Below, in pieces: positions 1 through 64,000 of a DNA stretch of 64,000 bases. Each line of letters starts with the position of its first letter. Position 1 is the first letter of the stretch. This DNA is from Litchfieldia alkalitelluris (lineage in GTDB: Bacteria; Bacillota; Bacilli; Bacillales; Salisediminibacteriaceae). A program made the translations under genes and the position numbers. Location: contig NZ_KZ119600.1 of NCBI RefSeq assembly GCF_002153425.1, positions 748,418-812,417 of the forward strand. The letters run 5' to 3'. A model generated the notes under the pieces. It was not told the origin of the DNA, ran no database searches, and was given only the letters and a program-made list of their open reading frames with translations.

Positions 1-1089
1 ATCAAATCTAGTCCGCAATCTGTGAAAATGCGGCCTAAGATTTGCATTTCCATCAAAGTTAGTCCGCAATCTGAGAAAATGCGGACTGAGATTTGTATTT
101 CCATCAAAGTTAGTCCGCAATCTGAGCAAATGCGGCCTGAGATTTGGATTTCCATCAAAGTTAGTCCGCAATCTGAGCAAATGCGGCCTAAGATTTGGAT
201 TTCCATCAAAGTTAGTCCGCAATCTGAGCAAATGCGGCCTAAGATTTGGATTTCCATCAAAGTTAGTCCGCAATCTGAGCAAATGCGGCCTAAGATTTGG
301 ATTTCCATCAAAGTTAGTCCGCAATCTGAGCAAATGCGGCCTAAGATTTGGATTTCCATCAAAGTTAGTCCGCAATCTGAGCAAATGCGGCCTGAGATTT
401 GTATTTCCATCAAAGTTAGTCCGCAATCTAAGAAAATGCGGCCTGAGATTTACATTTCCATCAAAGTTAGTCCGCATTCTATGAAAATGCGGCCAAGGAT
501 TTGTATTTCCATCAAATCTAGTCCGCAATCTGAGCAAATGCGGCCTAAGATTTGGATTTCCATCAAAGTTAGTCCGCAATCTGAGAAAATGCGGACTGAG
601 ATTTGGATTTCCATCAAAGTTAGTCCGCAATCTGAGAAAATGCGGCCTGAGATTTGTATTTCCATCAAGGTTAGTCCGCAATCTGAGCAAATGCGGCCTA
701 AGATTTGCATTTCCATCAAAGTTAGTCCGCAATCTGAGAAAATGCGGCCTAAGATTTGCATTTCCATCAAAGTTAGTCCGCAATCTGAGAAAATGCGGCC
801 TGAGATTTGTATTTCCATCAAATCTAGTCCGCATTCTATGAAAATGCGGCCAAGGATTTACATATCCATCAAATCTAGTCCGCATTCCGGGAAAATGCGG
901 CCAAGGATTTGCACTTTCATCAAACCTAGTCCGCATTCTATGAAAATGCGGACTAAGAATTGCATTTCCATCAAATCTAGTCCGCAATCTGAGAAAATGC
1001 GGCCTGAGATTTACATTTCCATCAAACCTAGTCCGCATTCCGATCAAATTCGGCATAGGATTGCACTTCCCTCAAATCTGCGCTCCTAA
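1..1089. repeat. 51-bp tandem hairpin repeat array (about 21 units)
   Basis: The motif gtccgca recurs every 51 bp from position 11 to 1031, and the array probably continues upstream of the window. Each unit holds an imperfect inverted repeat, gtccgca, 10-11 nt, tgcggac (often degraded to tgcggcc), then a linker of the type agatttgnatttccatcaaa. Because 51 is divisible by three, the array reads as one long open frame of 17-residue repeats. There is no ribosome site, and the palindrome explains the conservation better than coding does, so it is annotated as non-coding. Confidence 0.93.
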
Positions 1090-1142
1090 CCAAGACAACT
1101 ATGATTAACAGAATCCACTCGGATCGGAACTTTTACACTTAA

Positions 1143-2138
1143 CTATAGCAACTCATCAGCCAAAAGCTTGTAGGAATGGAGGCGGTCGTCAGGTGAATGA
1201 GTGATTGTTATGATCATCATTTCATCGGCGTTATATTCTTTTTGTAGTTTTTTGAGGTTCGTAGCAACTTCTTGTGGGTTGCCAATGATCATATTAGCTT
1301 TTCTATTTTTCACAGAAAGCTTCTCCTTATCAGTTAGACTCTTACTTTTTACTTCCTCTAAAGACGGGACCCCTTGACTCCCTTGTCCACCTTCTGTCTG
1401 CATTCCCCATATTAACCAACTTAATGCGATTTCCTCCGCTTTCTCTGTTGTTTCTGCGCAGACAACGGATACTGCTACAATAACTTCTGGTTTCGTATTT
1501 ACTTTACCAGGCTGAAAGGCATCAATGTATTTTTCCACAATGTCTATTCCATTTTTTTCACTCATAAACTGACCGAATGCATACGGCAATCCGTATTTAG
1601 CAGCTAAGAGGGCACTTTTCATACTCGTACCTAGAATCCAAGGAACTGGTGCTTCGTTTGGAAACGGATTAGCTGTTAAGTTATGGTAGGTGTGACCTTC
1701 TGGAAAGTCGTTATGAATAAAGTGAAGAAGTTCTTCCACTAAGTTAGGCATATCATACACTTTTTGCAGAAAGTTGTCTGACAAGGCATTTGTCGCTTCG
1801 GCTGATCCCCCTGGTGCTCGTCCTAGTCCAATATCCATGCGTCCAGGAAAAAGGGTTGCTAATGTATGGAACGATTCAGCAATCTTGTATGGTTTATAGT
1901 GAGGCAGGAGGGTAGCACCTGATCCAAGTCGGATAGATTTTGTATGTGCGCCTATGTAGCTGAGTAATACTTCAGGTGAAGTGCATGCTAAACCTGGCAG
2001 GTCGTGATGCTCTGCGATCCAATATCTTGTATACCCGTACGCTTCCCCAGCTTGCGCTAAGGCTACAGCCTCAAGCAGTCCTTCCTTTGAGGTTTGATTC
2101 GTGGAGATGGGGGCTTGGTCTAATATGCTTAACTTCAT
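1143..2138 (-). CDS. LLM-class flavin-dependent oxidoreductase (luciferase-like monooxygenase)
   Basis: The 331-residue protein is a bacterial-luciferase-fold enzyme, expected to oxidise an unknown small substrate with reduced flavin and O2 in the cytosol. Seen: the N-terminal strand MKLSILDQAPIS, the WIAEHHD segment near residue 40, LGSGATLLPHYKP, and GRMDIGLGRAPGG near residue 105, all typical of the single-subunit (MsnO8-like) subgroup of family TIGR03558. An aaagg ribosome site lies about 10 nt before the ATG. It is divergent from the PBP4 gene across a gap of about 140 bp. The substrate cannot be inferred. Confidence 0.9.
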   Translation of the reverse strand: MKLSILDQAPISTNQTSKEGLLEAVALAQAGEAYGYTRYWIAEHHDLPGLACTSPEVLLSYIGAHTKSIRLGSGATLLPHYKPYKIAESFHTLATLFPGRMDIGLGRAPGGSAEATNALSDNFLQKVYDMPNLVEELLHFIHNDFPEGHTYHNLTANPFPNEAPVPWILGTSMKSALLAAKYGLPYAFGQFMSEKNGIDIVEKYIDAFQPGKVNTKPEVIVAVSVVCAETTEKAEEIALSWLIWGMQTEGGQGSQGVPSLEEVKSKSLTDKEKLSVKNRKANMIIGNPQEVATNLKKLQKEYNADEMMIITITHSPDDRLHSYKLLADELL

Positions 2139-2282
2139 CTATATCAATCCTTTGAAAAATTTTCCTGTTCTAATAATACATTGTATGAGGAAGCTCCATA
2201 TTACACAAGTAGTATAAACGAAATGGGATTGTTTTACATTAATGTGTGGAGGACATTCAATATTGAAAGGGGCACCAGACTC

Positions 2283-3761
2283 TTGAATTTTTTCAAAAGA
2301 ATACTAACAGTAGCTTTAATATTGCTAATAGTAAATACTCAAATTGTCTATGGGACAACCAGTTCCACTCAAATGGGAGATATATTAAATACGATTTTTC
2401 AAGAAGAATCAGCATTAACGGGAGCCGTGGTTGGTGTTAGTGTCAGGTCAGCTGAAACGGGTGAGTTATTATACGATTACAATGGAAAAACTCGTTTAAA
2501 GCCAGCTTCCAATTTGAAGTTATTTACGGCCGCGGCTGCATTATCAGTGCTTGGGAAAGACCACACCTTTCAAACTGAAATATTGACCGATGGGAAAATG
2601 AAATGGAAGGTGCTTAATGGAAATCTTTATATAAAAGGAAAAGGTGATCCAGCCCTAACATACCAAGACATAGTAGCGTTGGCAAAGGGTGTGAAAGATG
2701 CTGGTGTGAAAGTCATTCGCGGTGACATTGTGGCAGATGATACTTGGTACGATGATGTCAGGTATTCGATAGATGTTCCTTGGAGTGACGAGACTTATGA
2801 TTACGCAGCGCAAATTTCTGCATTAAGCCTTTCTCCAATGAAAGATAGTGAAACGGCCTGCATTATTGTGGAGAGCCTTCCAGGGGAAAGGGTTGACGAC
2901 AAAGCCGTAGTGAAAGTATTTCCCGCAATGGCTGACGTTCGTATTGTGAATGAAACAGTTACCGTTACAGAGGAAAGTGAACATGATAAGGAACTGGAGA
3001 TTACGCGAAAACATGGAACTAACACCATAGTGGTCGACGGCGAAGTTCCAATCAATAGTGAAAACAAAAAAGAGATTGTACCAGTTTGGGAACCTCAGGA
3101 GTTGGCGGGTAAAATGTTTTATGAAGCCTTAAAGGACCAAGGGGTCATCGTTTTAGGGGACCTTACATTTCATGAAGCACCAGATAACGTCACGGAGATT
3201 GTGGGAAAAAAATCGTCGCCGTTATCTGAACTCATCATTCCTTTCATGAAGCAAAGTATCAATAGCTATGGTGAAGTTTTAGCAAAAGAAATGGGGAGAC
3301 AAGTTCATGGAGAAGGAAGCTGGAAAAAGGGGCTTGATGTTGTGGGAGACGCCTTAAGTGAATGGGACATTTCTATAGATGAGCTGGTGATAAGGGACGG
3401 ATCGGGCATTTCTCATGTGAACGCCATACCAGCAAATGAGGTAACAAAATTATTATATGAAGTCCAACATGAGGATTGGTTCCAAGCATTCTTTGACTCC
3501 TTACCGGTCGCTGGGGCAGCGGATAAAAAAGATGCTGGAACATTGAAAAATCGTTTGAAACAAAAACAGTTAGAGGGGAAAGTATGGGCAAAGACAGGAA
3601 CCTTGTCCACTGTATCTTCTTTATCTGGGTATGTGGAGACGGCGAACGGGGAGAGGCTAATTTTTTCTATCCTCATAAATAACGTCCTTGATGAGTTTGA
3701 TGGGAAAAAGATAAAAGATAGGTTCATCTACACTCTGGTTCAAGGGGCGATGACGCATTAA
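2283..3761 (+). CDS. dacC: D-alanyl-D-alanine carboxypeptidase/endopeptidase, PBP4 (peptidase S13)
   Basis: A penicillin-binding protein that trims D-Ala or cleaves peptide cross-links in peptidoglycan outside the membrane. The TTG start is chosen because aaagggg lies 10 nt upstream; it gives 492 residues, close to the 491 of B. subtilis PBP4a (DacC). An N-terminal hydrophobic stretch (about residues 7-25) acts as signal or anchor. Catalytic motifs are all present: SNLK (Ser codon at 2508), SIN (followed by SYGE) and KTGT. The Ala-rich stretch after SNLK and the insert between SxxK and SxN fit the S13 fold. Longer in-frame starts lack a ribosome site. Confidence 0.93.
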   Translation: MNFFKRILTVALILLIVNTQIVYGTTSSTQMGDILNTIFQEESALTGAVVGVSVRSAETGELLYDYNGKTRLKPASNLKLFTAAAALSVLGKDHTFQTEILTDGKMKWKVLNGNLYIKGKGDPALTYQDIVALAKGVKDAGVKVIRGDIVADDTWYDDVRYSIDVPWSDETYDYAAQISALSLSPMKDSETACIIVESLPGERVDDKAVVKVFPAMADVRIVNETVTVTEESEHDKELEITRKHGTNTIVVDGEVPINSENKKEIVPVWEPQELAGKMFYEALKDQGVIVLGDLTFHEAPDNVTEIVGKKSSPLSELIIPFMKQSINSYGEVLAKEMGRQVHGEGSWKKGLDVVGDALSEWDISIDELVIRDGSGISHVNAIPANEVTKLLYEVQHEDWFQAFFDSLPVAGAADKKDAGTLKNRLKQKQLEGKVWAKTGTLSTVSSLSGYVETANGERLIFSILINNVLDEFDGKKIKDRFIYTLVQGAMTH

Positions 3762-3888
3762 AATCTGAGGGTGTACTCGGACATGAAATTGTAACAAACA
3801 CGCATGCCATTCCTTCTAAATCTAGTTATGATAAAACTTAGAAAGAGTGTAATATAATGGTTTTTTAAACTAGGGGGTGGCTCAAATA

Positions 3889-4620
3889 ATGAAATGGGTG
3901 TTTGGGATTGTGAAGCTGTTATTGATACTAGCACTAGTGGTGATGTCTGGTTTATTTCTTTTTAATATGAGTAGTGGGAGTGGTATAGACTCTACAGGTG
4001 AAGCATATCTTGCTGAGTCTAGAACAATTGATGAATATGAAGTCTATGAAACGATTGAATTTACAGTAGACAGGGTCTATTTAGGAGAAGAATCTGCTAC
4101 AAATGAAGTGATCCTAGTTTTGGATTACATGTGTCCGTTTTGTAAGGATTGGCTGGAGGAAGTGTTTCCAAAACTAAAGGATGATTTTATTGATCAAGGT
4201 AAAGTAAAGTATTTTTCCATCCCACAAGTTTACTTAAGTAAACAATCACTCGCCTTAACAGAGTTTACACAGCAGGTGGAGGAGACACACCCTGAACGCT
4301 ATTTTGAATTGCTAAATAGAATTTTTGCAGACCATACAATAGAAGAATGGGGATCAGAAGAATATATAGCAAACGTGTCACAGGAAATGAATTTGTCTGG
4401 TTGGGAGGAAGTTGAGTTAGACTATGATGTAATACGCAGGACGCGTCAGGTCACGAGAGGTTTAGATGTAGACGTTGTACCTTCTATCTATGTGAATGGT
4501 CGTAAGGTTAATGATATGATGGATTATGAGGAAATTGTAGATCTCCTAATGGAAACGGAGAGGCCGCCGCAATGGGTTCCGTCAGAAGAAATGTGTGGCC
4601 AGGATGATGATGATTGTTAA
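3889..4620 (+). CDS. Membrane-anchored DsbA-family thioredoxin-fold protein (BdbD-like)
   Basis: The 243-residue protein has one N-terminal membrane segment (residues 4-26) and an extracytoplasmic thioredoxin fold with C82-P-F-C85, the active-site motif of DsbA/BdbD-like thiol oxidases (Thioredoxin_4 type). The cis-Pro region is VPSIYVNGRKV. An acidic tail ends EMCGQDDDDC and carries two more cysteines, which is unusual. The ATG is preferred over an upstream GTG because tagggggtgg sits 8 nt before it. Likely role: disulfide formation or exchange in exported proteins. No BdbC-like partner is adjacent. Confidence 0.87.
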   Translation: MKWVFGIVKLLLILALVVMSGLFLFNMSSGSGIDSTGEAYLAESRTIDEYEVYETIEFTVDRVYLGEESATNEVILVLDYMCPFCKDWLEEVFPKLKDDFIDQGKVKYFSIPQVYLSKQSLALTEFTQQVEETHPERYFELLNRIFADHTIEEWGSEEYIANVSQEMNLSGWEEVELDYDVIRRTRQVTRGLDVDVVPSIYVNGRKVNDMMDYEEIVDLLMETERPPQWVPSEEMCGQDDDDC

Positions 4621-4667
4621 TGTCCTCAAGGTATAAAATAGATGGTGAAATAGGAGGAGGTGGACAA

Positions 4668-5606
4668 ATGCCTAAGCCGAGACTCGTTGTTATTGGTAGC
4701 ATGAACATGGATATTGTTGTGGAAACAAAGCAAGTACCAGAAAAAGGTGAAACTGTATTAGGGCAAAAGGTGAGTTTTGTACCTGGAGGAAAGGGAGCCA
4801 ATCAGGCAGTTGCATGTGCACGGCTGGGAGCGGAAACAAGCATCATAGGAGCAGTGGGAGATGATGCATTTGGGTCGCAACTCCTAAATAGTTTAGAGGA
4901 GAATGATGTAGACATTTCTGGAGTGAAAAAGGTCGGGGGTACATCTTCCGGTGCAGCTTCTATTTATCTATCAGAAGGGGATAACAGAATTGTTGTCATT
5001 CCAGGTGCAAATGAAAGATTAACCCCAGACGATATTGATGAAAATGAAGATAAATTAGTATGTTGCGATGTTGTTTTATTGCAATTAGAGATACCTATAG
5101 AAACAGTCGTTTATGCTGCAAAAAAAGCAAAGTCATACGGGAAAACTGTGCTGTTGAATCCGGCACCAGCACAACCACTTCCGGATGAGATATTTTCCAA
5201 CATAGATATTTTTACTCCAAATGAAACGGAATTGATTAGCTATACTGGGCTAGATAAAGGTAAGGATTCACTAGAAGTAGGGATGAAAGAGTTGCGAATG
5301 AAGGGTGTAAATCATATAGTCACTACTCTAGGGGAAAAGGGGTCAGCGTACTTAAATGAGAGTGATCAAGTGGAGTATGAATCAGGATATCAGGTGACAG
5401 TTGTAGATACAACTGGAGCAGGTGATGCTTTTAATGGGGCTCTCGGATTTGCAATAGGTGAAGGAAAGAAAATAAGGGAAGCACTGGAGTATGCTTCCCT
5501 TGTATCCGCCATAGCTGTTACGAAATTCGGAGCTCAGGGGGGAATGCCCACTGAAGCCGAGATCCAGGCTTTTGCTCTAGAGGGGAATAAATTGAAGGAC
5601 ACCTAA
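4668..5606 (+). CDS. rbsK: Ribokinase (PfkB family)
   Basis: ATP-dependent phosphorylation of D-ribose to ribose 5-phosphate. The 312-residue protein shows the N-terminal GSMNMDIVV segment, the GGKGANQA signature near residue 40, and DTTGAGDAFNG near residue 250 with the catalytic Asp and anion hole. The start follows ggaggaggtggacaa. It stands alone, with no rbsDACB transport genes beside it, so the substrate is inferred from family resemblance. An upstream in-frame start would overlap the DsbA-like gene by 7 nt but lacks a ribosome site. Confidence 0.92.
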   Translation: MPKPRLVVIGSMNMDIVVETKQVPEKGETVLGQKVSFVPGGKGANQAVACARLGAETSIIGAVGDDAFGSQLLNSLEENDVDISGVKKVGGTSSGAASIYLSEGDNRIVVIPGANERLTPDDIDENEDKLVCCDVVLLQLEIPIETVVYAAKKAKSYGKTVLLNPAPAQPLPDEIFSNIDIFTPNETELISYTGLDKGKDSLEVGMKELRMKGVNHIVTTLGEKGSAYLNESDQVEYESGYQVTVVDTTGAGDAFNGALGFAIGEGKKIREALEYASLVSAIAVTKFGAQGGMPTEAEIQAFALEGNKLKDT

Positions 5607-5628
5607 ATGGTGACCTTATGAAATTAGA

Positions 5629-5730
5629 TTAGTAACCTGGTGTAACGACAACGGCACCAATAATTACTAGTAGAACGAACACTACTAGAATAAATGAGAA
5701 ACCGCCTAGAGGTAAGTTTGTGTGTGTCAT
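5629..5730 (-). CDS. YjcZ-family sporulation microprotein
   Basis: A 33-residue protein: a short polar N-terminus (MTHTNLPLGG) followed by one hydrophobic helix FSFILVVFVLLVIIGAVVV. This composition and the pattern of F-x-LVV-x-LL-II-GA match the YjcZ family of tiny sporulation proteins common in Bacillaceae. The start is decided by GGAGGT 6 nt upstream. A 10-bp hairpin (5762-5788) lies further upstream. Function of the family is not settled. Confidence 0.8.
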   Translation of the reverse strand: MTHTNLPLGGFSFILVVFVLLVIIGAVVVTPGY

Positions 5731-5761
5731 GAGAATACCTCCTTTAATAGCAGTTAAAATT

Positions 5762-5788
5762 GAAAGGGAGAATGGAATCTCCCTTTCT
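5762..5788. other. 10-bp inverted repeat upstream of the YjcZ gene
   Basis: gaaagggaga and tctccctttc are perfect complements around a 7-nt loop. There is no U tract on either strand. It lies in the leader or promoter region of the microprotein gene, so it could be a leader hairpin or an operator. Confidence 0.5.
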
Positions 5789-5976
5789 ACGTTTACCATA
5801 TTTATTAAATCAAGTTTTTGATTGGATTCATGTCTAAAAATAAAAAACTCCACGATTGTCCTTCTTCTTGAAATCGTTTCTTCTTACGCTTTTAACTGCC
5901 CCCCCCAACCCAAAGAGCAACCTCAATCTCAAATCTAAAATTTAACCTCCTACCAAAGAACTAATTTACAAATATT

Positions 5977-6002
5977 TGAAACTTTCTCTACTCTCAAACG
6001 TC
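5977..6002 (+). promoter_or_regulatory. ECF-sigma promoter (TGAAAC - 16 nt - CGTC)
   Basis: TGAAAC at 5977-5982 and CGTC at 5999-6002 are separated by exactly 16 nt, the consensus for B. subtilis sigma-W/M/X-type extracytoplasmic-function promoters. The ABC exporter start codon is 37 nt further on. The rest of the gap 5789-6038 is AT-rich with a run of seven C and shows nothing else. Confidence 0.75.
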
Positions 6003-6038
6003 TAATACTATTAGAAACAAATTAGGGGGCATTTTTGA

Positions 6039-6980
6039 ATGGAAGACTTTGTTTTAGAAGTAGAAGGTCTTACGAAAACAGTGAAGGGTAACAAAAAAAT
6101 AGTAAATGAAATGTCCTTTCAGATGAAAAGAGGGGAAATCCTCGGTCTGTTAGGGCCTAATGGCGCTGGTAAAACAACGACAATTAGAATGCTTGTAGGT
6201 CTTATTGGCAAGACGGCTGGTAAAGTAGTCATTAACGGGAAAAACCTAGACGTAGAAGGGCAAAGGTGTAAAGAAGATATTGGAGCAATTGTAGAAAACC
6301 CTGCTTTTTACGAACATATATCTGGTTTTAAAAACTTACAGCAGTATGCCCGAATGGCTCGCCAAAATATTACGACTGATAGATTAAATGAAGTGGTGCA
6401 GCTTGTTAAGTTGGAACATGCCATTCATGATAAGGTCAAAACATACTCTTTAGGTATGAAGCAGCGCCTTGGTGTTGCCCAGGCAATCATACATAAACCT
6501 GCCGTACTCATTCTTGATGAGCCAACAAATGGACTAGACCCACAAGGGATTCGTGATTTAAGAGACTACTTAAAAGTTTTAGCCAAAGAAGGCACTTCAA
6601 CACTCGTTTCTTCTCACTTATTAAGCGAAATGCAGCTCATGTGCGATAGGGTAGTGATAATGGAGCGTGGAAAAGTAATTGATGTTACGGAAGTTTCCAA
6701 TATAAGTAATGGTTCGGACTCAGACAATAAATCAGTACTTATAGCTGTGACAGTTGCTGAAGGACAATCTCTTGATCTTGTATTGGACGGCGCATCTAGT
6801 AATTATGAGCTTATGAAAACAAATGGCAATGTCGTAACTATTAAACTCGCTCATGATAAGATCCCCGAATTAAACCGTTTCCTTGTAAAAAAAGGAATAG
6901 ATGTATTTGGAATAGAGATCGTAAAAACAACATTGGAAGACCGATTCTTACAAGTGACGAATCTGGCAAATGAAGGTTAG
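6039..6980 (+). CDS. ABC-2 exporter ATP-binding protein (BcrA-like)
   Basis: The 313-residue nucleotide-binding subunit has Walker A GPNGAGKTT near residue 40, signature YSLGMKQR, Walker B LILDEPTNGLD and switch His in SSHLLSEM. The CcmA/BcrA-type C-terminal 90 residues ending in TLEDRFLQV are typical of bacitracin- or lantibiotic-type exporters. The permease gene follows after 11 nt, so the two form an operon. The ECF promoter upstream suggests induction by cell-envelope stress. The exported compound is unknown. Confidence 0.92.
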   Translation: MEDFVLEVEGLTKTVKGNKKIVNEMSFQMKRGEILGLLGPNGAGKTTTIRMLVGLIGKTAGKVVINGKNLDVEGQRCKEDIGAIVENPAFYEHISGFKNLQQYARMARQNITTDRLNEVVQLVKLEHAIHDKVKTYSLGMKQRLGVAQAIIHKPAVLILDEPTNGLDPQGIRDLRDYLKVLAKEGTSTLVSSHLLSEMQLMCDRVVIMERGKVIDVTEVSNISNGSDSDNKSVLIAVTVAEGQSLDLVLDGASSNYELMKTNGNVVTIKLAHDKIPELNRFLVKKGIDVFGIEIVKTTLEDRFLQVTNLANEG

Positions 6981-6991
6981 GGGGGCTGTGC

Positions 6992-7954
6992 ATGATATCG
7001 TTACTAAAAAATGAATGGATAAAGCTATGGACAAAAAAACAGCCATGGATTTTTGTAATCTTGATCGTTGTAATTACTGTTGGAATAAGCTTCTTGTATC
7101 AAGCCCTTGAATCTAATATGGGTAGTGGAAATCAGTCTGGAGACTGGCAAGTAGGTTTAGAAATGGAAATAGAAAGCGACCAGGAGCTGATGAATTCTTC
7201 AGATGCAGAAGCTTGGGATCGGGATATGGCAGAAATGAGGGTGGAGCAAAATCAAGCATATTTAGAGGCAGGAGTAAACCCTAATGCCGTAACCAATATC
7301 TCCTTCTTGAATGATACGTTTCTTATGGCGGCCTCTTTCATTACATTGTTTAGTGTGATAGTTGCGAGTACAGTTGTTTCATCTGAATTAAATACAGGCA
7401 CCATTAAGCAGTTGCTTATTAGGCCGTTTGAGCGCTGGCAGTTTCTATTGTCGAAGTTTATTATTGTGGTTTTATTTTCTCTCATTTTAATTGTTATCTT
7501 GTTTGTAACCATGTTGCTGATGGGAACCATCTTGTTTGAAACAGCTAGCTGGGGTAGTGCTGTACTGGAATGGGGTGCAGAAGGGAATTTTGTTGCACCT
7601 GGACATGAATTAATTTTTTCAAAACTCGGGTTGTATACGTTGAATATGCTCGTGTTTGTCATTATATCCTTTTGCATCTCCACGTTATTTAAGAGTCAGG
7701 CATTAGCCGTTGGGGTTGGTATCTTCACTTTGTTTTTCACAAATATATCTCAGCCGTTCGGTATGTTACTAGAAAATAAAGCATGGTATAAGTTCATCAT
7801 TCTTCCACACTTAAGTTTGCCTGAATATGCGAGGCAGGGCACGTTAATAGAAGGTGTGACACTGCCGTTTTCCTTGATGATCATTGCAGTATATTGCATC
7901 ATCTTAATGACTATCACAACTGTTTACTTTCAGAAAAAAGATATTGCTTATTAA
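6992..7954 (+). CDS. ABC-2 type transporter permease (BcrB-like)
   Basis: A 320-residue membrane subunit with about six membrane segments: one at residues 19-36, then an acidic, Met-rich extracellular loop (about 37-105), then five segments to the C-terminus. The segment ending SSELNTGTIKQLL before a helix is typical of ABC-2 permeases. Ribosome site ggggggctg lies just upstream of ATG. It pairs with the preceding ATPase for probable drug or peptide export. Confidence 0.88.
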   Translation: MISLLKNEWIKLWTKKQPWIFVILIVVITVGISFLYQALESNMGSGNQSGDWQVGLEMEIESDQELMNSSDAEAWDRDMAEMRVEQNQAYLEAGVNPNAVTNISFLNDTFLMAASFITLFSVIVASTVVSSELNTGTIKQLLIRPFERWQFLLSKFIIVVLFSLILIVILFVTMLLMGTILFETASWGSAVLEWGAEGNFVAPGHELIFSKLGLYTLNMLVFVIISFCISTLFKSQALAVGVGIFTLFFTNISQPFGMLLENKAWYKFIILPHLSLPEYARQGTLIEGVTLPFSLMIIAVYCIILMTITTVYFQKKDIAY

Positions 7955-8020
7955 ATTTAATGGAAGTCTGCGATAATACAATTCTGATTTATCGTTTATC
8001 GTTCTAATTTGTAAAAAGGA

Positions 8021-8046
8021 TGTAACCTCTCTCATATAACCTCGTC
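8021..8046 (+). promoter_or_regulatory. ECF-sigma promoter (TGTAAC - 16 nt - CGTC)
   Basis: TGTAAC at 8021-8026 and CGTC at 8043-8046 with a 16-nt spacer. This is the second ECF-type promoter within 2.1 kb, and it lies 37 nt before the interrupted secreted-protein gene, the same distance as seen for the ABC exporter. Confidence 0.7.
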
Positions 8047-8083
8047 TAATATATTGAAAAGAGGTTATGAGGGAGGTTTATTT

Positions 8084-8860
8084 ATGAGTTTTAGACATAC
8101 GCTTGCTTTTTTATCCATAATAACGATCGGGATATTTAGTTTATTTTCTAGTTCTGTTTTAGCAGAATCAGGGGAAGTGAGGGACGGGGAAAACTTGTTG
8201 ATTGAGCTAGATGATGAGGCACCTGAGTTTCATTCTTTCGATTAAATTGATCAAATCCGTGAGTATATTAATGATCACGTGGATCCGAGTCAATTTGCCA
8301 GCCTTCACCTGGACTATGAACAGAATCCTGCAGGAACAATTATCCTTTCCTTTACAGTGGAGCCTTCAGATGAAGTGAAGAAAGAGATAGAAGCCTTGGT
8401 GGCGGACGACCCAGGGGATGTTGCCTTTCGAGTTGTTCCATACACGGAAAAGGAATTGATGGAAAAACAACGTGAAATTGATCATGCTGTTTTTGAAGAG
8501 AATGTATTAGAAGATAAAGGGATATCTGTTTATTATACTTCGCCTGATATTATAAACAGCAGAGTGGAAGTTGGAATTTCCCCATTTAATGAAGAAACGG
8601 TGGCAGTTATTCACGAACTGTTTGGGGACGAAATGGTAGAAGTGGTTGAAGGGCAACAACCACAGTTACTCATTGGTGACGATGCAATTGGTAATAAAGA
8701 GATGGCAGTAGTCGAGGATCCAGTATTACAGGACGCTTTGGACGACGAAGTGGAAATTCAAATTATGTCGTCTGATTCAGAACTGGACGTAATGGACAGT
8801 GGTGAGGAGCCTGGATTCTTCGCAAGAATTTGGAATTGGTTTATTGGGTTGTTTCAATAG
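8084..8860 (+). pseudogene. Secreted protein gene interrupted by an in-frame TAA
   Basis: A single 259-codon frame (strong gggaggt ribosome site, ATG at 8084) starts with a signal peptide ending SSSVLAES and continues to 8860, but codon 54 is TAA (8243-8245). Reading resumes in the same frame without a shift (IDQIREYINDHVDPSQF) and stays open for 205 codons to a Trp-rich C-terminus FARIWNWFIGLFQ. The downstream part is acidic and alternates polar and hydrophobic residues like a small folded secreted protein. I do not recognise the family. A nonsense mutation, sequencing error or readthrough all fit; translation restart at the GTG at 8279 would lack the signal peptide. Confidence 0.75.
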
Positions 8861-8889
8861 GGGTAGATTGTATTTAATGATTGCTGGTT

Positions 8890-8944
8890 GAGGGTGTCTC
8901 CGAAAGTTTTGTATTTGGACTTTCGAGAGAGACCCTCTTTTTGT
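8890..8944 (+). terminator. Intrinsic terminator
   Basis: gagggtgtctc...cgaaagt pairs with actttcg...gagagaccctc, followed by a T run (ctttttg). It ends the interrupted secreted-protein transcript. Confidence 0.8.
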
Positions 8945-9065
8945 GTTTATGTTACTTGGAATGCATGATTTGAGCGTAGTTTCAAGCGCTATGGGCGGAG
9001 TTCCCTATTTAGGGTGGATCTTTTGTTGAGGGGTAATTAGGTATTTTTGTAAGTGGTGGGTGTTG

Positions 9066-9890
9066 GTGCCCGGAGCGGAGTTCTTATTTGTGTTTCGGGC
9101 ACTAATGAGTTGTGATAGTGCCCGGAGCGGAGGTCTCGATGTGGTTTCGGGCACTAATGAGTTGTGATAGTGCCCGGAGCGGAGGTCTCGATGTGGCTTC
9201 GGGCACTAATGAGTTGTGATAGTGCCCGGAGCGGAGGTCTTATTTGTGTTTCGGGCACTAATGAGCATTGATAGTGCCCGGAGTGCAGGTCTCGATGTGG
9301 TTTCGGGCACTAATGAGCTGTGATAGTGCCCGGAGCGGAGGTCCCATATGTGTTTCGGGCACTAATGAGCTGAGATAGTGCCCGGAGCGTAGTTCTTATT
9401 TGTGTTTCGGGCACTAATGAGTAGAGATAGTGCCCGGAGCGGAGGTCTCAAAGTGGTTTCGGGCACTAATGAGCTGTGATAGTGCCCGGAGCGCGGGTCT
9501 CAAAGTGGTTTCGGGCACTAATGAGCTGAGATAGTGCCCGGAGCGAAGGTCCCATATGTGTTTCGGGCACTAATGAGTAGTGATAGTGCCCGAAGCGGAG
9601 GTCCCATATGTGTTTCGGGCACTAATGAGCTGAGATAGTGCCCGGAGCGAAGGTCCCATCAATGTTTCGGGCACTAATGAGTTGTGATAGTGCCCGGAGC
9701 GCGGGTCTCGATGTGGTTTCGGGCACTAATGAGTAGAGATAGTGCCCGGAGCGGAGGTCTCAAAGTGGTTTCGGGCACTAATGAGCATTGATAGTGCCCG
9801 GAGCGAAGGTCCCATCAATGTTTCGGGCACTAATGAGCAGAGATAGTGCCCGGAGCGCACAACCCATAAGGTTTTCAGGCACTATCAAGC
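9066..9890. repeat. 52-bp tandem hairpin array (16 units)
   Basis: gtgcccg recurs exactly every 52 bp from 9066 to 9846. Each unit has the arms gtgcccg and cgggcac around a variable 23-nt loop (gagcggaggtc...tttt), followed by a taatgag...gat linker. Several loop variants are shuffled along the array, which fits unequal exchange. It fills the gap between the secreted-protein gene and the histidine kinase gene. No open frame is supported here. Confidence 0.93.
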
Positions 9891-10015
9891 TCTCACCGAA
9901 GCATCAAATCGAAACAGCTCGCAAAATTCATATAATTGTTATTGCGGTTTTGCTATGATAAGACTAGTAATTGGTTATTGGTACGAAAATCAAGTTTTTC
10001 AAGGGGAGAATTGGC

Positions 10016-11170
10016 TTGAATACATATTTGATATGGCTATTATTACTAATGATATCTTGGCTATTTGCCTTATTACAATTTGAAGGGAGCTTACTAGAGA
10101 TTCCTTTTCAGATTGTTGGGAGTGCGGCCTTCTTTGCTGTCATTTTCCTGTTACCTTTATTTAAGAAAAATCAAATCATTTATACGATCATCATGAGTGC
10201 TGCAGCTTTGCTCGCTGTCATCATCCTTTGGCCTGAAAATGATGGAACAGTAAATGTATACGTTCTTCTTGTTTTTACTATCATTGCAGGTATGTCGGTC
10301 ATCACCCTTTCTTGGCAAAGTGTCTTTGTGGGAGGCATCTTGCTAACTGGAATGGTTGCACCTTATTTTTCCCACTATCCGAGCTTTGCACCAGCATTTC
10401 TCATCTTGTATGGTGCGTTGCTGAGCCTTGCGTTAGTGACTTACCGTCAAACGAAAACGAAGGTCGATGGAATTGAAGCACGAAATGAAGCGTTATTTAG
10501 TGAATATAGAAAACTTAAGCGACGCCTCGTGAATGAGGAGCAGGCTGCAAGACAAGAGGAAAGGGCTCAAATTGCAAGGGAAATTCATGATTCTGTTGGA
10601 CACAAATTAACGGCTTTACTTATGCAACTTGAAGTTGTCCGAATGGAGCAAAAGGGACAAGAAGATCAGGTTGATGACCAAAGATTATTGGAATTAAAAC
10701 AGCTGGCAAAGGAAAGTCTTGAGGAAACGCGGAGTGCTGTAAAAACGTTGAAACAAGATGAAGTTGGTGGCCTAACGGCGATTATTAGACTTATACGGAA
10801 GTTGGAAGCGGAAAATTATATGCGGGTTCATTTCTCGATTAGGCATGGCGCATTAACAGCCCCATTAGGTAATGAACAATCTGTGGCAGTGTACCGCGCT
10901 GTACAGGAGGCATTGACGAATGTAATGCGCCATTCGGGGGGAAGGGAAGTAGAAATTGTTTTTGAAGCGCCTGCTGGTGGGGTATTCAGGTTTGAAGTCT
11001 CAAATCCATTGAAAACAGAGAGCCGAATAAAAGAGGGATTTGGACTTTCCTCAATGAGAGAACGAATGGAGCAAGTTGGGGGAACACTTGACATTGCTCA
11101 ATATGATGATCAATTTATAGTGCGAGGCACTTTACCATTATTAGATGTGAATAGGAGGGGAACGGAATGA
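10016..11170 (+). CDS. Sensor histidine kinase, NarL/LiaS class (LnrJ-like)
   Basis: The 384-residue kinase has five or six closely packed N-terminal membrane helices (residues 4-145) with almost no extracellular domain, a short coiled coil, HisKA_3 dimerisation with the phospho-acceptor His in AREIHDSVGH, and an HATPase domain starting with EALTNVMRHSGG and ending with GFGLSSMRER. The TTG start is chosen because aggggag lies 8 nt upstream. It is coupled to the next gene by a 4-nt overlap. Order and sizes match B. subtilis LnrJ (YfiJ), which senses linear polyene membrane-active antibiotics; the ligand here is inferred. Confidence 0.88.
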   Translation: MNTYLIWLLLLMISWLFALLQFEGSLLEIPFQIVGSAAFFAVIFLLPLFKKNQIIYTIIMSAAALLAVIILWPENDGTVNVYVLLVFTIIAGMSVITLSWQSVFVGGILLTGMVAPYFSHYPSFAPAFLILYGALLSLALVTYRQTKTKVDGIEARNEALFSEYRKLKRRLVNEEQAARQEERAQIAREIHDSVGHKLTALLMQLEVVRMEQKGQEDQVDDQRLLELKQLAKESLEETRSAVKTLKQDEVGGLTAIIRLIRKLEAENYMRVHFSIRHGALTAPLGNEQSVAVYRAVQEALTNVMRHSGGREVEIVFEAPAGGVFRFEVSNPLKTESRIKEGFGLSSMRERMEQVGGTLDIAQYDDQFIVRGTLPLLDVNRRGTE

Positions 11171-11805
11171 TACGGATTTTGTTAGCTGAGGATCAAGGAA
11201 TGGTGAGGCATGGTTTGAAAATGATGGTGGAGACGGATGAAGTGATGAAGGTCATTGGAGAAGCGAGTAATGGAAAGGAAGCCATTTCTCTTTGTGAAAA
11301 ACATCATTTTGACGTGATCATTCTAGATATTCGTATGCCTGAAATGGACGGCTTAGAAGCAGCACGTATCATTCACTCCCGTTGGCCAGATAGGAAAGTA
11401 CTCATATTGACGACATTTAATGATGATGAATATGCGCTGGAGGCACTGAAGAGTGGGGCAAGTGGTTATATGTTGAAGGATGCAGAACCACAGGAGTTGA
11501 TAAAAGCTATTCGAAGTTGTTTAGCTGGGGGACTATCTTTACAGGATCAAGTGGCTGCAAAAGTAATGCCACGCCTTATTAAACAACAGCAGCAGGTTTC
11601 AGAAGAAGCGGATCCGTCCCTCACACCTCGAGAGCTAGACATTATCCGTAAAATTGGCGAGGGCAGGAGCAACAAGGAAATAGCGGAAGAATTAGCGTTA
11701 TCTGTAGGTACGGTAAAAAACCATATTAGTATCATCCTAGATAAGCTTGAGCTGAGGGATCGCACGCAGATTGCGATCTATGCCATTAGACATGAGATTG
11801 TTTAG
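11167..11805 (+). CDS. LuxR/NarL-family response regulator (LnrK-like)
   Basis: The 212-residue regulator has a receiver domain with acidic pocket AEDQ and phospho-acceptor D54 in LDIRMPEMDG, then a GerE/LuxR helix-turn-helix (LTPRELDII...SNKEIAEELALSVGTVKNHI, residues about 145-205). The ATGA overlap with the kinase implies translational coupling. The likely target is the ABC operon starting at 12400, by analogy with LnrK controlling lnrLMN. Confidence 0.93.
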   Translation: MIRILLAEDQGMVRHGLKMMVETDEVMKVIGEASNGKEAISLCEKHHFDVIILDIRMPEMDGLEAARIIHSRWPDRKVLILTTFNDDEYALEALKSGASGYMLKDAEPQELIKAIRSCLAGGLSLQDQVAAKVMPRLIKQQQQVSEEADPSLTPRELDIIRKIGEGRSNKEIAEELALSVGTVKNHISIILDKLELRDRTQIAIYAIRHEIV

Positions 11806-11886
11806 GGTATTGTAGTAATGGCTGTTTGTTTCGTTCAAGAAGATAAAATGACTTAAGTCATGGTAAAACAAAAAAGTGATGACTGA

Positions 11887-11912
11887 AGACAGTGGGAGCA
11901 CTGTCTTTTTAT
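11887..11912 (+). terminator. Intrinsic terminator after the two-component operon
   Basis: agacagt and actgtct form a stem around gggagc, followed by ttttt. It separates the two-component genes from the ABC genes, so the latter probably have their own promoter. Confidence 0.8.
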
Positions 11913-12059
11913 GTATATACTTTGATTAAGCAAGTGGATAAGGCTGTACCGCGTCGGTAATATTTATGTTTTTCTAAGAACAATTGAAAAAGTAGCTTAA
12001 TGAATAGCTCTGTTACAGGATAATGTTGATATTTAATACTTTTTGATTTTTGTGGAAGG

Positions 12060-12345
12060 TGCACCTGTCTCTTCCTCTACGAGCAAATGCTTCGTAGTGT
12101 ATCCGTCGAGACAACTCGCAGCATACTCGTGATGTTTATGCTCGTTCCTGCGGGATTAAAGGCAGGGGTAAGACCCCGCAGATGCAGGAGGCAGGACGCC
12201 GACATTACGCCGTTGCCCACAGGACGTGGGCAAGTTCTTAGGCGGAATTTGGAGGAGGCTTACCAGCCGCCCGCGGCAAAGAAGACACTGCGAAGAATGA
12301 GCAGATGTCGCACTTGTACCTTGCGTGAAAGCGAGTACCTGTAAC
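12060..12345 (-). repeat. Dispersed GC-rich intergenic element, reverse copy
   Basis: Read on the minus strand this stretch begins tactcgctttc and carries gcgggc, cagcctcctc, tgcggggtc and cccgcaggag-like blocks in the order seen in the copies at 51917 and 56494. The copy is longer, with extra GC-rich palindromes (ttgcccac and gtgggcaa at 12214-12233). A short open frame on the plus strand has a composition unlike neighbouring genes and is not called. The gap 11913-12059 shows no other feature. Confidence 0.6.
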
Positions 12346-12399
12346 AATAAATCAACATCTGTATTTAAGAGAGCTTAATGAAAAAAAGGAGGTAGCAAT

Positions 12400-13332
12400 A
12401 TGCTTGAAACGGAAGAGCTAAAAAAGGTTTTTAAAGGTAAGCCAGCAGTAGATGGTGTTAATTTATATATGGACGAAGGAGAATCGGTAGGGCTGTTAGG
12501 GCCAAATGGAGCAGGGAAATCAACGACTATTTCTATGATTTCGTCCCTTATTAAACCGACTTCTGGAGACGTTAAATTGAAAGGACAAAGCGTCCTAAAG
12601 GATCCAGGGATTATTCGAAATGTACTCGGAGTTGTTCCACAAGAAATTGCATTATATGAAGAGCTTACTGCATACGAAAACTTAAAGTTTTTTGGCAGAA
12701 TATATGGTCTAAAAGGGAAAGAGTTAGATTTAAAAATTCAGGAAGTATTGGAAATAGTCGGGTTGCGAGATCGCCAGAAGGATATTGTTAAAACTTATTC
12801 TGGAGGTATGCAAAGACGGATTAACATGGCAGCAGCAATGCTTCATGAACCAGAACTTCTTATAATGGATGAGCCAACAGTAGGGATTGATCCTCAATCA
12901 AGGACCCACATCCTAGATACAGTGAGACATCTCAATCAGGAGAAAGGCTTAACCGTCCTTTATACGAGCCATTACATGGAGGAAGTGGAGCGACTTTGTG
13001 ACCGCGTTTATATTATGGACCATGGTCAAGTAATCGCATCAGGAACGAAGGACGAGTTAAAAAGTATTTTATCAGGTGAGGAGACGATCTTAATTGATTT
13101 AGACCGCCCTTACCCAGCTTTAGTCACAGACTTGCAGTCACATGAAGGAATTAGGCAGGCGCTGGAGACGACTAAAGGTTTGAAGCTAATTGTACCAAAG
13201 GGAAGTAAATTGCTCGGAAGTATATTTCAAATTGCAGAACGTCATCAAGCACAGATTCTAAATGTCAATGTGCAAGTGCCAACATTGGAAGACGTGTTTT
13301 TACACCTAACTGGCAGAAAGCTTAGGGATTGA
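12400..13332 (+). CDS. ABC exporter ATP-binding protein (LnrL-like)
   Basis: The 310-residue ATPase has Walker A GPNGAGKST, Q-loop VVPQEIALYEEL, signature YSGGMQRR, Walker B LLIMDEPTVGIDPQ and the switch His in TSHYMEE. The C-terminal region ending TLEDVFLHLTGRKLRD is typical of the drug-exporter DrrA/LnrL group. A strong aaaggaggt lies 9 nt before the ATG. It is the first gene of a three-gene operon with two ABC-2 permeases, downstream of the two-component pair. Confidence 0.92.
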   Translation: MLETEELKKVFKGKPAVDGVNLYMDEGESVGLLGPNGAGKSTTISMISSLIKPTSGDVKLKGQSVLKDPGIIRNVLGVVPQEIALYEELTAYENLKFFGRIYGLKGKELDLKIQEVLEIVGLRDRQKDIVKTYSGGMQRRINMAAAMLHEPELLIMDEPTVGIDPQSRTHILDTVRHLNQEKGLTVLYTSHYMEEVERLCDRVYIMDHGQVIASGTKDELKSILSGEETILIDLDRPYPALVTDLQSHEGIRQALETTKGLKLIVPKGSKLLGSIFQIAERHQAQILNVNVQVPTLEDVFLHLTGRKLRD

Positions 13333-13342
13333 GGTGAAAAAA

Positions 13343-14641
13343 ATGGGCAATTTTCTTAAGAAGGATATACTCGTTTTGCTTCGAGATCGTACAGAATTAA
13401 TCCTCCTCTTACTCATGCCAGTTATATTAATCGCTATACTGAGCTTCGCATTACGGGGAGTTCTAGGTGGAGAAACAGCTGACATTCACTTGGACATAGG
13501 ATTTGTGATGGAGGATGATGAACAGCAAGGGATCGTCACATTCATTGAGGAATTGGAAAGCTCGGGAATGCCCCTTGAAGTGGTTCAGGAGCTACAATAT
13601 GCTGCAGAAGAAGCAGAGCCTTATACGATGTTAATAGATTTATTGAACCATGAAAGTATTACGGACATGGTGACACTAGTAGAACTCGATTTTTTACAAG
13701 GGAAAGAAGCTTTAGAGAATGAGGAAGTTTCCGCTTTGTTAACCATTCCTGAACATTTCACGTACCGTACACTTCAGAAAATGATATTAAACGAAGGGGA
13801 AGGAAGTGAACTTCTTATTACGGTAAAGGATTATAGTTCGCTCACGACAGAAGTGTTTCTTAACATTATAAATCGCTTTGTAAACACCTTAAATTTTGAA
13901 ACGGCGATATCCCATACCCTCATAGAGATGGGAGAGGAAGAGATGCTATACGAGCTTGCTGAACAAGGGGACTGGGGGACACAGGATTTTGGTGGGATTG
14001 AATCGATTACTCCTCGTGATCCTATTACTTCTTTTCAATATTACACGATTAGTATGGCCGTCATGTTTGTATTATTTGTTGGATCGACCATTGCTAGTAA
14101 AGCATATGTGGAAAAAAAGCAGCATGTATTTAATCGAATCATGCTTTCAAATCAACACCCGATTATATATTTAGGTGGAAAAATCATTTCCGCATCGGTT
14201 ATCTCATTTATCCAACTAGTGATATTGTTTCTGTTGTCCACTCTGGTTTTTCGCACCTTTCCGTTGGACGATCTAGCCTTCTGGGGTGGGATAATTATCA
14301 TTGGAGTTATTCTTGCAATTTGTGTAGGAGGATTTGCTGCCCTGTTAACATCAATTGCCGTAAAGTACGAAAACGATGCAATAAATCATATTTATTCAGG
14401 TGGGATTGTGACTCTACTTGCATTTGCTGGAGGAAGCTTCTTCCCAACGTCCGAAATGCCATCATTCATTAGCGCGATAGGAAACTGGACACCAAATGGT
14501 GCAGCATTAACAGCATTTTTGAAATGGATGCAGGAGCTTGATTTGATGGTGATTCTTCCTTATTTGATACGAATTGCTATTCTGGCTATTATCTTGATTG
14601 CTGTTAGCATTTTAATTTTTCCAAAAAGGAGGTCGGTGTAG
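13343..14641 (+). CDS. ABC-2 family permease (LnrM-like)
   Basis: The 432-residue permease has one N-terminal membrane segment (about residues 21-38), a large extracytoplasmic domain (about 45-230) rich in acidic residues, and five C-terminal membrane segments, the ABC2_membrane_3 layout. The ATG at 13343 is chosen because tgaggtga lies 5-6 nt upstream and overlaps the end of the ATPase gene; a GTG three codons earlier is possible. It should form a heterodimeric channel with the next gene product. Confidence 0.88.
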   Translation: MGNFLKKDILVLLRDRTELILLLLMPVILIAILSFALRGVLGGETADIHLDIGFVMEDDEQQGIVTFIEELESSGMPLEVVQELQYAAEEAEPYTMLIDLLNHESITDMVTLVELDFLQGKEALENEEVSALLTIPEHFTYRTLQKMILNEGEGSELLITVKDYSSLTTEVFLNIINRFVNTLNFETAISHTLIEMGEEEMLYELAEQGDWGTQDFGGIESITPRDPITSFQYYTISMAVMFVLFVGSTIASKAYVEKKQHVFNRIMLSNQHPIIYLGGKIISASVISFIQLVILFLLSTLVFRTFPLDDLAFWGGIIIIGVILAICVGGFAALLTSIAVKYENDAINHIYSGGIVTLLAFAGGSFFPTSEMPSFISAIGNWTPNGAALTAFLKWMQELDLMVILPYLIRIAILAIILIAVSILIFPKRRSV

Positions 14642-15748
14642 ATGATATCTGTGTTTCTATTACAATGGCAGCGCCTACGTCGGGCACCAATACTTGTACT
14701 CTCTTTTCTTGGATTAACGATTTTGTTCGTATCGGTGTTAGCAGGATTTGGTGGGCCGAATAGTCAGTTTACAATCTACACTTATGGCGATCCTACCTTG
14801 GAGGAAGAGAATAGGGATAAATGGCTTGACCGCTTAAATGAAGAGGGAAATCTCACTTTTCATTGGGTAGAGGAATCAGAAGCTGTTGAAGCAGTTACTA
14901 GCAGAAGTGCTGGGATGGCCTTAAAGCTTATGAATGACGATTATCAGATTCTCATTGCAGTGCAGGATCCTTCAAGTGTAATGATTGAAAACTATGTATA
15001 TCAAGTGTTTTCAGAGGAGCTTCGATTGCAAGAAGTGGCTTCTCATGTAAACGCAGATGAATTTTATTCTAATCTAGATAAGGTAATGAGTGATCCTACC
15101 ATGAAGGTGACAACGGAGTCCTTAAGTGGAGAAGAGAGTTCCTATGCTTTTGATGAACGGCTCCATTTCCTATTTGGCATGACACTATTTTTCTCCATTT
15201 ACACAATGATGTACAGTTTAATGAATGTAGCGGAGGAAAAAAGGGTTGGAACTTGGGATCGCCTTATCGTCTCTCCCCTATACAAGTGGCAAGTTTACAC
15301 TGGTCATTTGCTTTACAGCTTTTTAATAGGAATGATTCAAATTGTTGTTGCATTCTTATTTTTTCAAGTGGTTTTTGGATTTGATTTAGGGGAGCGATAC
15401 GGAACGCTGTTACTCGTCATTGGTTGTTTTGCATTTGCAATCGTCAGCCTTGGCATGCTCGTGATGGGCTTAGTTAAAAGATCACAGCAAATGCAGGCAG
15501 TTATTCCAATCTTGGCTACGGCGATGGCAATGCTCGGTGGTGCTTATTGGCCAATTGAAGTTGTTTCGAATGAAATCATGCTAGCATTATCAAAAGGGAT
15601 GCCGATATATTATGGGTTGGACGCTTTGAAAGGTGCCGCTATTTATAACATGGGTATGCCTGAGCTATTACAGCCAATATCCATTATGCTATTGTTCGGT
15701 GTTGTATGCATGGGGATTGGAATTAACTTAATGGAACGCCGGGCTTAG
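14642..15748 (+). CDS. ABC-2 family permease (LnrN-like)
   Basis: The 368-residue permease has the same layout as the preceding one: an N-terminal membrane helix (residues 17-35), an extracytoplasmic domain to about residue 175, then about six helices, with EEKRVGTWDRLIVSP between helices typical of ABC-2 permeases. The start codon directly follows the previous stop, with aaggaggt inside the end of that gene. Two different permeases plus one ATPase match LnrLMN, the B. subtilis exporter for linearmycin-type antibiotics. Confidence 0.88.
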   Translation: MISVFLLQWQRLRRAPILVLSFLGLTILFVSVLAGFGGPNSQFTIYTYGDPTLEEENRDKWLDRLNEEGNLTFHWVEESEAVEAVTSRSAGMALKLMNDDYQILIAVQDPSSVMIENYVYQVFSEELRLQEVASHVNADEFYSNLDKVMSDPTMKVTTESLSGEESSYAFDERLHFLFGMTLFFSIYTMMYSLMNVAEEKRVGTWDRLIVSPLYKWQVYTGHLLYSFLIGMIQIVVAFLFFQVVFGFDLGERYGTLLLVIGCFAFAIVSLGMLVMGLVKRSQQMQAVIPILATAMAMLGGAYWPIEVVSNEIMLALSKGMPIYYGLDALKGAAIYNMGMPELLQPISIMLLFGVVCMGIGINLMERRA

Positions 15749-15778
15749 TGGAATAGGGATAATACGGAGTTAGTAGAG

Positions 15779-15826
15779 AAACCTCAGAATGAGTAATGTG
15801 GAAATTATTCATTCTGGGGTTTCTTG
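15779..15826 (+). terminator. Intrinsic terminator after the ABC operon
   Basis: aaacctcagaatga pairs with tcattctggggttt around a 16-nt loop, followed by a T-rich ttcttg. It closes the LnrLMN-like operon. Confidence 0.75.
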
Positions 15827-15861
15827 ATGTATGTTAAAAAATCAATTAATGTTTTGTTAAA

Positions 15862-15912
15862 AGGTACTCGCTATCCAAAGTGGTCATCCGCAGAAAGCGA
15901 GTAGGCTGTAGC
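15862..15912. repeat. Fragment of the dispersed GC-rich element
   Basis: tactcgcta at 15864 and tagcgc-type sequence near 15910 flank a short copy with an inverted tactcgct / agcgagta pair. It is a remnant of the element seen complete at 51917. Confidence 0.4.
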
Positions 15913-15949
15913 GCACACCAATGCAACAAAAACTATTCTCAGGGAAACC

Positions 15950-16276
15950 TTATTCGAATACCATATTGTATATTTTCGCAATATCCTCCTTGAATTTCTC
16001 TATATGAACGATCCTTGCTTCCCTCAATGCTTCTTTTCCATCTACATATAAAACAATGACTGGCACTGTGAATGCCATCAGTTCACCTGCAATTTGTGGA
16101 ACTTTATCTAAATCAACTAATCTTGCCTCGAGCTTTGGGAATGCTTGTAGAACTTCCTCAACCTGAGGAAGGAGACCATGACAAACGCTTCACCTCTCAG
16201 CAAATACGTATATGAGAGCCATATCATTTTGGTTCTTAAGTTGTTCTACTTCATCAATTGAGATGATTTCTTTCAT
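15950..16276 (-). CDS. Thioredoxin-fold protein with in-frame TGA at the first active-site Cys (candidate selenoprotein, UxxC)
   Basis: A 109-codon frame starts at an ATG with a GGGAGG site 11 nt upstream and reads MKEIISIDEVEQ...YVFAER, TGA (16192-16190), SVCHGLLPQVEE...FTVPVIVLYVDGKE...NMVFE, stop. Codons after the TGA stay in frame for 79 residues, with the thioredoxin cis-Pro (VPV) and the VDGKE turn. From family memory, relatives have Cys at the TGA position (CxVC), so reading TGA as selenocysteine gives U29-S-V-C32. A SECIS-like hairpin follows. The main alternative is a recent nonsense pseudogene. Whether the genome carries selA, selB, selC and selD cannot be seen here. Confidence 0.7.
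16153..16171 (-). promoter_or_regulatory. SECIS-like stem-loop downstream of the in-frame TGA
   Basis: On the minus strand an 8-bp perfect stem, cttcctca and tgaggaag, closes a GGU loop that begins 26 nt after the TGA. Published bacterial SECIS rules ask for a stem of at least 4 bp, a small apical loop with G in its first two positions, and 16-37 nt from the UGA to the loop; all are met. The same bases also encode LPQVEE, a plausible family motif, so chance remains possible. Confidence 0.5.
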
Positions 16277-16399
16277 GATTTTATTTTCCTCCCTGTCCTT
16301 GTCTATGTATTAGTATTATCATAAATGATTCTTATTTTAACTCAAAATTATTGGTGATTTACCCTAAATTAATTATTTAGGTTGGTATGGATTGGACTA

Positions 16400-16585
16400 G
16401 CAGATCTGGCCCTGATCTGGTATGAGAATCAAAGAAATGCATTTTTCATACCAGATCTCGCCCTGATCTGGTATGAGAATGTAGAATTAGAAGATCTCAT
16501 ACCTAATCTCGCCTAGATCAGGTATGAGAATGTAATTTTTGAAGATCGCATACCTGATCCCGCACTGATGACCTGGTATGGAATT
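16400..16585. repeat. 51-bp hairpin repeat array (four units)
   Basis: tatgagaa recurs at 16421, 16472 and 16523 (pitch 51 bp), with a degenerate fourth unit near 16577. The units form hairpins such as cataccagatc...gatctggtatg, with stems up to 11 bp around a 7-nt loop. The rest of the gap to 16810 contains nothing recognisable besides the next gene's leader. Confidence 0.85.
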
Positions 16586-16810
16586 CTAGATTTCCTTATT
16601 ATTATCCCATATCTCTCCAGCTCTGGTCTGAAGAACTAGGGGTATCTGATGAAAAAGATCAATATGACAAAATATCAATTAGCAATCTTCTGAAAAAAGC
16701 ACACTAAAGGGTGGATAAATGTGGTAACATGTTTTTGAGTCCAGGAACCGTTAAAAATATGTTGTCCGTTGCTAAAGTCATTTGATTAAAAGCAAAGGAG
16801 CTTATTTAAT

Positions 16811-17842
16811 ATGAACAAAAAACTAAATAGCAACGTAATGGAATTAGTGAAGGAGCAGTGTGACAAAATCAACTTTTCAGGTGTCATCCTTGGGAAAGAT
16901 AATGAAGACGTCTTATTTGAGTCTGCATTTGGTTTTGCAAACAGGTCAGACAAACTAGAAAATAACATGGATACACGCTTTGGAATAGCATCCGGTTGCA
17001 AGATTTTCACAGCAGTTGCCATATGTCAACTCGTAGAAAAAGGCTTGCTTACATTTGAAACGAAGTTGGAGGACTGTTTAGAAGCGAACTTTCCTCACTT
17101 TGATGAAAAGGTGACAGTACATCATCTCCTTACCCATACATCAGGGGTGCCAGATTATTTTGATGAAGCTGTGATGGATGATTTTGAAGACCTTTGGAAG
17201 CAAAATCCAATGTATCGGATTAAAAGATTAGAAGATTTTCTTCCCCTGTTTCAGGATCAGAAAATGATGTTTTCCCCAGGAGAGAAGTTTCACTATAATA
17301 ATGGCGGATTTATTCTCCTAGGTTTAATTGTGGAATCAATCTCGAGGCAGAAATTTCAAGATTATGTAGTAGAACATATTTTTTCTCCAGCAGAAATGAA
17401 AGAGTCTGGGTATTTCTCTTTCGACTGCCTTCCAGGGAATACAGCCTTAGGATATATTGATGAGGAAGATGGGTCATGGAGAACGAATATATATTCTCTA
17501 CCAATAATAGGTGGATCTGATGGTGGCGCTTTTATCACTGCCAAAGACATGATTCGATTTTGGGAGGCCCTATTGACGAATAGGCTCCTTAAAGAAGATA
17601 TGACTAGAAAATTACTAACACCTTATGCACAAGAGGAAGTTGATGGGGACGAGTATTATGGATATGGCGTTTGGATAAGCAAAAAAGATGATGACATATT
17701 TAAATATCACGTGATGGGTTATGACCCTGGTGTGAGCTTTGCATCTTCTTTTTATCCAAAACTCGGGTTGAAGCTTGTCATACCATCCAATAGGTCTTGG
17801 GGGCCACATGATGTGACGGAGACAATTGAAGATTATCTGTAA
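16811..17842 (+). CDS. Serine hydrolase, class C beta-lactamase/AmpH-like family
   Basis: The 343-residue protein carries the S61-G-C-K64 catalytic tetrad of the beta-lactamase superfamily, the HHLLTHTSGVPDY block near residue 103, and YNN in FHYNNGG (second motif). HVMGYDPG near the C-terminus stands in the place of the KTG/HSG box. No signal peptide is visible, so it is likely a cytosolic esterase or peptidase-like hydrolase and not a secreted beta-lactamase. An aaaggag site precedes the start. Confidence 0.88.
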   Translation: MNKKLNSNVMELVKEQCDKINFSGVILGKDNEDVLFESAFGFANRSDKLENNMDTRFGIASGCKIFTAVAICQLVEKGLLTFETKLEDCLEANFPHFDEKVTVHHLLTHTSGVPDYFDEAVMDDFEDLWKQNPMYRIKRLEDFLPLFQDQKMMFSPGEKFHYNNGGFILLGLIVESISRQKFQDYVVEHIFSPAEMKESGYFSFDCLPGNTALGYIDEEDGSWRTNIYSLPIIGGSDGGAFITAKDMIRFWEALLTNRLLKEDMTRKLLTPYAQEEVDGDEYYGYGVWISKKDDDIFKYHVMGYDPGVSFASSFYPKLGLKLVIPSNRSWGPHDVTETIEDYL

Positions 17843-17847
17843 GAAGA

Positions 17848-17894
17848 AAGCGCATGGGTTCAGTGGGAAACCACCGTGGCCCATGCGCTTTTTA
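17848..17894. terminator. Bidirectional terminator between convergent genes
   Basis: aaagcgcatggg pairs with cccatgcgcttt with an inner gtgg/ccac helix. T runs (or A runs on the other strand) flank both sides, so it can serve the serine hydrolase (+) and the DUF4181 gene (-). Confidence 0.85.
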
Positions 17895-18290
17895 GATGAA
17901 GTCCAATAAACCAAACTGCATGATAGCAAGGATAACAAATGAAAAGTAGGCTGCATCACTGATGGAAAGTATGGCCTGCTTTGGTTTGTCAGAATAATTT
18001 TTCTCAAAATGAGCGTTGATTATTGAAACGGTTAATAGGTACAAAAGTAAGGCCATAAAGAAAAAGTTAAGCGAAAGGTAGCCATTTGTTTGTAATAAGG
18101 GGATAAAGGGAGTAACTATAGCGAAAGTTATACTGATTGTTCTTTCAATTATCTTATGCGTCCGATTCACGTGATTACTGCCGAAAATTTTTCTTTTTTC
18201 TATATTAAACTGTTTTCTTAAAGCAAATTGGATTAGATAGTTTAGAGCGAACACAGCGATAAATGCCAATATAAAATAAATCCAAAACAT
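17892..18290 (-). CDS. DUF4181 integral membrane protein
   Basis: The 132-residue protein has four hydrophobic segments (about residues 2-20, 50-68, 72-92, 115-130). The charged stretch LRKQFNIEKRKIFGSNHVNRTHK after helix 1 is the hallmark of Bacillus DUF4181 proteins. Start choice: GGTGG lies 8 nt before this ATG, and an adjacent upstream ATG is possible. Function unknown. Confidence 0.75.
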   Translation of the reverse strand: MFWIYFILAFIAVFALNYLIQFALRKQFNIEKRKIFGSNHVNRTHKIIERTISITFAIVTPFIPLLQTNGYLSLNFFFMALLLYLLTVSIINAHFEKNYSDKPKQAILSISDAAYFSFVILAIMQFGLLDFI

Positions 18291-18518
18291 CATTATTACC
18301 ACCTTAAAAATCATAGTTTTCCAAGACTTATGTATTCTTAAAAATCATTTTAACATAATTTCACTGTTATTTTTGTTGAATAATAAGATATTTCAAAAAA
18401 TACTTCGTTATTGTGGGAATGGGAGGAACTAGCTGAAAATCCTACAAAACTGTGCACACATTATCGGGTTGGAGCAGCCTGTAATTGCTATTCTATAAAG
18501 GAAAGGGAGGTCATATTA

Positions 18519-19364
18519 ATGGATTCGCTGGAAAACATGAATGGTGCCATCAATTATATTGAGGATAATTTAGAAGGGGACATTGATTTTAAAGTAGTTG
18601 CGATGATTGCACAATGCTCTGAATATCATTTCAAACGAATGTTTTCGTTTCTGGCTGGAGTATCCTTGTCTGAATATATTCGTCGACGTCGTCTCACATT
18701 AGCAGCTTTTGAACTAAAGGATAGGGACTTGAAGGTAATTGATGTAGCCATGAAATATGGGTATGGATCTCCAGACTCATTTACCAGGGCATTTCAAATC
18801 ATTCATGGTGTTACTCCTTCTGAAGCCCGTGAACATGGCCATTCATTGAAAGCTTTTCCTAGAATGACCTTCCAACTAACCATTAAGGGAGGAACGGAAA
18901 TGAATTATAGAATAGAAAAAAAGACAGCTTTTCGTATTGTTGGGTGGAAAAAAAGAGTTAAACTGGTTCCAACAGGTACAAATCCTGAAATTGGAGAGAT
19001 GTGGGAATCGATCAGTGATGAAACCTATACGCAGATTGAGGAGCTTTCTGATTTAGAACCATCAGGAATTATTAATGTATGTGCAAACTTTTCAGAAGAT
19101 GGTGTAGAAAATGGAGAACTAGATTATTATATTGCTGCTGCAACGACGAAACCATGTCCAGAAGGTTTAGATGAGCTTCAAATAGATGGGTACTCCTGGG
19201 CAGTCTTTGAAGTAGAAGGTGATTGGGAGAAAGTCCAAGATACTTGGGGAAGGATTTATTCTGAATGGTTTCCATCTTCTGGCTATGAGCATGTGGAGGG
19301 ACCAGAGATTTTAGGGAGCAAAGATAATAAGAGTGAGATTTGGATGCCTGTAGTAAAAAAATAG
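18519..19364 (+). CDS. AraC-family regulator with GyrI-like effector domain
   Basis: The 281-residue protein has an N-terminal AraC-type double helix-turn-helix (residues 8-105, with [15 protein letters not shown] and [17 protein letters not shown] followed by GVTPSEAR) and a C-terminal GyrI/BacI-like small-molecule-binding domain (residues about 120-281), the arrangement of Rob and of B. subtilis YdeE-type regulators. A gaaagggaggt site 8 nt upstream decides the start. The ligand and targets are unknown. Confidence 0.9.
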
Positions 19365-19376
19365 TATCTGTTTTTT

Positions 19377-19409
19377 GAAAGTCCTAGATAATGAATCTAG
19401 GACTTTTTA
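19377..19409 (+). terminator. Intrinsic terminator
   Basis: aaagtcctagat and atctaggacttt form a 12-bp stem with a short loop, followed by ttttt. It ends the AraC-type gene. Confidence 0.88.
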
Positions 19410-19519
19410 ACATAATCATAGTTCTAAAGGTGTATTCCCTCCCTCCTATTTGGAGAATTATGCTATATTTAGAAAAAGCGTGGGGCTTATACTATAGAAA
19501 AATAGTAATCGGGGGAGTT

Positions 19520-20827
19520 ATGATGTTTCTAAAGGGGAAAAAAGAGCGACTATTAGAGTATGACGTTGAGTCGATAGGTGACATTGATTTTTTAGCCAAA
19601 GAAGGCGGAAGCAGCTTAAACAATCAAATTGAAATGATTGATTTAACAAAAGAGGATTTAGCAGTGGTGAGAGCACTTCAGCCCACCATTGAAGAGAACT
19701 TAAAGGATTTAGTGGATAAGTTCTATAAAAACATTGAGACGGAATCATCACTTACAGATATTATTCAGGATCATAGCTCATTTGACAGATTAAAGAAAAC
19801 GCTTACGATTCATATTCGTGAAATGTTTAGTGGCGTCATTAATGAGGAGTACATACAGAAACGATTGAGAATTGCTTATGTTCATGTAAAAATCGGCCTT
19901 GAAACGAAATGGTATATGTGTTCTTTTCAAGACTTACTGTTATCAATTATTCAGTTGATTGAAGATGGAAACTATCGAAAAGCAGATGCGTTTAAAGCAA
20001 TGAGGGCTGTAACGAAAATATTTAATTTAGAGCAACAACTTGTTTTAGAAGCATATGACCAAGAAACAGCCCGGATAAAACAAGAAGCAGAGAACCAGAA
20101 GGTAGAATTGAGTAAAGAAGTCTCGACAGCTGCTTTGAGCCTTGCAGCAGTCTCTGAAGAAGTAAATGCATCTTTCCAGGAGTTGCAGTCACAGTCAGAA
20201 GAAATTAATAGATTTGTTACTGATGCTGATCATTTATCCACATTGGCAGAGGGCCGTTCTGTAAAAGGAAAGGAGCACATCACGAAGCACCATCAAAACA
20301 TGTCGAAGATTCAACATGTTATTGATGAAGTAAGGGAAGATGTAGCGGGCCTTTTGGAGATATCAAAGCAAATGCAGGATATTATTAACATGGTAACTGG
20401 AATTGCAGAACAGACTAATTTACTTTCATTAAATGCTGCGATAGAAGCTGCCCGAGCTGGAGAGCATGGGAAAGGTTTTTCTGTCGTAGCAGATGAGGTA
20501 AGGAAATTATCAGACGAAACGAAAAAGTCAGTCGGTAATGTTTCTAATCTTATTTCAAATACTAATGAGCAAATGGATAAATTGACCGATTCCCTTGAGA
20601 GGATTCGTTCTGAAGTGAATGAAGGCAACACAAGTATGGAAGAGACACAGAGTCACTTTGATGAAATACTTGATACTTTACAGAACTCTAAAAAGCAAAA
20701 TGCGAGTATTAAAAATGAATTTACTGATTTTGTGCAGAGAGTGAATGAGATTGGTGCAACCTTTGATGAGGTCGCAGCTTCCGCAGATAAGCTCACGGGG
20801 ATTACGCAAGAGTTGGAGGAAGCTTAG
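19520..20827 (+). CDS. hemAT: Globin-coupled heme aerotaxis transducer (HemAT)
   Basis: The 435-residue soluble receptor matches the 432 of B. subtilis HemAT. The N-terminal globin sensor (residues about 25-185) has the proximal heme ligand H122 in YVHVKIGL. The C-terminal methyl-accepting domain carries the conserved signalling hairpin [19 protein letters not shown], which binds CheA/CheW. There are no membrane helices. It senses O2 and steers motility. The start has gggggag upstream. No other chemotaxis genes lie nearby. Confidence 0.95.
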
Positions 20828-20845
20828 TTGGAAAAGGGAATACTA

Positions 20846-20888
20846 AAAGATGGGTCCTATTCTAAAATGATTAGGCCCCATCTTTATT
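20846..20888. terminator. Terminator between hemAT and a convergent gene
   Basis: aaagatgggtccta pairs with taggccccatcttt (one bulge), followed by a T-rich tail. It probably works in both directions. Confidence 0.75.
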
Positions 20889-20921
20889 AGTTATGATTTA
20901 TTATTTTTGATACTTCAATCA

Positions 20922-21332
20922 TCAACCACCAATATTCATATAAAGATAGAAGACGAGTGCTGCAAGGAGGAATGGGGTTAAGATGGAGAGTATGCTGATG
21001 ATGATCCCTGCAATCGCCATTTTACGTCCTACTTCTTGAGTGGTTTTTATCTCCCGAAGGCTTAATATACCAGAAACAAGTGCAATAATAGCCATTGGTA
21101 TGCCAATAAAAAATTCAAAAAATGATATAAATAGAGACCCAATACTTAATACAAGAGAAATGATTGCTTTTACATTTCTTTTTGGCGGTTCAACAGTGTC
21201 AGCTGCAGGGGGATTAATCTTAGCGCTGTTTGAGTCAATGTTAGTTTCATCATTTGGTGTATTTCCTTCATTTTGTTGATTTGGTTGTTTTGATTGTTTT
21301 GCTTTATCGCTCATGTTATCTAATCCATCCAT
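20922..21332 (-). CDS. DUF4190-type small membrane protein
   Basis: The 136-residue protein has a disordered polar N-terminus rich in Gln, Asn, Lys and Pro (residues 1-50) and two long hydrophobic segments with the GIPMAIIALVSGILSLREIK motif and GRKMAIAGIIISILS, typical of DUF4190-like proteins. The start is uncertain: neither ATG (21332 or 21314) has a strong ribosome site. Function unknown. Confidence 0.7.
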   Translation of the reverse strand: MDGLDNMSDKAKQSKQPNQQNEGNTPNDETNIDSNSAKINPPAADTVEPPKRNVKAIISLVLSIGSLFISFFEFFIGIPMAIIALVSGILSLREIKTTQEVGRKMAIAGIIISILSILTPFLLAALVFYLYMNIGG

Positions 21333-21498
21333 TGTTTTTAGTAGTGTTTTGCTTTTGTTACTAACTATAGCGAAGTAGGATTTGAGTGTCAAACGCAAAT
21401 GAAAGATGAATTCGTAGACATAAAAAATCACGTAAGGCTTTCCTAAACTTAACCTTACGTGACTATAGCAGACCAGTACTACTCGCCTATCCAAATAT

Positions 21499-22260
21499 TT
21501 AAAAATATGGTGTCTTGTTATAGCTTTCATGAAGTCTTCTTTCATCTTCTCTCGTAAACGGTGTGTTGAATTCGAAGAAAGGGCCATTTTCTACCAAGTC
21601 TTTCGGAAGGTCAATGATAACTTCCTTCTCTTCCCAAGAGATTTCTTCCATCCAATCTACTGATAGGGCAGTAAATTTCCCATGTAACATCGGTTTTGTA
21701 TCCACAACAAAGTATTGAAGTTTCCAGTTATTATCATCAATGATGAAATTAGTTACCTTGCCGAGTTTTCCATCAGAAGTTTTCACCTTAAAGCCAGTCA
21801 AATCGCCTTTCATCTCATTCACACTTGCCAACATACGTGATTCTTCTTGTTCAGGAGTGAGGTTTGGTTCCGTTCGTGCTGCGTGCTTTAATTCTTCAGG
21901 TGTAGGGAAAGCACCATGATTTGTAGTATCATGGTGGTTCCAATAATGGGGCCAGGCAAAATAAGTGTTCAAGATAGCTTCTTTTCGTCTAGAAATGGGC
22001 TCGTCCTCTTCAACGACTGGACTATCTTTAATGTTTTCCTTTGTTTCTAGTATATTGACTGTTTTGTTTTCAAAGTCCACATGATCGAATGTGACGGGAG
22101 AGAGAAGAACTCTTTTGCCAGGGAGCCATTTTCTTGTGTCAATAACGAGATAACGGGCAGTCCAATTTTCTTTATCAAAATAAATGTCCTTTACTTTTCC
22201 TAATTCACCATTGGTTGCTTGTACATTAAACTCTTGTAATTGTGTTGCAAAAACTAACAT
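21499..22260 (-). CDS. Protein with two PRC-barrel domains
   Basis: The 253-residue protein has two PRC-barrel repeats: residues about 4-75 (GELGKVKDIYFDKENWTARYLVIDTRKW) and about 155-230 (DGKLGKVTNFIIDDNNWKLQYFVVDTKP). A linker between them is rich in His, Trp and Glu. Domains of this type bind partner proteins or act in RNA metabolism and photosynthetic reaction centres; the role in Bacillaceae is unknown. The ATG after GAGGAGG is preferred over one six codons upstream that overlaps this ribosome site. Confidence 0.85.
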   Translation of the reverse strand: MLVFATQLQEFNVQATNGELGKVKDIYFDKENWTARYLVIDTRKWLPGKRVLLSPVTFDHVDFENKTVNILETKENIKDSPVVEEDEPISRRKEAILNTYFAWPHYWNHHDTTNHGAFPTPEELKHAARTEPNLTPEQEESRMLASVNEMKGDLTGFKVKTSDGKLGKVTNFIIDDNNWKLQYFVVDTKPMLHGKFTALSVDWMEEISWEEKEVIIDLPKDLVENGPFFEFNTPFTREDERRLHESYNKTPYF

Positions 22261-22357
22261 TCGATGATTCCTCCTCAAATGTTTTGTAGTTGTAGTTTAC
22301 CTCGTCTTAGTTTTCTTTTACCGTGAGAGAGAGAATTTAAACATTTGACTATAGAGA

Positions 22358-22385
22358 AAGACACTTCTAATGGAGAAGTGTCTTT
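22358..22385 (-). terminator. Intrinsic terminator of the EamA gene
   Basis: aaagacacttct and agaagtgtcttt form a perfect 12-bp stem with a 4-nt loop overlapping the stop codon region of the minus-strand transporter gene. Confidence 0.7.
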
Positions 22386-23274
22386 AGGAGGCGCTTTTAT
22401 CTGCTAGTTTTTTCGCCGTATCGCTCTTCTTAAGCGTTGTTAGTATTACGCCACCTATAACGATAAGTGCCCCGATGACCTGCATCACAGTGATGTTTTC
22501 CCCAAGCCAGAAGTAAGCTCCAATCATTGTCACCACTGGAAGAAAGTTAAGAAAAACGGAAGCCTTCGATGGTCCAAGGACATTAACCACTCTGTTATAT
22601 AAAATGAGTGCAATTAAGGAAGGGAAGATCCCTAAATAGAGAAGTCCTGCAATATACCCTGGATTCCCGAGTGATGGAATGCCTGTAAAGAACCATTCAG
22701 TGAGCACGATAGGCAGTAGAACAATGACGGAAATACCTGTCATAACTGTAAGGGCAGCATATGTTGGAAAAAGATGCATGTACTGCTTGACATAGATGGA
22801 GTAGATTGACCATGAAGCAATGGCGCCAATCATGATAAAGTCTCCCACATTCCAGTGCATGGAGGCCAAGTTAAGTATGCGTCCGTCCATAACCACCCAT
22901 ACGGCACCAATACAGGAGAGTGCTACCCCTAACCATTGAATTTTTAGTAATTTTTCCTTAAGTATGTAGGCACTCAGAATGACAGTGACGACTGGAATGA
23001 CAGTTTCAAGTACGGCAACGTTTGAAGCTGTTGTGAATTGTAGTGAACCATAAATGAAGGTGTTGAAAAATGTGACGCCGGCTAAAGTCATGATAAGAAA
23101 TGGCTTTCTATATTCCCAGAAGGTCATTCGATTTTTCCAAGCGCTTAAATATCCGATTGGAAAAACAACGGTGAATGCGATGAGCAGTCTAAAAAAAGCA
23201 ATTGTAAATGGTGGCAGTTCGTTGATTGCTTTCCCAATCAAGATGTTTCCTGCATAGAAGAAAACAACCAACAT
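22384..23274 (-). CDS. EamA/DMT-superfamily transporter
   Basis: The 296-residue carrier has about ten membrane helices in two EamA repeats, with YAGNILIGKAINELPPFT in repeat 1 and GPSKASVFLNFLPVVT in repeat 2. Substrate unknown (metabolite efflux is usual). The N-terminus looks short: helix 1 begins right at the only ATG, no ribosome site is visible, and in-frame codons upstream (GVIIYPYIFI) extend the helix back to a TAA without a standard start codon. The gene may use a rare start or be slightly truncated. Confidence 0.82.
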   Translation of the reverse strand: MLVVFFYAGNILIGKAINELPPFTIAFFRLLIAFTVVFPIGYLSAWKNRMTFWEYRKPFLIMTLAGVTFFNTFIYGSLQFTTASNVAVLETVIPVVTVILSAYILKEKLLKIQWLGVALSCIGAVWVVMDGRILNLASMHWNVGDFIMIGAIASWSIYSIYVKQYMHLFPTYAALTVMTGISVIVLLPIVLTEWFFTGIPSLGNPGYIAGLLYLGIFPSLIALILYNRVVNVLGPSKASVFLNFLPVVTMIGAYFWLGENITVMQVIGALIVIGGVILTTLKKSDTAKKLADKSAS

Positions 23275-23389
23275 AATGAATATGTAAGGATAGATAATAA
23301 CACCCCATTGTTGTGAAAGTTAGTTTATTCAGTATTTCTACCATAACATAATCGTGTATTTTTAATAATGAATATGCTGCGTCGGTGAC

Positions 23390-23600
23390 TTGAAGTGGTT
23401 GAGCTGGATGTGGGCGGAATTGAGGCGGATGGGGTGGTGACTGGTGCGAATTTAGGGGGAGGCTGTGACTGTGGAGATTTGAGGCGAACTGAGGTGGAAT
23501 AGAGGCGGAGGCCGTGACTGTGGGTGATTGAGGTGAATGCCGTGACTGCGGAGATTTGAATGAATAGGATAAGAAAAGCTCTTGAATCGGATCGGTTAGG
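23390..23600. repeat. Degenerate GC-rich repeats before the large hairpin array
   Basis: gtgactgtgg, gtgactgtgg and gtgactgcgg recur with gaggcgga / gaggtgga linkers. They resemble a decayed tandem array with irregular spacing. No coding signal is supported. Confidence 0.5.
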
Positions 23601-23667
23601 AAATTTGAATAAATTTTAGTGGTAGCTGGCTCCATTCATTACATGTGAAGGGAGTTTTTTGCGTTGC

Positions 23668-25031
23668 TGTCCGTAGATTCTAGGGCAGCGGACAAAGTAG
23701 ACTAGCTAGCTCGCTGAAATGTCCGTAGATTCTAGGCCAGTGGACAAAATAGCTTAGTTATATCGCTGAAATGTCCGCAGAATCTAGGTCAGCGGACAAA
23801 GTAGCCTAGCTAGCTGGCTGAAATGTCCGCAGACTCGTGAGCAGCGGACAAAATAGCTTAGTTAGCTCGCTGAAATGTCCGCAGCCACCAGGTCAGCGGA
23901 CAAAGTAGCCTAGCTAGCTCGCTGAAATGTCCGCAGAATCGTGGCCAGCGGACAAAGTAGAGTAGTTAGCTCGCTGAAATGTCCGCAGCCTCGAGGTCAG
24001 CGGACAAAGTAGCCTAGCTAGCTCGCTGAAATGTCCGCAGAATCGTGGCCAGCGGACAAAGTAGAGTAGTTAGCTCGCTGAAATGTCCGCAGCCTCGAGG
24101 TCAGCGGACAAAGTAGCCTAGCTAGCTCGCTGAAATGTCCGCAGAATCGTGGCCAGCGGACAAAGTAGAGTAGTTAGCTCGCTGAAATGTCCGCAGCCTC
24201 GAGGTCAGCGGACAAAGTAGCCTAGCTAGCTCGCTGAAATGTCCGCAGAATCGTGGCCAGCGGACAAAGTAGAGTAGTTAGCTCGCTGAAATGTCCGCAG
24301 CCTCGAGGTCAGCGGACAAAGTAGCCTAGCTAGCTCGCTGAAATGTCCGCAGAATCGTGGCCAGCGGACAAAGTAGAGTAGTTAGCTCGCTGAAATGTCC
24401 GCAGCCTCGAGGTCAGCGGACAAAGTAGCCTAGCTAGCTCGCTGAAATGTCCGCAGAATCGTGGCCAGCGGACAAAGTAGAGTAGTTAGCTCGCTGAAAT
24501 GTCCGCAGCCACCAGGTCAGCGGACAAAATAGCCTAGCTAGCTCGCTGAAACGTCCGCAGAACCGTGGCCAGCGGACAAAGTAGACTAGCTAGGTCGCTG
24601 AAATGTCCGCAGAATCGTGACCAGCGGACAAAGTAGACTATTTAGCTTGATGAAATGTCCGCAGAATCTAGAGCAGCGGACAAAGTAGACTAGCTAGGTC
24701 GCTGAAATGTCCGCAGAATCGTGACCAGCGGACAAAGTAGACTAGTTAGCTCGCTGAAATGTCCGCAGCAACCAGGTCAGCGGACAAAATAGCCTAGCTA
24801 GCTCGCTGAAATGTCCGCAGAACCGTGGCCAGCGGACAAAGTAGACTAGCTAGGTCGCTGAAATGTCCGCAGAATCGTGACCAGCGGACAAAGTAGACTA
24901 GTTAGCTCGCTGAAATGTCCGCAGAACCAAGGTCAGCGGACAAAATAGACTAGTTGTATCGCTGAAATGTCCGCAGACCCCAAGCCAGCGGACAAAACAA
25001 ACTAGTTAGATCAATAAACTGTCCGCAATCA
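23668..25031. repeat. 52-bp tandem hairpin array (26-27 units) with a 104-bp higher-order repeat
   Basis: tgtccgc recurs every 52 bp from 23668 to 25020. The arms tgtccgc and gcggaca enclose 13 variable nt; the linker is aaagtagnctagctagctcgctgaaa. In the central part (about 23930-24490) two unit types (loops agcctcgaggtca and agaatcgtggcca) alternate almost without change, giving a 104-bp higher-order unit repeated at least five times. It lies between divergent EamA and PadR genes. Confidence 0.95.
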
Positions 25032-25095
25032 CTCCCTCCCCCCGCACCCGCAGCTCCCAACCTCCCCCTCTCACTACAAAATAAAATATTTTATT

Positions 25096-25125
25096 TTGAC
25101 AATAGTGTGCAACACACACTATAAT
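25096..25125 (+). promoter_or_regulatory. SigA-type promoter with operator palindrome for the PadR operon
   Basis: TTGACA (25096-25101) and TATAAT (25120-25125) are both perfect, 18 nt apart. The spacer contains the inverted repeat agtgtg (25104-25109) and cacact (25115-25120), which overlaps the -10 box and is well placed for repression by the PadR protein encoded 23 nt downstream. Confidence 0.82.
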
Positions 25126-25147
25126 AACACTGTAGGAGTTGATCGGA

Positions 25148-25516
25148 ATGGAGAAAAACAAAGTAGACGAAATTATCTTAAGTTTAATGCAAGAAATGAG
25201 GCGGGGAACGATCATCATTGGTGTTCTAAGTCAGTTGTCCAAACCACAATATGGATATTCTTTAGTAGCTGTTTTAGGGGGAAAGGGAATACAAGTGGAA
25301 CCGAATACCCTCTATCCACTTTTAAGGCGGTTGGAAAAACAGGGACTACTGGAAAGTCAGTGGGACACGAATGAAACGAGACCAAGGAAATATTACGTGC
25401 GCAGTACTTTAGGAGAAGAAGTATATGATCAACTTTGCGTGGAGTGGGGCAAAATGGTCCAAAGCATGAGCACATTGCTAAAGGACGAGGGAGGAGAAGA
25501 TGATGGAAGTAATTGA
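25148..25516 (+). CDS. PadR-family transcriptional regulator
   Basis: The 122-residue winged-helix regulator contains the PadR signature: GVLSQLSKPQYGYSLVAVL, then VEPNTLYPLLRRLEKQGLLESQW, then TRPRKYYVRSTLGEE and a C-terminal dimerisation helix. aggag lies 10 nt before the ATG. It overlaps the next gene by 17 nt. By family habit it represses its own operon; the promoter-overlapping palindrome supports this. Confidence 0.93.
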   Translation: MEKNKVDEIILSLMQEMRRGTIIIGVLSQLSKPQYGYSLVAVLGGKGIQVEPNTLYPLLRRLEKQGLLESQWDTNETRPRKYYVRSTLGEEVYDQLCVEWGKMVQSMSTLLKDEGGEDDGSN

Positions 25517-26540
25517 TCGGTATATTTATGCTGTTGTTCATCGATTGCCAGCAAATCAAAGGGAAGATATTGAACGGGAGCTTCGTGGATTAATTGCAGA
25601 TATGAAGGAGGAACGGACGGGGGTTCACGCCGGAAATGGTAACGATGATGAAGAGATAGTAGAAGAAGTATTATTGGAATTAGGAAATCCAAGGGAGCTA
25701 GGGGATAAATACCGTGGGAAAAAGAGGTACCTGATTGGGCCAGATCTTTATGATTCATATTGGTCTATTTTGAAGATTGTTCTAGTGGCTTTAGGGATTG
25801 CTATGAGCGTTGTATATGTGATACAAGCAATCATGACCCCTCAAAATATTCTACAGCATTTCATAGAATTTTTTGCAACAGTTATATCAGCGGGGATTCA
25901 AGGGTTTGCTTGGGTAACAGTAATATTTATGATTATGGAAGCGCGGGGAGTTAATAAAGATTCCCTAGGAATAGAGGAAGGTGTAGGCTGGAAACTATCA
26001 GATCTTCCATCAGTGCCTGATGATCGCTTGCGTATTATGCGCAGCGAACCTATTATTGGAATTGTTTTCTCCATATTGTTAGTTGTATTTTTCATATTTT
26101 CTAACCATTTCTTTGCAGTATTTACTTTCCAAGATGGAGATACAACCTCTATTCCTGTTTTTAATGACGTAGGAATTAGGGCTGTCCTTCCATATTTGTA
26201 TGTATTACTAGGTCTAGGGATATTGAAGGAATGTGTGAAACTCGTTGCAAAAAAATGGACACCAAAACTAGCATTCTTTAACATTATCGTTAACGCGGTT
26301 TCGTTTATCTTTATTATATTTGTCTTTACGGAACCAACACTTTGGAATCAGGATTTCATGGGTATGATGGTTGATGCTGGCGTTTTAGCCATAGGAAGTG
26401 ACGCATATCAAACCGTGATGTCTATATGGCAAGAGGGACAACACATCATCTTAATCCTAATTGGGATCGGATATTTAATAGATACCATCGTTCCCCTTGT
26501 AAATATCTATCTCAAAGGTGACAAGAAAGTAAGTAGTTAG
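25500..26540 (+). CDS. PadR-linked membrane protein with HAAS/DUF1700-like N-terminal domain
   Basis: The 346-residue protein has an N-terminal helical domain (residues 1-75: IDRYIYAVVHRLPANQREDIERELRGLIADM, then LLELGNPRELGDKYRG), the HAAS-type module commonly encoded after PadR regulators, followed by about six or seven membrane segments. It is translationally coupled to PadR (17-nt overlap; gaggaga ribosome site inside padR). HAAS modules are thought to interact with the PadR protein or with sensed membrane states; this is inferred. Confidence 0.85.
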   Translation: MMEVIDRYIYAVVHRLPANQREDIERELRGLIADMKEERTGVHAGNGNDDEEIVEEVLLELGNPRELGDKYRGKKRYLIGPDLYDSYWSILKIVLVALGIAMSVVYVIQAIMTPQNILQHFIEFFATVISAGIQGFAWVTVIFMIMEARGVNKDSLGIEEGVGWKLSDLPSVPDDRLRIMRSEPIIGIVFSILLVVFFIFSNHFFAVFTFQDGDTTSIPVFNDVGIRAVLPYLYVLLGLGILKECVKLVAKKWTPKLAFFNIIVNAVSFIFIIFVFTEPTLWNQDFMGMMVDAGVLAIGSDAYQTVMSIWQEGQHIILILIGIGYLIDTIVPLVNIYLKGDKKVSS

Positions 26541-26578
26541 CTTCAATAAAAAACTAGTGTGTAATGTGGGGAAATAGG

Positions 26579-26620
26579 AGATTGATCCTTTGAATGAGGC
26601 TTAGGGATTGATCTTTTTTA
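26579..26620 (+). terminator. Intrinsic terminator of the PadR operon
   Basis: agattgatcc pairs with ggattgatct using two G-U pairs, followed by tttttt. Nothing else is seen from 26621 to the next ribosome site. Confidence 0.7.
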
Positions 26621-26804
26621 TTCATCATCAATCTCATTCAATCGGGACTTAATGAGCTGTTATGGAGGCGAACTGATAAAGATAGTTTTTATGTTTTCAT
26701 TAAAGAAGCTGTTCAAGAAGAAACGAATTCCCATGGAAAAATAAAGGTATCCTGCACTAATATATAGAAATAATTACCTATTAAATAAACAAGTAGGTGA
26801 GCAT

Positions 26805-27353
26805 ATGAAAGGACTTTTAGTCATTGATGTACAAAATGGTATCGTGAACCATGGTGAATTTAGTGAGGAACTTTCCTTAATGGAAAATGTAATAAAAGAT
26901 TTCAAAGAAAATAAATCTCCTGTCATCTTTATGAGACATTTTGATGATGTGGAGGAAAGCTCCTTGTACAAGGATTCTGTTGGCTCTGAACTACATGATT
27001 CATTAAAGGGTCATGCAGAATATGTATTGGTGAAAAAAACGCCGAGTTCCTTCTATAATACAGAACTCTCTAGCACATTAGAAAAGCTAGGTGTTGACCA
27101 TCTTTTTATCATAGGCTTTAACACGGAGTTTTGCTGTATGTTTACGGCAATCGCAGCATTTGACAGAGGGTATAAAGTGACGTTTATTGAGGACGCAACT
27201 GGTACCGTCAATAATGATGAAACTTATGAAATGAAGGGTCTAGACATAAAAGACTTCGTGGGGACTGTTTTACACTGGTCGGAAGCAATTGAGGTATTGG
27301 ATTATGAAGAGTATATCGAGGTATACAAAGGAGACAAAGGAAATGTTTTTTAG
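26805..27353 (+). CDS. Isochorismatase-family cysteine hydrolase
   Basis: The 182-residue enzyme has D8 in LLVIDVQNGI, Lys in VKKTPSSFY near residue 77, and the nucleophile C110 in NTEFCCMFTA: the catalytic triad of nicotinamidase/isochorismatase-like hydrolases. A cis-peptide region precedes the Cys. The substrate is unknown. A small membrane-protein gene overlaps its 3' end by 11 nt. Confidence 0.92.
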   Translation: MKGLLVIDVQNGIVNHGEFSEELSLMENVIKDFKENKSPVIFMRHFDDVEESSLYKDSVGSELHDSLKGHAEYVLVKKTPSSFYNTELSSTLEKLGVDHLFIIGFNTEFCCMFTAIAAFDRGYKVTFIEDATGTVNNDETYEMKGLDIKDFVGTVLHWSEAIEVLDYEEYIEVYKGDKGNVF

Positions 27354-27498
27354 CTTCTATGAAAAAGTAAATAATTCCATTCCATATAATCTGAGGTTCG
27401 GTGAGTTTATTCTTTATTTTTTCATATGCCTGGCTATAATAGCATATTTCATTGGTTATATGGCAGGTAGCACATATTCCCATTTCATAAACAATTAA
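27343..27498 (+). CDS. Small single-helix membrane protein
   Basis: A 51-residue protein: polar N-terminus (FSFYEKVNNSIPYNLRFGE) and one membrane helix FILYFFICLAIIAYFIGYMAG. It starts within the end of the isochorismatase gene, after aaagga, so it may be translationally coupled. I recognise no family. Confidence 0.55.
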   Translation: MFFSFYEKVNNSIPYNLRFGEFILYFFICLAIIAYFIGYMAGSTYSHFINN

Positions 27499-27519
27499 AG
27501 TAGTGTGGGAGGCGAGTAG

Positions 27520-27561
27520 ATGAACCCGAAGCTAAATACAAGGAATTTAGTTCTAGTTTAA
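27520..27561 (+). pseudogene. Possible N-terminal remnant of a GNAT acetyltransferase gene
   Basis: A strong gggaggcgag site and ATG are followed by only 13 codons (MNPKLNTRNLVLV) and TAA. The sequence resembles the first strand of RimJ-like acetyltransferases (LxTxxLxLR). No continuation was found in the next 120 bp in any frame. Weak evidence. Confidence 0.3.
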
Positions 27562-27686
27562 GGCGTTATTTCTAAAATAATTTGTACATGCCTACCAAGA
27601 CAATTATAATAAATATATATAGAAACGCTAGTAGTCAAGGTGCAGCATGAGTGGTAAGCCACCTTTATCTTGTAAGGAGCGAAGTT

Positions 27687-27851
27687 ATGAATAAATGGAC
27701 TTTAATATTGTTTAGTATCGTATCAGTGTATAGCTTTATTTCATTAGTATATATCCTGATTGCAAATGGTGGAATAGATATGAGCTTAGTTGGTTTATTC
27801 GCTGGTTCTACTGGATTAGCTTATTACAACTATACAAAGCTAAATAAATGA
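27687..27851 (+). CDS. Small membrane protein with two hydrophobic segments
   Basis: A 54-residue protein with hydrophobic stretches at residues 4-24 and 31-47. aaggag lies 8 nt before the ATG. A terminator follows at once. Family not recognised; the length and layout are common among Bacillus short membrane proteins. Confidence 0.6.
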   Translation: MNKWTLILFSIVSVYSFISLVYILIANGGIDMSLVGLFAGSTGLAYYNYTKLNK

Positions 27852-27853
27852 AC

Positions 27854-27892
27854 AGAGGAGGTACCTAGTTGATGGTATCTCCTCTTATTTTT
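27854..27892. terminator. Terminator between convergent genes
   Basis: agaggaggtacc and ggtatctcctct form a stem around a 9-nt loop, followed by tatttttatt on the plus strand. Confidence 0.78.
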
Positions 27893-27893
27893 A

Positions 27894-28625
27894 TTAAATT
27901 AGTGCTCCAGTTTTTAATTTGCATGCTTCAACGAATGCCTCGAATAGTTTTCGACTATGGAGGTCTGATTTATAGCTGAATTCAGGGTGCCATTGCACAG
28001 CCATATGAAACGTCTGATCAGGTTTTGCGACAGCTTCCACTAGACCGTCCTCTACTGTTGCGATGCACACCAGTTTATCCGCCAATGTTTTAATACCTTG
28101 ATGGTGATAGCTGTTTACCATGATTTTGTCCGTTTCTAAGATGTCGTAGAGCAAACCTTCCTTTTTTAGAAAAACAGAGTGTACAAGCTTGTCATAGGGT
28201 GGTTTTTGCTTATGAAGGAGCTTAGGTTCTGCAATTCGTTGAGTTGGCAGGTCTTGGTACAATGCGCCCCCTAATAGGGCGTTGAATAGTTGAATCGCGC
28301 GGCAAATTCCAAATACAGTTTTATCAGACTTGATTAGTTCCTGGTACAGCATTTTTTCCATGGCATCCCGTTCCCTACATATTTCTCCGCACTCAGGTAA
28401 TGCCGTTTCTCCATAAATGGAAGGATCAACATCTTGTCCGCCAGTAAAAAGGAAACCGTCATATGTACTTGCGAGCGTTTGAATGGTCTGAAGGTCCGTC
28501 GTTAATGGCAGCATGACGGGAATTCCACCTGCCTCTTCAATCCCTTTCATATAACCAGGTACCATCCAGTAGCTGTCTTTCTCAGCATCGTATAATGGCA
28601 AAACGCCTATCAATGGTTTCTTCAT
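27894..28625 (-). CDS. Gamma-glutamyl-gamma-aminobutyrate hydrolase family protein (class I glutamine amidotransferase-like, peptidase C26)
   Basis: The 243-residue hydrolase starts with KKPLIGVLPLYD, carries FTGGQDVDPSIYGE near residue 67, the nucleophile elbow FGICRAIQ (Cys near residue 107), and the HPE dyad in VQWHPEFSY. Members such as PuuD cleave gamma-glutamyl amides. GICRA replaces the more usual GICRG. Start uncertain: an aaagga site lies 12 nt before this ATG and closer to a TTG three codons upstream. Confidence 0.88.
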   Translation of the reverse strand: MKKPLIGVLPLYDAEKDSYWMVPGYMKGIEEAGGIPVMLPLTTDLQTIQTLASTYDGFLFTGGQDVDPSIYGETALPECGEICRERDAMEKMLYQELIKSDKTVFGICRAIQLFNALLGGALYQDLPTQRIAEPKLLHKQKPPYDKLVHSVFLKKEGLLYDILETDKIMVNSYHHQGIKTLADKLVCIATVEDGLVEAVAKPDQTFHMAVQWHPEFSYKSDLHSRKLFEAFVEACKLKTGALI

Positions 28626-28792
28626 GGAAATCAATCATCCTTTCTTAAGTGTTGTAGCTTCCACTACCATTCGAACAGTTTAATCATGGAATCATTTTAG
28701 CACGACTCTTGAAAAATGTGGCATGAGATGAACTTTTCTTTTAGTTTGGTTACCGTAAAAAATAGGTTTTGATGGAACAAACTACAGTTTAC

Positions 28793-28882
28793 TTGCTTTC
28801 CTTGGAGAAGCTGACAAGCCTCTTCGAGCATCGCTCTGTAGAGTCTTGCCCTGCCTCCAGCAACTGTGGAGTCTCAACCAAC
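28793..28882 (-). repeat. Dispersed GC-rich element, degenerate copy
   Basis: ttgctttccttggagaagc, caagcctcttcgagca, tctgtagagtcttgccctgcc and gtggagtctc match in order the copy at 56494-56592. The remainder of the gap 28626-28942 shows only an AT-rich promoter-like region. Confidence 0.65.
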
Positions 28883-28942
28883 GATGAAACTTTTTCTCCT
28901 GACTGTCGTCTAATGAAAAAATGATAAATAGGTGTGATAGGG

Positions 28943-29926
28943 ATGGAAACTTCTGATAAAAAAATCAGTGTTTTGATGCTAAAAAGGTTTAAGTATTTCA
29001 CTCTCATGGTAGCCACTTTCACAATGCTCCTTATAATAGTTGGGTGTGGAGAAGGTGGAGCCTCGAAGTTGTCTACACATGATTCAGTACCTTCAGAGAC
29101 AGAATGGGAGGAAGGGCAAGGAGAATTAAAGAGTAGAGCTGGCACTGCTGAGGTAGATCCTGACGATGCAGTTACTGATGAAGCGATACCGATTGGTGAA
29201 TTTCCTCATTACTTTTGGGAGGGAACGGAATATGAAGAACCAACTGGTACCTGGTTTTTGAATAATGGAGAAGGCTTTTTCGGTTATGGTTTGACGGGTG
29301 GGACACAGGAGGCTGGCGCTGAGCTATTTGTCTCTTTATTCGGTCACAATCCAGATGGAGAAATACTTGAACGGGATGTTCGTGTCCAATTGACGGAACG
29401 GGACAACGGCTCTAACGAAAAAATAGAGTTAGTTTATGAGGAAATAGTTTATGTGGAAAAAGTGGAGGAGGAAACAGTAATTTTCACTAACGTTTTGCCT
29501 GAAAAGGAAAATGTCACTTATTTTCTTAGTGCTGAAATCCTGAACGAAAACGGAGAGGTAGAGGATACACAAGTAGCTGCGATTTATGTACCTAAGCCTG
29601 AAATTAATGCAGAATTGACGACTGAACAAGTGGAGTTCAGCACTTCAGACTCAGAACTCACCCTTATTCTGGAAAACTATGGTCCTACTCATCTTTTCCT
29701 TGGTACGTATTATACGATTGAAAAAAAGGTGGATAACACATGGAAGGTGGTCCCTTTGCATGCAGACTTCGAAGATATCGGCATTGTTTTACAAGTGGGA
29801 GACACGTATGAGCAGTCAGTAAATATAAGTGGTCTCAACGAGGGATTATATCGAGTTGTTAAGGAGATAGGGGCAGATGGACTGGATCTAAGAGAGGTAC
29901 TAGCAACGGAGTTTTTAATAGATTAG
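28943..29926 (+). CDS. Lipoprotein with C-terminal immunoglobulin-like domain
   Basis: The 327-residue protein has a long signal segment (residues 14-34) ending in a lipobox IVGC35, so it is predicted to be lipid-anchored outside the membrane. An acidic linker follows. Residues 85-215 form a beta-rich region of unknown family. Residues about 225-325 (FSTSDSELTLILENYGPTHLFLGTYYTIEK... and GLNEGLYRVVKEI) resemble Bacillus Ig-like domains found in surface lipoproteins. Ribosome site aggtg lies 8 nt upstream. Function unknown. Confidence 0.8.
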   Translation: METSDKKISVLMLKRFKYFTLMVATFTMLLIIVGCGEGGASKLSTHDSVPSETEWEEGQGELKSRAGTAEVDPDDAVTDEAIPIGEFPHYFWEGTEYEEPTGTWFLNNGEGFFGYGLTGGTQEAGAELFVSLFGHNPDGEILERDVRVQLTERDNGSNEKIELVYEEIVYVEKVEEETVIFTNVLPEKENVTYFLSAEILNENGEVEDTQVAAIYVPKPEINAELTTEQVEFSTSDSELTLILENYGPTHLFLGTYYTIEKKVDNTWKVVPLHADFEDIGIVLQVGDTYEQSVNISGLNEGLYRVVKEIGADGLDLREVLATEFLID

Positions 29927-29955
29927 TAGTTCATGAGCCAATTTATTACTATTAT

Positions 29956-30012
29956 GCGTCTAAACCTTGGTGCGTCAAAGCGTAACAGTGCCAAGGGTTA
30001 GGCGTATTTTTT
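29956..30012 (+). terminator. Intrinsic terminator after the lipoprotein gene
   Basis: cgtctaaaccttgg pairs with ccaagggttaggcg (one mismatch), followed by tatttttta. Confidence 0.75.
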
Positions 30013-30562
30013 AGGTACAAGGAAGTAGCATGAGGGAGTTATTACTATAATTATTATTCGTTTAAAGAAATAGGATCTCCAATCACTAGGAATATGATAG
30101 TGGTAATAGATAGTTATACTACGAACTTTTTCATGTTTTTGAGGGTAGGGTGATGTCGATTCATGTAACAATAATGCATTCCAACTCAAAGTGAACGGCA
30201 TTTCTTAAACGTAGTGTAAATGTAGCAATTCTATTAGATGTATAGCACATAATCGGTTTTATAGAAAAATAGATCACATGACACAATCTTCTAGTATATT
30301 TTCAGTATTTTCTTACAATTACATTGATTGTAAAAAGAACTGTGCTTAGTATTGTAACTGAGTTCATAGCCCGTTCATTTTTTTCAGCAAAGCAATTCGG
30401 AATGGGTATGAACGACAACAAACCCCTAGTAGAGTCTGTTCAGTTGCACAGTCAACAATCAGGGTGTTAGGGAGAAAAGGGGGATTAGGCCAAGAACAGG
30501 ATTTATATGATGTGAAAATGTAGGTGAAGTTTTCAAAAAAATCATTCTGAAAGGGGCATTCA
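30013..30562. promoter_or_regulatory. Long upstream region of the secreted protease
   Basis: About 550 bp without a supported gene. It holds an inverted repeat ttacaat (30313-30319) and attgtaa (30327-30333), with a third attgtaa at about 30351. These are candidate regulator sites for the protease gene. A start site for transcription could not be fixed. A minus-strand open frame crossing into the protease is a shadow. Confidence 0.4.
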
Positions 30563-32533
30563 ATGAAGAAGTTACTAACCTTGTCGATATTGACTCTTGC
30601 GATGCTTGTAGGGTTCTTTTCTGTTAATGCGTTCGCGGATAATGAGGTCCAGAAGGAAGAGCATAAGTACATTGAAGGGCAACTAATTGTTTCAGTGGAG
30701 ATGGACGGGAAGGAAAACTCATTAAAAGGCCAATTGAACAGCACCACAGAATTATTACAAGATAATGCAGAACTTAAGAAGAAGGGCTTTGTTGTAGCTG
30801 ATTCCTTACTGGAGGAGAAAACATCTGATTCCCAAAGTGTGTTCAGCGATTCTTTTGTAGAAAAGGCAGCAAAGAAGACAGGGTTCGTGTACCTGATGGA
30901 GTATTCAACTGCTGAATATGACTCCATAAAAACAGCTAAAAAAGAGCTGGAAGAAACATTGAATGAACTTGGCCTAAAAGTAAGATACGTATCAGAAAAC
31001 TTCGTTGTAGAGCTTTTGGAAACAGAAGCTGTAGCCGAAGCAGATGAAAATAAAATTGCTCCTCTTATGCATAGGAATCAAGAATGGCATTATGGCATGA
31101 TAAATGCTCCTGATGCATGGGGAATTACAACAGGCAGTAGTAATGTGAGAATGGCAGTATTAGATACTGGGATTGACTCCAGTCACCCAAGCTTGAGGAA
31201 TTTAGTTGATACAAGTCTTGGAAGAAGTTATGTTGGTGGAAATCCTGAGGACAGACAAGGGCATGGAACGCATGTTGCTGGTACCATTGCTAGCTATGGT
31301 AACGTGTCAGGTGTTATGCAAAATGCATCTCTCATTTCTGTAAAAGTACTAGGAGATGATGGAAGCGGCTCAACGTATGGGATTCAACAAGGTGTTTTAT
31401 ATGCCGCAAGCATCAATGCAGATGTTATCAATATGTCCTTAGGTGGTGGTGGATATAGCCAAGGTTTCAGTGACGCCATTGATACTGCTGTGGCAAATGG
31501 AACTGTCGTCATTGCTGCATCTGGAAATGATGGGAGAGCCTCTATTTCTTACCCTGCTGCATATGAAGGGGCAATTGCAGTTGGGTCTGTAACCTCTAGT
31601 GGAAGTCGTTCTAACTTTTCTAACTATGGAAATGGTTTGGAGTTAATGGCTCCTGGTTCAAGTATTTATAGTACTTACCCAAATGGACAGTACAGAACGT
31701 TGTCTGGTACTTCCATGGCTGCTCCCCACGCAGCAGGGGTTGCAGGATTAGTAAGGGCAGTCGATCCAAGTTTGTCTGTATCAGAAGTTCGTGGGATTTT
31801 AGCTGATACTGCTCAATATGCAGGTGGCTCCCATCAATATGGAAACGGAATCGTGGACGCTTATGCTGCAGTGCAAGCAGCTGGAGGTTCAGGAGGTGCA
31901 CCAGCTCCGTCTGAAACAAATACGTCTGTTTCAACTAATGGTAGTGTTTTTGAACGTGGCGATGATGTAACGATGACTGCTTCCGTTACGGATGGTAGTG
32001 GGAATGGACTTCAAGGTGCGACAGTGAATTTTACAATCACTCGACCAAATGGTTCCACTGTCACAAACACAGCTACAACTAATTCATCTGGGAATGCAAC
32101 GTGGACAATTGGTTCAAACTCACAAACCGCATTAGGCACATACGAGGTAACGGCTGAAACGACTCTATCAGGATATGAATCTAGTTCAGATACAACATCA
32201 TTTAGTTTTTCAAATCAAGCACAAACCCAACAAACAGTCACCGATGTATCAACGAATAGTAATTACTATGTACGTGGACAAAATGTTACAGTATCGGCTG
32301 AGGTAAGGGATCAAGATGGGGCGGCCCTTTCAAACGCCACTGTTTCTTTCACGATTACACGGCCAAATGGAAGCACCGTGACGAATACAGGAACAACGAA
32401 TAGCGCTGGTGTTGCGACTTGGACTGTATCCACAAGTGGAGCAACGGCTACAGGAACTTATCAAGTTACAGCAGAGACCTCCTTAACTAATTATGAAGGA
32501 AGCTCAGACTCAACTAGTTTCTATGTTTATTAA
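30563..32533 (+). CDS. Secreted subtilisin-like serine protease with two C-terminal Ig-like repeats
   Basis: The 656-residue preproprotein has a signal peptide (residues 1-25, cut near AFA-DN), a propeptide to about 170, and an S8 catalytic domain with D201 (VLDTGID), H234 (GHGTHVAG), oxyanion N322 (ASGND) and S384 (GTSMAAPHAAG). After a short Gly/Pro/Ser linker (about 440) come two similar domains of about 100 residues, each containing FTITRPNGSTVTNT, probably for substrate or wall binding. aaagggg lies 7 nt before the ATG. It is an extracellular protein degrader. The Ig repeats appear to be a recent tandem duplication. Confidence 0.95.
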   Translation: MKKLLTLSILTLAMLVGFFSVNAFADNEVQKEEHKYIEGQLIVSVEMDGKENSLKGQLNSTTELLQDNAELKKKGFVVADSLLEEKTSDSQSVFSDSFVEKAAKKTGFVYLMEYSTAEYDSIKTAKKELEETLNELGLKVRYVSENFVVELLETEAVAEADENKIAPLMHRNQEWHYGMINAPDAWGITTGSSNVRMAVLDTGIDSSHPSLRNLVDTSLGRSYVGGNPEDRQGHGTHVAGTIASYGNVSGVMQNASLISVKVLGDDGSGSTYGIQQGVLYAASINADVINMSLGGGGYSQGFSDAIDTAVANGTVVIAASGNDGRASISYPAAYEGAIAVGSVTSSGSRSNFSNYGNGLELMAPGSSIYSTYPNGQYRTLSGTSMAAPHAAGVAGLVRAVDPSLSVSEVRGILADTAQYAGGSHQYGNGIVDAYAAVQAAGGSGGAPAPSETNTSVSTNGSVFERGDDVTMTASVTDGSGNGLQGATVNFTITRPNGSTVTNTATTNSSGNATWTIGSNSQTALGTYEVTAETTLSGYESSSDTTSFSFSNQAQTQQTVTDVSTNSNYYVRGQNVTVSAEVRDQDGAALSNATVSFTITRPNGSTVTNTGTTNSAGVATWTVSTSGATATGTYQVTAETSLTNYEGSSDSTSFYVY

Positions 32534-32560
32534 TTAATAGGGATACTTAGAGATAGTAAG

Positions 32561-32605
32561 AGGGGATGAATCAAAGGTGAAAATTAACTTTTTGATTCAT
32601 CCCCT
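32561..32605. terminator. 15-bp perfect stem-loop after the protease gene
   Basis: aggggatgaatcaaa and tttgattcatcccct are perfect complements around 15 nt. There is no T run on the plus strand, so it may act as a mRNA 3' stabiliser or as a weak terminator. Confidence 0.6.
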
Positions 32606-32678
32606 AAAAAAACTAAAAAATTGTTTGGTGAAATGTACCATTAATAACTTTATTGGTGGCCTACAAAAGTCTCGTAGA

Positions 32679-32894
32679 TTAATCCACTTCTTTTAACATC
32701 TTTTCTATCTTTGTTATCCGATTAGTTATTTCCTTCATTTGCTGGTGTTGTAGTGTTGCATTTTCTTTTTCAAGCCTTAGTCTTTCCTCAGCTCGTTGAT
32801 CCATTCTACGTACTACTTTTACAACAGCAACGATAACGAGAATGGGTAGTATAAAAAATATTACGAGGAAAATCAATTGGAACATGATATCCAT
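32679..32894 (-). CDS. Small membrane coiled-coil protein (paralogue 1)
   Basis: A 71-residue protein: one membrane helix (residues 4-26), basic boundary KVVRRMDQRAEERLRLEKEN, then a heptad-like C-terminal helix ending IEKMLKEVD. It is about 60 percent identical in its C-terminal half to the genes at 32897 and 33613. aaggaga lies 10 nt upstream, and the gap to the preceding paralogue is only 2 nt, so the two form an operon. Function unknown. Confidence 0.7.
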   Translation of the reverse strand: MDIMFQLIFLVIFFILPILVIVAVVKVVRRMDQRAEERLRLEKENATLQHQQMKEITNRITKIEKMLKEVD

Positions 32895-32896
32895 TG

Positions 32897-33130
32897 TTAA
32901 TCTATCTCCTTCAGCATTCTTTCTATGTTCGAAATTCGATTATTTATCTCATTCATTTGTTGCTGTTGAAGAGCAGCATTTTCTTTATCGAGCTTCAATC
33001 TCTCCTCAGCTCGTTGATCCATTCTGCGTACTGTTTTTATAACAAAGACGATGATAAACACGACTATTCCTAAAGGAATTAGCATCATCAATAATGGTAA
33101 TAGTGCAAAAACGATAGTCTCCACTTTCAT
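32897..33130 (-). CDS. Small membrane coiled-coil protein (paralogue 2)
   Basis: A 77-residue paralogue of its neighbours: long hydrophobic helix at residues 5-31, then RRMDQRAEERLKLDKENAALQQQQMNEINNRISNIERMLKEID. The ribosome site ggaggtgt is close to the ATG. It lies 34 nt after the regulator gene and is likely in one transcript with it. Confidence 0.72.
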   Translation of the reverse strand: MKVETIVFALLPLLMMLIPLGIVVFIIVFVIKTVRRMDQRAEERLKLDKENAALQQQQMNEINNRISNIERMLKEID

Positions 33131-33164
33131 ACACCTCCAAAGCTTTTATAATATACGTGTTAAG

Positions 33165-33488
33165 TTACTTATTTTTCTTTTTCATTGTCAGACTGTTTTC
33201 TAAGCCAGCGATTAGCTCCTCATCCAATGGAAGATTGAAGGGGGTTAATTCATAATACTTCATTGCTTTACCGTCTTCAGATACCTCGTGGTGTCCTTTG
33301 ATGATGTCAACCTCCTCTAGTTTTTTTAAGTGTAAATAAAGCAATGGTCTGCTAATACCTAATTCTCTAGCAAGCTGGCTAACGTATTGCCGATCTTGTT
33401 TTAACACGGCAATGATTTTAAGTCTGTACGGGTTTGATAAAGCTTCCAAAACATGTAATAGGTCGTCTCCATATTTAATATCTTTCAT
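33165..33488 (-). CDS. ArsR-type winged-helix transcriptional regulator
   Basis: The 107-residue protein contains HVLEALSNPYRLKIIAVLKQ, then QYVSQLARELGISRPLLYLHLKKLEEVDIIKGHHEV (recognition helix and wing), typical of ArsR/HTH_20 regulators. No metal-binding Cys cluster is present, so it is probably not a metal sensor. It is followed by two small membrane coiled-coil genes and preceded by a third, which suggests it controls them. Confidence 0.88.
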   Translation of the reverse strand: MKDIKYGDDLLHVLEALSNPYRLKIIAVLKQDRQYVSQLARELGISRPLLYLHLKKLEEVDIIKGHHEVSEDGKAMKYYELTPFNLPLDEELIAGLENSLTMKKKNK

Positions 33489-33612
33489 ATGTAATAATTT
33501 TATTACAGGTGTAATGAAAATACAACTAATAATTTTAAAATGTAGAGGTTGCGTTAGTGCTCTGCATGAAATTTAGGTCGTGGAGAATGTAATGATTGCG
33601 AAGGTCTTTTTG

Positions 33613-33828
33613 TTAATCAACTTCTTTTAACATCTTTTCGATATTTGTCATCCGATTATTAATTTCATTCATTTGTTGATGTAGTATGGCTGATTTTTCT
33701 CTTTCGAGCTTCAACCTTTCCTCGGCACGTCGTTCTATTTTTCGAATTGTTCTTATAACAAAAACAATGATAAATATAATAATGCCTAATGGGAAGATCA
33801 AAGGTAGTAATGCAGTAAGAATTTCCAA
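33613..33828 (-). CDS. Small membrane coiled-coil protein (paralogue 3)
   Basis: A 71-residue paralogue with TTG start after ggaggtga (6 nt). Helix at residues 4-27, then RKIERRAEERLKLEREKSAILHQQMNEINNRMTNIEKMLKEVD. It stands 124 bp upstream of the ArsR-type gene on the same strand. Confidence 0.7.
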   Translation of the reverse strand: MEILTALLPLIFPLGIIIFIIVFVIRTIRKIERRAEERLKLEREKSAILHQQMNEINNRMTNIEKMLKEVD

Positions 33829-34001
33829 TTCCGATCACCTCCATATTTGTAATATCTAATCTTCTTTATATCCCCTTTGCTTTTAATATTTTTATTTTAT
33901 TACTAGTATTATAGGAAAACAACTGTAATTTTGAATATTTTGAAAATATTTACAAATAGGTTTGTGATAATATGGTGTTTATAGAAGGGGAGTGTATCAA
34001 C

Positions 34002-34475
34002 TTGGGATATGTGGAAGATTTGAGAGAGTTAGTTGGTCAGAGGCCACTTATATTCGTAGGTGCAGTCGTCATCATTGTTAATCCTGATGGGAAGGTTTTG
34101 CTACAACAAAGAACTCATCCTTATGGTGTCTGGGGGCTTCCGGGAGGCTTGATGGAGTTGGGCGAGTCAACAGAGGAGGCAGCAAGGCGCGAAGTATTTG
34201 AGGAAACTGGTCTAAGAGTAGGGGAACTAAACCTTATCAATGTCTATAGTGGTGCAGAAAACTTTGTCGTTGCTAAAAACGGAGATGAATTCTATGTCGT
34301 TGTTGTCGCTTACTATACGACTGAATATGAAGGTGATCTTCATGTAGATTTATCAGAATCCATCAAGGTGGAGTTTTTTGGACGTGAAGATATTCCGACA
34401 GAGATGGTTGGTAGTCACAGAAAAGTATTAGATGAATATTGGCGGAAACATGAAAACTTCCTTAAGGAGCGATAG
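34002..34475 (+). CDS. Nudix hydrolase
   Basis: The 157-residue enzyme carries a complete Nudix box GGLMELGESTEEAARREVFEETGLRVG (residues about 51-77) that binds Mg and hydrolyses nucleoside diphosphate derivatives. The TTG start is chosen because gaaggggag lies 9 nt upstream, and MGYVEDLRELVGQRPLI is the usual N-terminus of this Bacillus subgroup. The substrate is unknown. No operon partner is close. Confidence 0.9.
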   Translation: MGYVEDLRELVGQRPLIFVGAVVIIVNPDGKVLLQQRTHPYGVWGLPGGLMELGESTEEAARREVFEETGLRVGELNLINVYSGAENFVVAKNGDEFYVVVVAYYTTEYEGDLHVDLSESIKVEFFGREDIPTEMVGSHRKVLDEYWRKHENFLKER

Positions 34476-34689
34476 CTTTTGAGGGAGTTTTTTAATTCGC
34501 TTATTCGTTGATAACAAAGGGAGTTTTCAGAATAAAAACATTTTCATTATACGAATAGTGAAAAATAGGTTGATTTTTTTAACTCACTCGAATAAAATAA
34601 TTCATATAAATCATAGTAAATTAATAGGAATTATAAGAATATAGGGACGAAGGATTCAACTTTGAACCTCGTTCGAGGAGGTGCCGTGC

Positions 34690-35484
34690 ATGGCAGCAGG
34701 AACAAAACCATTTCTTCAATTAGATCGTGTCGATAAAAGTTTCGAAAACGATGGAAAGCTTGAGAAAGTCCTTCAAGATATTACATTTGAGATGGAGAAG
34801 GGAGAAGTAGTCTCGATACTTGGAAAAAGTGGGTGTGGAAAGAGTACACTGTTGAATCTGATTGGTGGATTCGATAAGCCATCGAGTGGTGATGTTTATT
34901 TTGATGGATCCATTGTTACCTCCCCAAGTCGTCGTGCGATTATGTTATTTCAGGATTACGGCCTATTTCCATGGAGGACGGTTAAGAAAAATGTGGAACT
35001 TGGGCTTGAGCCAGATAAAAGCTTAACACCTGAGGCGAGAAAAAAGAGAGCCTTGGATTATATAAAAATGGTGGGCTTAGAAGAGAGTCAAAATCGTTTT
35101 CCAAGTCAATTGTCTGGTGGAATGAAGCAACGGGTGGCTATCGCTAGGGCGTTAGCAATTAAGCCAGAACTCATTTTAATGGATGAACCCTTTGCGGCAC
35201 TGGATACATTTAATCGTTATTATCTTCAAGACGAATTGTTAAAGCTTCAAGACCAGGAGAAAACAAACATAGTGCTTGTGACCCATGACATTGACGAAGC
35301 AGTTTATTTATCGGACCGTGTAATCATTATGGATTCAAATCCAGGAAGAATAAAGAAAGTAGTTAAAATAAACCTTTCAAAACCGAGAGACCGCAGTCAT
35401 GGTGATTTTCATTATTATCGCAAAGTTATTTTTGATTCGTTCCGATTTGCAAAAAATGAAAACCAGCCAGAATACAATATTTAG
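34690..35484 (+). CDS. ABC importer ATPase, nitrate/sulfonate/taurine type (SsuB-like)
   Basis: The 264-residue ATPase has Walker [11 protein letters not shown]-loop [14 protein letters not shown], signature LSGGMKQR, Walker [13 protein letters not shown] and switch [13 protein letters not shown]. The Q-loop plus PW is typical of the NitT/TauT family. gaggaggtg lies 6 nt upstream of the ATG. It is the first gene of a three-gene importer operon. The substrate is inferred only: sulfonate or a similar small organic anion. Confidence 0.9.
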
Positions 35485-35508
35485 TTAAACAGCAAAGGAG
35501 GTGGAGGC

Positions 35509-36630
35509 ATGAAGCGTTGGTTTAGGGTAAGTACAATATTTTTCTTAGTAATATCATTAATCTTATCAGCTTGTGTTGGGCAAGGTCCTCGTGAGGAAAA
35601 TGTCATCAGAGTAGGTTATTTACCTATCACACATGCAGCTCCATTATACTTCTCGAAGGAATTTGAGGAAGAGTTTTTAAATGGAGGAAGAATTGAGCTT
35701 GTTCGTTTTGGATCGTGGATTGAGCTCATGGATGCGTTGAATACAGGGCGAATAGACGGTGCTTCTGTTTTATTTGAACTAGCAATGAAAGCACGAGAAA
35801 AAGGAATTGATTTAAAAGCGGTGGCTTTAGGACATAGGGACGGAAATGCGATCGTAGTAGGTCATGACATTGACGATGTTTCTGATTTAAAAGGGGAGAC
35901 GGTTGCGATTCCCCATACATTATCAGCCCATAACATTCTCCTTGATGATATGCTTCAGCAGGCAGGGCTGAACTATGAAGACGTTAATGTCGTGGAAATG
36001 CCACCACCTGAAATGCCGTCAGCCCTATCAGAAGGAAGAATATCAAGTTACATTGTAGCGGAGCCATTCGGCGCATTAGGTGTGACCTTAGATACAGGTC
36101 ATGTTTTATTTCAATCAAATGAAATTAGGGCAAATTCCCTTTGCTGTGTCCTCGTCCTGAGAAGCGATTTTATGGAAGAGCAACCTGAATTTGCAGATAC
36201 ATTCGTAAAGGGATATATCGAGGCAGGAAAAAAAGCAGAGAGCTTCCACGTCCATGAACATGGGGACGGTTCTAGTGTTCACAACAGTCACCATGGTAGT
36301 TATGTTCAAGAAACTGTTGCACAAGAAGGCGCTAGTCCCGATGAAGGAACAGATGGAGCGGACGTATCAGAAGGATCGAATGTTGAATCTAGTAATCTAG
36401 CAAACTCTTCGTCTACACAGTGGGATATTAAGGAAACTCACATGAATTACTTGAATATCACTGAGGAGGCACTCGCCCTGTCTTTAAACTGGATTTCATA
36501 TGCAGATTTGCAGATTAAAGAGGAAGAATACGAGTTTTTAAGGCAGCGTGTAGTAGAAATGGGATTATCTGATAACCCACCGCTGTATGAGGATTTTGTT
36601 GATCAATCATTCTTTGAAGAAGAGATGTGA
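35509..36630 (+). CDS. ABC importer substrate-binding lipoprotein (NMT1/SsuA-like) with His- and Ser-rich insert
   Basis: The 373-residue protein has a lipobox LSAC22 and an NMT1-type fold: VIRVGYLPITHAAPLYF, LNTGRIDGASV, then VAIPHTLSAHNILLDDML. At about residues 245-305 there is an insert not expected in the family: a His-rich run (HVHEHGDGSSVHNSHHG) followed by acidic, Ser/Thr-rich low complexity. It could bind metal ions or be a flexible loop. The family fold resumes with HMNYLNITEEALALSLNWI. Ribosome site aaaggaggtgg. Confidence 0.9.
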   Translation: MKRWFRVSTIFFLVISLILSACVGQGPREENVIRVGYLPITHAAPLYFSKEFEEEFLNGGRIELVRFGSWIELMDALNTGRIDGASVLFELAMKAREKGIDLKAVALGHRDGNAIVVGHDIDDVSDLKGETVAIPHTLSAHNILLDDMLQQAGLNYEDVNVVEMPPPEMPSALSEGRISSYIVAEPFGALGVTLDTGHVLFQSNEIRANSLCCVLVLRSDFMEEQPEFADTFVKGYIEAGKKAESFHVHEHGDGSSVHNSHHGSYVQETVAQEGASPDEGTDGADVSEGSNVESSNLANSSSTQWDIKETHMNYLNITEEALALSLNWISYADLQIKEEEYEFLRQRVVEMGLSDNPPLYEDFVDQSFFEEEM

Positions 36631-36635
36631 ATCAT

Positions 36636-37400
36636 ATGAGACGAGTATTTTCTAAGTTTACTAATATACTAGTGGCATTTGTTTTAGTGATTGTTGTCTG
36701 GCAGCTTGTCATTTTTATTGGTGATTATCCCGAGGCGTTGCTGCCCCCACCATTAGCTGTAGGGGAAGCGATTGTATCACTTATTCGAGATGGAACATTC
36801 TTCGTACATTTGCAAGTAAGTATGTTCCGTTTTGCGAGCGGCTATTTGTCTGCTGTCATTGCTGCAGTCGTTTTAGGTTTAATTTTAGGGCGCCTACCGT
36901 TAGTCTGGAAAGTTGTGGATCCTATCGTTCAGGTTTTGCGACCAGTCGCACCTGTAGCCTGGGCACCATTCATTGTACTTTGGTTCGGGATTGGAAATAT
37001 GCCAGCTATCGTTACAATCTTTATTGCTGCGTTTTTCCCAGTACTCTTATCGACTGTTTCGGCTGTGAAAAAAATAGATAGAACGTACTTAAAGGTGGCA
37101 CAAAATCTTGAATTAAATCAACCAGCATTAATGTACAAAATCATTCTGCCTGCTGCTTTTCCGTATATTGCGAACGGTTTGCATATTGCTGTGGGGACAG
37201 GTTGGATCTTCCTTGTAGCAGGTGAAATGATCGGTGCCCAATCGGGACTAGGATATTTAATTATTGACTCACGAAATGCCCTAGATTTGGACTTTGTCCT
37301 CGCAGGGATCATTTTCATCGGTGTACTTGGCTTAATTCTAGACAAATTAATCGGATTTTTTGAAAAATGGGTTGGAAAGCAGTGGGGCGCACAAGGGTGA
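36636..37400 (+). CDS. ABC importer permease, nitrate/sulfonate type (SsuC-like)
   Basis: The 254-residue permease has five or six membrane helices and the coupling loop AAFFPVLLSTVSAVKKIDRTYLKVAQNLE, the EAA motif region of BPD_transp_1 permeases. A GTG three codons earlier would overlap the stop of the binding-protein gene (GTGA), so the true start is uncertain; neither has a strong ribosome site, which fits translational coupling. It completes the importer. Confidence 0.9.
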   Translation: MRRVFSKFTNILVAFVLVIVVWQLVIFIGDYPEALLPPPLAVGEAIVSLIRDGTFFVHLQVSMFRFASGYLSAVIAAVVLGLILGRLPLVWKVVDPIVQVLRPVAPVAWAPFIVLWFGIGNMPAIVTIFIAAFFPVLLSTVSAVKKIDRTYLKVAQNLELNQPALMYKIILPAAFPYIANGLHIAVGTGWIFLVAGEMIGAQSGLGYLIIDSRNALDLDFVLAGIIFIGVLGLILDKLIGFFEKWVGKQWGAQG

Positions 37401-37495
37401 AGAGGAAATAGGGGAAGGAAAGAGAACAGCCTCTCAAGTGGAGGTTGCTCTCGCACGCTCGCTGATTGCGATTCTATTCTTCCGTTGTTCTTAGG

Positions 37496-37996
37496 TTATT
37501 CTTCCGTTGTCGCAAGTGTAGCTGAATCTGAAGTTGAAGCTGAAGTTGGAGCTGAATCTGAATCCGCATCTGATAATTCCACAGCCCTTATTTCATCCTT
37601 ACTGACGACCTTGTCACAGGCAGGGCAATAATACTGAAGCTGTACCTCCGTATCGCATGTATGTACCAGTTTTTTGTAACACTTGTCCAAATGGTTTCTG
37701 CCCCAGATGATCAGGGCATGAAAGACATCCTCCAAGTCTTTACCGCTTTGAGTGAGGCGGTACTCATATCTCGGTGGATGCTCAGAATAGATGGTCGATT
37801 GAACAAGACCTGCTTCCTCTAAAAACTTTAGTCGGTCAGATAAAAGATTAGGGGAGAGCCCCTTCAAGTTTTTCTTGATTTCGTTAAAGGTCGTATGGCC
37901 AATTAATATTTCATGAATCACTAATAAGGTCCAGCGATCGCCAACAAGATTAAGAGTTTGGGCGATATTGCATGGAAGTTTATACCGTTCTTTCAT
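37496..37996 (-). CDS. HxlR-family transcriptional regulator with Ser/Thr-rich tail
   Basis: The 166-residue regulator has the HxlR winged helix: NLVGDRWTLLVIHEIL, FNEIKKNLKGLSPNLLSDRLKFLEEAGLV, and HPPRYEYRLTQSG. A C-terminal extension holds CPAC, a likely zinc knuckle with a further Cys upstream, and then about 25 residues of Ser, Thr, Asp and Ala. It is divergent from the DUF4242 gene across 135 bp, where it probably acts. It converges with the importer operon. Confidence 0.9.
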   Translation of the reverse strand: MKERYKLPCNIAQTLNLVGDRWTLLVIHEILIGHTTFNEIKKNLKGLSPNLLSDRLKFLEEAGLVQSTIYSEHPPRYEYRLTQSGKDLEDVFHALIIWGRNHLDKCYKKLVHTCDTEVQLQYYCPACDKVVSKDEIRAVELSDADSDSAPTSASTSDSATLATTEE

Positions 37997-38131
37997 TAAG
38001 AATCATCCTCATTTAATAATTATTAGCTTGTTTCATTATAACATAGGAAACAAGTGAGTTGTTTTTTTATACTTAGTATAATAAAATGACTTACATAAGA
38101 AACAAATTTGAAATATCGAGGAGGAATTACA

Positions 38132-38656
38132 GTGGCTTTATTTTTAGTAGAATCATTGTTTGATGGTAAAAAGTTGGAGAAAGAGGATTTTGAAGCGTTA
38201 GTTGCATCTCTTAAGGAGACTGTCAAAGAAGAATTAATCGAGGTACAGGTCTCGAAGGATATTCAAAGGGCATTCTTTATTTTCGAAGGTGATGATGAAG
38301 GTGCACTCACTAAAGTTTTAGAAGAAAAAGATGTTCCTGTTTCATTAGTTAAGGAAGTTCGTATTGTCGGCCAAGACTTAGAAACTGTGAAAAAGCAAAA
38401 TGAAAAAATTAACTATTTAGTCGAGTGGAATCTTCCAGAAAACTTAACAATGGACCAGTATTTAGCTCGTAAGAAAAAGAATTCTGTCCATTATTCCGAA
38501 GTTCCTGAAGTATCATTCTCAAGGACGTATGTGTGTGAGGATATGAGTAAATGTCTTTGCTTCTATGACGCACCAGATGATGATGCTGTAAAAAGAGCCC
38601 GTGAAGCAGTGCAAGCACCAATTGATGCCATTACGGAGATTTCATCAAAAGAGTAA
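38132..38656 (+). CDS. DUF4242-domain protein
   Basis: The 174-residue protein (GTG start after gaggagga) has an N-terminal region of about 95 residues resembling a second ferredoxin-like fold and a C-terminal DUF4242 domain (about 100-170: LVEWNLPENLTMDQYLARKK...CFYDAPDDDAVKRAREAVQAPIDAI). One characterised relative, S. coelicolor SCO4226, is a nickel-binding protein. It is the first gene of an operon with the acyl-CoA-dehydrogenase-like gene, 25 bp apart. Confidence 0.82.
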   Translation: MALFLVESLFDGKKLEKEDFEALVASLKETVKEELIEVQVSKDIQRAFFIFEGDDEGALTKVLEEKDVPVSLVKEVRIVGQDLETVKKQNEKINYLVEWNLPENLTMDQYLARKKKNSVHYSEVPEVSFSRTYVCEDMSKCLCFYDAPDDDAVKRAREAVQAPIDAITEISSKE

Positions 38657-38681
38657 TTGAAGTTAGGAGAGAGGAGAGACG

Positions 38682-39974
38682 ATGCACGTGATTGAACACA
38701 AACTAGACTCCCTATACGAGATTTTAGAGAAGAAACTGAAACCTCAAGTGAAGAAGATTGACGGGAAAAGCCTGTACTATAAAGATATTTTCAAGATACT
38801 TGGGGAAAGAGGGTATTTTTCCTCCGAAGGCCTGTCACTAAGTGATGTTGTTCAGAGGGAAGTGGAGGTAGTTAAAGAGACTTCTAGATTCTGTATGACG
38901 ACAGGCTTTATCATCTGGTGTCATCTTGCAGCCCTCACTTATCTTAGACACAGCGATAATAGTTTTTTGCGGAACAATATCCTTCCTCAATTAGAGTCTG
39001 GGGAAACGATTGCTGGTACAGGACTCTCTAATCCAATGAAATATTATGCTGGTTTGGAAAAACTTCATTTGAGCGCAAGGCAAGTTGTAGGTGGTTATGT
39101 CGTCAACGGAACCTTGCCATCCGTTTCTAATCTAGGGGATGACCACTGGTTTGGTGTAATCGCTGAAGTCTCCGATAACCAAAGGGTAATGCTGTTTATT
39201 CCTTGTAATGCGGAGGGTCTGTCTATGAAAGAGAAGATAGATTATATGGGGATAAATGGTAGTGGCACGTTTGCTTGCCGATTTAATGAAGTGTTTATTC
39301 CCGAGGAGCAGGTCATTGCGGAGAATGCAGATCAATTTGTTAAAAGGATTCGTCCATCCTTCGTCGTATACCAAATCCCTCTCGGTTTAGGAGTCATTCA
39401 ATCGTCACTTCTCTCTATAAATAAATGTAAAAATCGTCAAAATGGCTGCAATGAGTTTTTACCAATCCAAGGAAAAGATGTTGAGGAAAAGCTATCTGAA
39501 TTGGGGAACCGGTTAAAGGGTGCATTTGCAACGGAGGTTGAAGCAAACGGGACTTCTGTGCAGGGGTTGGGATCGCCCGGATTGGGGGATTCATTTGTAG
39601 CGGGTGAAGCTTCTGTTGAGGTTACTGATGAGGCTTCCAATGTGGGTACTGGTGAGGTTACTGATGAAGTTTCCAATGTGGGTTCCGATGAGGCTTCCTT
39701 TATAAGGGAAGGCACTGTAAGCAGCAAATCTTTCTACTCAGGTGAAGATGCTGTTTCCTCGCCAAGCAATGTTGAATTGGATTGGAAAGAAATCTTGGCG
39801 ATCAGGCGTGATGCGGCCACTGCAACACATGAGGCAGTCCACGCTGCCATGCTTCATGGAGGCGGGGCAGCATATCTAAATAACAGTGAGGACGGCAGAC
39901 GACTGCGGGAGGCGTATTTCCTTCTAAACCTAACTCCTACTTTAAAGCATTTAGGAAAAATGCTGCAGAGTTAA
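38682..39974 (+). CDS. Acyl-CoA-dehydrogenase-fold flavoprotein with low-complexity insert
   Basis: The 430-residue protein shows acyl-CoA dehydrogenase features: TTGFIIWCHLAALTYL, ETIAGTGLSNPMKYYAG, VVNGTLPSVSNLG, FNEVFIPEEQVI and a C-terminal helical bundle ATATHEAVHAAMLHGGGAAYL. It is more like desulfurising monooxygenases (DszC/SfnB-type) than fatty-acid enzymes, which is inferred from context. Residues about 285-365 are a Ser/Thr/Glu/Val-rich insert holding 12-residue repeats (EVTDEASNVG) encoded by a 36-bp tandem duplication at 39618-39690. It would disrupt the C-terminal bundle unless looped out. Confidence 0.8.
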   Translation: MHVIEHKLDSLYEILEKKLKPQVKKIDGKSLYYKDIFKILGERGYFSSEGLSLSDVVQREVEVVKETSRFCMTTGFIIWCHLAALTYLRHSDNSFLRNNILPQLESGETIAGTGLSNPMKYYAGLEKLHLSARQVVGGYVVNGTLPSVSNLGDDHWFGVIAEVSDNQRVMLFIPCNAEGLSMKEKIDYMGINGSGTFACRFNEVFIPEEQVIAENADQFVKRIRPSFVVYQIPLGLGVIQSSLLSINKCKNRQNGCNEFLPIQGKDVEEKLSELGNRLKGAFATEVEANGTSVQGLGSPGLGDSFVAGEASVEVTDEASNVGTGEVTDEVSNVGSDEASFIREGTVSSKSFYSGEDAVSSPSNVELDWKEILAIRRDAATATHEAVHAAMLHGGGAAYLNNSEDGRRLREAYFLLNLTPTLKHLGKMLQS

Positions 39975-40244
39975 TAAAATGGTTGATGATGATGATGTTG
40001 CTGATGAGGTTTTTTGGATGGTTTTGCTATTGGGCTTTGGCTTATTATAAGGTTTAAACGAAATTCTCGATTGGGATTGGGTTGGGGTATCAATAGTGTT
40101 TGTTTAAAGTTTAAAAGAGGTTTTATAAGAGACTTTTTAGTTTTTTTTCGGGTTTTCCTACTCACATGTCATGGTTAAGTGGCATGGTAGGGAAGCCTTT
40201 TTTGTTTTGTGGTAGTAACCAGAAAGCTTGGTTGGAAGGTGGAG

Positions 40245-41440
40245 ATGGACTGCGGACAAAAGGGAAGCGAATGAAGCTTGAAATGTCCGCAGATGGAGGG
40301 TCAGCGGACAAAAGGCCAGCGAATGAAGGTGGAAATGTCCGCAGAATCAAGGTCAGCGGACAAATGACAAGTGAATGAGGTAGGAAATGTCCGCAGCAGC
40401 AAGGTCAGTGGACAAAAGAAAAGCGCTTGAGGTTAGAAATGTCCGCAGATGGAGGGTCAGCGGACAAAAGGCAAGCGAATGAAGTAGGAAGTGTCCGCAG
40501 ATGGAGGGTCAGCGGACAAAAGGCAAGTGAATGAGGTAGGAAATGTCCGCAGAATCAAGGTCAGCGGACAAAAGGCAAGCGAATGAAGCTTGAAATGTCC
40601 GCAGCAGCAAGGTCAGCGGACAAAAGGCAAGTGAATGAGGTTGAAAATGTCAGCAGCAGCAAGTTCAGCGGACAAAAGGCAAGCGAATGAAGCTTGAAAT
40701 GTCCGCAGCAGCAAGGTCAGCGGACAAAAGGGCTGCGAATGAAGGTGGAAATGTCCGCAGAATCAAGGTCAGCGGACAAAAGGCAAGCGAATGAAGCTTG
40801 AAATGTCCGCAGCAGCAAGGTCAGCGGACAAAAGGGCTGCGAATGAAGGTGGAAATGTCCGCAGAATCAAGGTCAGCGGACAAAAGGTAAGCAATTGAAG
40901 CTTGAAATGTCTGCAGCAGCAAGGTCAGCGGACAAAAGGCAAGCGCTAGAGGTTAGAAATGTCCGTAGCAGCAAGTTCAGCGGACAAAAGGGAAGCGAAT
41001 GAAGGTGGAATTGTCCGCAGCAGCAAGGTCAGCGGACAAAAGGTAAGAGATTGAGGCTGGAAATGTCCGCAGAATCAAGGTCAGCGGACAAAAGGTAAGC
41101 GATTCAAGCTGGAAATGTCCGCAGAAGTAAGGGCAGCGGACAAAAGGCAAGTAATTCAAGCTGGAAATGTCCGCAGAAATAAGGGCTGCGGACAAAAGGC
41201 TAGTAATTCAGGTTGCAAATGTCCGCAGAAACAAGGTCAGCGGACAAAAGGGAAACGAATGAAGGTGCAAATGTCCGCAGATACAAAGTCAGCGGACAAA
41301 AAGCAAGTGATTGAGGTAGGAAATGTCCGCAGAAGCAAGGTCAGCGGACAAAAGGCAAGCGCTAGTGGTTAGAAATGTCCGCAGAAGCAAGGTCAGAGGA
41401 CAAAAGGGAAGCTAATGAGGTCGGAAATGTCCGCAAATCC
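40245..41440. repeat. 52-bp tandem hairpin array (about 23 units)
   Basis: tgtccgc recurs every 52 bp from 40284 to 41428. The arms tgtccgc and gcggaca enclose 13 nt (often agaatcaaggtca or agcagcaaggtca). The linker is aaaaggcaagcgaatgaagnttgaaa, different from the array at 23668, although the arms are identical. The gap 39975-40244 is T- and G-rich with no supported gene. Confidence 0.93.
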
Positions 41441-41748
41441 ACAAACTGAGTACAATCCGCTTATTTTTTTCCAAAATATAATTGTCTTTAATATATGTTC
41501 GTACGTCGATTTAAGCCAGAACAACTGTTAGAACAACTTCCAATATACACCATATTGATTTATTCGGTGAATTTCAAAATATGTGTTTTTCTTTTCAGCT
41601 AAAATCGGTCTCCTGTTATACTAGGAAGACGGGTGGCAGAAAATGCGCCAGAAGTGTAGAATTAATTGATGAATAACGACCGTATGAACAGACGGTATGA
41701 CAGATGATATATAGTTGGATTTTGTTATGAAGGTGAAGGTGGGAGATT
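41441..41748. other. AT-rich intergenic region
   Basis: About 300 bp between the hairpin array and the next gene. No gene, terminator or recognisable regulator site is seen, apart from the ggtgggag ribosome site at its end. Confidence 0.5.
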
Positions 41749-42792
41749 ATGAAAGTTGTTTTACCAAAGGAAGATCGTGACGAGATTTTTGCAAAGCTGA
41801 CTCCAGCGCAACAGGAGTTTATTCAGAATAGTGTGAAGCGAGGTAAGAAAACGATTTTTGCCAATGAAATGGCAGCTGATAAGGGGATTGTTCTGCCGCC
41901 TGGGATTGAAAGTAACGAAATGGAATATTTGCTCGATGAATGGGTGCTAGTGGATTATATCGATAATGGCTTTCAGAATCCTGAAACGCCTTGTGAATGT
42001 GGGCGCCCCCTTAGGTACCAATATATTGTGAAGCACAAGAGTACGAATGAAGTGCGACGCTTTGGGATTACTCATTTCGAAGAGCACACGGAGATCCCTG
42101 CAGAGCTTGTTCGTCGGATAAAAAATGGGTTCCAAACGATTGAATATGAAATGGACGAGTTACTGATTAAGTTGAATGATGGTTGGAATATAAAAGACGA
42201 GCTTCCATACTTGCCGGATGATTATGAGTTCCCAGCTGATATGCAGCAACATTTGGATGCTAATGTTCCACTGCTAGATCGCCAAGTCAAGCGGTTAAAA
42301 CAAAAGGAGTTGTCGTTCGTTTCAGGGCAAGGAGAACGTGAACAAAGGGAAAGTGACGGAAACAGAGGAAGTGCCGAAAGCAATACTAGCGCTGGAGGGG
42401 AAAACGCCGGAACAGATACGTTCTCTAACCCATTTGGGCAAGTGGGAACTGGGGCGGAAATCTCTTCTAATACAGCAGAAGCCGTGACAATCAATTTGTT
42501 CGGTGAAGAAGAAGTTCCAGATCCGAAGAACGAGAAAGACCTTGTTCCATATGCTCTTGATCAAAAATATAGAAGTGCTGCTTTAAAGTATCTTGAAGAA
42601 GGTGTCACCAGTGCCAGGATTTTAAGTGAACTGTTGATAAAAAATGAAGGGGCTCCAGGTGAGCGATATACTTCCAGAAAACCGAAAATTTATGTAGGCG
42701 TATGCTTCTACTTAGATTTACTTGTAAGCAGAGGACAAGCTAAACATATTGGCAAATTAGAATTAGACGATCGATATTATAAGTTGGTTTAG
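41749..42792 (+). CDS. Protein of unknown function (DUF3895-like C-terminus)
   Basis: A 347-residue soluble protein. N-terminal part (1-190) contains CECGRPLRYQYIVKHKSTNEVRRFGITHFEEH, which may form a small metal or nucleic-acid binding module. Residues about 195-245 are a low-complexity Glu/Ser/Gly/Asn-rich linker. The C-terminal 80 residues (YALDQKYRSAALKYLEEGVTSARILSELLIK...GVCFYLDLLVSRGQ) look like a winged helix and match my memory of Bacillus DUF3895 proteins. Ribosome site ggtgggag. Confidence 0.65.
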   Translation: MKVVLPKEDRDEIFAKLTPAQQEFIQNSVKRGKKTIFANEMAADKGIVLPPGIESNEMEYLLDEWVLVDYIDNGFQNPETPCECGRPLRYQYIVKHKSTNEVRRFGITHFEEHTEIPAELVRRIKNGFQTIEYEMDELLIKLNDGWNIKDELPYLPDDYEFPADMQQHLDANVPLLDRQVKRLKQKELSFVSGQGEREQRESDGNRGSAESNTSAGGENAGTDTFSNPFGQVGTGAEISSNTAEAVTINLFGEEEVPDPKNEKDLVPYALDQKYRSAALKYLEEGVTSARILSELLIKNEGAPGERYTSRKPKIYVGVCFYLDLLVSRGQAKHIGKLELDDRYYKLV

Positions 42793-42892
42793 TCGGATGG
42801 GGTGTGCCTCCCAAACGATGCGTGAGCGTTGGAGAGTGGGGTTCTGCGGTTCTGAGATCGTAATGATGGATATATTCAGTTAACTGATGCGT

Positions 42893-43006
42893 GAGTGTTC
42901 GTTAAATGAGTTGGTTACCTGGTAACGAAGGTGTTCTTTAATACAAGAAGTTATAAGTTTCATATGCTAACTGTGTTTGGAGTGTTCGTTAAATGAGTTG
43001 GTTACC
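42893..43006. repeat. 27-bp direct repeat pair upstream of the M20 peptidase gene
   Basis: gagtgttcgttaaatgagtt followed by ggttacc occurs at 42893-42919 and at 42980-43006, 87 bp apart. The first copy extends into the palindrome ggttacctggtaac. They may be regulator sites or a small duplication. Confidence 0.6.
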
Positions 43007-43033
43007 AACTAACAAAGGAAAAGGAGTGATCTT

Positions 43034-44398
43034 ATGTCAAAACAAGCATTAGAATATTTACAACAAAACCGTGAAAACTTGCTAAACAAGCTAAATGAGT
43101 TTTTAGCAATTCCAAGTGTGAGTACAGACAGCAGACATAAAGACGATGTGGTCCAAGCAGGAAACTTTGTCGCAGACTATTTAAAGGAAATTGGATTTCA
43201 ATCGGTCGAGCTTCAAGAAACACCAGGACACCCACTTGTATACGGAGAGTGGCTAGAAGCAGAAGGAGCTCCAACTGTTCTCCTGTATGGTCATTACGAT
43301 GTCCAGCCTGCTGATCCACTTGAGCTTTGGGACAGTGAACCGTTCAAGCCAGAGATAAGAAATGGTCGTATTTATGCCCGCGGAGCCAGTGATGATAAAG
43401 GACAAACCTTTATGCATCTTGCAGTTTTCGAAGCATTTATGAAAACAGAAGGGCGCCTGCCTATCAATGTGAAGGTTTGCATTGAAGGGGAAGAGGAAAT
43501 TGGAAGTAAGCACCTTTATCAAGTTTTAGAGGATAAACTGGACCAATACAAAGCGGATTTCGCAATGATCTCTGATTCTGGCATGGTTGAAGCTGGTCAG
43601 CCTACGATCTTATACGGACTTAAAGGTTTTACAGGACTAGAATTTACAGTCACTGGCCCAAACCGAGACGTGCACTCAGGGATTTACGGTGGCGCTGTGA
43701 AAAATCCAGCCATGGCCATGGCCCATATGATTGCTTCTCTGAAGAATGAGGACGAGCAAGTAACTGTACCTGGTTTTTACGATGGCATAGAGGAATTAGA
43801 CGCTGAAGAACGTCGTTTAATGAATGAATCTCCTGGGGAAAACTACAGTGAATCTATTGGAATTATGGAAGAAACACCTGAGAAGGGTTACACGGCAAAG
43901 GAGCACACAATGGCTCGTCCAACCCTTGAAATCAATGGAATGTACAGTGGGTATCAAGGGGAAGGGGCAAAGACCATTATCCCATCGACTGCGACAGCAA
44001 AAATTTCATGCCGACTTGCACCAGGACAAGAACCAGACGTGGTTCAAAAGCTAATTGTGGATCACTTACATCATGTGGTTCCAAAAGGAGTAAAGCTTGA
44101 TGTGACGCCACTCCCGCTATCAGGAAAAGCATATAAAATAGATCCAAATCATGAACTCCTTCAAAAAGCGGCGCAAAGCTACTCAGACGCTTTTGAAAAA
44201 GAAGCTGTTTTTGTTCGCTTAGGTGGATCTATCCCAGTAGTAGAAATGATTGATCGTTTGTTTGGAATTCCCGTTGTCCTCCTAGGATTTGGAACTCCAG
44301 AAGACAATCTTCATTCACCTAATGAAAGCTTCCCGTTAGAGAGCTTTGACAAAGGGATGGAAGTTCTAGTGAATTATTTAGAAAAATTAGCTGAATAG
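43034..44398 (+). CDS. M20-family dipeptidase (ArgE/DapE/CPG2-like)
   Basis: The 454-residue metallopeptidase has two-zinc ligands in YGHYDVQP, GASDDKGQ, EGEEEIGS and MISDSGM, and LHSPNE at the C-terminus. The lid domain (about 190-340) includes RDVHSG. The length fits the cytosolic nonspecific dipeptidase subgroup, which cleaves short peptides for nutrition. Ribosome site aaaggag. A terminator follows directly. Confidence 0.93.
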   Translation: MSKQALEYLQQNRENLLNKLNEFLAIPSVSTDSRHKDDVVQAGNFVADYLKEIGFQSVELQETPGHPLVYGEWLEAEGAPTVLLYGHYDVQPADPLELWDSEPFKPEIRNGRIYARGASDDKGQTFMHLAVFEAFMKTEGRLPINVKVCIEGEEEIGSKHLYQVLEDKLDQYKADFAMISDSGMVEAGQPTILYGLKGFTGLEFTVTGPNRDVHSGIYGGAVKNPAMAMAHMIASLKNEDEQVTVPGFYDGIEELDAEERRLMNESPGENYSESIGIMEETPEKGYTAKEHTMARPTLEINGMYSGYQGEGAKTIIPSTATAKISCRLAPGQEPDVVQKLIVDHLHHVVPKGVKLDVTPLPLSGKAYKIDPNHELLQKAAQSYSDAFEKEAVFVRLGGSIPVVEMIDRLFGIPVVLLGFGTPEDNLHSPNESFPLESFDKGMEVLVNYLEKLAE

Positions 44399-44410
44399 TA
44401 TTGAAATGAC

Positions 44411-44463
44411 GTGCTTTTTCTCCTGGAGTAATGAGATCCTCTTATGAGAAAAAGCACTTTTTA
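44411..44463 (+). terminator. Intrinsic terminator
   Basis: gtgctttttctc and gagaaaaagcac form a perfect 12-bp stem, followed by ttttt. Confidence 0.85.
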
Positions 44464-44493
44464 GCTAAGGAGGAAATGGAGGAGAAAGATTGT

Positions 44494-44946
44494 ATGGAAA
44501 TAAGGAAATTAGGGAAAGGGGAGGCAGCCCCACTAGATCTACTTTTACTTGCTGACCCTTCGGAAAAAATTGTTTCGGACTATGTGGAACGGGGAGATTG
44601 TTTCATCGCAGAGCTGGACGGTCAACCTGTAGGTGTTTACGTCCTGCTTCCTACACGCCCTGAAACTGCTGAAATTGTGAACGTTGCAGTTTTAGAAAAT
44701 ATGCAAGGCAAAGGTATTGGGAAAAAGTTAGTGGAGCATGCTGTTGAAACAGCTAGAAAACGAGGTTTTAAAACGTTGGAGATCGGGACAGGGAACTCTA
44801 GCATTCATCAATTGGCACTCTATCAAAAATGTGGTTTTCGTGTTGTAGGAGTAGATATTGATTTTTTCACAAAGCATTATGATGAAGCGATCTTTGAAAA
44901 TGGTATTCAGTGCAGGGACATGATTCGTCTATCACAAGATTTGTAG
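44494..44946 (+). CDS. GNAT-family N-acetyltransferase
   Basis: The 150-residue enzyme has the acetyl-CoA site NVAVLENMQGKGIGKKLVEHAVE and the C-terminal strand LYQKCGFRVVGVD. The start at 44494 is preferred because ggaggaga lies 8 nt upstream; the earlier ATG is too close to its own ribosome site. It is probably co-transcribed with the HIT gene 14 nt downstream. Substrate unknown. Confidence 0.88.
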   Translation: MEIRKLGKGEAAPLDLLLLADPSEKIVSDYVERGDCFIAELDGQPVGVYVLLPTRPETAEIVNVAVLENMQGKGIGKKLVEHAVETARKRGFKTLEIGTGNSSIHQLALYQKCGFRVVGVDIDFFTKHYDEAIFENGIQCRDMIRLSQDL

Positions 44947-44960
44947 GGAGATGCTTGCAT

Positions 44961-45380
44961 ATGGAACAACAAAATGGTTGCGTGTTTTGCCAAGTGGATT
45001 TGAAACCCGGTCAAAACGTTATATTGGAAAATGAGCATTGTATGTTTTTACAGTTGGATGAAGTCATGCAAAAGGGCAGTCAGTTGGAAGGGTCTGGCTT
45101 AATTGTTCCTAAGAAACATAGGAAAACTGCCTTCGACTTGTCCGCGGACGAATGGCAAGCAACATACGCACTCCTCCATGAAGTGAAAAAGTACATAAAT
45201 GAAAATCATGGTCCACAAGGATACAATCTAGGCTGGAACTGTGGCGAGGTAGCAGGGCAGCATATTTTTCACGCCCATTTTCATGTTATCCCACGGTATA
45301 ATGATGAACCACTGGCAGGTAAAGGGATACGCTATCTTTTTAAAGGTGATGAAAACAAGCGGGAGAACGCTGAAGGCTAG
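44961..45380 (+). CDS. HIT-family protein (nucleotide hydrolase or transferase)
   Basis: The 139-residue protein starts with CVFCQ, a Zn-ligand pair common in HIT proteins, and carries the triad HIFHAHFHVIPRY (H-x-H-x-H). LIVPKKHRKTAFDL and GYNLGWNCGEVAGQ complete the fold. It likely hydrolyses adenosine 5'-monophosphoramidate or dinucleotides. agggag lies 10 nt before the ATG. Confidence 0.9.
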   Translation: MEQQNGCVFCQVDLKPGQNVILENEHCMFLQLDEVMQKGSQLEGSGLIVPKKHRKTAFDLSADEWQATYALLHEVKKYINENHGPQGYNLGWNCGEVAGQHIFHAHFHVIPRYNDEPLAGKGIRYLFKGDENKRENAEG

Positions 45381-45390
45381 GACCGGTTAG

Positions 45391-45430
45391 AGGGGGGCGA
45401 TGAAGTTAATGAAAACCTCGCCCCCTATCT
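45391..45430. terminator. GC-rich stem-loop between convergent genes
   Basis: aggggggcga pairs with tcgccccct. The T run is weak, so the terminator role is tentative. Confidence 0.5.
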
Positions 45431-45449
45431 ACGGTACAGTCTCGACGGG

Positions 45450-45701
45450 CTATCTGCGATTGATAGTTGGTCGCTCCAAGGAAAGTATATCCTCTTCAAG
45501 ATTGGCCATCCTCTCCTGGCAGACGCCCTTCGCATCCTTCACGCCCTCATTATAGTAATATGGGCCAAATTCCTTTGTGAAGTATTCAATAAAGTTCTCT
45601 GCAGCAAGATCACCAATTTCCTCCGAGCGTTCATTATAGAAATACTCCTTCACTTGCTCCATCATTTGAGCTTTGTTTTCCTTCGAAAATCGTATGAACA
45701 T
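45450..45701 (-). CDS. DUF2164 protein
   Basis: The 83-residue protein reads MFIRFSKENKAQMMEQVKEYFYNERSEEIGDLAAENFIEYFTKEFGPYYYNEGVKDAK, the full DUF2164 pattern (FSKE, YF-x-ER-x-EEIGDLAA, GPYYYN-x-G). The start after aaaggagtg is preferred over a longer frame. Function unknown. Confidence 0.85.
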   Translation of the reverse strand: MFIRFSKENKAQMMEQVKEYFYNERSEEIGDLAAENFIEYFTKEFGPYYYNEGVKDAKGVCQERMANLEEDILSLERPTINRR

Positions 45702-45822
45702 GAGATCACTCCTTTCATTTTGAATAAGATTTAAGGGATTTCTAAACTGAGCGTTGCTGGACACGAATTAAATTATGTATGACTTATTATCGATTCCCGC
45801 ATAATATTCGCAAATACTCAGC

Positions 45823-46188
45823 TTATAATTCTGTATCTTTTTTAGTCATGAATTTTGCTGGGCTTAACTCTTCAGCTTCAATGACAATGGCAGTTAATCC
45901 AGTTTCCGTTGTTGTTTCGTGACCTTCTCCTTTTTTCCAAAAAGCTGCTTCGCCAGCTTTAATATGTACAGGTGGATCATTATCACTGCGGACCAAGCCT
46001 TCCCCTGAAACAATGAGAAGTAATTGGGGAACAACTGCCTCATGGAACCCGATAACCCCATTTGGCTCTAAGTGCATGCAACCAGTTTTAGTCAGACCGT
46101 CCGTCATAACGATCTGGGACATAATGAAATTAGAATGATGGTGAGTAACTTGCTTCCCAACCTCCTGATCGAACCTATAAATCTCCAA
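45823..46188 (-). CDS. Cupin-domain protein
   Basis: The 121-residue beta-barrel protein has cupin motif 1 near GVIGFHEAVVPQLLLIVSGEGLV (residues 45-67) and motif 2 near KAGEAAFWKKGEGHETTTE (residues 77-95). Metal-ligand positions are only partly kept (H49, E83, H90), so catalytic activity is uncertain. Single gene. Confidence 0.82.
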   Translation of the reverse strand: MEIYRFDQEVGKQVTHHHSNFIMSQIVMTDGLTKTGCMHLEPNGVIGFHEAVVPQLLLIVSGEGLVRSDNDPPVHIKAGEAAFWKKGEGHETTTETGLTAIVIEAEELSPAKFMTKKDTEL

Positions 46189-46435
46189 ACGGTTTTCCCC
46201 CTTCCCTTTTCGATAGTAAATTCTATAAAAAATGAGGTGAATCCTCTATTTATCATAGGGAATTTTTTTTATGTGATTTGGAGGGGCTGAAAAACTTTTA
46301 TGGCGACGTAAGAACTGGAGCCTCGTCTAGTCATTCAACATCTTATTAAAAATACTGTTATTTGTAAGCGTTTTCGTAATATAATTAAGAGAAGTAAAAC
46401 TTTTAACTGCAAACAAATTTATTGGAGGCGGGGGA

Positions 46436-47101
46436 ATGAATCGAAAATTATTGTTAGTTATTGTTCTTGCGGTATTGTTAGTGTTATTAGCCTGTGATAG
46501 TGGGACAAGCACTGATGTTGAACCTGAAGAAGAGGTGGGAGACACAACAGAAGAGGTTAATGAGGAGGAGAACGCTGGGGAAGGGGACAGTGATGCTGAA
46601 TCTGAAAATCCTGCTGAAGAGGAAGATGTAGCTGACTCCGAAGGTAAATCACAAGAGGAAGAGGCTGCAACGGAAGAAGAGGACCAAGAAGATGTCATTT
46701 ATAGCCTTGGAGAAACTGGAGTAATGAGCAGCCCCCATGGCGAGTACAATCTGACAGTGGAATCATTCGAATTTTTTACTGAATATGAAGGAGAAACACC
46801 CCTTAGTGGAATATTTTTAGCAGTAGATGTTGTTTTTGAAAACATTGGTAATGAGCCAATTAATGCAGAAATGATAACACGTGCAAATTTGTTCACAGAA
46901 GATGAAACGAGACGTGAAAACAACACCTCTTATGACTTCACAAATGATTTCACTGGTGAAATCGGTGTAGGAGAAACAATGGAAGGTAGAATTTGGTTTG
47001 ACCATAGGGATGAGGACCATTACGAGCTCGTCTTTGGTTATGGTGTCTCCCACCTATCAACAGTGTTAACATGGGAGTTTTCAGCGGAAGAGGCAAAATA
47101 A
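46436..47101 (+). CDS. Lipoprotein with acidic linker and DUF4352-like domain
   Basis: The 221-residue protein has a signal peptide with lipobox LLAC20, an extremely acidic linker (residues 25-85, mostly Glu, Asp, Ser, Thr), and a C-terminal immunoglobulin-like domain (GIFLAVDVVFENIGNEPINAE, then ETMEGRIWFD) of the DUF4352/telomeric-repeat-factor-like type common in Bacillus lipoproteins. Ribosome site ggaggcggggg. Function unknown. Confidence 0.82.
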   Translation: MNRKLLLVIVLAVLLVLLACDSGTSTDVEPEEEVGDTTEEVNEEENAGEGDSDAESENPAEEEDVADSEGKSQEEEAATEEEDQEDVIYSLGETGVMSSPHGEYNLTVESFEFFTEYEGETPLSGIFLAVDVVFENIGNEPINAEMITRANLFTEDETRRENNTSYDFTNDFTGEIGVGETMEGRIWFDHRDEDHYELVFGYGVSHLSTVLTWEFSAEEAK

Positions 47102-47120
47102 TGAGGTCAGCTCGAGTCAA

Positions 47121-47160
47121 AAAGTCTTCTCCTTGCTACAATGGAGGAGGCTTTTATTTT
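47121..47160. terminator. Terminator between convergent genes
   Basis: aaagtcttctcc pairs with ggaggaggcttt (two G-U pairs), followed by tatttttt on the plus strand. Confidence 0.78.
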
Positions 47161-47630
47161 TTCGCATACTTAAAAAACCACACATAGTACTTGCGAGAAA
47201 GAAAGAAAGTAATCCATAGTGAAATAAAACTCCAACTCCACTTCCATTTATTATATTTAATTAAGTCTGTACGCTTGAGAGCATAATACTCCAAAGCTGA
47301 AATACTTCCAGTAAAGACAAAATAATATAACCCCTTCACTAGAACTCCTTTAGACTGGGGATAACGCATATTGAACATTGCAGTAAGTGCAGGGAGTATA
47401 AAGTATTCAAAAGAAAAGCTGTTCTTTGATGCATATTTAAAAATTCGGACTGGATAACGAATGAGCTTTTTTTCGGTTACAAGTAGTCCTAGCAGCCATG
47501 TCAGAAATTGTGTAAATAGGAAAGGGATTTGTGCGTTTCTAAATTTCCCTTTTGGAACAAAGAGATATAGCAGTAAACTAGTGCCGATCCAAGAGCCCGT
47601 TATAATCGTCTTCTCTTTTGGATAACGCAT
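47154..47630 (-). CDS. CBO0543-family integral membrane protein
   Basis: The 158-residue protein has four hydrophobic segments. MRYPKEKTIITGSWIGTSLLLYLFVPKGKFR and ALEYYALKRTDLIKYNKWKWSWS match the CBO0543 family, which is widespread in spore-formers and of unknown function. aagggggatt lies 6 nt before the ATG. Confidence 0.75.
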   Translation of the reverse strand: MRYPKEKTIITGSWIGTSLLLYLFVPKGKFRNAQIPFLFTQFLTWLLGLLVTEKKLIRYPVRIFKYASKNSFSFEYFILPALTAMFNMRYPQSKGVLVKGLYYFVFTGSISALEYYALKRTDLIKYNKWKWSWSFISLWITFFLSRKYYVWFFKYAKK

Positions 47631-47724
47631 GGAATCCCCCTTACAATTATTGAGAACTAGTGCTTGCCCCTTGCCCTTCATAAGTTTATTTTTCACAAGC
47701 CCAAAGAAATTATTTGCAAATGCA

Positions 47725-47757
47725 AATAAAAACGAACTCCAAAATGTGGAATTCGTT
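47725..47757 (-). terminator. Intrinsic terminator of the MarR-type gene
   Basis: On the minus strand aacgaattcc pairs with ggagttcgtt, followed by tttttattt. Confidence 0.8.
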
Positions 47758-47779
47758 ACTTACGTTTGATTTGAAGGGT

Positions 47780-48292
47780 TTAAACAAGTTTTTCATTCTC
47801 AATATTCAAAGCTGACTTTGAAACCCATTCAGTATAATATTCACCTGTGAGACTGGCGCCTAATTTTGTTGTTATATGAGTGAGTTTGTTCAGGTCTTCT
47901 GGATCAATCTCCTCTAAAATTTTTGTGAACTGAAAATGATTTTCTGAGGCGTGGTCATCTATGTAATTACTTACAAGTGACCTTCCTTTGTCAGTTAGGC
48001 AGATATCTTTTGTCCGTGCATCTTTCCCTGATTTTAAAGTTACCATCCCAAGTTCCTCTAGTTTTCTTAACTGGCGAAAAACATTAGAAATGTCCGTTTG
48101 AAGGTGGACAGAGATTTTTGACATGGTTATGTTTGGGTCAAAATAAAGGTTCCATAATACGCGGAAGCAGGGGAATGAAATATTGTATTTACATAAAGAT
48201 TTTTTTATATCATTTTCTATGGACAAGTGTAGTCCCCTAAATAAAGCATAAATATAATAGCCTTTTGCAAACAATTCTTTTGGACTATCCAA
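47780..48292 (-). CDS. MarR-family transcriptional regulator
   Basis: The 170-residue winged-helix regulator has ITMSKISVHLQTDISNVFRQLRKLEELGMVTLKSGKDARTKDICLTDKGR (recognition helix and wing) between N- and C-terminal dimerisation helices. The long first helix and size resemble ScoC/Hpr-like Bacillus regulators. It lies next to the ABC/two-component cluster, separated by that cluster's terminator. Confidence 0.88.
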   Translation of the reverse strand: MDSPKELFAKGYYIYALFRGLHLSIENDIKKSLCKYNISFPCFRVLWNLYFDPNITMSKISVHLQTDISNVFRQLRKLEELGMVTLKSGKDARTKDICLTDKGRSLVSNYIDDHASENHFQFTKILEEIDPEDLNKLTHITTKLGASLTGEYYTEWVSKSALNIENEKLV

Positions 48293-48407
48293 CAGTATCC
48301 CTCCTAAGATTTTTCCGAAAGATGATGAGTAGTTGATCGCAGAGAGGTATATTATACGAACGGAATGATTGTATGTTTATTATCTCCAGTTCCATAAAAT
48401 GTAAACA

Positions 48408-48466
48408 CTAAAATAAGGAGCAATGGAAACCGCTCCATAACTAGTAGCGGTCATCCATTGCTCCTC
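48408..48466 (-). terminator. Intrinsic terminator of the FtsX-type ABC operon
   Basis: ggagcaatgg and ccattgctcc form a stem with an inner agcggt/accgct helix; a T-rich ttatttt follows on the minus strand. Confidence 0.8.
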
Positions 48467-48476
48467 CAAAAGGTGC

Positions 48477-51098
48477 CTATATATTCTCTTGTTTTAGAGT
48501 ATCAATTATATTTTCTTTCCTTACCTTTGAAGTAGAATACAGCATTGTTACACTAACGATACTGAAGACGGCAATAATTACTATGATAATACTTCCCCAT
48601 GGTATATCAAAGCCGAATGAGAATCCATCGGCGATAAAATAGTACATTAGATACATTATACCAATGCTTATTGGCAGTCCGTACAATAATGATTTTATGC
48701 CGTAAAAGATGCTTTCGTAATGAATCATTTTTCTGAATGACTTAGGGGTCATTCCAACTGACTTTAACATAGCAAATTCTCTTTTTCTCAGAGAAATACT
48801 AGTTGAAATGGTATTGAAAATATTAGCTACTGAAATTAATGTAATCAATACAATAAATCCATAAACGAAGATCGACATGATTAACATAAACTGACCATCT
48901 TGTTCACGCATTTCATGATAGTTGTATATACTCATGGAACCTGTTATAAGCTCATCTATTTGTTGGTGTGTTTCCGTAGGATCAGAGCTGTTAATGTATA
49001 AATAGTTACTAACTTCCATTTGAATCTCTTCAGATGAGTGGACTAGTTCTTGAAAAACTTGGTCTGAAACGATAATATCTAAGGTTCCTGGGTATCTGGA
49101 TCCTACCCCCATGGGATATATATCTGTCAGAACTTCCGTTTCTAGGGTCTCCATGAGTGTTGCATCTTCTGTATGCCAATCGATATGATAGAGGTCAATA
49201 GTGTCCCCTATCTGAAGCTTGATGGAATCTGTCTCAACAAATTGACCTGTATCCCAATCTTGATACGAGATTGTGTCAATGATAATGGCACCCAACTGAG
49301 CTGGATCATTTAAACGAGCTAGATCAGCTCCGATTACTTCCGAATATTCTTCTAAATATGCATCATTGAAGCCATGAATCGTTATTTGATAGTAATACTC
49401 TTCCTCTGGACCTTTAATTTCGTGGTCAACCCCATCATCCATCTCTAGTAATGGATCACTAACTTTTTCTTCCTCCACCCAAGACGACAGCGACATTCTT
49501 TTTATTTTTGAAAACTCAGTGATATCCTCTAACTGTGTGATAGCCTCAACAATTAATTCATCTTCTGCAGTCAGATCTTCACCAAGATAGACTTGAATAT
49601 CATAATTAATATCAGCCAACCACATGCCTGTAGATTTCTCTAATGCATGTGTAAAATAAGAGACACTTAAAAACAGAATAATACTGATGACTAATGAAAA
49701 TACAGTAACTTTATATTTTCGTTTATTACGTTTTAAATTTTTAAGCCCAATTTCAGCTTCCATGCCAAACAATTTACGGACGATCTTCGAGGTTTTGACA
49801 GCTTTACGGCTCAGTTTTACATCTGTTGTCTGGCGAATTGCATCAATGGCTGATATTTTTGATGCCTTCCTCGCTGGTAAATAGGTAGATATAAAGATCG
49901 TAATAATGGAAATGATACAAGCCGTTAAAATAGACCCAGATGTAACAACAGTTTCTAATTTTTCTGACGTTGCAAAAATGTCTGACATGATGCTGTTAAT
50001 GAAGGTAAAAGTGACCGCAATTCCTCCTATACCTGAAATGATTCCAATGGGAATACTAATTAAACCGATCACTGCCCCTTCAAAAAACACGGAATTCCGT
50101 TTTTGACGCTTGGTAGCTCCTACGCTAGAAAGCATACCTAGATGTCGTGAACGTTCAGAAACGGAAATTGCAAATGCATTGTAGATGAGTGCTACGGAAC
50201 CAATAATAATGATGGTTATGATAACTCCTGAAATACCATAGAGAGCTCCAATAGCACCTTCATTTCTTGAAACACCGTAGTACATAAGTAGGTTCCTATT
50301 ATAGTTAACTTGTTCTAGACTAATTTGATTATCTTCTGCCAGCTTTTCAGCATTTTCATAAAAGGAACGGTTAAGCTTTTCAAAAATAACAGAGGCACGA
50401 ACCGTTGTATCTGGTGTCAGTTCACCTTCATCTAAATAACTGATAACCGTATAGCCAGGTGACCAAGGTGTTTCCCAATTTGGGCGTTCCATCACACCGA
50501 CAACAGTAAAGGTTTCAGCAGTGATGTTTTCTAAGGTTTCTTTGTTTTCACCGTCTTCTCTACGAAAGGAAAAGGTATCATCCATTCCATAGATGTCTTC
50601 AATCTCACTGTATCTGTCACCGATTTCAAGGACAATCTCCTCACCAATGTCAAACTTCACTCCAGCAATTGCTTCAATTTCTCTAGAAACAATGATCTCA
50701 CCATTATTTTCAGGTAATCGACCTTCCACTATTGAAATGGGAAAACGATCGAAGCTACCCTCACTAAAATTCTTGATAAATAAATAAGGCCGATAATCTT
50801 GTTGACTTCCTTCCAATAGGGAGAACCCACTATCTTTTTGAATAAACAAATCATCGATGAGTGGACTTTCTCGAAGCTCATCTATTTGTGATGCGTTTAC
50901 TTCATTAAATTGTACGTGCCATTCCCCAGAGTTCTCAATTTCACCACGTTGCATTAAATCAAGGAAGGATACAGCTAGAGTAGCAACAGCAGTAACCATG
51001 GCAACGGAAATGATTGTTCCTATGATGGTTACAAGGGTGCGCCGTTTATTTTCCTTTAGATGTCGTAATGTAAGCCTGTTGACGATGTTCAGTTTCAT
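48477..51098 (-). CDS. FtsX-type ABC transporter permease (two FtsX domains)
   Basis: The 873-residue protein has an N-terminal membrane helix (residues 20-40), a large extracytoplasmic domain, three helices around 290-420, a second half repeating the pattern (helix at about 470, extracytoplasmic domain 490-735, three helices 745-860). Both halves contain the FtsX motif with LGMLSSVGATKRQ and FAMLKSVGMTPKS. This layout is typical of MacB-like or Vex-like transporters that export antimicrobial peptides or signal to a kinase. The ATPase gene overlaps by 4 nt. Confidence 0.9.
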   Translation of the reverse strand: MKLNIVNRLTLRHLKENKRRTLVTIIGTIISVAMVTAVATLAVSFLDLMQRGEIENSGEWHVQFNEVNASQIDELRESPLIDDLFIQKDSGFSLLEGSQQDYRPYLFIKNFSEGSFDRFPISIVEGRLPENNGEIIVSREIEAIAGVKFDIGEEIVLEIGDRYSEIEDIYGMDDTFSFRREDGENKETLENITAETFTVVGVMERPNWETPWSPGYTVISYLDEGELTPDTTVRASVIFEKLNRSFYENAEKLAEDNQISLEQVNYNRNLLMYYGVSRNEGAIGALYGISGVIITIIIIGSVALIYNAFAISVSERSRHLGMLSSVGATKRQKRNSVFFEGAVIGLISIPIGIISGIGGIAVTFTFINSIMSDIFATSEKLETVVTSGSILTACIISIITIFISTYLPARKASKISAIDAIRQTTDVKLSRKAVKTSKIVRKLFGMEAEIGLKNLKRNKRKYKVTVFSLVISIILFLSVSYFTHALEKSTGMWLADINYDIQVYLGEDLTAEDELIVEAITQLEDITEFSKIKRMSLSSWVEEEKVSDPLLEMDDGVDHEIKGPEEEYYYQITIHGFNDAYLEEYSEVIGADLARLNDPAQLGAIIIDTISYQDWDTGQFVETDSIKLQIGDTIDLYHIDWHTEDATLMETLETEVLTDIYPMGVGSRYPGTLDIIVSDQVFQELVHSSEEIQMEVSNYLYINSSDPTETHQQIDELITGSMSIYNYHEMREQDGQFMLIMSIFVYGFIVLITLISVANIFNTISTSISLRKREFAMLKSVGMTPKSFRKMIHYESIFYGIKSLLYGLPISIGIMYLMYYFIADGFSFGFDIPWGSIIIVIIAVFSIVSVTMLYSTSKVRKENIIDTLKQENI

Positions 51099-51778
51099 TT
51101 TCGTATCACCTCATCTTTGGCAATCATGCCGTCCTCGATGGAGATGACCCGATCAGCTTGAAGTGCAATTTGCTCATCATGAGTAATGACAATGAGAGTT
51201 TGATTGTGCTTCTTGTTAAAAAGCTTTAATAGATCAATAATTTCACCACTGTTTTTACTATCTAAGTTACCAGTCGGTTCATCAGCAAGCATGATAGATG
51301 GATTACTGATAAGTGCTCGTCCAATGGATACGCGCTGCTGTTGTCCGCCAGAAAGCTGATTCGGTAAATGATTGAGTCGATCTTTTAAGTTAAGGACATT
51401 AACGATGTTTTCAAGCTGCTTTTGATCCACTTTATGTTGATCGAGTAGGAGGGGAAGCGTTATGTTTTCCTCCACTGTAAGTATCGGAATAAGATTATAA
51501 AATTGATAAATAAGACCAATTTGTCTGCGGCGGAAAATAGCAAGCTGCGTTTCATTTAAATCATAAATATCCGTGTTTTCAACATAGACCTTTCCACTTG
51601 ATGGTCTATCTACACCTCCTAACATGTGAAGGAGTGTGGATTTACCAGATCCCGATGGGCCGATGATGGCAACAAACTCTCCTTTATTTACGGTGAAGGA
51701 TACGTCGTTGAGTGCCTTCACTGCTGTTTCTCCTTTTCCGTACACTTTAGACAGATTTTCAACTCTTAATATTTCCAT
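51095..51778 (-). CDS. ABC transporter ATPase (LolD/MacB/BceA type)
   Basis: The 227-residue ATPase has Walker [11 protein letters not shown]-loop [18 protein letters not shown], signature [15 protein letters not shown] and Walker [13 protein letters not shown], typical of MacB/LolD ATPases that drive FtsX-type permeases. The start after ttggaggtc is preferred over a longer frame. ATGA overlap couples it to the permease. Confidence 0.93.
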
Positions 51779-51916
51779 TTGATGACCTCCAATTTTCTTG
51801 TTAGTTTGAGTGTATCTGTCTAAGGTGACTTTACAGTGACTCTTAAGTGACAATTTAGTCACTTTATGATGACTTAGAAAATTTAATCATCTAACTATGA
51901 TGTTGATTTTGCTTTA

Positions 51917-52023
51917 GATTACTCGCTTTCCGCGGGCAATGCTTCAGCCTCCTCCTTCGCATAAACCGAGCTCACTGCGGGGTCTTCAGCTATTGCTTTT
52001 CCCGCAGGAGTCTCGAATCTTTC
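51917..52023 (+). repeat. Dispersed GC-rich intergenic element, well-preserved copy
   Basis: Begins tactcgctttccgcgggc, continues with cttcagcctcctcc, tgcggggtcttcagc and cccgcaggagtctcg. The ggg/ccc blocks form an extended imperfect palindrome. It sits in the 350-bp gap between the ABC genes and the kinase gene, which may therefore be in separate transcripts. Confidence 0.75.
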
Positions 52024-52128
52024 TCAAAATCAACTACTATCTAAAAATATAAGTCAATCACTTTCTTTTTCTAATGGACCGAGTAGGAAGGAGGACTGTC
52101 GATGCAAGAAACGTCACTTACTACCAAG

Positions 52129-53130
52129 TTACACCACTTGTTTGTAAAACTTGAGCCGGAATTCTGTTCCTAGGTCTAATTTTTTTACTTCAATGGTGCC
52201 ATCTTGACTTTTTACAATAGTATTTGCCATGGCTAGTCCAATACCCACACTCTCATCACTAGCATGCTTTCCTTTGAAGAAACGTTTGAATATGTAGGGA
52301 AGCTCATCCTTTGGAATTCCCTTTCCTGTATCTGAAATAATGATTTCTGTAAAAAGGGGGTTCTCTGCATAGCTCACATCAATCTTTCCACCATTGGGAG
52401 TGTGCTCTACACAGTTTTTTAAAATATTTATAATAGCTTCAGCGGTCCAATTTAAATCACCAAGAAAAGTAGTGTTATCTTCTCCAGCCATGACAAGGGT
52501 TTGTTCCTTAATTTCCATCGGAATGAGAAGGGGAGCTGTTGCCTTTTTCAATAATTCTTTAACAGAAACCAACTCCTTCTTAAATTGAATTGTTCCAGCG
52601 TCCATTTTCGACAGCTTAAGTAAGGAGGTAACAAGCCAATCAATTCGCTCCAGCTGTACTTGAATATTACGAGTGAATTCCATTCGTTTTTCATCAGAAA
52701 GATTGGCCGAGCTTAGTAGATCAGACATAACTGTCATGGAAGTGATTGGTGTTTTTAGCTGGTGTGAAATATCTGAAATGGCATTAGTTAATGTTGCCTT
52801 ATCCGATAAGAGGTGAGACCGTTGCTCTGATAACATGATCGTCACCTTGTACATTTCGTTTTTTAGAATGCTTAATTCACCTTCCTCATTATCTCTCACA
52901 TCTAAACCATAGTCTCCAGCGCTTATTTTTCGAAGATATCCTGACAGCTTCTCTATGTGGCGGTATCTCCATGCTGTGAAAAAGAAGGTACAGCTAATCA
53001 AAATCAGAGAAAGGCTACCGATAAGAATTGCAGCACCTAAGGAGAAAAAAATCGTTGCAATTACCACGCCAAGGGAAGCGACTACTATCATCACGAGTAG
53101 GAGCAAACGAAACTCTCGATTACGCATCAT
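52129..53130 (-). CDS. Intramembrane-type sensor histidine kinase
   Basis: The 333-residue kinase has two membrane helices (residues 8-50) with almost no extracellular loop, a HAMP-like linker, a dimerisation domain with the phospho-acceptor His in ISDISHQLKTPI, and an HATPase domain with N box ILKNCVEH, G boxes DTGKGIPKDE and GIGLAM. The lack of a sensor domain and the neighbouring FtsX transporter suggest the transporter relays the signal, as in Bce or Vex/VncS modules. The start is one of two adjacent ATGs. Confidence 0.9.
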   Translation of the reverse strand: MMRNREFRLLLLVMIVVASLGVVIATIFFSLGAAILIGSLSLILISCTFFFTAWRYRHIEKLSGYLRKISAGDYGLDVRDNEEGELSILKNEMYKVTIMLSEQRSHLLSDKATLTNAISDISHQLKTPITSMTVMSDLLSSANLSDEKRMEFTRNIQVQLERIDWLVTSLLKLSKMDAGTIQFKKELVSVKELLKKATAPLLIPMEIKEQTLVMAGEDNTTFLGDLNWTAEAIINILKNCVEHTPNGGKIDVSYAENPLFTEIIISDTGKGIPKDELPYIFKRFFKGKHASDESVGIGLAMANTIVKSQDGTIEVKKLDLGTEFRLKFYKQVV

Positions 53131-53131
53131 G

Positions 53132-53824
53132 TTAATCACCAACCTTATAGCCTAAACCACGGATGGTTTTTATGAGAGTAGGCTGATGTGGATCGTCCTC
53201 CAGTTTCTCACGGAGGCGTTTAATGTAGACAGTTAAGGTATTATCATTGACGTAATCCCCAGCCACATCCCAAATCCGCTCGAGTAGTTGGTTTCTTGTA
53301 AGAACTTGTCCAATGTGATTGGAAAAAATTAGAAGTAACCTATATTCTAAGGCTGTAACGATGATTTCTTGATTGTTCTTATAGACCTTTCCCTCCAATG
53401 TATTAACAAGAATGTTTTCTGGTAGAGTTATGGTGGCGGAGGCGTTCGTCTTTGATTCTTTATTGTAGCGCCTCAACACTGACTTGATCCGTGATAAGAG
53501 TTCTCGGATTCTAAATGGCTTTGTGATGTAGTCATCAGCTCCCATATCAAGACCCATAACGACGTTAACTTCTTCATCCATGACTGTTAAAAATATGACG
53601 GGAATATCCTTTTCCTGTTTCACAAGCTTACAAAGCTCGTACCCTGTTCCATCAGGTAAAGACAAATCAAATAAGCATAGGTCTATGCTAGATTTTTCTC
53701 TTGCCCAAGTCGCTTTTGCTGATGCAATATCATGACAAAGAATCGTGTTATATTGTTCCTGCTCGAGTGAGTATTCTAATCCTGAAGCAATTGTTTTATC
53801 ATCTTCCACAAGGAGTATGTTCAT
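53132..53824 (-). CDS. OmpR-family response regulator
   Basis: The 230-residue regulator has a receiver domain with EDD pocket and phospho-acceptor D53 in FDLSLPDG, K near residue 104 in ITKPFRIREL, and a winged helix (about 135-228) ending TLIKTIRGLGYKV. It is followed after 1 nt by the kinase gene. Target: probably the FtsX-type ABC operon. Confidence 0.95.
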   Translation of the reverse strand: MNILLVEDDKTIASGLEYSLEQEQYNTILCHDIASAKATWAREKSSIDLCLFDLSLPDGTGYELCKLVKQEKDIPVIFLTVMDEEVNVVMGLDMGADDYITKPFRIRELLSRIKSVLRRYNKESKTNASATITLPENILVNTLEGKVYKNNQEIIVTALEYRLLLIFSNHIGQVLTRNQLLERIWDVAGDYVNDNTLTVYIKRLREKLEDDPHQPTLIKTIRGLGYKVGD

Positions 53825-54087
53825 GTTTATCCCCCAAACTGATCATTTAATTACGAACTAGCAAAGCTTAATGTTGAACTAGTTAAATTTATAATCTTAT
53901 CATATTGGATAATGGACCAATTCTCTAGCCTTGCGGGAAAATAGTTTTGTATTTGGAGTTAACAGGATTGCTATAGGGGTGGGGGACGGGGAAATCTAGA
54001 CGGATTGGTATGCAATATTCATTGTATAAGCACTTCGCGGATATATATCTTTATGAATTATCATCGTAAATAGATAGGGGGGAATTA

Positions 54088-54255
54088 TTATTTTAGTTTT
54101 CTCTCCATATCTTCTACTTTTGTTTTTAATTCAGTCAATTGTTTAGCAATTTCTTCGAGCCTTTTCTCTTGATACCTTTGAGAGCGCTCAAGAGACATCA
54201 GTCCTAAAAAGATAATTATAATAACAAATATAATAACACCTATAATAACGTTCAC
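54088..54255 (-). CDS. Small membrane coiled-coil protein, GTG start
   Basis: A 55-residue protein: one hydrophobic helix VNVIIGVIIFVIIIIFLGLM, then SLERSQRYQEKRLEEIAKQLTELK and KVEDMERKLK, a charged coiled coil. The layout is that of the three paralogues at 32.7-33.8 kb. ggaaagg lies about 10 nt before the GTG. The rest of the gap from 53825 to 54491 shows nothing else. Confidence 0.55.
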   Translation of the reverse strand: MNVIIGVIIFVIIIIFLGLMSLERSQRYQEKRLEEIAKQLTELKTKVEDMERKLK

Positions 54256-54491
54256 GTATAACAACCTTTCCTTATTTATTTCTTCTTCAATAATGTATTC
54301 TCAAAACCTTAGAATATCTGTAACTAAACTTGCATTTTTATATATGAAGGGAGGGCGGTGACGACATCGATAATTTGAAATGGACGATATATCGCCACCG
54401 ACTTTGTCTCCCAGCATAAAGAAAATCTACGAATCTGAATCTGTAACAATATAAGCAGGGGTATACTTATTTAACAGTAACCAATATTAAG

Positions 54492-56868
<2,377 letters not shown>

Positions 56869-57052
56869 ACTCACAACAATTATATTAAATTGTTACATAG
56901 AAAATACCAATTAAATCAATACCTGTCAATATTTATTTATTAGAAAATTAAAATTAGTGGTTTTATAGTGAAAAATCAATTAATGTGAAGCCTTTCACGT
57001 CCCTGTGAAGTATAATTAACAAATATATGTATTGGGAGGAGTTGTGTAGTAA

Positions 57053-58243
57053 GTGAAGAAAAAGAAATCAGAAATCATCACTTTAGTCATATTTTTGGTT
57101 GTGGGAGGTATTGTTGGATTTTTTGGAGCTGGATTTTTATTAGAACTAGATTTTCCGGAAGAGCTGACAGCACTGCCTGTTTACGTGAATTATTTAGTAA
57201 TCATCTTTACATACTTGTTGGCATTAACAGTTCATGAATTAGGGCACGCAATTAGTTTTGCCCGAAACGGATTAAGTGTTAGGGCTGTAGCCATTACATT
57301 CTTCTTTTTTATCAAGCGAAATGGGAGATGGAAAATTGAATTTAACCCGAACAACGTTACTTTTATGGGAGGAATTGCTGTTCCTGACCTTAAATCGGTT
57401 AAAGGTGAAGAAGAGTTAATAAAGCATCAGAAGGGATATGCGCGAGCATTAATTGCAGGTCCGTTGGCATCACTTTATTTATGGGTAGTTGGGTCAGGGA
57501 TTGCAGTACTAATTATTACAATTTCATCTAATGTGTATCTTCAATCAACCATGTTTACTTTTGGACTATCCTTATTATTTATTACATTGTTCTTTTTAGG
57601 AAGTAGCTTTATTAAATCGGAAAGTGCTATCGGAGACTTCCCAGCCTATAATTTAGCTAAGAAAAATCGTTTTTTTACAGGAATGCAATTATATCAATAT
57701 GCAGCATTTTCAACAGACTATGAAAAAACAAGGCGTAGTAACACTTACTTGAAGAGGTACCTTATTAATGAGTTATCTCAAAAATTAAAGGAAGAAGACA
57801 CCCATATATACACATTAGCCCTTTTAGAAACCTTTATCATGGAGTTTCTAGTGGGTAAAGAGAAGGAAATACCGAAAGTGGTGCTAGACTATGTGGAGTT
57901 CATAATAGCAGGTGAAAAGAGGTATTCTAAGTTGGGTCAAACGGAAATGGGACTTGCGATTATTTTTAGAATCATTCAGCTATTATATTCCATTGGTGAT
58001 GAGGAAAAAGCAGAGAAAATGTACGAAGAATTAAAGGTTACCCATAAGCAAAAGACGGCAATGCGCAATTACTTTTATAAGCAAATTGCTCACATGTTTG
58101 GAATAGAAGATAATACGGAGTTTTTAAATGAGAAGAAAAATATAAACATTTCTCCTGCACATGGAATTTGGAAGGTTTTTGAAGGTTATTATGAAGATGA
58201 AATGCTATTTAATGAGAAAATTAGTTTGAAGAGAAGTAGCTGA
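57053..58243 (+). CDS. M50-family intramembrane metalloprotease-like protein
   Basis: The 396-residue protein has about five membrane helices in residues 1-200. The zinc motif is VHELGHA (H-E-x-x-H) in helix 2, with a possible third ligand in IGDFPAYN (near residue 205). The C-terminal 190 residues are soluble and helical, resembling TPR-like repeats (EEKAEKMYEELKVTHKQKT). GTG start with gggagga 12 nt upstream. Possibly regulates a membrane substrate; none is identifiable nearby. Confidence 0.82.
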   Translation: MKKKKSEIITLVIFLVVGGIVGFFGAGFLLELDFPEELTALPVYVNYLVIIFTYLLALTVHELGHAISFARNGLSVRAVAITFFFFIKRNGRWKIEFNPNNVTFMGGIAVPDLKSVKGEEELIKHQKGYARALIAGPLASLYLWVVGSGIAVLIITISSNVYLQSTMFTFGLSLLFITLFFLGSSFIKSESAIGDFPAYNLAKKNRFFTGMQLYQYAAFSTDYEKTRRSNTYLKRYLINELSQKLKEEDTHIYTLALLETFIMEFLVGKEKEIPKVVLDYVEFIIAGEKRYSKLGQTEMGLAIIFRIIQLLYSIGDEEKAEKMYEELKVTHKQKTAMRNYFYKQIAHMFGIEDNTEFLNEKKNINISPAHGIWKVFEGYYEDEMLFNEKISLKRSS

Positions 58244-58300
58244 TTATGTCAGCCAGTTAACACGAGGAGAAGTGCTCACTCAATTGAATGAATAACCGTA

Positions 58301-58305
58301 GAAAT
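58301..58305. other. Left target-site duplication of the IS element (gaaat)
   Basis: gaaat directly flanks the left inverted repeat; the same 5 bp follow the right inverted repeat at 60239-60243. Confidence 0.75.
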
Positions 58306-60238
58306 GAGACTGTCGATTAACTCATAATAATCTCCTATTTCACATACTTTTTTCATTAACTCATCACTTTCCTCCATATCTAAGGTAAAATTAAGACAAA
58401 TCTTATATATGGAGTGATCGTGATGGCTCATATTCAATATAAAACATTTGGTCAGTTGTCTTTCGCAGATTATGAAGTTTTCTCTTCAGTCCCTTCCCAT
58501 CCTTTCTGGAGCCGAGTAGAACAAGTGATTGACTTTTCCTTTGCAGATGAACTCTGTGCATCCTTGTATTCCTCTAAAGGACAACGTCCTTATGCTCCTT
58601 CTCTTAAATTAAAGATTCATTTTGCTCAACGCTATCACAATTACTCTGATCGTGAAATGGAAGTGGCCATTCTTTATCATCTACATATAAAACGTTTTTT
58701 GGGAGTGCCCGTTGCTTTTAACGGTTTCGACCATAGTACCTTAGGGCTCGATCGAGATCGCATGGGTTCTGCCCTATTTGATGCGTGTCACCACCACATT
58801 CTTTCCCAAGCTTTAGACAAAGGGCTGTGGGGGAAAGAAGATGATCGTTGGCTTATTGATTCCTTTCATACGTATGCTAACATTGCCAAAGTAGGGTCGT
58901 ATCGCTTAATCCAACAAGGAATCCTTCAAATTATTCATCACATCGAACGTACATATCCAAAGCTGTATACCTATCTTCAAAAGGATTGTGCACTCAAAAG
59001 CTTTATGAAGCCACTCTCGGATCAAATACCTGAAAAGCGACGATTGGTATTATTTAGTCGCCTGGTGGTGGAAGCCTATAGCCTGTTACATTGGCTAGAA
59101 AATGAAAAAGTAAAACCTATATTCTGGACATGGAAGAAATCAAAACAACAACTTCGTTGTTTGGAACTTCAAGCCATTCTCTATCAAATTTTACAGGAAA
59201 ACACTAAATCAATTGATCAGGATAAGCACGAAGGGGCCGAACAGGGACAACCCCAGTACCAAGAATTATCAAAAAAAGAAAAACCAAAAGATCGAATTCG
59301 AAGTGCCTATGATCCAGAAATTCGGAGTGGATATAAATCGAAATCCTTGAAGTTTACCGGAGATAAAATCCAAGTCTTAGAGTCGAGGGAGAACGGATTA
59401 GTCTTGAATATTGAACCCATTCCAGGCAATGAGTGGGACGGAGAGCGTCTTGGTCCAATGGTGAAAGAAATGATAGGTAGTTACGGAATTGCACCGAAAC
59501 AGCTCATAGGTGATACGGCCTATGGCACAGGTGAAAATCGTCAGAAAATACAAGGAATGAAAATTTTAATGACAGCTCCTATACAAAAATATAAAAATCC
59601 AACGGGGTTATTAGAAAGCGATTGGTTTGTTTATGATGCCAATTTGGATGAGGTCATCTGTCCTCAAGGGTATTCGACTTCTAAGAAAGTGCGAAATAAC
59701 GTAAATCAAGGGAATCAATTCAAATTCGAAGCGAAAACTTGTCAAGTTTGTCCACTATTTGAACAATGTACAACCAATGAAAAAGGTCGTACCGTTTTTA
59801 TCAGTGATTACTATGAAATAATGGAACAAGGAAAATCCTATAATTTAACTGAAGTTGGAAAAGATGCATTAAGGGATCGGTACGATGTGGAAAGAACGAA
59901 TAATGAAGCAGCCAACCATCATGGACTCAGGAAACCAAGAACAAGAGGGAGAGAATCATTAAGGATAACATCTAAATTGACGGCAATGGTTATCAACTTG
60001 AAAATAATGGTGAAGAAATTAGCTGAACCTATAAAGCCTTTTTACCGTTATAAAAAATGCGAAAATCGGATAAAGGCCCCCGTCTGCCCAAATTAGGTAA
60101 ATTAGGACAATATCGAAGGCCTTAAAAAGGGCAGAAAGCATTAAAATAGTGAAACTTTGTGAAAAAACTCAATAAAAGCCAAGAAGTTTGTGAAATAAGG
60201 GATAGAAGTGAAATAAACTACAATAAATCGACAGTCTC
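58306..60238 (+). mobile_element. Complete IS1182-family insertion sequence (1933 bp)
   Basis: 13-bp perfect terminal inverted repeats gagactgtcgatt (58306-58318) and aatcgacagtctc (60226-60238) bound a single transposase gene. gaaat is duplicated at both edges. Intact ends and frame suggest recent insertion. It entered a hairpin repeat unit: joining the flanks restores ccgtagaaattcctcttatt, which matches the neighbouring unit cggagaaattccgcttatt at 60286-60304. Confidence 0.88.
58423..60096 (+). CDS. IS1182-family transposase
   Basis: The 557-residue DDE transposase has an N-terminal DUF772 domain (PYAPSLKLKIHFAQRYHNYSDREMEVAILYHLHIKRFLG, about 50-125) and a C-terminal DDE domain. Candidate catalytic residues are D in WLIDSFH, D in LIGDTAYG and E in DVERTNNEAANHHGLR. 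A cysteine motif CQVCPLFEQCTTNEKGR lies near residue 445. The ATG follows a weak ggag; a GTG three codons earlier is possible. The gene looks intact. Confidence 0.92.
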   Translation: MAHIQYKTFGQLSFADYEVFSSVPSHPFWSRVEQVIDFSFADELCASLYSSKGQRPYAPSLKLKIHFAQRYHNYSDREMEVAILYHLHIKRFLGVPVAFNGFDHSTLGLDRDRMGSALFDACHHHILSQALDKGLWGKEDDRWLIDSFHTYANIAKVGSYRLIQQGILQIIHHIERTYPKLYTYLQKDCALKSFMKPLSDQIPEKRRLVLFSRLVVEAYSLLHWLENEKVKPIFWTWKKSKQQLRCLELQAILYQILQENTKSIDQDKHEGAEQGQPQYQELSKKEKPKDRIRSAYDPEIRSGYKSKSLKFTGDKIQVLESRENGLVLNIEPIPGNEWDGERLGPMVKEMIGSYGIAPKQLIGDTAYGTGENRQKIQGMKILMTAPIQKYKNPTGLLESDWFVYDANLDEVICPQGYSTSKKVRNNVNQGNQFKFEAKTCQVCPLFEQCTTNEKGRTVFISDYYEIMEQGKSYNLTEVGKDALRDRYDVERTNNEAANHHGLRKPRTRGRESLRITSKLTAMVINLKIMVKKLAEPIKPFYRYKKCENRIKAPVCPN

Positions 60239-60243
60239 GAAAT
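60239..60243. other. Right target-site duplication of the IS element (gaaat)
   Basis: Second copy of gaaat, next to the right inverted repeat. Confidence 0.75.
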
Positions 60244-60420
60244 TCCTCTTATTCAATAAATAGCACAAAAAATAGTCATAATAGACGGAGAAATTCCGCT
60301 TATTGATTCAAATCAATTTAAAAAGGGGGAATTTCCTTTGTGTAGGCGGAAAAACTCCCCTTATTTTCCACAAAAGTAGGTGAATGTTGAATTTAAGCGG
60401 AAATTCTCCGCTTATTATTT
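60239..60420. repeat. Short hairpin repeats (cggagaaattccg type, about 51-60 bp pitch)
   Basis: The motif ccgcttatt or a close form recurs at about 60246, 60298, 60358 and 60409. Units form small hairpins such as gcgga / tccgc. The first unit was split by the IS element. Confidence 0.65.
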
Positions 60421-60579
60421 TTCACAGGTAAGGATTAGAATACATGTACATGGCGATAATCCATGTTTATGTTATGAATTTCCAAGAGACCACAAATGGC
60501 ACGAGGATTGTGATCCTTCATGCCATTGTAATAGGAGAGTTATACTGTGAATCGAGCTTAAGTGCTTACTTGCTACGGG

Positions 60580-61360
60580 GCACTTCCGCTTTTCTATGTC
60601 TAGCTCCAGCGCCTACTCGCTGCGGGGCACTTCGTAATGACAACTGAAGTCAAAAAAGCGCGACTTCTAGTTGTCATTCCTCCACTGCCCTACGCTCGTG
60701 ATCATAGGCGCTTCCGCTTTTCTATGTCTAGCTCCAGCGCCTACTCGCTGCGGGGCACTTCGAAATGACAACTGAAGTCAAAAAAGCGCGACTTCTAGTT
60801 GTCATTCCTCCACTGCCCTACGCTCGTGATCATAGGCGCTTCCGCTTTTCTATGTCTAGCTCCAGCGCCTACTCGCTGCGGGGCACTTCGAAATGACAAC
60901 TGAAGTCAAAAAAGCGCGACTTCTAGTTGTCATTCCTCCACTGCCCTACGCTCGTGATCATAGGCGCTTCCGCTTTTCTATGTCTAGCTCCAGCGCCTAC
61001 TCGCTGCGGGGCACTTCGAAATGACAACTGAAGTCAAAAAAGCGCGACTTCTAGTTGTCATTCCTCCACTGCCCTACGCTCGTGATCATAGGCGCTTCCG
61101 CTTTTCTATGTCTAGCTCCAGCGCCTACTCGCTGCGGGGCACTTCGAAATGACAACTGAAGTCAAAAAAGCGCGACTTCTAGTTGTCATTCCTCCACTGC
61201 CCTACGCTCGTGATCATAGGCGCTTCCGCTTTTCTATGTCTAGCTCCAGCGCCTACTCGCTGCGGGGCACTTCGAAATGACAACTGAAGTCAAAAAAGCG
61301 CGACTTCTAGTTGTCATTCCTCCACTGCCCTACGCTCGTGATCATAGGCACTTCCGCTTT
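60580..61360. repeat. 128-bp tandem repeat array (six units)
   Basis: ctagctccagcgcc recurs exactly every 128 bp (60601 to 61241). Units are almost identical. Each contains aatgacaactgaagtc and gacttctagttgtcatt, a 16-bp inverted repeat with one bulge, and aggcgc / gcgcct arms. Short plus-strand frames crossing it are not called as genes. Confidence 0.95.
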
Positions 61361-61365
61361 TCTTA

Positions 61366-61560
61366 TTACCCGCCCATTTTTCTTCTAGTAGTCTGGGTTT
61401 TTCTTGCTTGTTGACTTTGCATCTTATTGTTGTTCTGCAAAGGGTTAGAGTTCGTTTTATTGTTCATTTGGTTCTTTTTCTTATTTGCAAGCTGCTGTTT
61501 AATTGCTTCCTGTAAACTAATTTTTTTCTTAGGTGCTTGTTCCTGTTGTTGCTCGTCCAT
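61366..61560 (-). CDS. Small basic Gln/Asn/Lys-rich protein
   Basis: A 64-residue protein: EQAPKKKISLQEAIKQQLANKKKNQ (helical), then an Asn/Gln/Lys-rich disordered tail ending RKTQTTRRKMGG. aggagg lies 7 nt before this ATG, which is preferred over one two codons upstream. Family not recognised. Could be a nucleic-acid-associated or spore protein; that is a guess from composition. Confidence 0.6.
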   Translation of the reverse strand: MDEQQQEQAPKKKISLQEAIKQQLANKKKNQMNNKTNSNPLQNNNKMQSQQARKTQTTRRKMGG

Positions 61561-61624
61561 TTTCATTCCTCCTGAAGGTTTATTTTAATAGTATAATCTA
61601 TTTTTTCATTTATTTGTGAGTTTT

Positions 61625-62479
61625 TTAAGAGTTCGCTTCAGGCTTTTGCTCTTGATGCAATAACCCATGTACATATTTCCCAATCCATAAGCTAAAAAAT
61701 TTTGTCAGGAATGTAGAGGGATAAAAAAGCATGCTAGTTATTTTTATTACTTTCAACTTATTGAAAAAAAATTCTATACTAAAAAAGGAGAAGGCGGTTA
61801 GTGCAGTGAGTCTCCAACTTTTCAAGTATATATTAATTGTGAATAGTATTGCGTTTAATACACTATAGATGGTTGATAGAAAAACATGACTTCGGTAACG
61901 ATCAGAGAAGATTTTCACATTAAACATACAGGTTTTTAATAGGGATACATGGTAAAAATTTAGTGTAACCGAACAGACAAAAATAGCGAAAAATGTAGTT
62001 AATATTTCTATAACCTTTAGTTCTTTCTCAATAAGTAATTTCCTCCAATATGTTGCAATATTGAAAAAGGTCAGTAAGCCGATAAAGGTGAATGTCGTTT
62101 TCCACCAATAGTGCTTGAATATCTTGTTTTTAACAAAGATTCTCTCAACGGTGGAGAGGAAGAGAGCAACTAGTAGCTTCCACCAAATTGACTTGTTAAA
62201 AACGGAAATAAACAAGCTAGTCGTTGGGACGACAAAAAGCTGTGATACTGTTGATCCAAAAACATTATCGAAGTATCTATTTTTATACAATTTTGGCCTG
62301 TATGCATACGCTTTTGTTACTACTAATACGAAAAATTCAAACACGTAGTTAATGCCAGTAAAAGCTAGGAACAATGGAAGAAGGAAGCGCCTATTCTTTT
62401 GTGAAGTTTTAATAAATGTATAGAGAAGGAAAAGGACGCTTATAAAATTTAAGCTTAGATAGAGAACTCTATTCTTCAT
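61625..62479 (-). CDS. Polytopic membrane protein of unknown function
   Basis: A 284-residue protein with about eight hydrophobic segments, few charged residues between them, many Phe, Lys and Tyr. FEFFVLVVTKAYAYRPKLYKNRYFDNVFGSTVSQLFVVPTT near residue 50-90 resembles CBO0543-like proteins, but I am not sure. Single gene, divergent from hemH. Confidence 0.65.
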   Translation of the reverse strand: MKNRVLYLSLNFISVLFLLYTFIKTSQKNRRFLLPLFLAFTGINYVFEFFVLVVTKAYAYRPKLYKNRYFDNVFGSTVSQLFVVPTTSLFISVFNKSIWWKLLVALFLSTVERIFVKNKIFKHYWWKTTFTFIGLLTFFNIATYWRKLLIEKELKVIEILTTFFAIFVCSVTLNFYHVSLLKTCMFNVKIFSDRYRSHVFLSTIYSVLNAILFTINIYLKSWRLTALTAFSFFSIEFFFNKLKVIKITSMLFYPSTFLTKFFSLWIGKYVHGLLHQEQKPEANS

Positions 62480-62649
62480 TTTGTGAATGCCACCTATAAT
62501 CTAAATTTGTAGAGCTCTATTATAGCTTAACCAACCATTGAGAAAAGATGAGCAAATTTGAGGATTCCATGACCATTTAATAAGGGAAGATGACGAAGTT
62601 CGTCGAATATAATAAACTAGTAACATAACATGGGACTAGGAGATTGAAT

Positions 62650-63612
62650 ATGGAAAAAACTGCAGTATTGTTAGTGAATTTAGGAACTCCAAATGCGCCA
62701 GACACAAAATCAGTTAGAAAGTATTTAAAGGAATTTTTGAGTGATCAACGAGTGATAGATCTACCTCGTTGGAAATGGTTGCCAATATTACATGGTATCG
62801 TACTTCGTTTTCGACCAAAAAAGTCAGCCGAGCTCTATCAATCGATTTGGACGGAGGAAGGTTCGCCACTTTTGGTATATAGCGAGCTTCAAATGGACAA
62901 GCTTCAGCAACGTTTTATAGATGAAGGGGACATCAGAGTGAGGCTTGCCATGACTTATGGACAACCTTCGATTAGAGATGAAGTCGAAAAATTGCATCAG
63001 TGGGGTGTACGTAGATTAGTAGTTGTTCCCTTATATCCTCAATATTCTTCTACTACGACTGCTTCGGTTTGGGACGGTGTGCAGAAAGAGGTTTCTAAGT
63101 GGCGTGATATTCCGGAAGTATCCTTCATTAGAGATTATCCTGATCACCCGAAATATATTGAAGTTTTAAAGAAACGTGTAGAAAATGGTATTGCAGAAAA
63201 TGGAAAACCAGATGCGCTTGTTGTGTCTTATCATGGGATTCCTACAAGATATGTGGAAACGGGCGATGACTATGTGGAGAGGTGCACGGTGACGACTGAA
63301 GCTTTACGTTCCCTTTTTCCAGATATAGAAATCATTCAAAGCTACCAGTCGAAATTTGGGAAAGAGCCTTGGATTGAGCCATCAACCACAGATACGCTTG
63401 TTCGTTTGGCGGAAAAAGGTAAGAGGCATGTTCATATTATGGCACCAGGTTTTGCAGCAGATTGCTTAGAAACACTAGAAGAGCTGGTGGAGGAAAACAA
63501 GGAAGCGTTTATGGAAGCTGGAGGATTGGAATACAGTTATTTACCTGCTCCAAATGATGACTCCTTGTTTATAGATTGTCTGGAGGATCTAGTTAGAAAA
63601 AGGTTAGTTTGA
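62650..63612 (+). CDS. hemH: Ferrochelatase, proteobacterial-type sequence
   Basis: Inserts Fe(II) into a porphyrin in heme synthesis. The 320-residue protein reads LLVNLGTPNAPDTKSVRKYLKEFLSDQRV, ELYQSIWTEEGSPLLVYS, PLYPQYSSTT, SYHGIPTRY...GDDYVERC (catalytic His), FGKEPWIEP and APGFAADCLETLEE. These blocks follow E. coli HemH closely and differ from the usual Bacillus coproporphyrin ferrochelatase. aggag lies 8 nt before the ATG. No hemE or hemY gene is adjacent, so it may be a second, acquired enzyme. Confidence 0.92.
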   Translation: MEKTAVLLVNLGTPNAPDTKSVRKYLKEFLSDQRVIDLPRWKWLPILHGIVLRFRPKKSAELYQSIWTEEGSPLLVYSELQMDKLQQRFIDEGDIRVRLAMTYGQPSIRDEVEKLHQWGVRRLVVVPLYPQYSSTTTASVWDGVQKEVSKWRDIPEVSFIRDYPDHPKYIEVLKKRVENGIAENGKPDALVVSYHGIPTRYVETGDDYVERCTVTTEALRSLFPDIEIIQSYQSKFGKEPWIEPSTTDTLVRLAEKGKRHVHIMAPGFAADCLETLEELVEENKEAFMEAGGLEYSYLPAPNDDSLFIDCLEDLVRKRLV

Positions 63613-63623
63613 GTTTTGGCAGA

Positions 63624-63659
63624 AGAGCAATGGCCTGATGTAGGACATTGCTCTTTTTC
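63624..63659 (+). terminator. Intrinsic terminator of hemH
   Basis: agagcaatg and cattgctct form a stem, followed by ttttt. Confidence 0.85.
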
Positions 63660-63719
63660 AGGTTATGGTATTTCATTAACTATCACATTTGTTTAGAAAG
63701 AAGGTTTTTTTCGAAAAAG

Positions 63720-63745
63720 TGTAACCTTTATTGAACTCGCACGTC
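63720..63745 (+). promoter_or_regulatory. ECF-sigma promoter (TGTAAC - 16 nt - CGTC)
   Basis: TGTAAC at 63720-63725 and CGTC at 63742-63745 with a 16-nt spacer. The -35 box continues as TGTAACCT, as at 8021. It lies 61 nt before the partial gene at the window end. Confidence 0.7.
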
Positions 63746-63806
63746 ATTAGGGAAAATAAAAATCGAGAGATAGTCCACTGGTTTAAGGAAGGAGGGACAC
63801 ATAGCG

Positions 63807-64000
63807 ATGTTTAAGAGCGAGGAAGAAGTCGAGCATAGTCTAAGGCGCTACAATAGCTTACAGTTACCGTTAACAGAAAAAGAAGAAGGGTTGGGAAAAC
63901 TTATGTCTAGTATCGAAAAATCAGAGACTGCTATAAAACGGAGGACAGTCTTTAACAAGTTTAACCCTGTTTTATCTGGCGTACTGCTTGTTCTCATTTT
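63807..64000 (+). CDS. Membrane protein, partial (runs off the window)
   Basis: ATG with aaggaaggaggga 9 nt upstream opens a frame of at least 64 codons: a charged cytosolic N-terminus (MFKSEEEVEHSLRRYNSLQLPLTEKEEG, IEKSETAIKRR) followed by the start of a membrane helix (NPVLSGVLLVLI). The layout resembles anti-sigma or YhfM-like membrane proteins, but too little is present to name it. The ECF promoter suggests an envelope-stress role. Confidence 0.7.
   Translation, partial: MFKSEEEVEHSLRRYNSLQLPLTEKEEGLGKLMSSIEKSETAIKRRTVFNKFNPVLSGVLLVLI

Follow-up and report, generated by a model that had tools for sequence, protein, structure and literature searches.

A thioredoxin-like gene with an in-frame UGA is predicted to encode a selenoprotein of a conserved Bacillales lineage

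The gene at 15950..16276 (minus strand) of the window, i.e. the whole 64-kb stretch of DNA analysed here, very probably encodes a thioredoxin-like selenoprotein of 108 residues in which TGA at codon 29 is read as selenocysteine (Sec). We put the probability of this reading at about 0.96. It is drawn from four lines of evidence: the UGA stands at the active site, a conserved hairpin follows it, the host genome holds the Sec machinery, and the UGA is kept across related genera. The original prediction of a selenoprotein is thus supported, by the machinery of the host and by the TGA and hairpin of the relatives.

The frame counts 109 codons including its TAA stop, and runs on the minus strand from the ATG at 16276-16274 to the TAA at 15952-15950 with a single internal TGA (16190..16192), in the context AER-TGA-SVC. 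Alignment with Cys homologues places this codon at the first residue of a UxxC motif, the presumed resolving cysteine of which, Cys32, is the TGT codon at 16181..16183. GGGAGG, 11 nt before the ATG (16288..16293, minus strand), is likely the ribosome-binding site, and 79 sense codons lie 3' of the TGA. The interrupted frame and the 79 intact codons had both been predicted, with no strand given, and minus-strand translation bears them out; a plus-strand reading of 15950-16276 was rejected because it meets several stops in the same frame. The nearest flanking genes on both sides are long open frames (310, 435, 368 and 343 aa). Twelve frames of the 64-kb window are broken by one TGA only, with 28 codons or more on its 5' side and 78 or more on its 3' side. 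Only that of 15950-16276 has a SECIS-like hairpin, defined by a stem of at least 7 bp (G-T allowed) and a loop of 3-6 bases with G at base 1 or 2, at 16-37 nt after the TGA.

Upstream of the gene, positions 16403-16563 hold a tandem array (51-bp unit, 3.2 copies, 79% match). The inverted repeat AGGTATGAGA / TCTCATACCT is found in its units. Part of the array scored as terminator-like. A conserved partner gene beside the window copy was considered and rejected, as the immediate neighbours have no relatives near other copies. Two neighbours some 3-4 kb from the gene do have such relatives, at 6 and 5 loci, the window included.

Written with C in place of U, the protein passes the PF00085 gathering score (34.2 vs 23.5 bits). 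It misses the TIGR01068 thioredoxin equivalog cut-off (35.4 vs 96.8 bits), and a search of NCBIfam models returned none above cut-off. TrxA proper has an active site of the WCGPC type; this is absent from the window protein, which reads RUSVC. The nearest solved sequence is 4euy (E 1.4e-12). The AlphaFold model, also with C for U and built from 24 rows (the window plus 23 of 45 named loci described below), is a thioredoxin fold with a pLDDT of 94.7. Residue 29 lies in it just before helix 30-43, the active site thus preceding helix 2 as in thioredoxins. Foldseek ranks thioredoxins and thioredoxin-like designs highest, at a TM of about 0.85.

The machinery of the Sec trait is given in PMC9312934 as SelA, SelB, SelD and tRNA-Sec. 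All four are found in the host genome (4.88 Mb, 6 contigs, 100% complete): selA at 527 bits (cut-off 268), selB at 389 (242), selD at 419.5 (125) and a tRNA-Sec that scores 55.1 bits against an Rfam cut-off of 47, with anticodon TCA according to ARAGORN. The search for these genes had been proposed with the original prediction, their absence being named as what would undo it. Among 14 well-known genomes used as controls, tRNA-Sec is above cut-off in 5, selB in 2 and selA in 1; the cut-off matters here, as every one of the 14 has weaker tRNA-Sec and selB matches. The window copy is far from the host selB.

Two further host genes carry an in-frame TGA: selD itself (SSKAG-U-GCKIGPSD) and the adjoining gene for a SelW-like Rdx protein (CQQU). 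These are established Sec sites. The two genes are divergent, the SelW-like CxxU gene at L018:9989-10222 (minus) and selD at L018:10334-11395 (plus). Some 30-35 nt after its TGA selD has a 6-bp hairpin with a GUG loop, and in the SelW-like gene a hairpin CTGCGA-GTT-TCGCAG can be read by eye, the minimum-energy fold being different. A Sec formate dehydrogenase was rejected as the reason for the machinery, since the three FdhA-like frames of the host have no in-frame stop. The tRNA-Sec (L019, about 9330-9422) lies directly beside a frame at L019:9545-10828 (minus) that by eye resembles a tyrosine-recombinase-like integrase of 427 aa, which suggests that a mobile element inserted there.

Of 397 genomes of the order searched at the protein level, 168 have a match with an E-value of 1e-14 or lower. 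Among the matches listed, those of 16 genomes have one TGA: the host, 11 genomes of one family, at 56-63% identity, and four others. By translation and alignment, codon 29 is TGA in the 16 UGA genes vs TGC or TGT in 44 other loci, 7 of which were hand-picked; these 44 non-TGA loci form the Cys set used below. The closest homologues found, whose codon 29 was to be checked according to the original prediction, therefore have TGA in an open frame and not TGC/TGT. Cys32 is kept in 15 of the 16. In one UGA homologue (L075, G343) the second active-site Cys is replaced by Gly (USVG) and the hairpin is kept; its product is possibly a monoselenol redoxin.

We also scanned named genomes with a DNA pattern, TGA-x-V-C-H-x-L-L-P-Q-V-E-E/D, in which synonymous sites were left free. 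This gave 45 TGA loci, overlapping the set of 16 genomes. As the pattern fixes V, C, H, L, L, P, Q, V and E, the invariance of these residues, Cys32 among them, is by construction, and within the 45 loci only the synonymous positions are a test. The loci are titled Mesobacillus, Cytobacillus, Neobacillus, Planococcus, Planomicrobium, Sediminibacillus, Alteribacillus, Salirhabdus, Sporosarcina, Paenibacillus (one) and Bacillus spp., plus two titled Pseudomonas and Chryseobacterium. These two (L091, Pseudomonas sp. ISL-84; L103, Chryseobacterium sp. ISL-80) carry Cytobacillus/Mesobacillus-type genes, so their titles are likely wrong. From the TGA to the next stop there are 77-84 codons in 42 of the 45 loci. 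The frame ends early in L089 (69 codons) and L104 (63 codons); in L098 the available sequence stops before the frame does, and L125, at a contig edge, has no proper start. One analysis of the 45 loci left out 5, for a contig edge or a shortened or differently started frame.

In a search reaching beyond the order, 24 of 398 genomes of the phylum matched at E 1e-12, with TGA only in the host and in G117, both of the same order. Viral contigs gave 0 matches to the TGA pattern and viral carriage was rejected. Plasmid carriage was rejected as well, on identity and annotation: 16 plasmid records have relatives, all below 60% identity, and among the 15 listed 13 are annotated as thioredoxin family protein and 2 are unannotated.

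These comparisons bear on a pseudogene or a sequencing error, in which a Cys codon TGT/TGC would have mutated, or been misread, to TGA. A one-base change is enough for this, given the TGC/TGT of the Cys homologues at codon 29, and the host family offers no other UGA copy: among its 35 genomes searched the UGA form is found in the host only, the 20 other matches (E 1e-8) being without TGA. Yet TGA stands at codon 29 in 15 genomes of the order besides the host and in the 45 named loci, and the host has the Sec machinery. The divergence from the 11 close UGA homologues is moreover biased to third positions: 212/109/466 differences at codon positions 1/2/3 over 825 codons downstream of the TGA, and 105/57/221 over 308 codons upstream. 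The downstream bias argues that the part reached by read-through is under protein-level selection. With the near-frozen hairpin codons described below, this makes a pseudogene or error very unlikely for the window copy, and practically excludes it for the UGA family as a whole.

The predicted bSECIS, CTTCCTCA-GGT-TGAGGAAG (16153..16171, minus strand), is a stem of 8 bp closed by a 3-nt GGU loop, 26 nt from TGA to loop, exactly as predicted. It corresponds to the bSECIS as it is outlined in PMC4607533, a stem-loop that follows the UGA closely and whose loop holds a conserved G. At two mismatches or fewer this hairpin has no other match in the 64 kb, and none of 100 shuffles has one. Folding of the 54-nt stretch alone gives weak evidence, and its energy, unexceptional at a z of -1.55 with 14 of 200 shuffles as good, is a point against the Sec reading. 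Single-sequence folding energy was therefore rejected as proof, and the strength of the case comes from comparison.

The 16 and 45 UGA rows (61) leave 51 after removal of identical stretches. In these 51 distinct genes the L-P-Q-V-E codons are CTT in 47, CCT in 49, CAG in 51, GTT in 39 and GAG in 51. The Cys homologues that have the same residue use CTT in 2/20, CCT in 11/31, CAG in 17/35, GTT in 4/18 and GAG in 5/17. In the rest of these UGA genes, codon use for those amino acids is mixed (e.g. GAA 298, GAG 127). Isolated biased third positions also occur outside the stem, as in the Asn codons 26 positions after the UGA, 39 of 41 of which end in T, and it is the consecutive run of near-frozen ones that coincides with the stem. 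All seven outer pairs are formed in 41/51 UGA genes vs 0/44 Cys genes. When synonymous codons of the window motif are resampled 20000 times, these seven pairs arise in 358 draws and all 8 bp of the stem in 104. Fisher tests, on codons as on selA, take related genes as independent and their p-values are indicative only. The overlap of the hairpin with an LPQVEE motif, which had been held against it, is real; the synonymous positions of LPQVE are nevertheless near-frozen in the UGA form only. Thus the hairpin looks selected as an RNA element.

Some observations weigh against this. The innermost A-U pair, present in 39/51 UGA genes, is lost in 12/51, and some UGA genes are also without certain outer pairs. 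The hairpin is conserved in sequence, with almost no compensatory changes; the test is limited in this respect, as most positions of the stem are set by the protein motif.

A TGA read as another amino acid, by Trp-like suppression or as a recoded stop, would give a non-Sec product. Any stop can leak at a low level and the frame is open after this one, but such read-through leaves no role for a hairpin at SECIS distance or for selA in 16/16 UGA genomes, and the homologous residue is Cys; we regard it as extremely unlikely. A functional product of just the 28 codons that precede the TGA, with the remainder dead, is just as hard to credit: this piece would be translated without selenium, but the part 3' of the TGA is conserved, and the core of the fold lies there together with Cys32 and the cis-Pro region.

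The Sec reading is further set in the context of the order. The original prediction had called Sec use uncommon in Bacillaceae. This did not hold: 181 of the 397 genomes searched in the order have selA, which makes Sec use common and, by this count, the Sec trait widespread. A 2006 survey (PMC1794560) gives three selenoproteins for Bacillales. selA is present in 16/16 genomes with the UGA form vs 60/152 with another homologue, the latter including the weakest, unlisted, of the 168 matches, vs 105/229 without homologue; this association takes the 397 genomes of the homologue and selA searches as the same draw. The selA genomes without a thioredoxin-like homologue at E 1e-14 thus number 105. Downstream of the UGA gene and on the opposite strand, 10 of the 45 named loci have a selB-like frame or piece, these frames being grouped by similarity. 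The motif GHIDHGK is seen in the called pieces of 4 of these 10, and the one frame tested, that of L115, passes the selB model (368.5 vs a cut-off of 242.25 bits).

A tree of 95 rows places 50 of the 51 UGA rows together (support 92/94, not starred). The remaining one, L125 (Neobacillus citreus) from a contig edge, lies outside this group, and because of this placement the tree needs two Cys/Sec changes; a single change for the UGA form is possible. The window copy groups with Mesobacillus-type rows (83/75, weak), and the Cys homologues of the host's own family branch outside its group. As the host alone has the UGA form among the 35 genomes of its family searched, the window copy may have come by transfer, and its horizontal arrival is plausible.

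We infer that the UGA copy is used in this host. SelB would deliver Sec-tRNA(UCA) while bound to the hairpin, and Sec would be inserted at the UGA. By analogy with thioredoxin-fold chemistry, the U29 selenolate would attack a disulfide, sulfenic acid or peroxide substrate and C32 would resolve the selenenylsulfide. Recycling would fall to a cellular thiol reductant, thioredoxin reductase and bacillithiol being candidates. Without selenium, translation would end after residue 28.

Standard translation cuts this widespread selenoprotein gene at the same point, and the three selenoproteins of the 2006 survey compare with selA in nearly half of the genomes of the order. Since related bacteria have Sec and Cys forms, what a thioredoxin-like protein gains from Sec is directly testable, and the conserved hairpin is a natural candidate SelB-binding element for study.

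The gene belongs to a well-conserved Bacillales lineage of the known UxxC thioredoxin-like kind, a kind correctly named in the original prediction. A full-text literature search, covering titles and abstract openings, gave no description of a Bacillales USVC lineage. We tentatively propose, at a little under even odds, an undescribed subfamily in which Sec was fixed early in a Bacillales lineage and also spread by transfer. This subfamily, along with SelW and SelD, would keep the Sec trait for thiol redox work, with no need of a Sec formate dehydrogenase (on the FdhA-like frames of the host genome alone), and L075 would be a monoselenol redoxin branch.

Among known systems, thioredoxin (pfam00085, UxxC) is listed as an experimentally verified selenoprotein in PMC9312934, and 'Trx-like 1' (COG0526) as a UxxC selenoprotein in PMC2398784. 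The window protein shares with the UxxC thioredoxin-like selenoproteins a thioredoxin-type domain with Sec at the first Cys of CxxC. Its Bacillales lineage and USVC site set it apart from those in the lists, by description rather than by alignment. The Cys-form 'thioredoxin family protein' of Bacilli, with the solved relative 4euy, is of the same family at about 30-55% identity, but has Cys at the Sec position and, in the 44 loci compared, no such hairpin. With the SelW-like (Rdx) CxxU protein and SelD of the host the window protein has the decoding machinery in common, whereas these belong to other families and have other Sec motifs.
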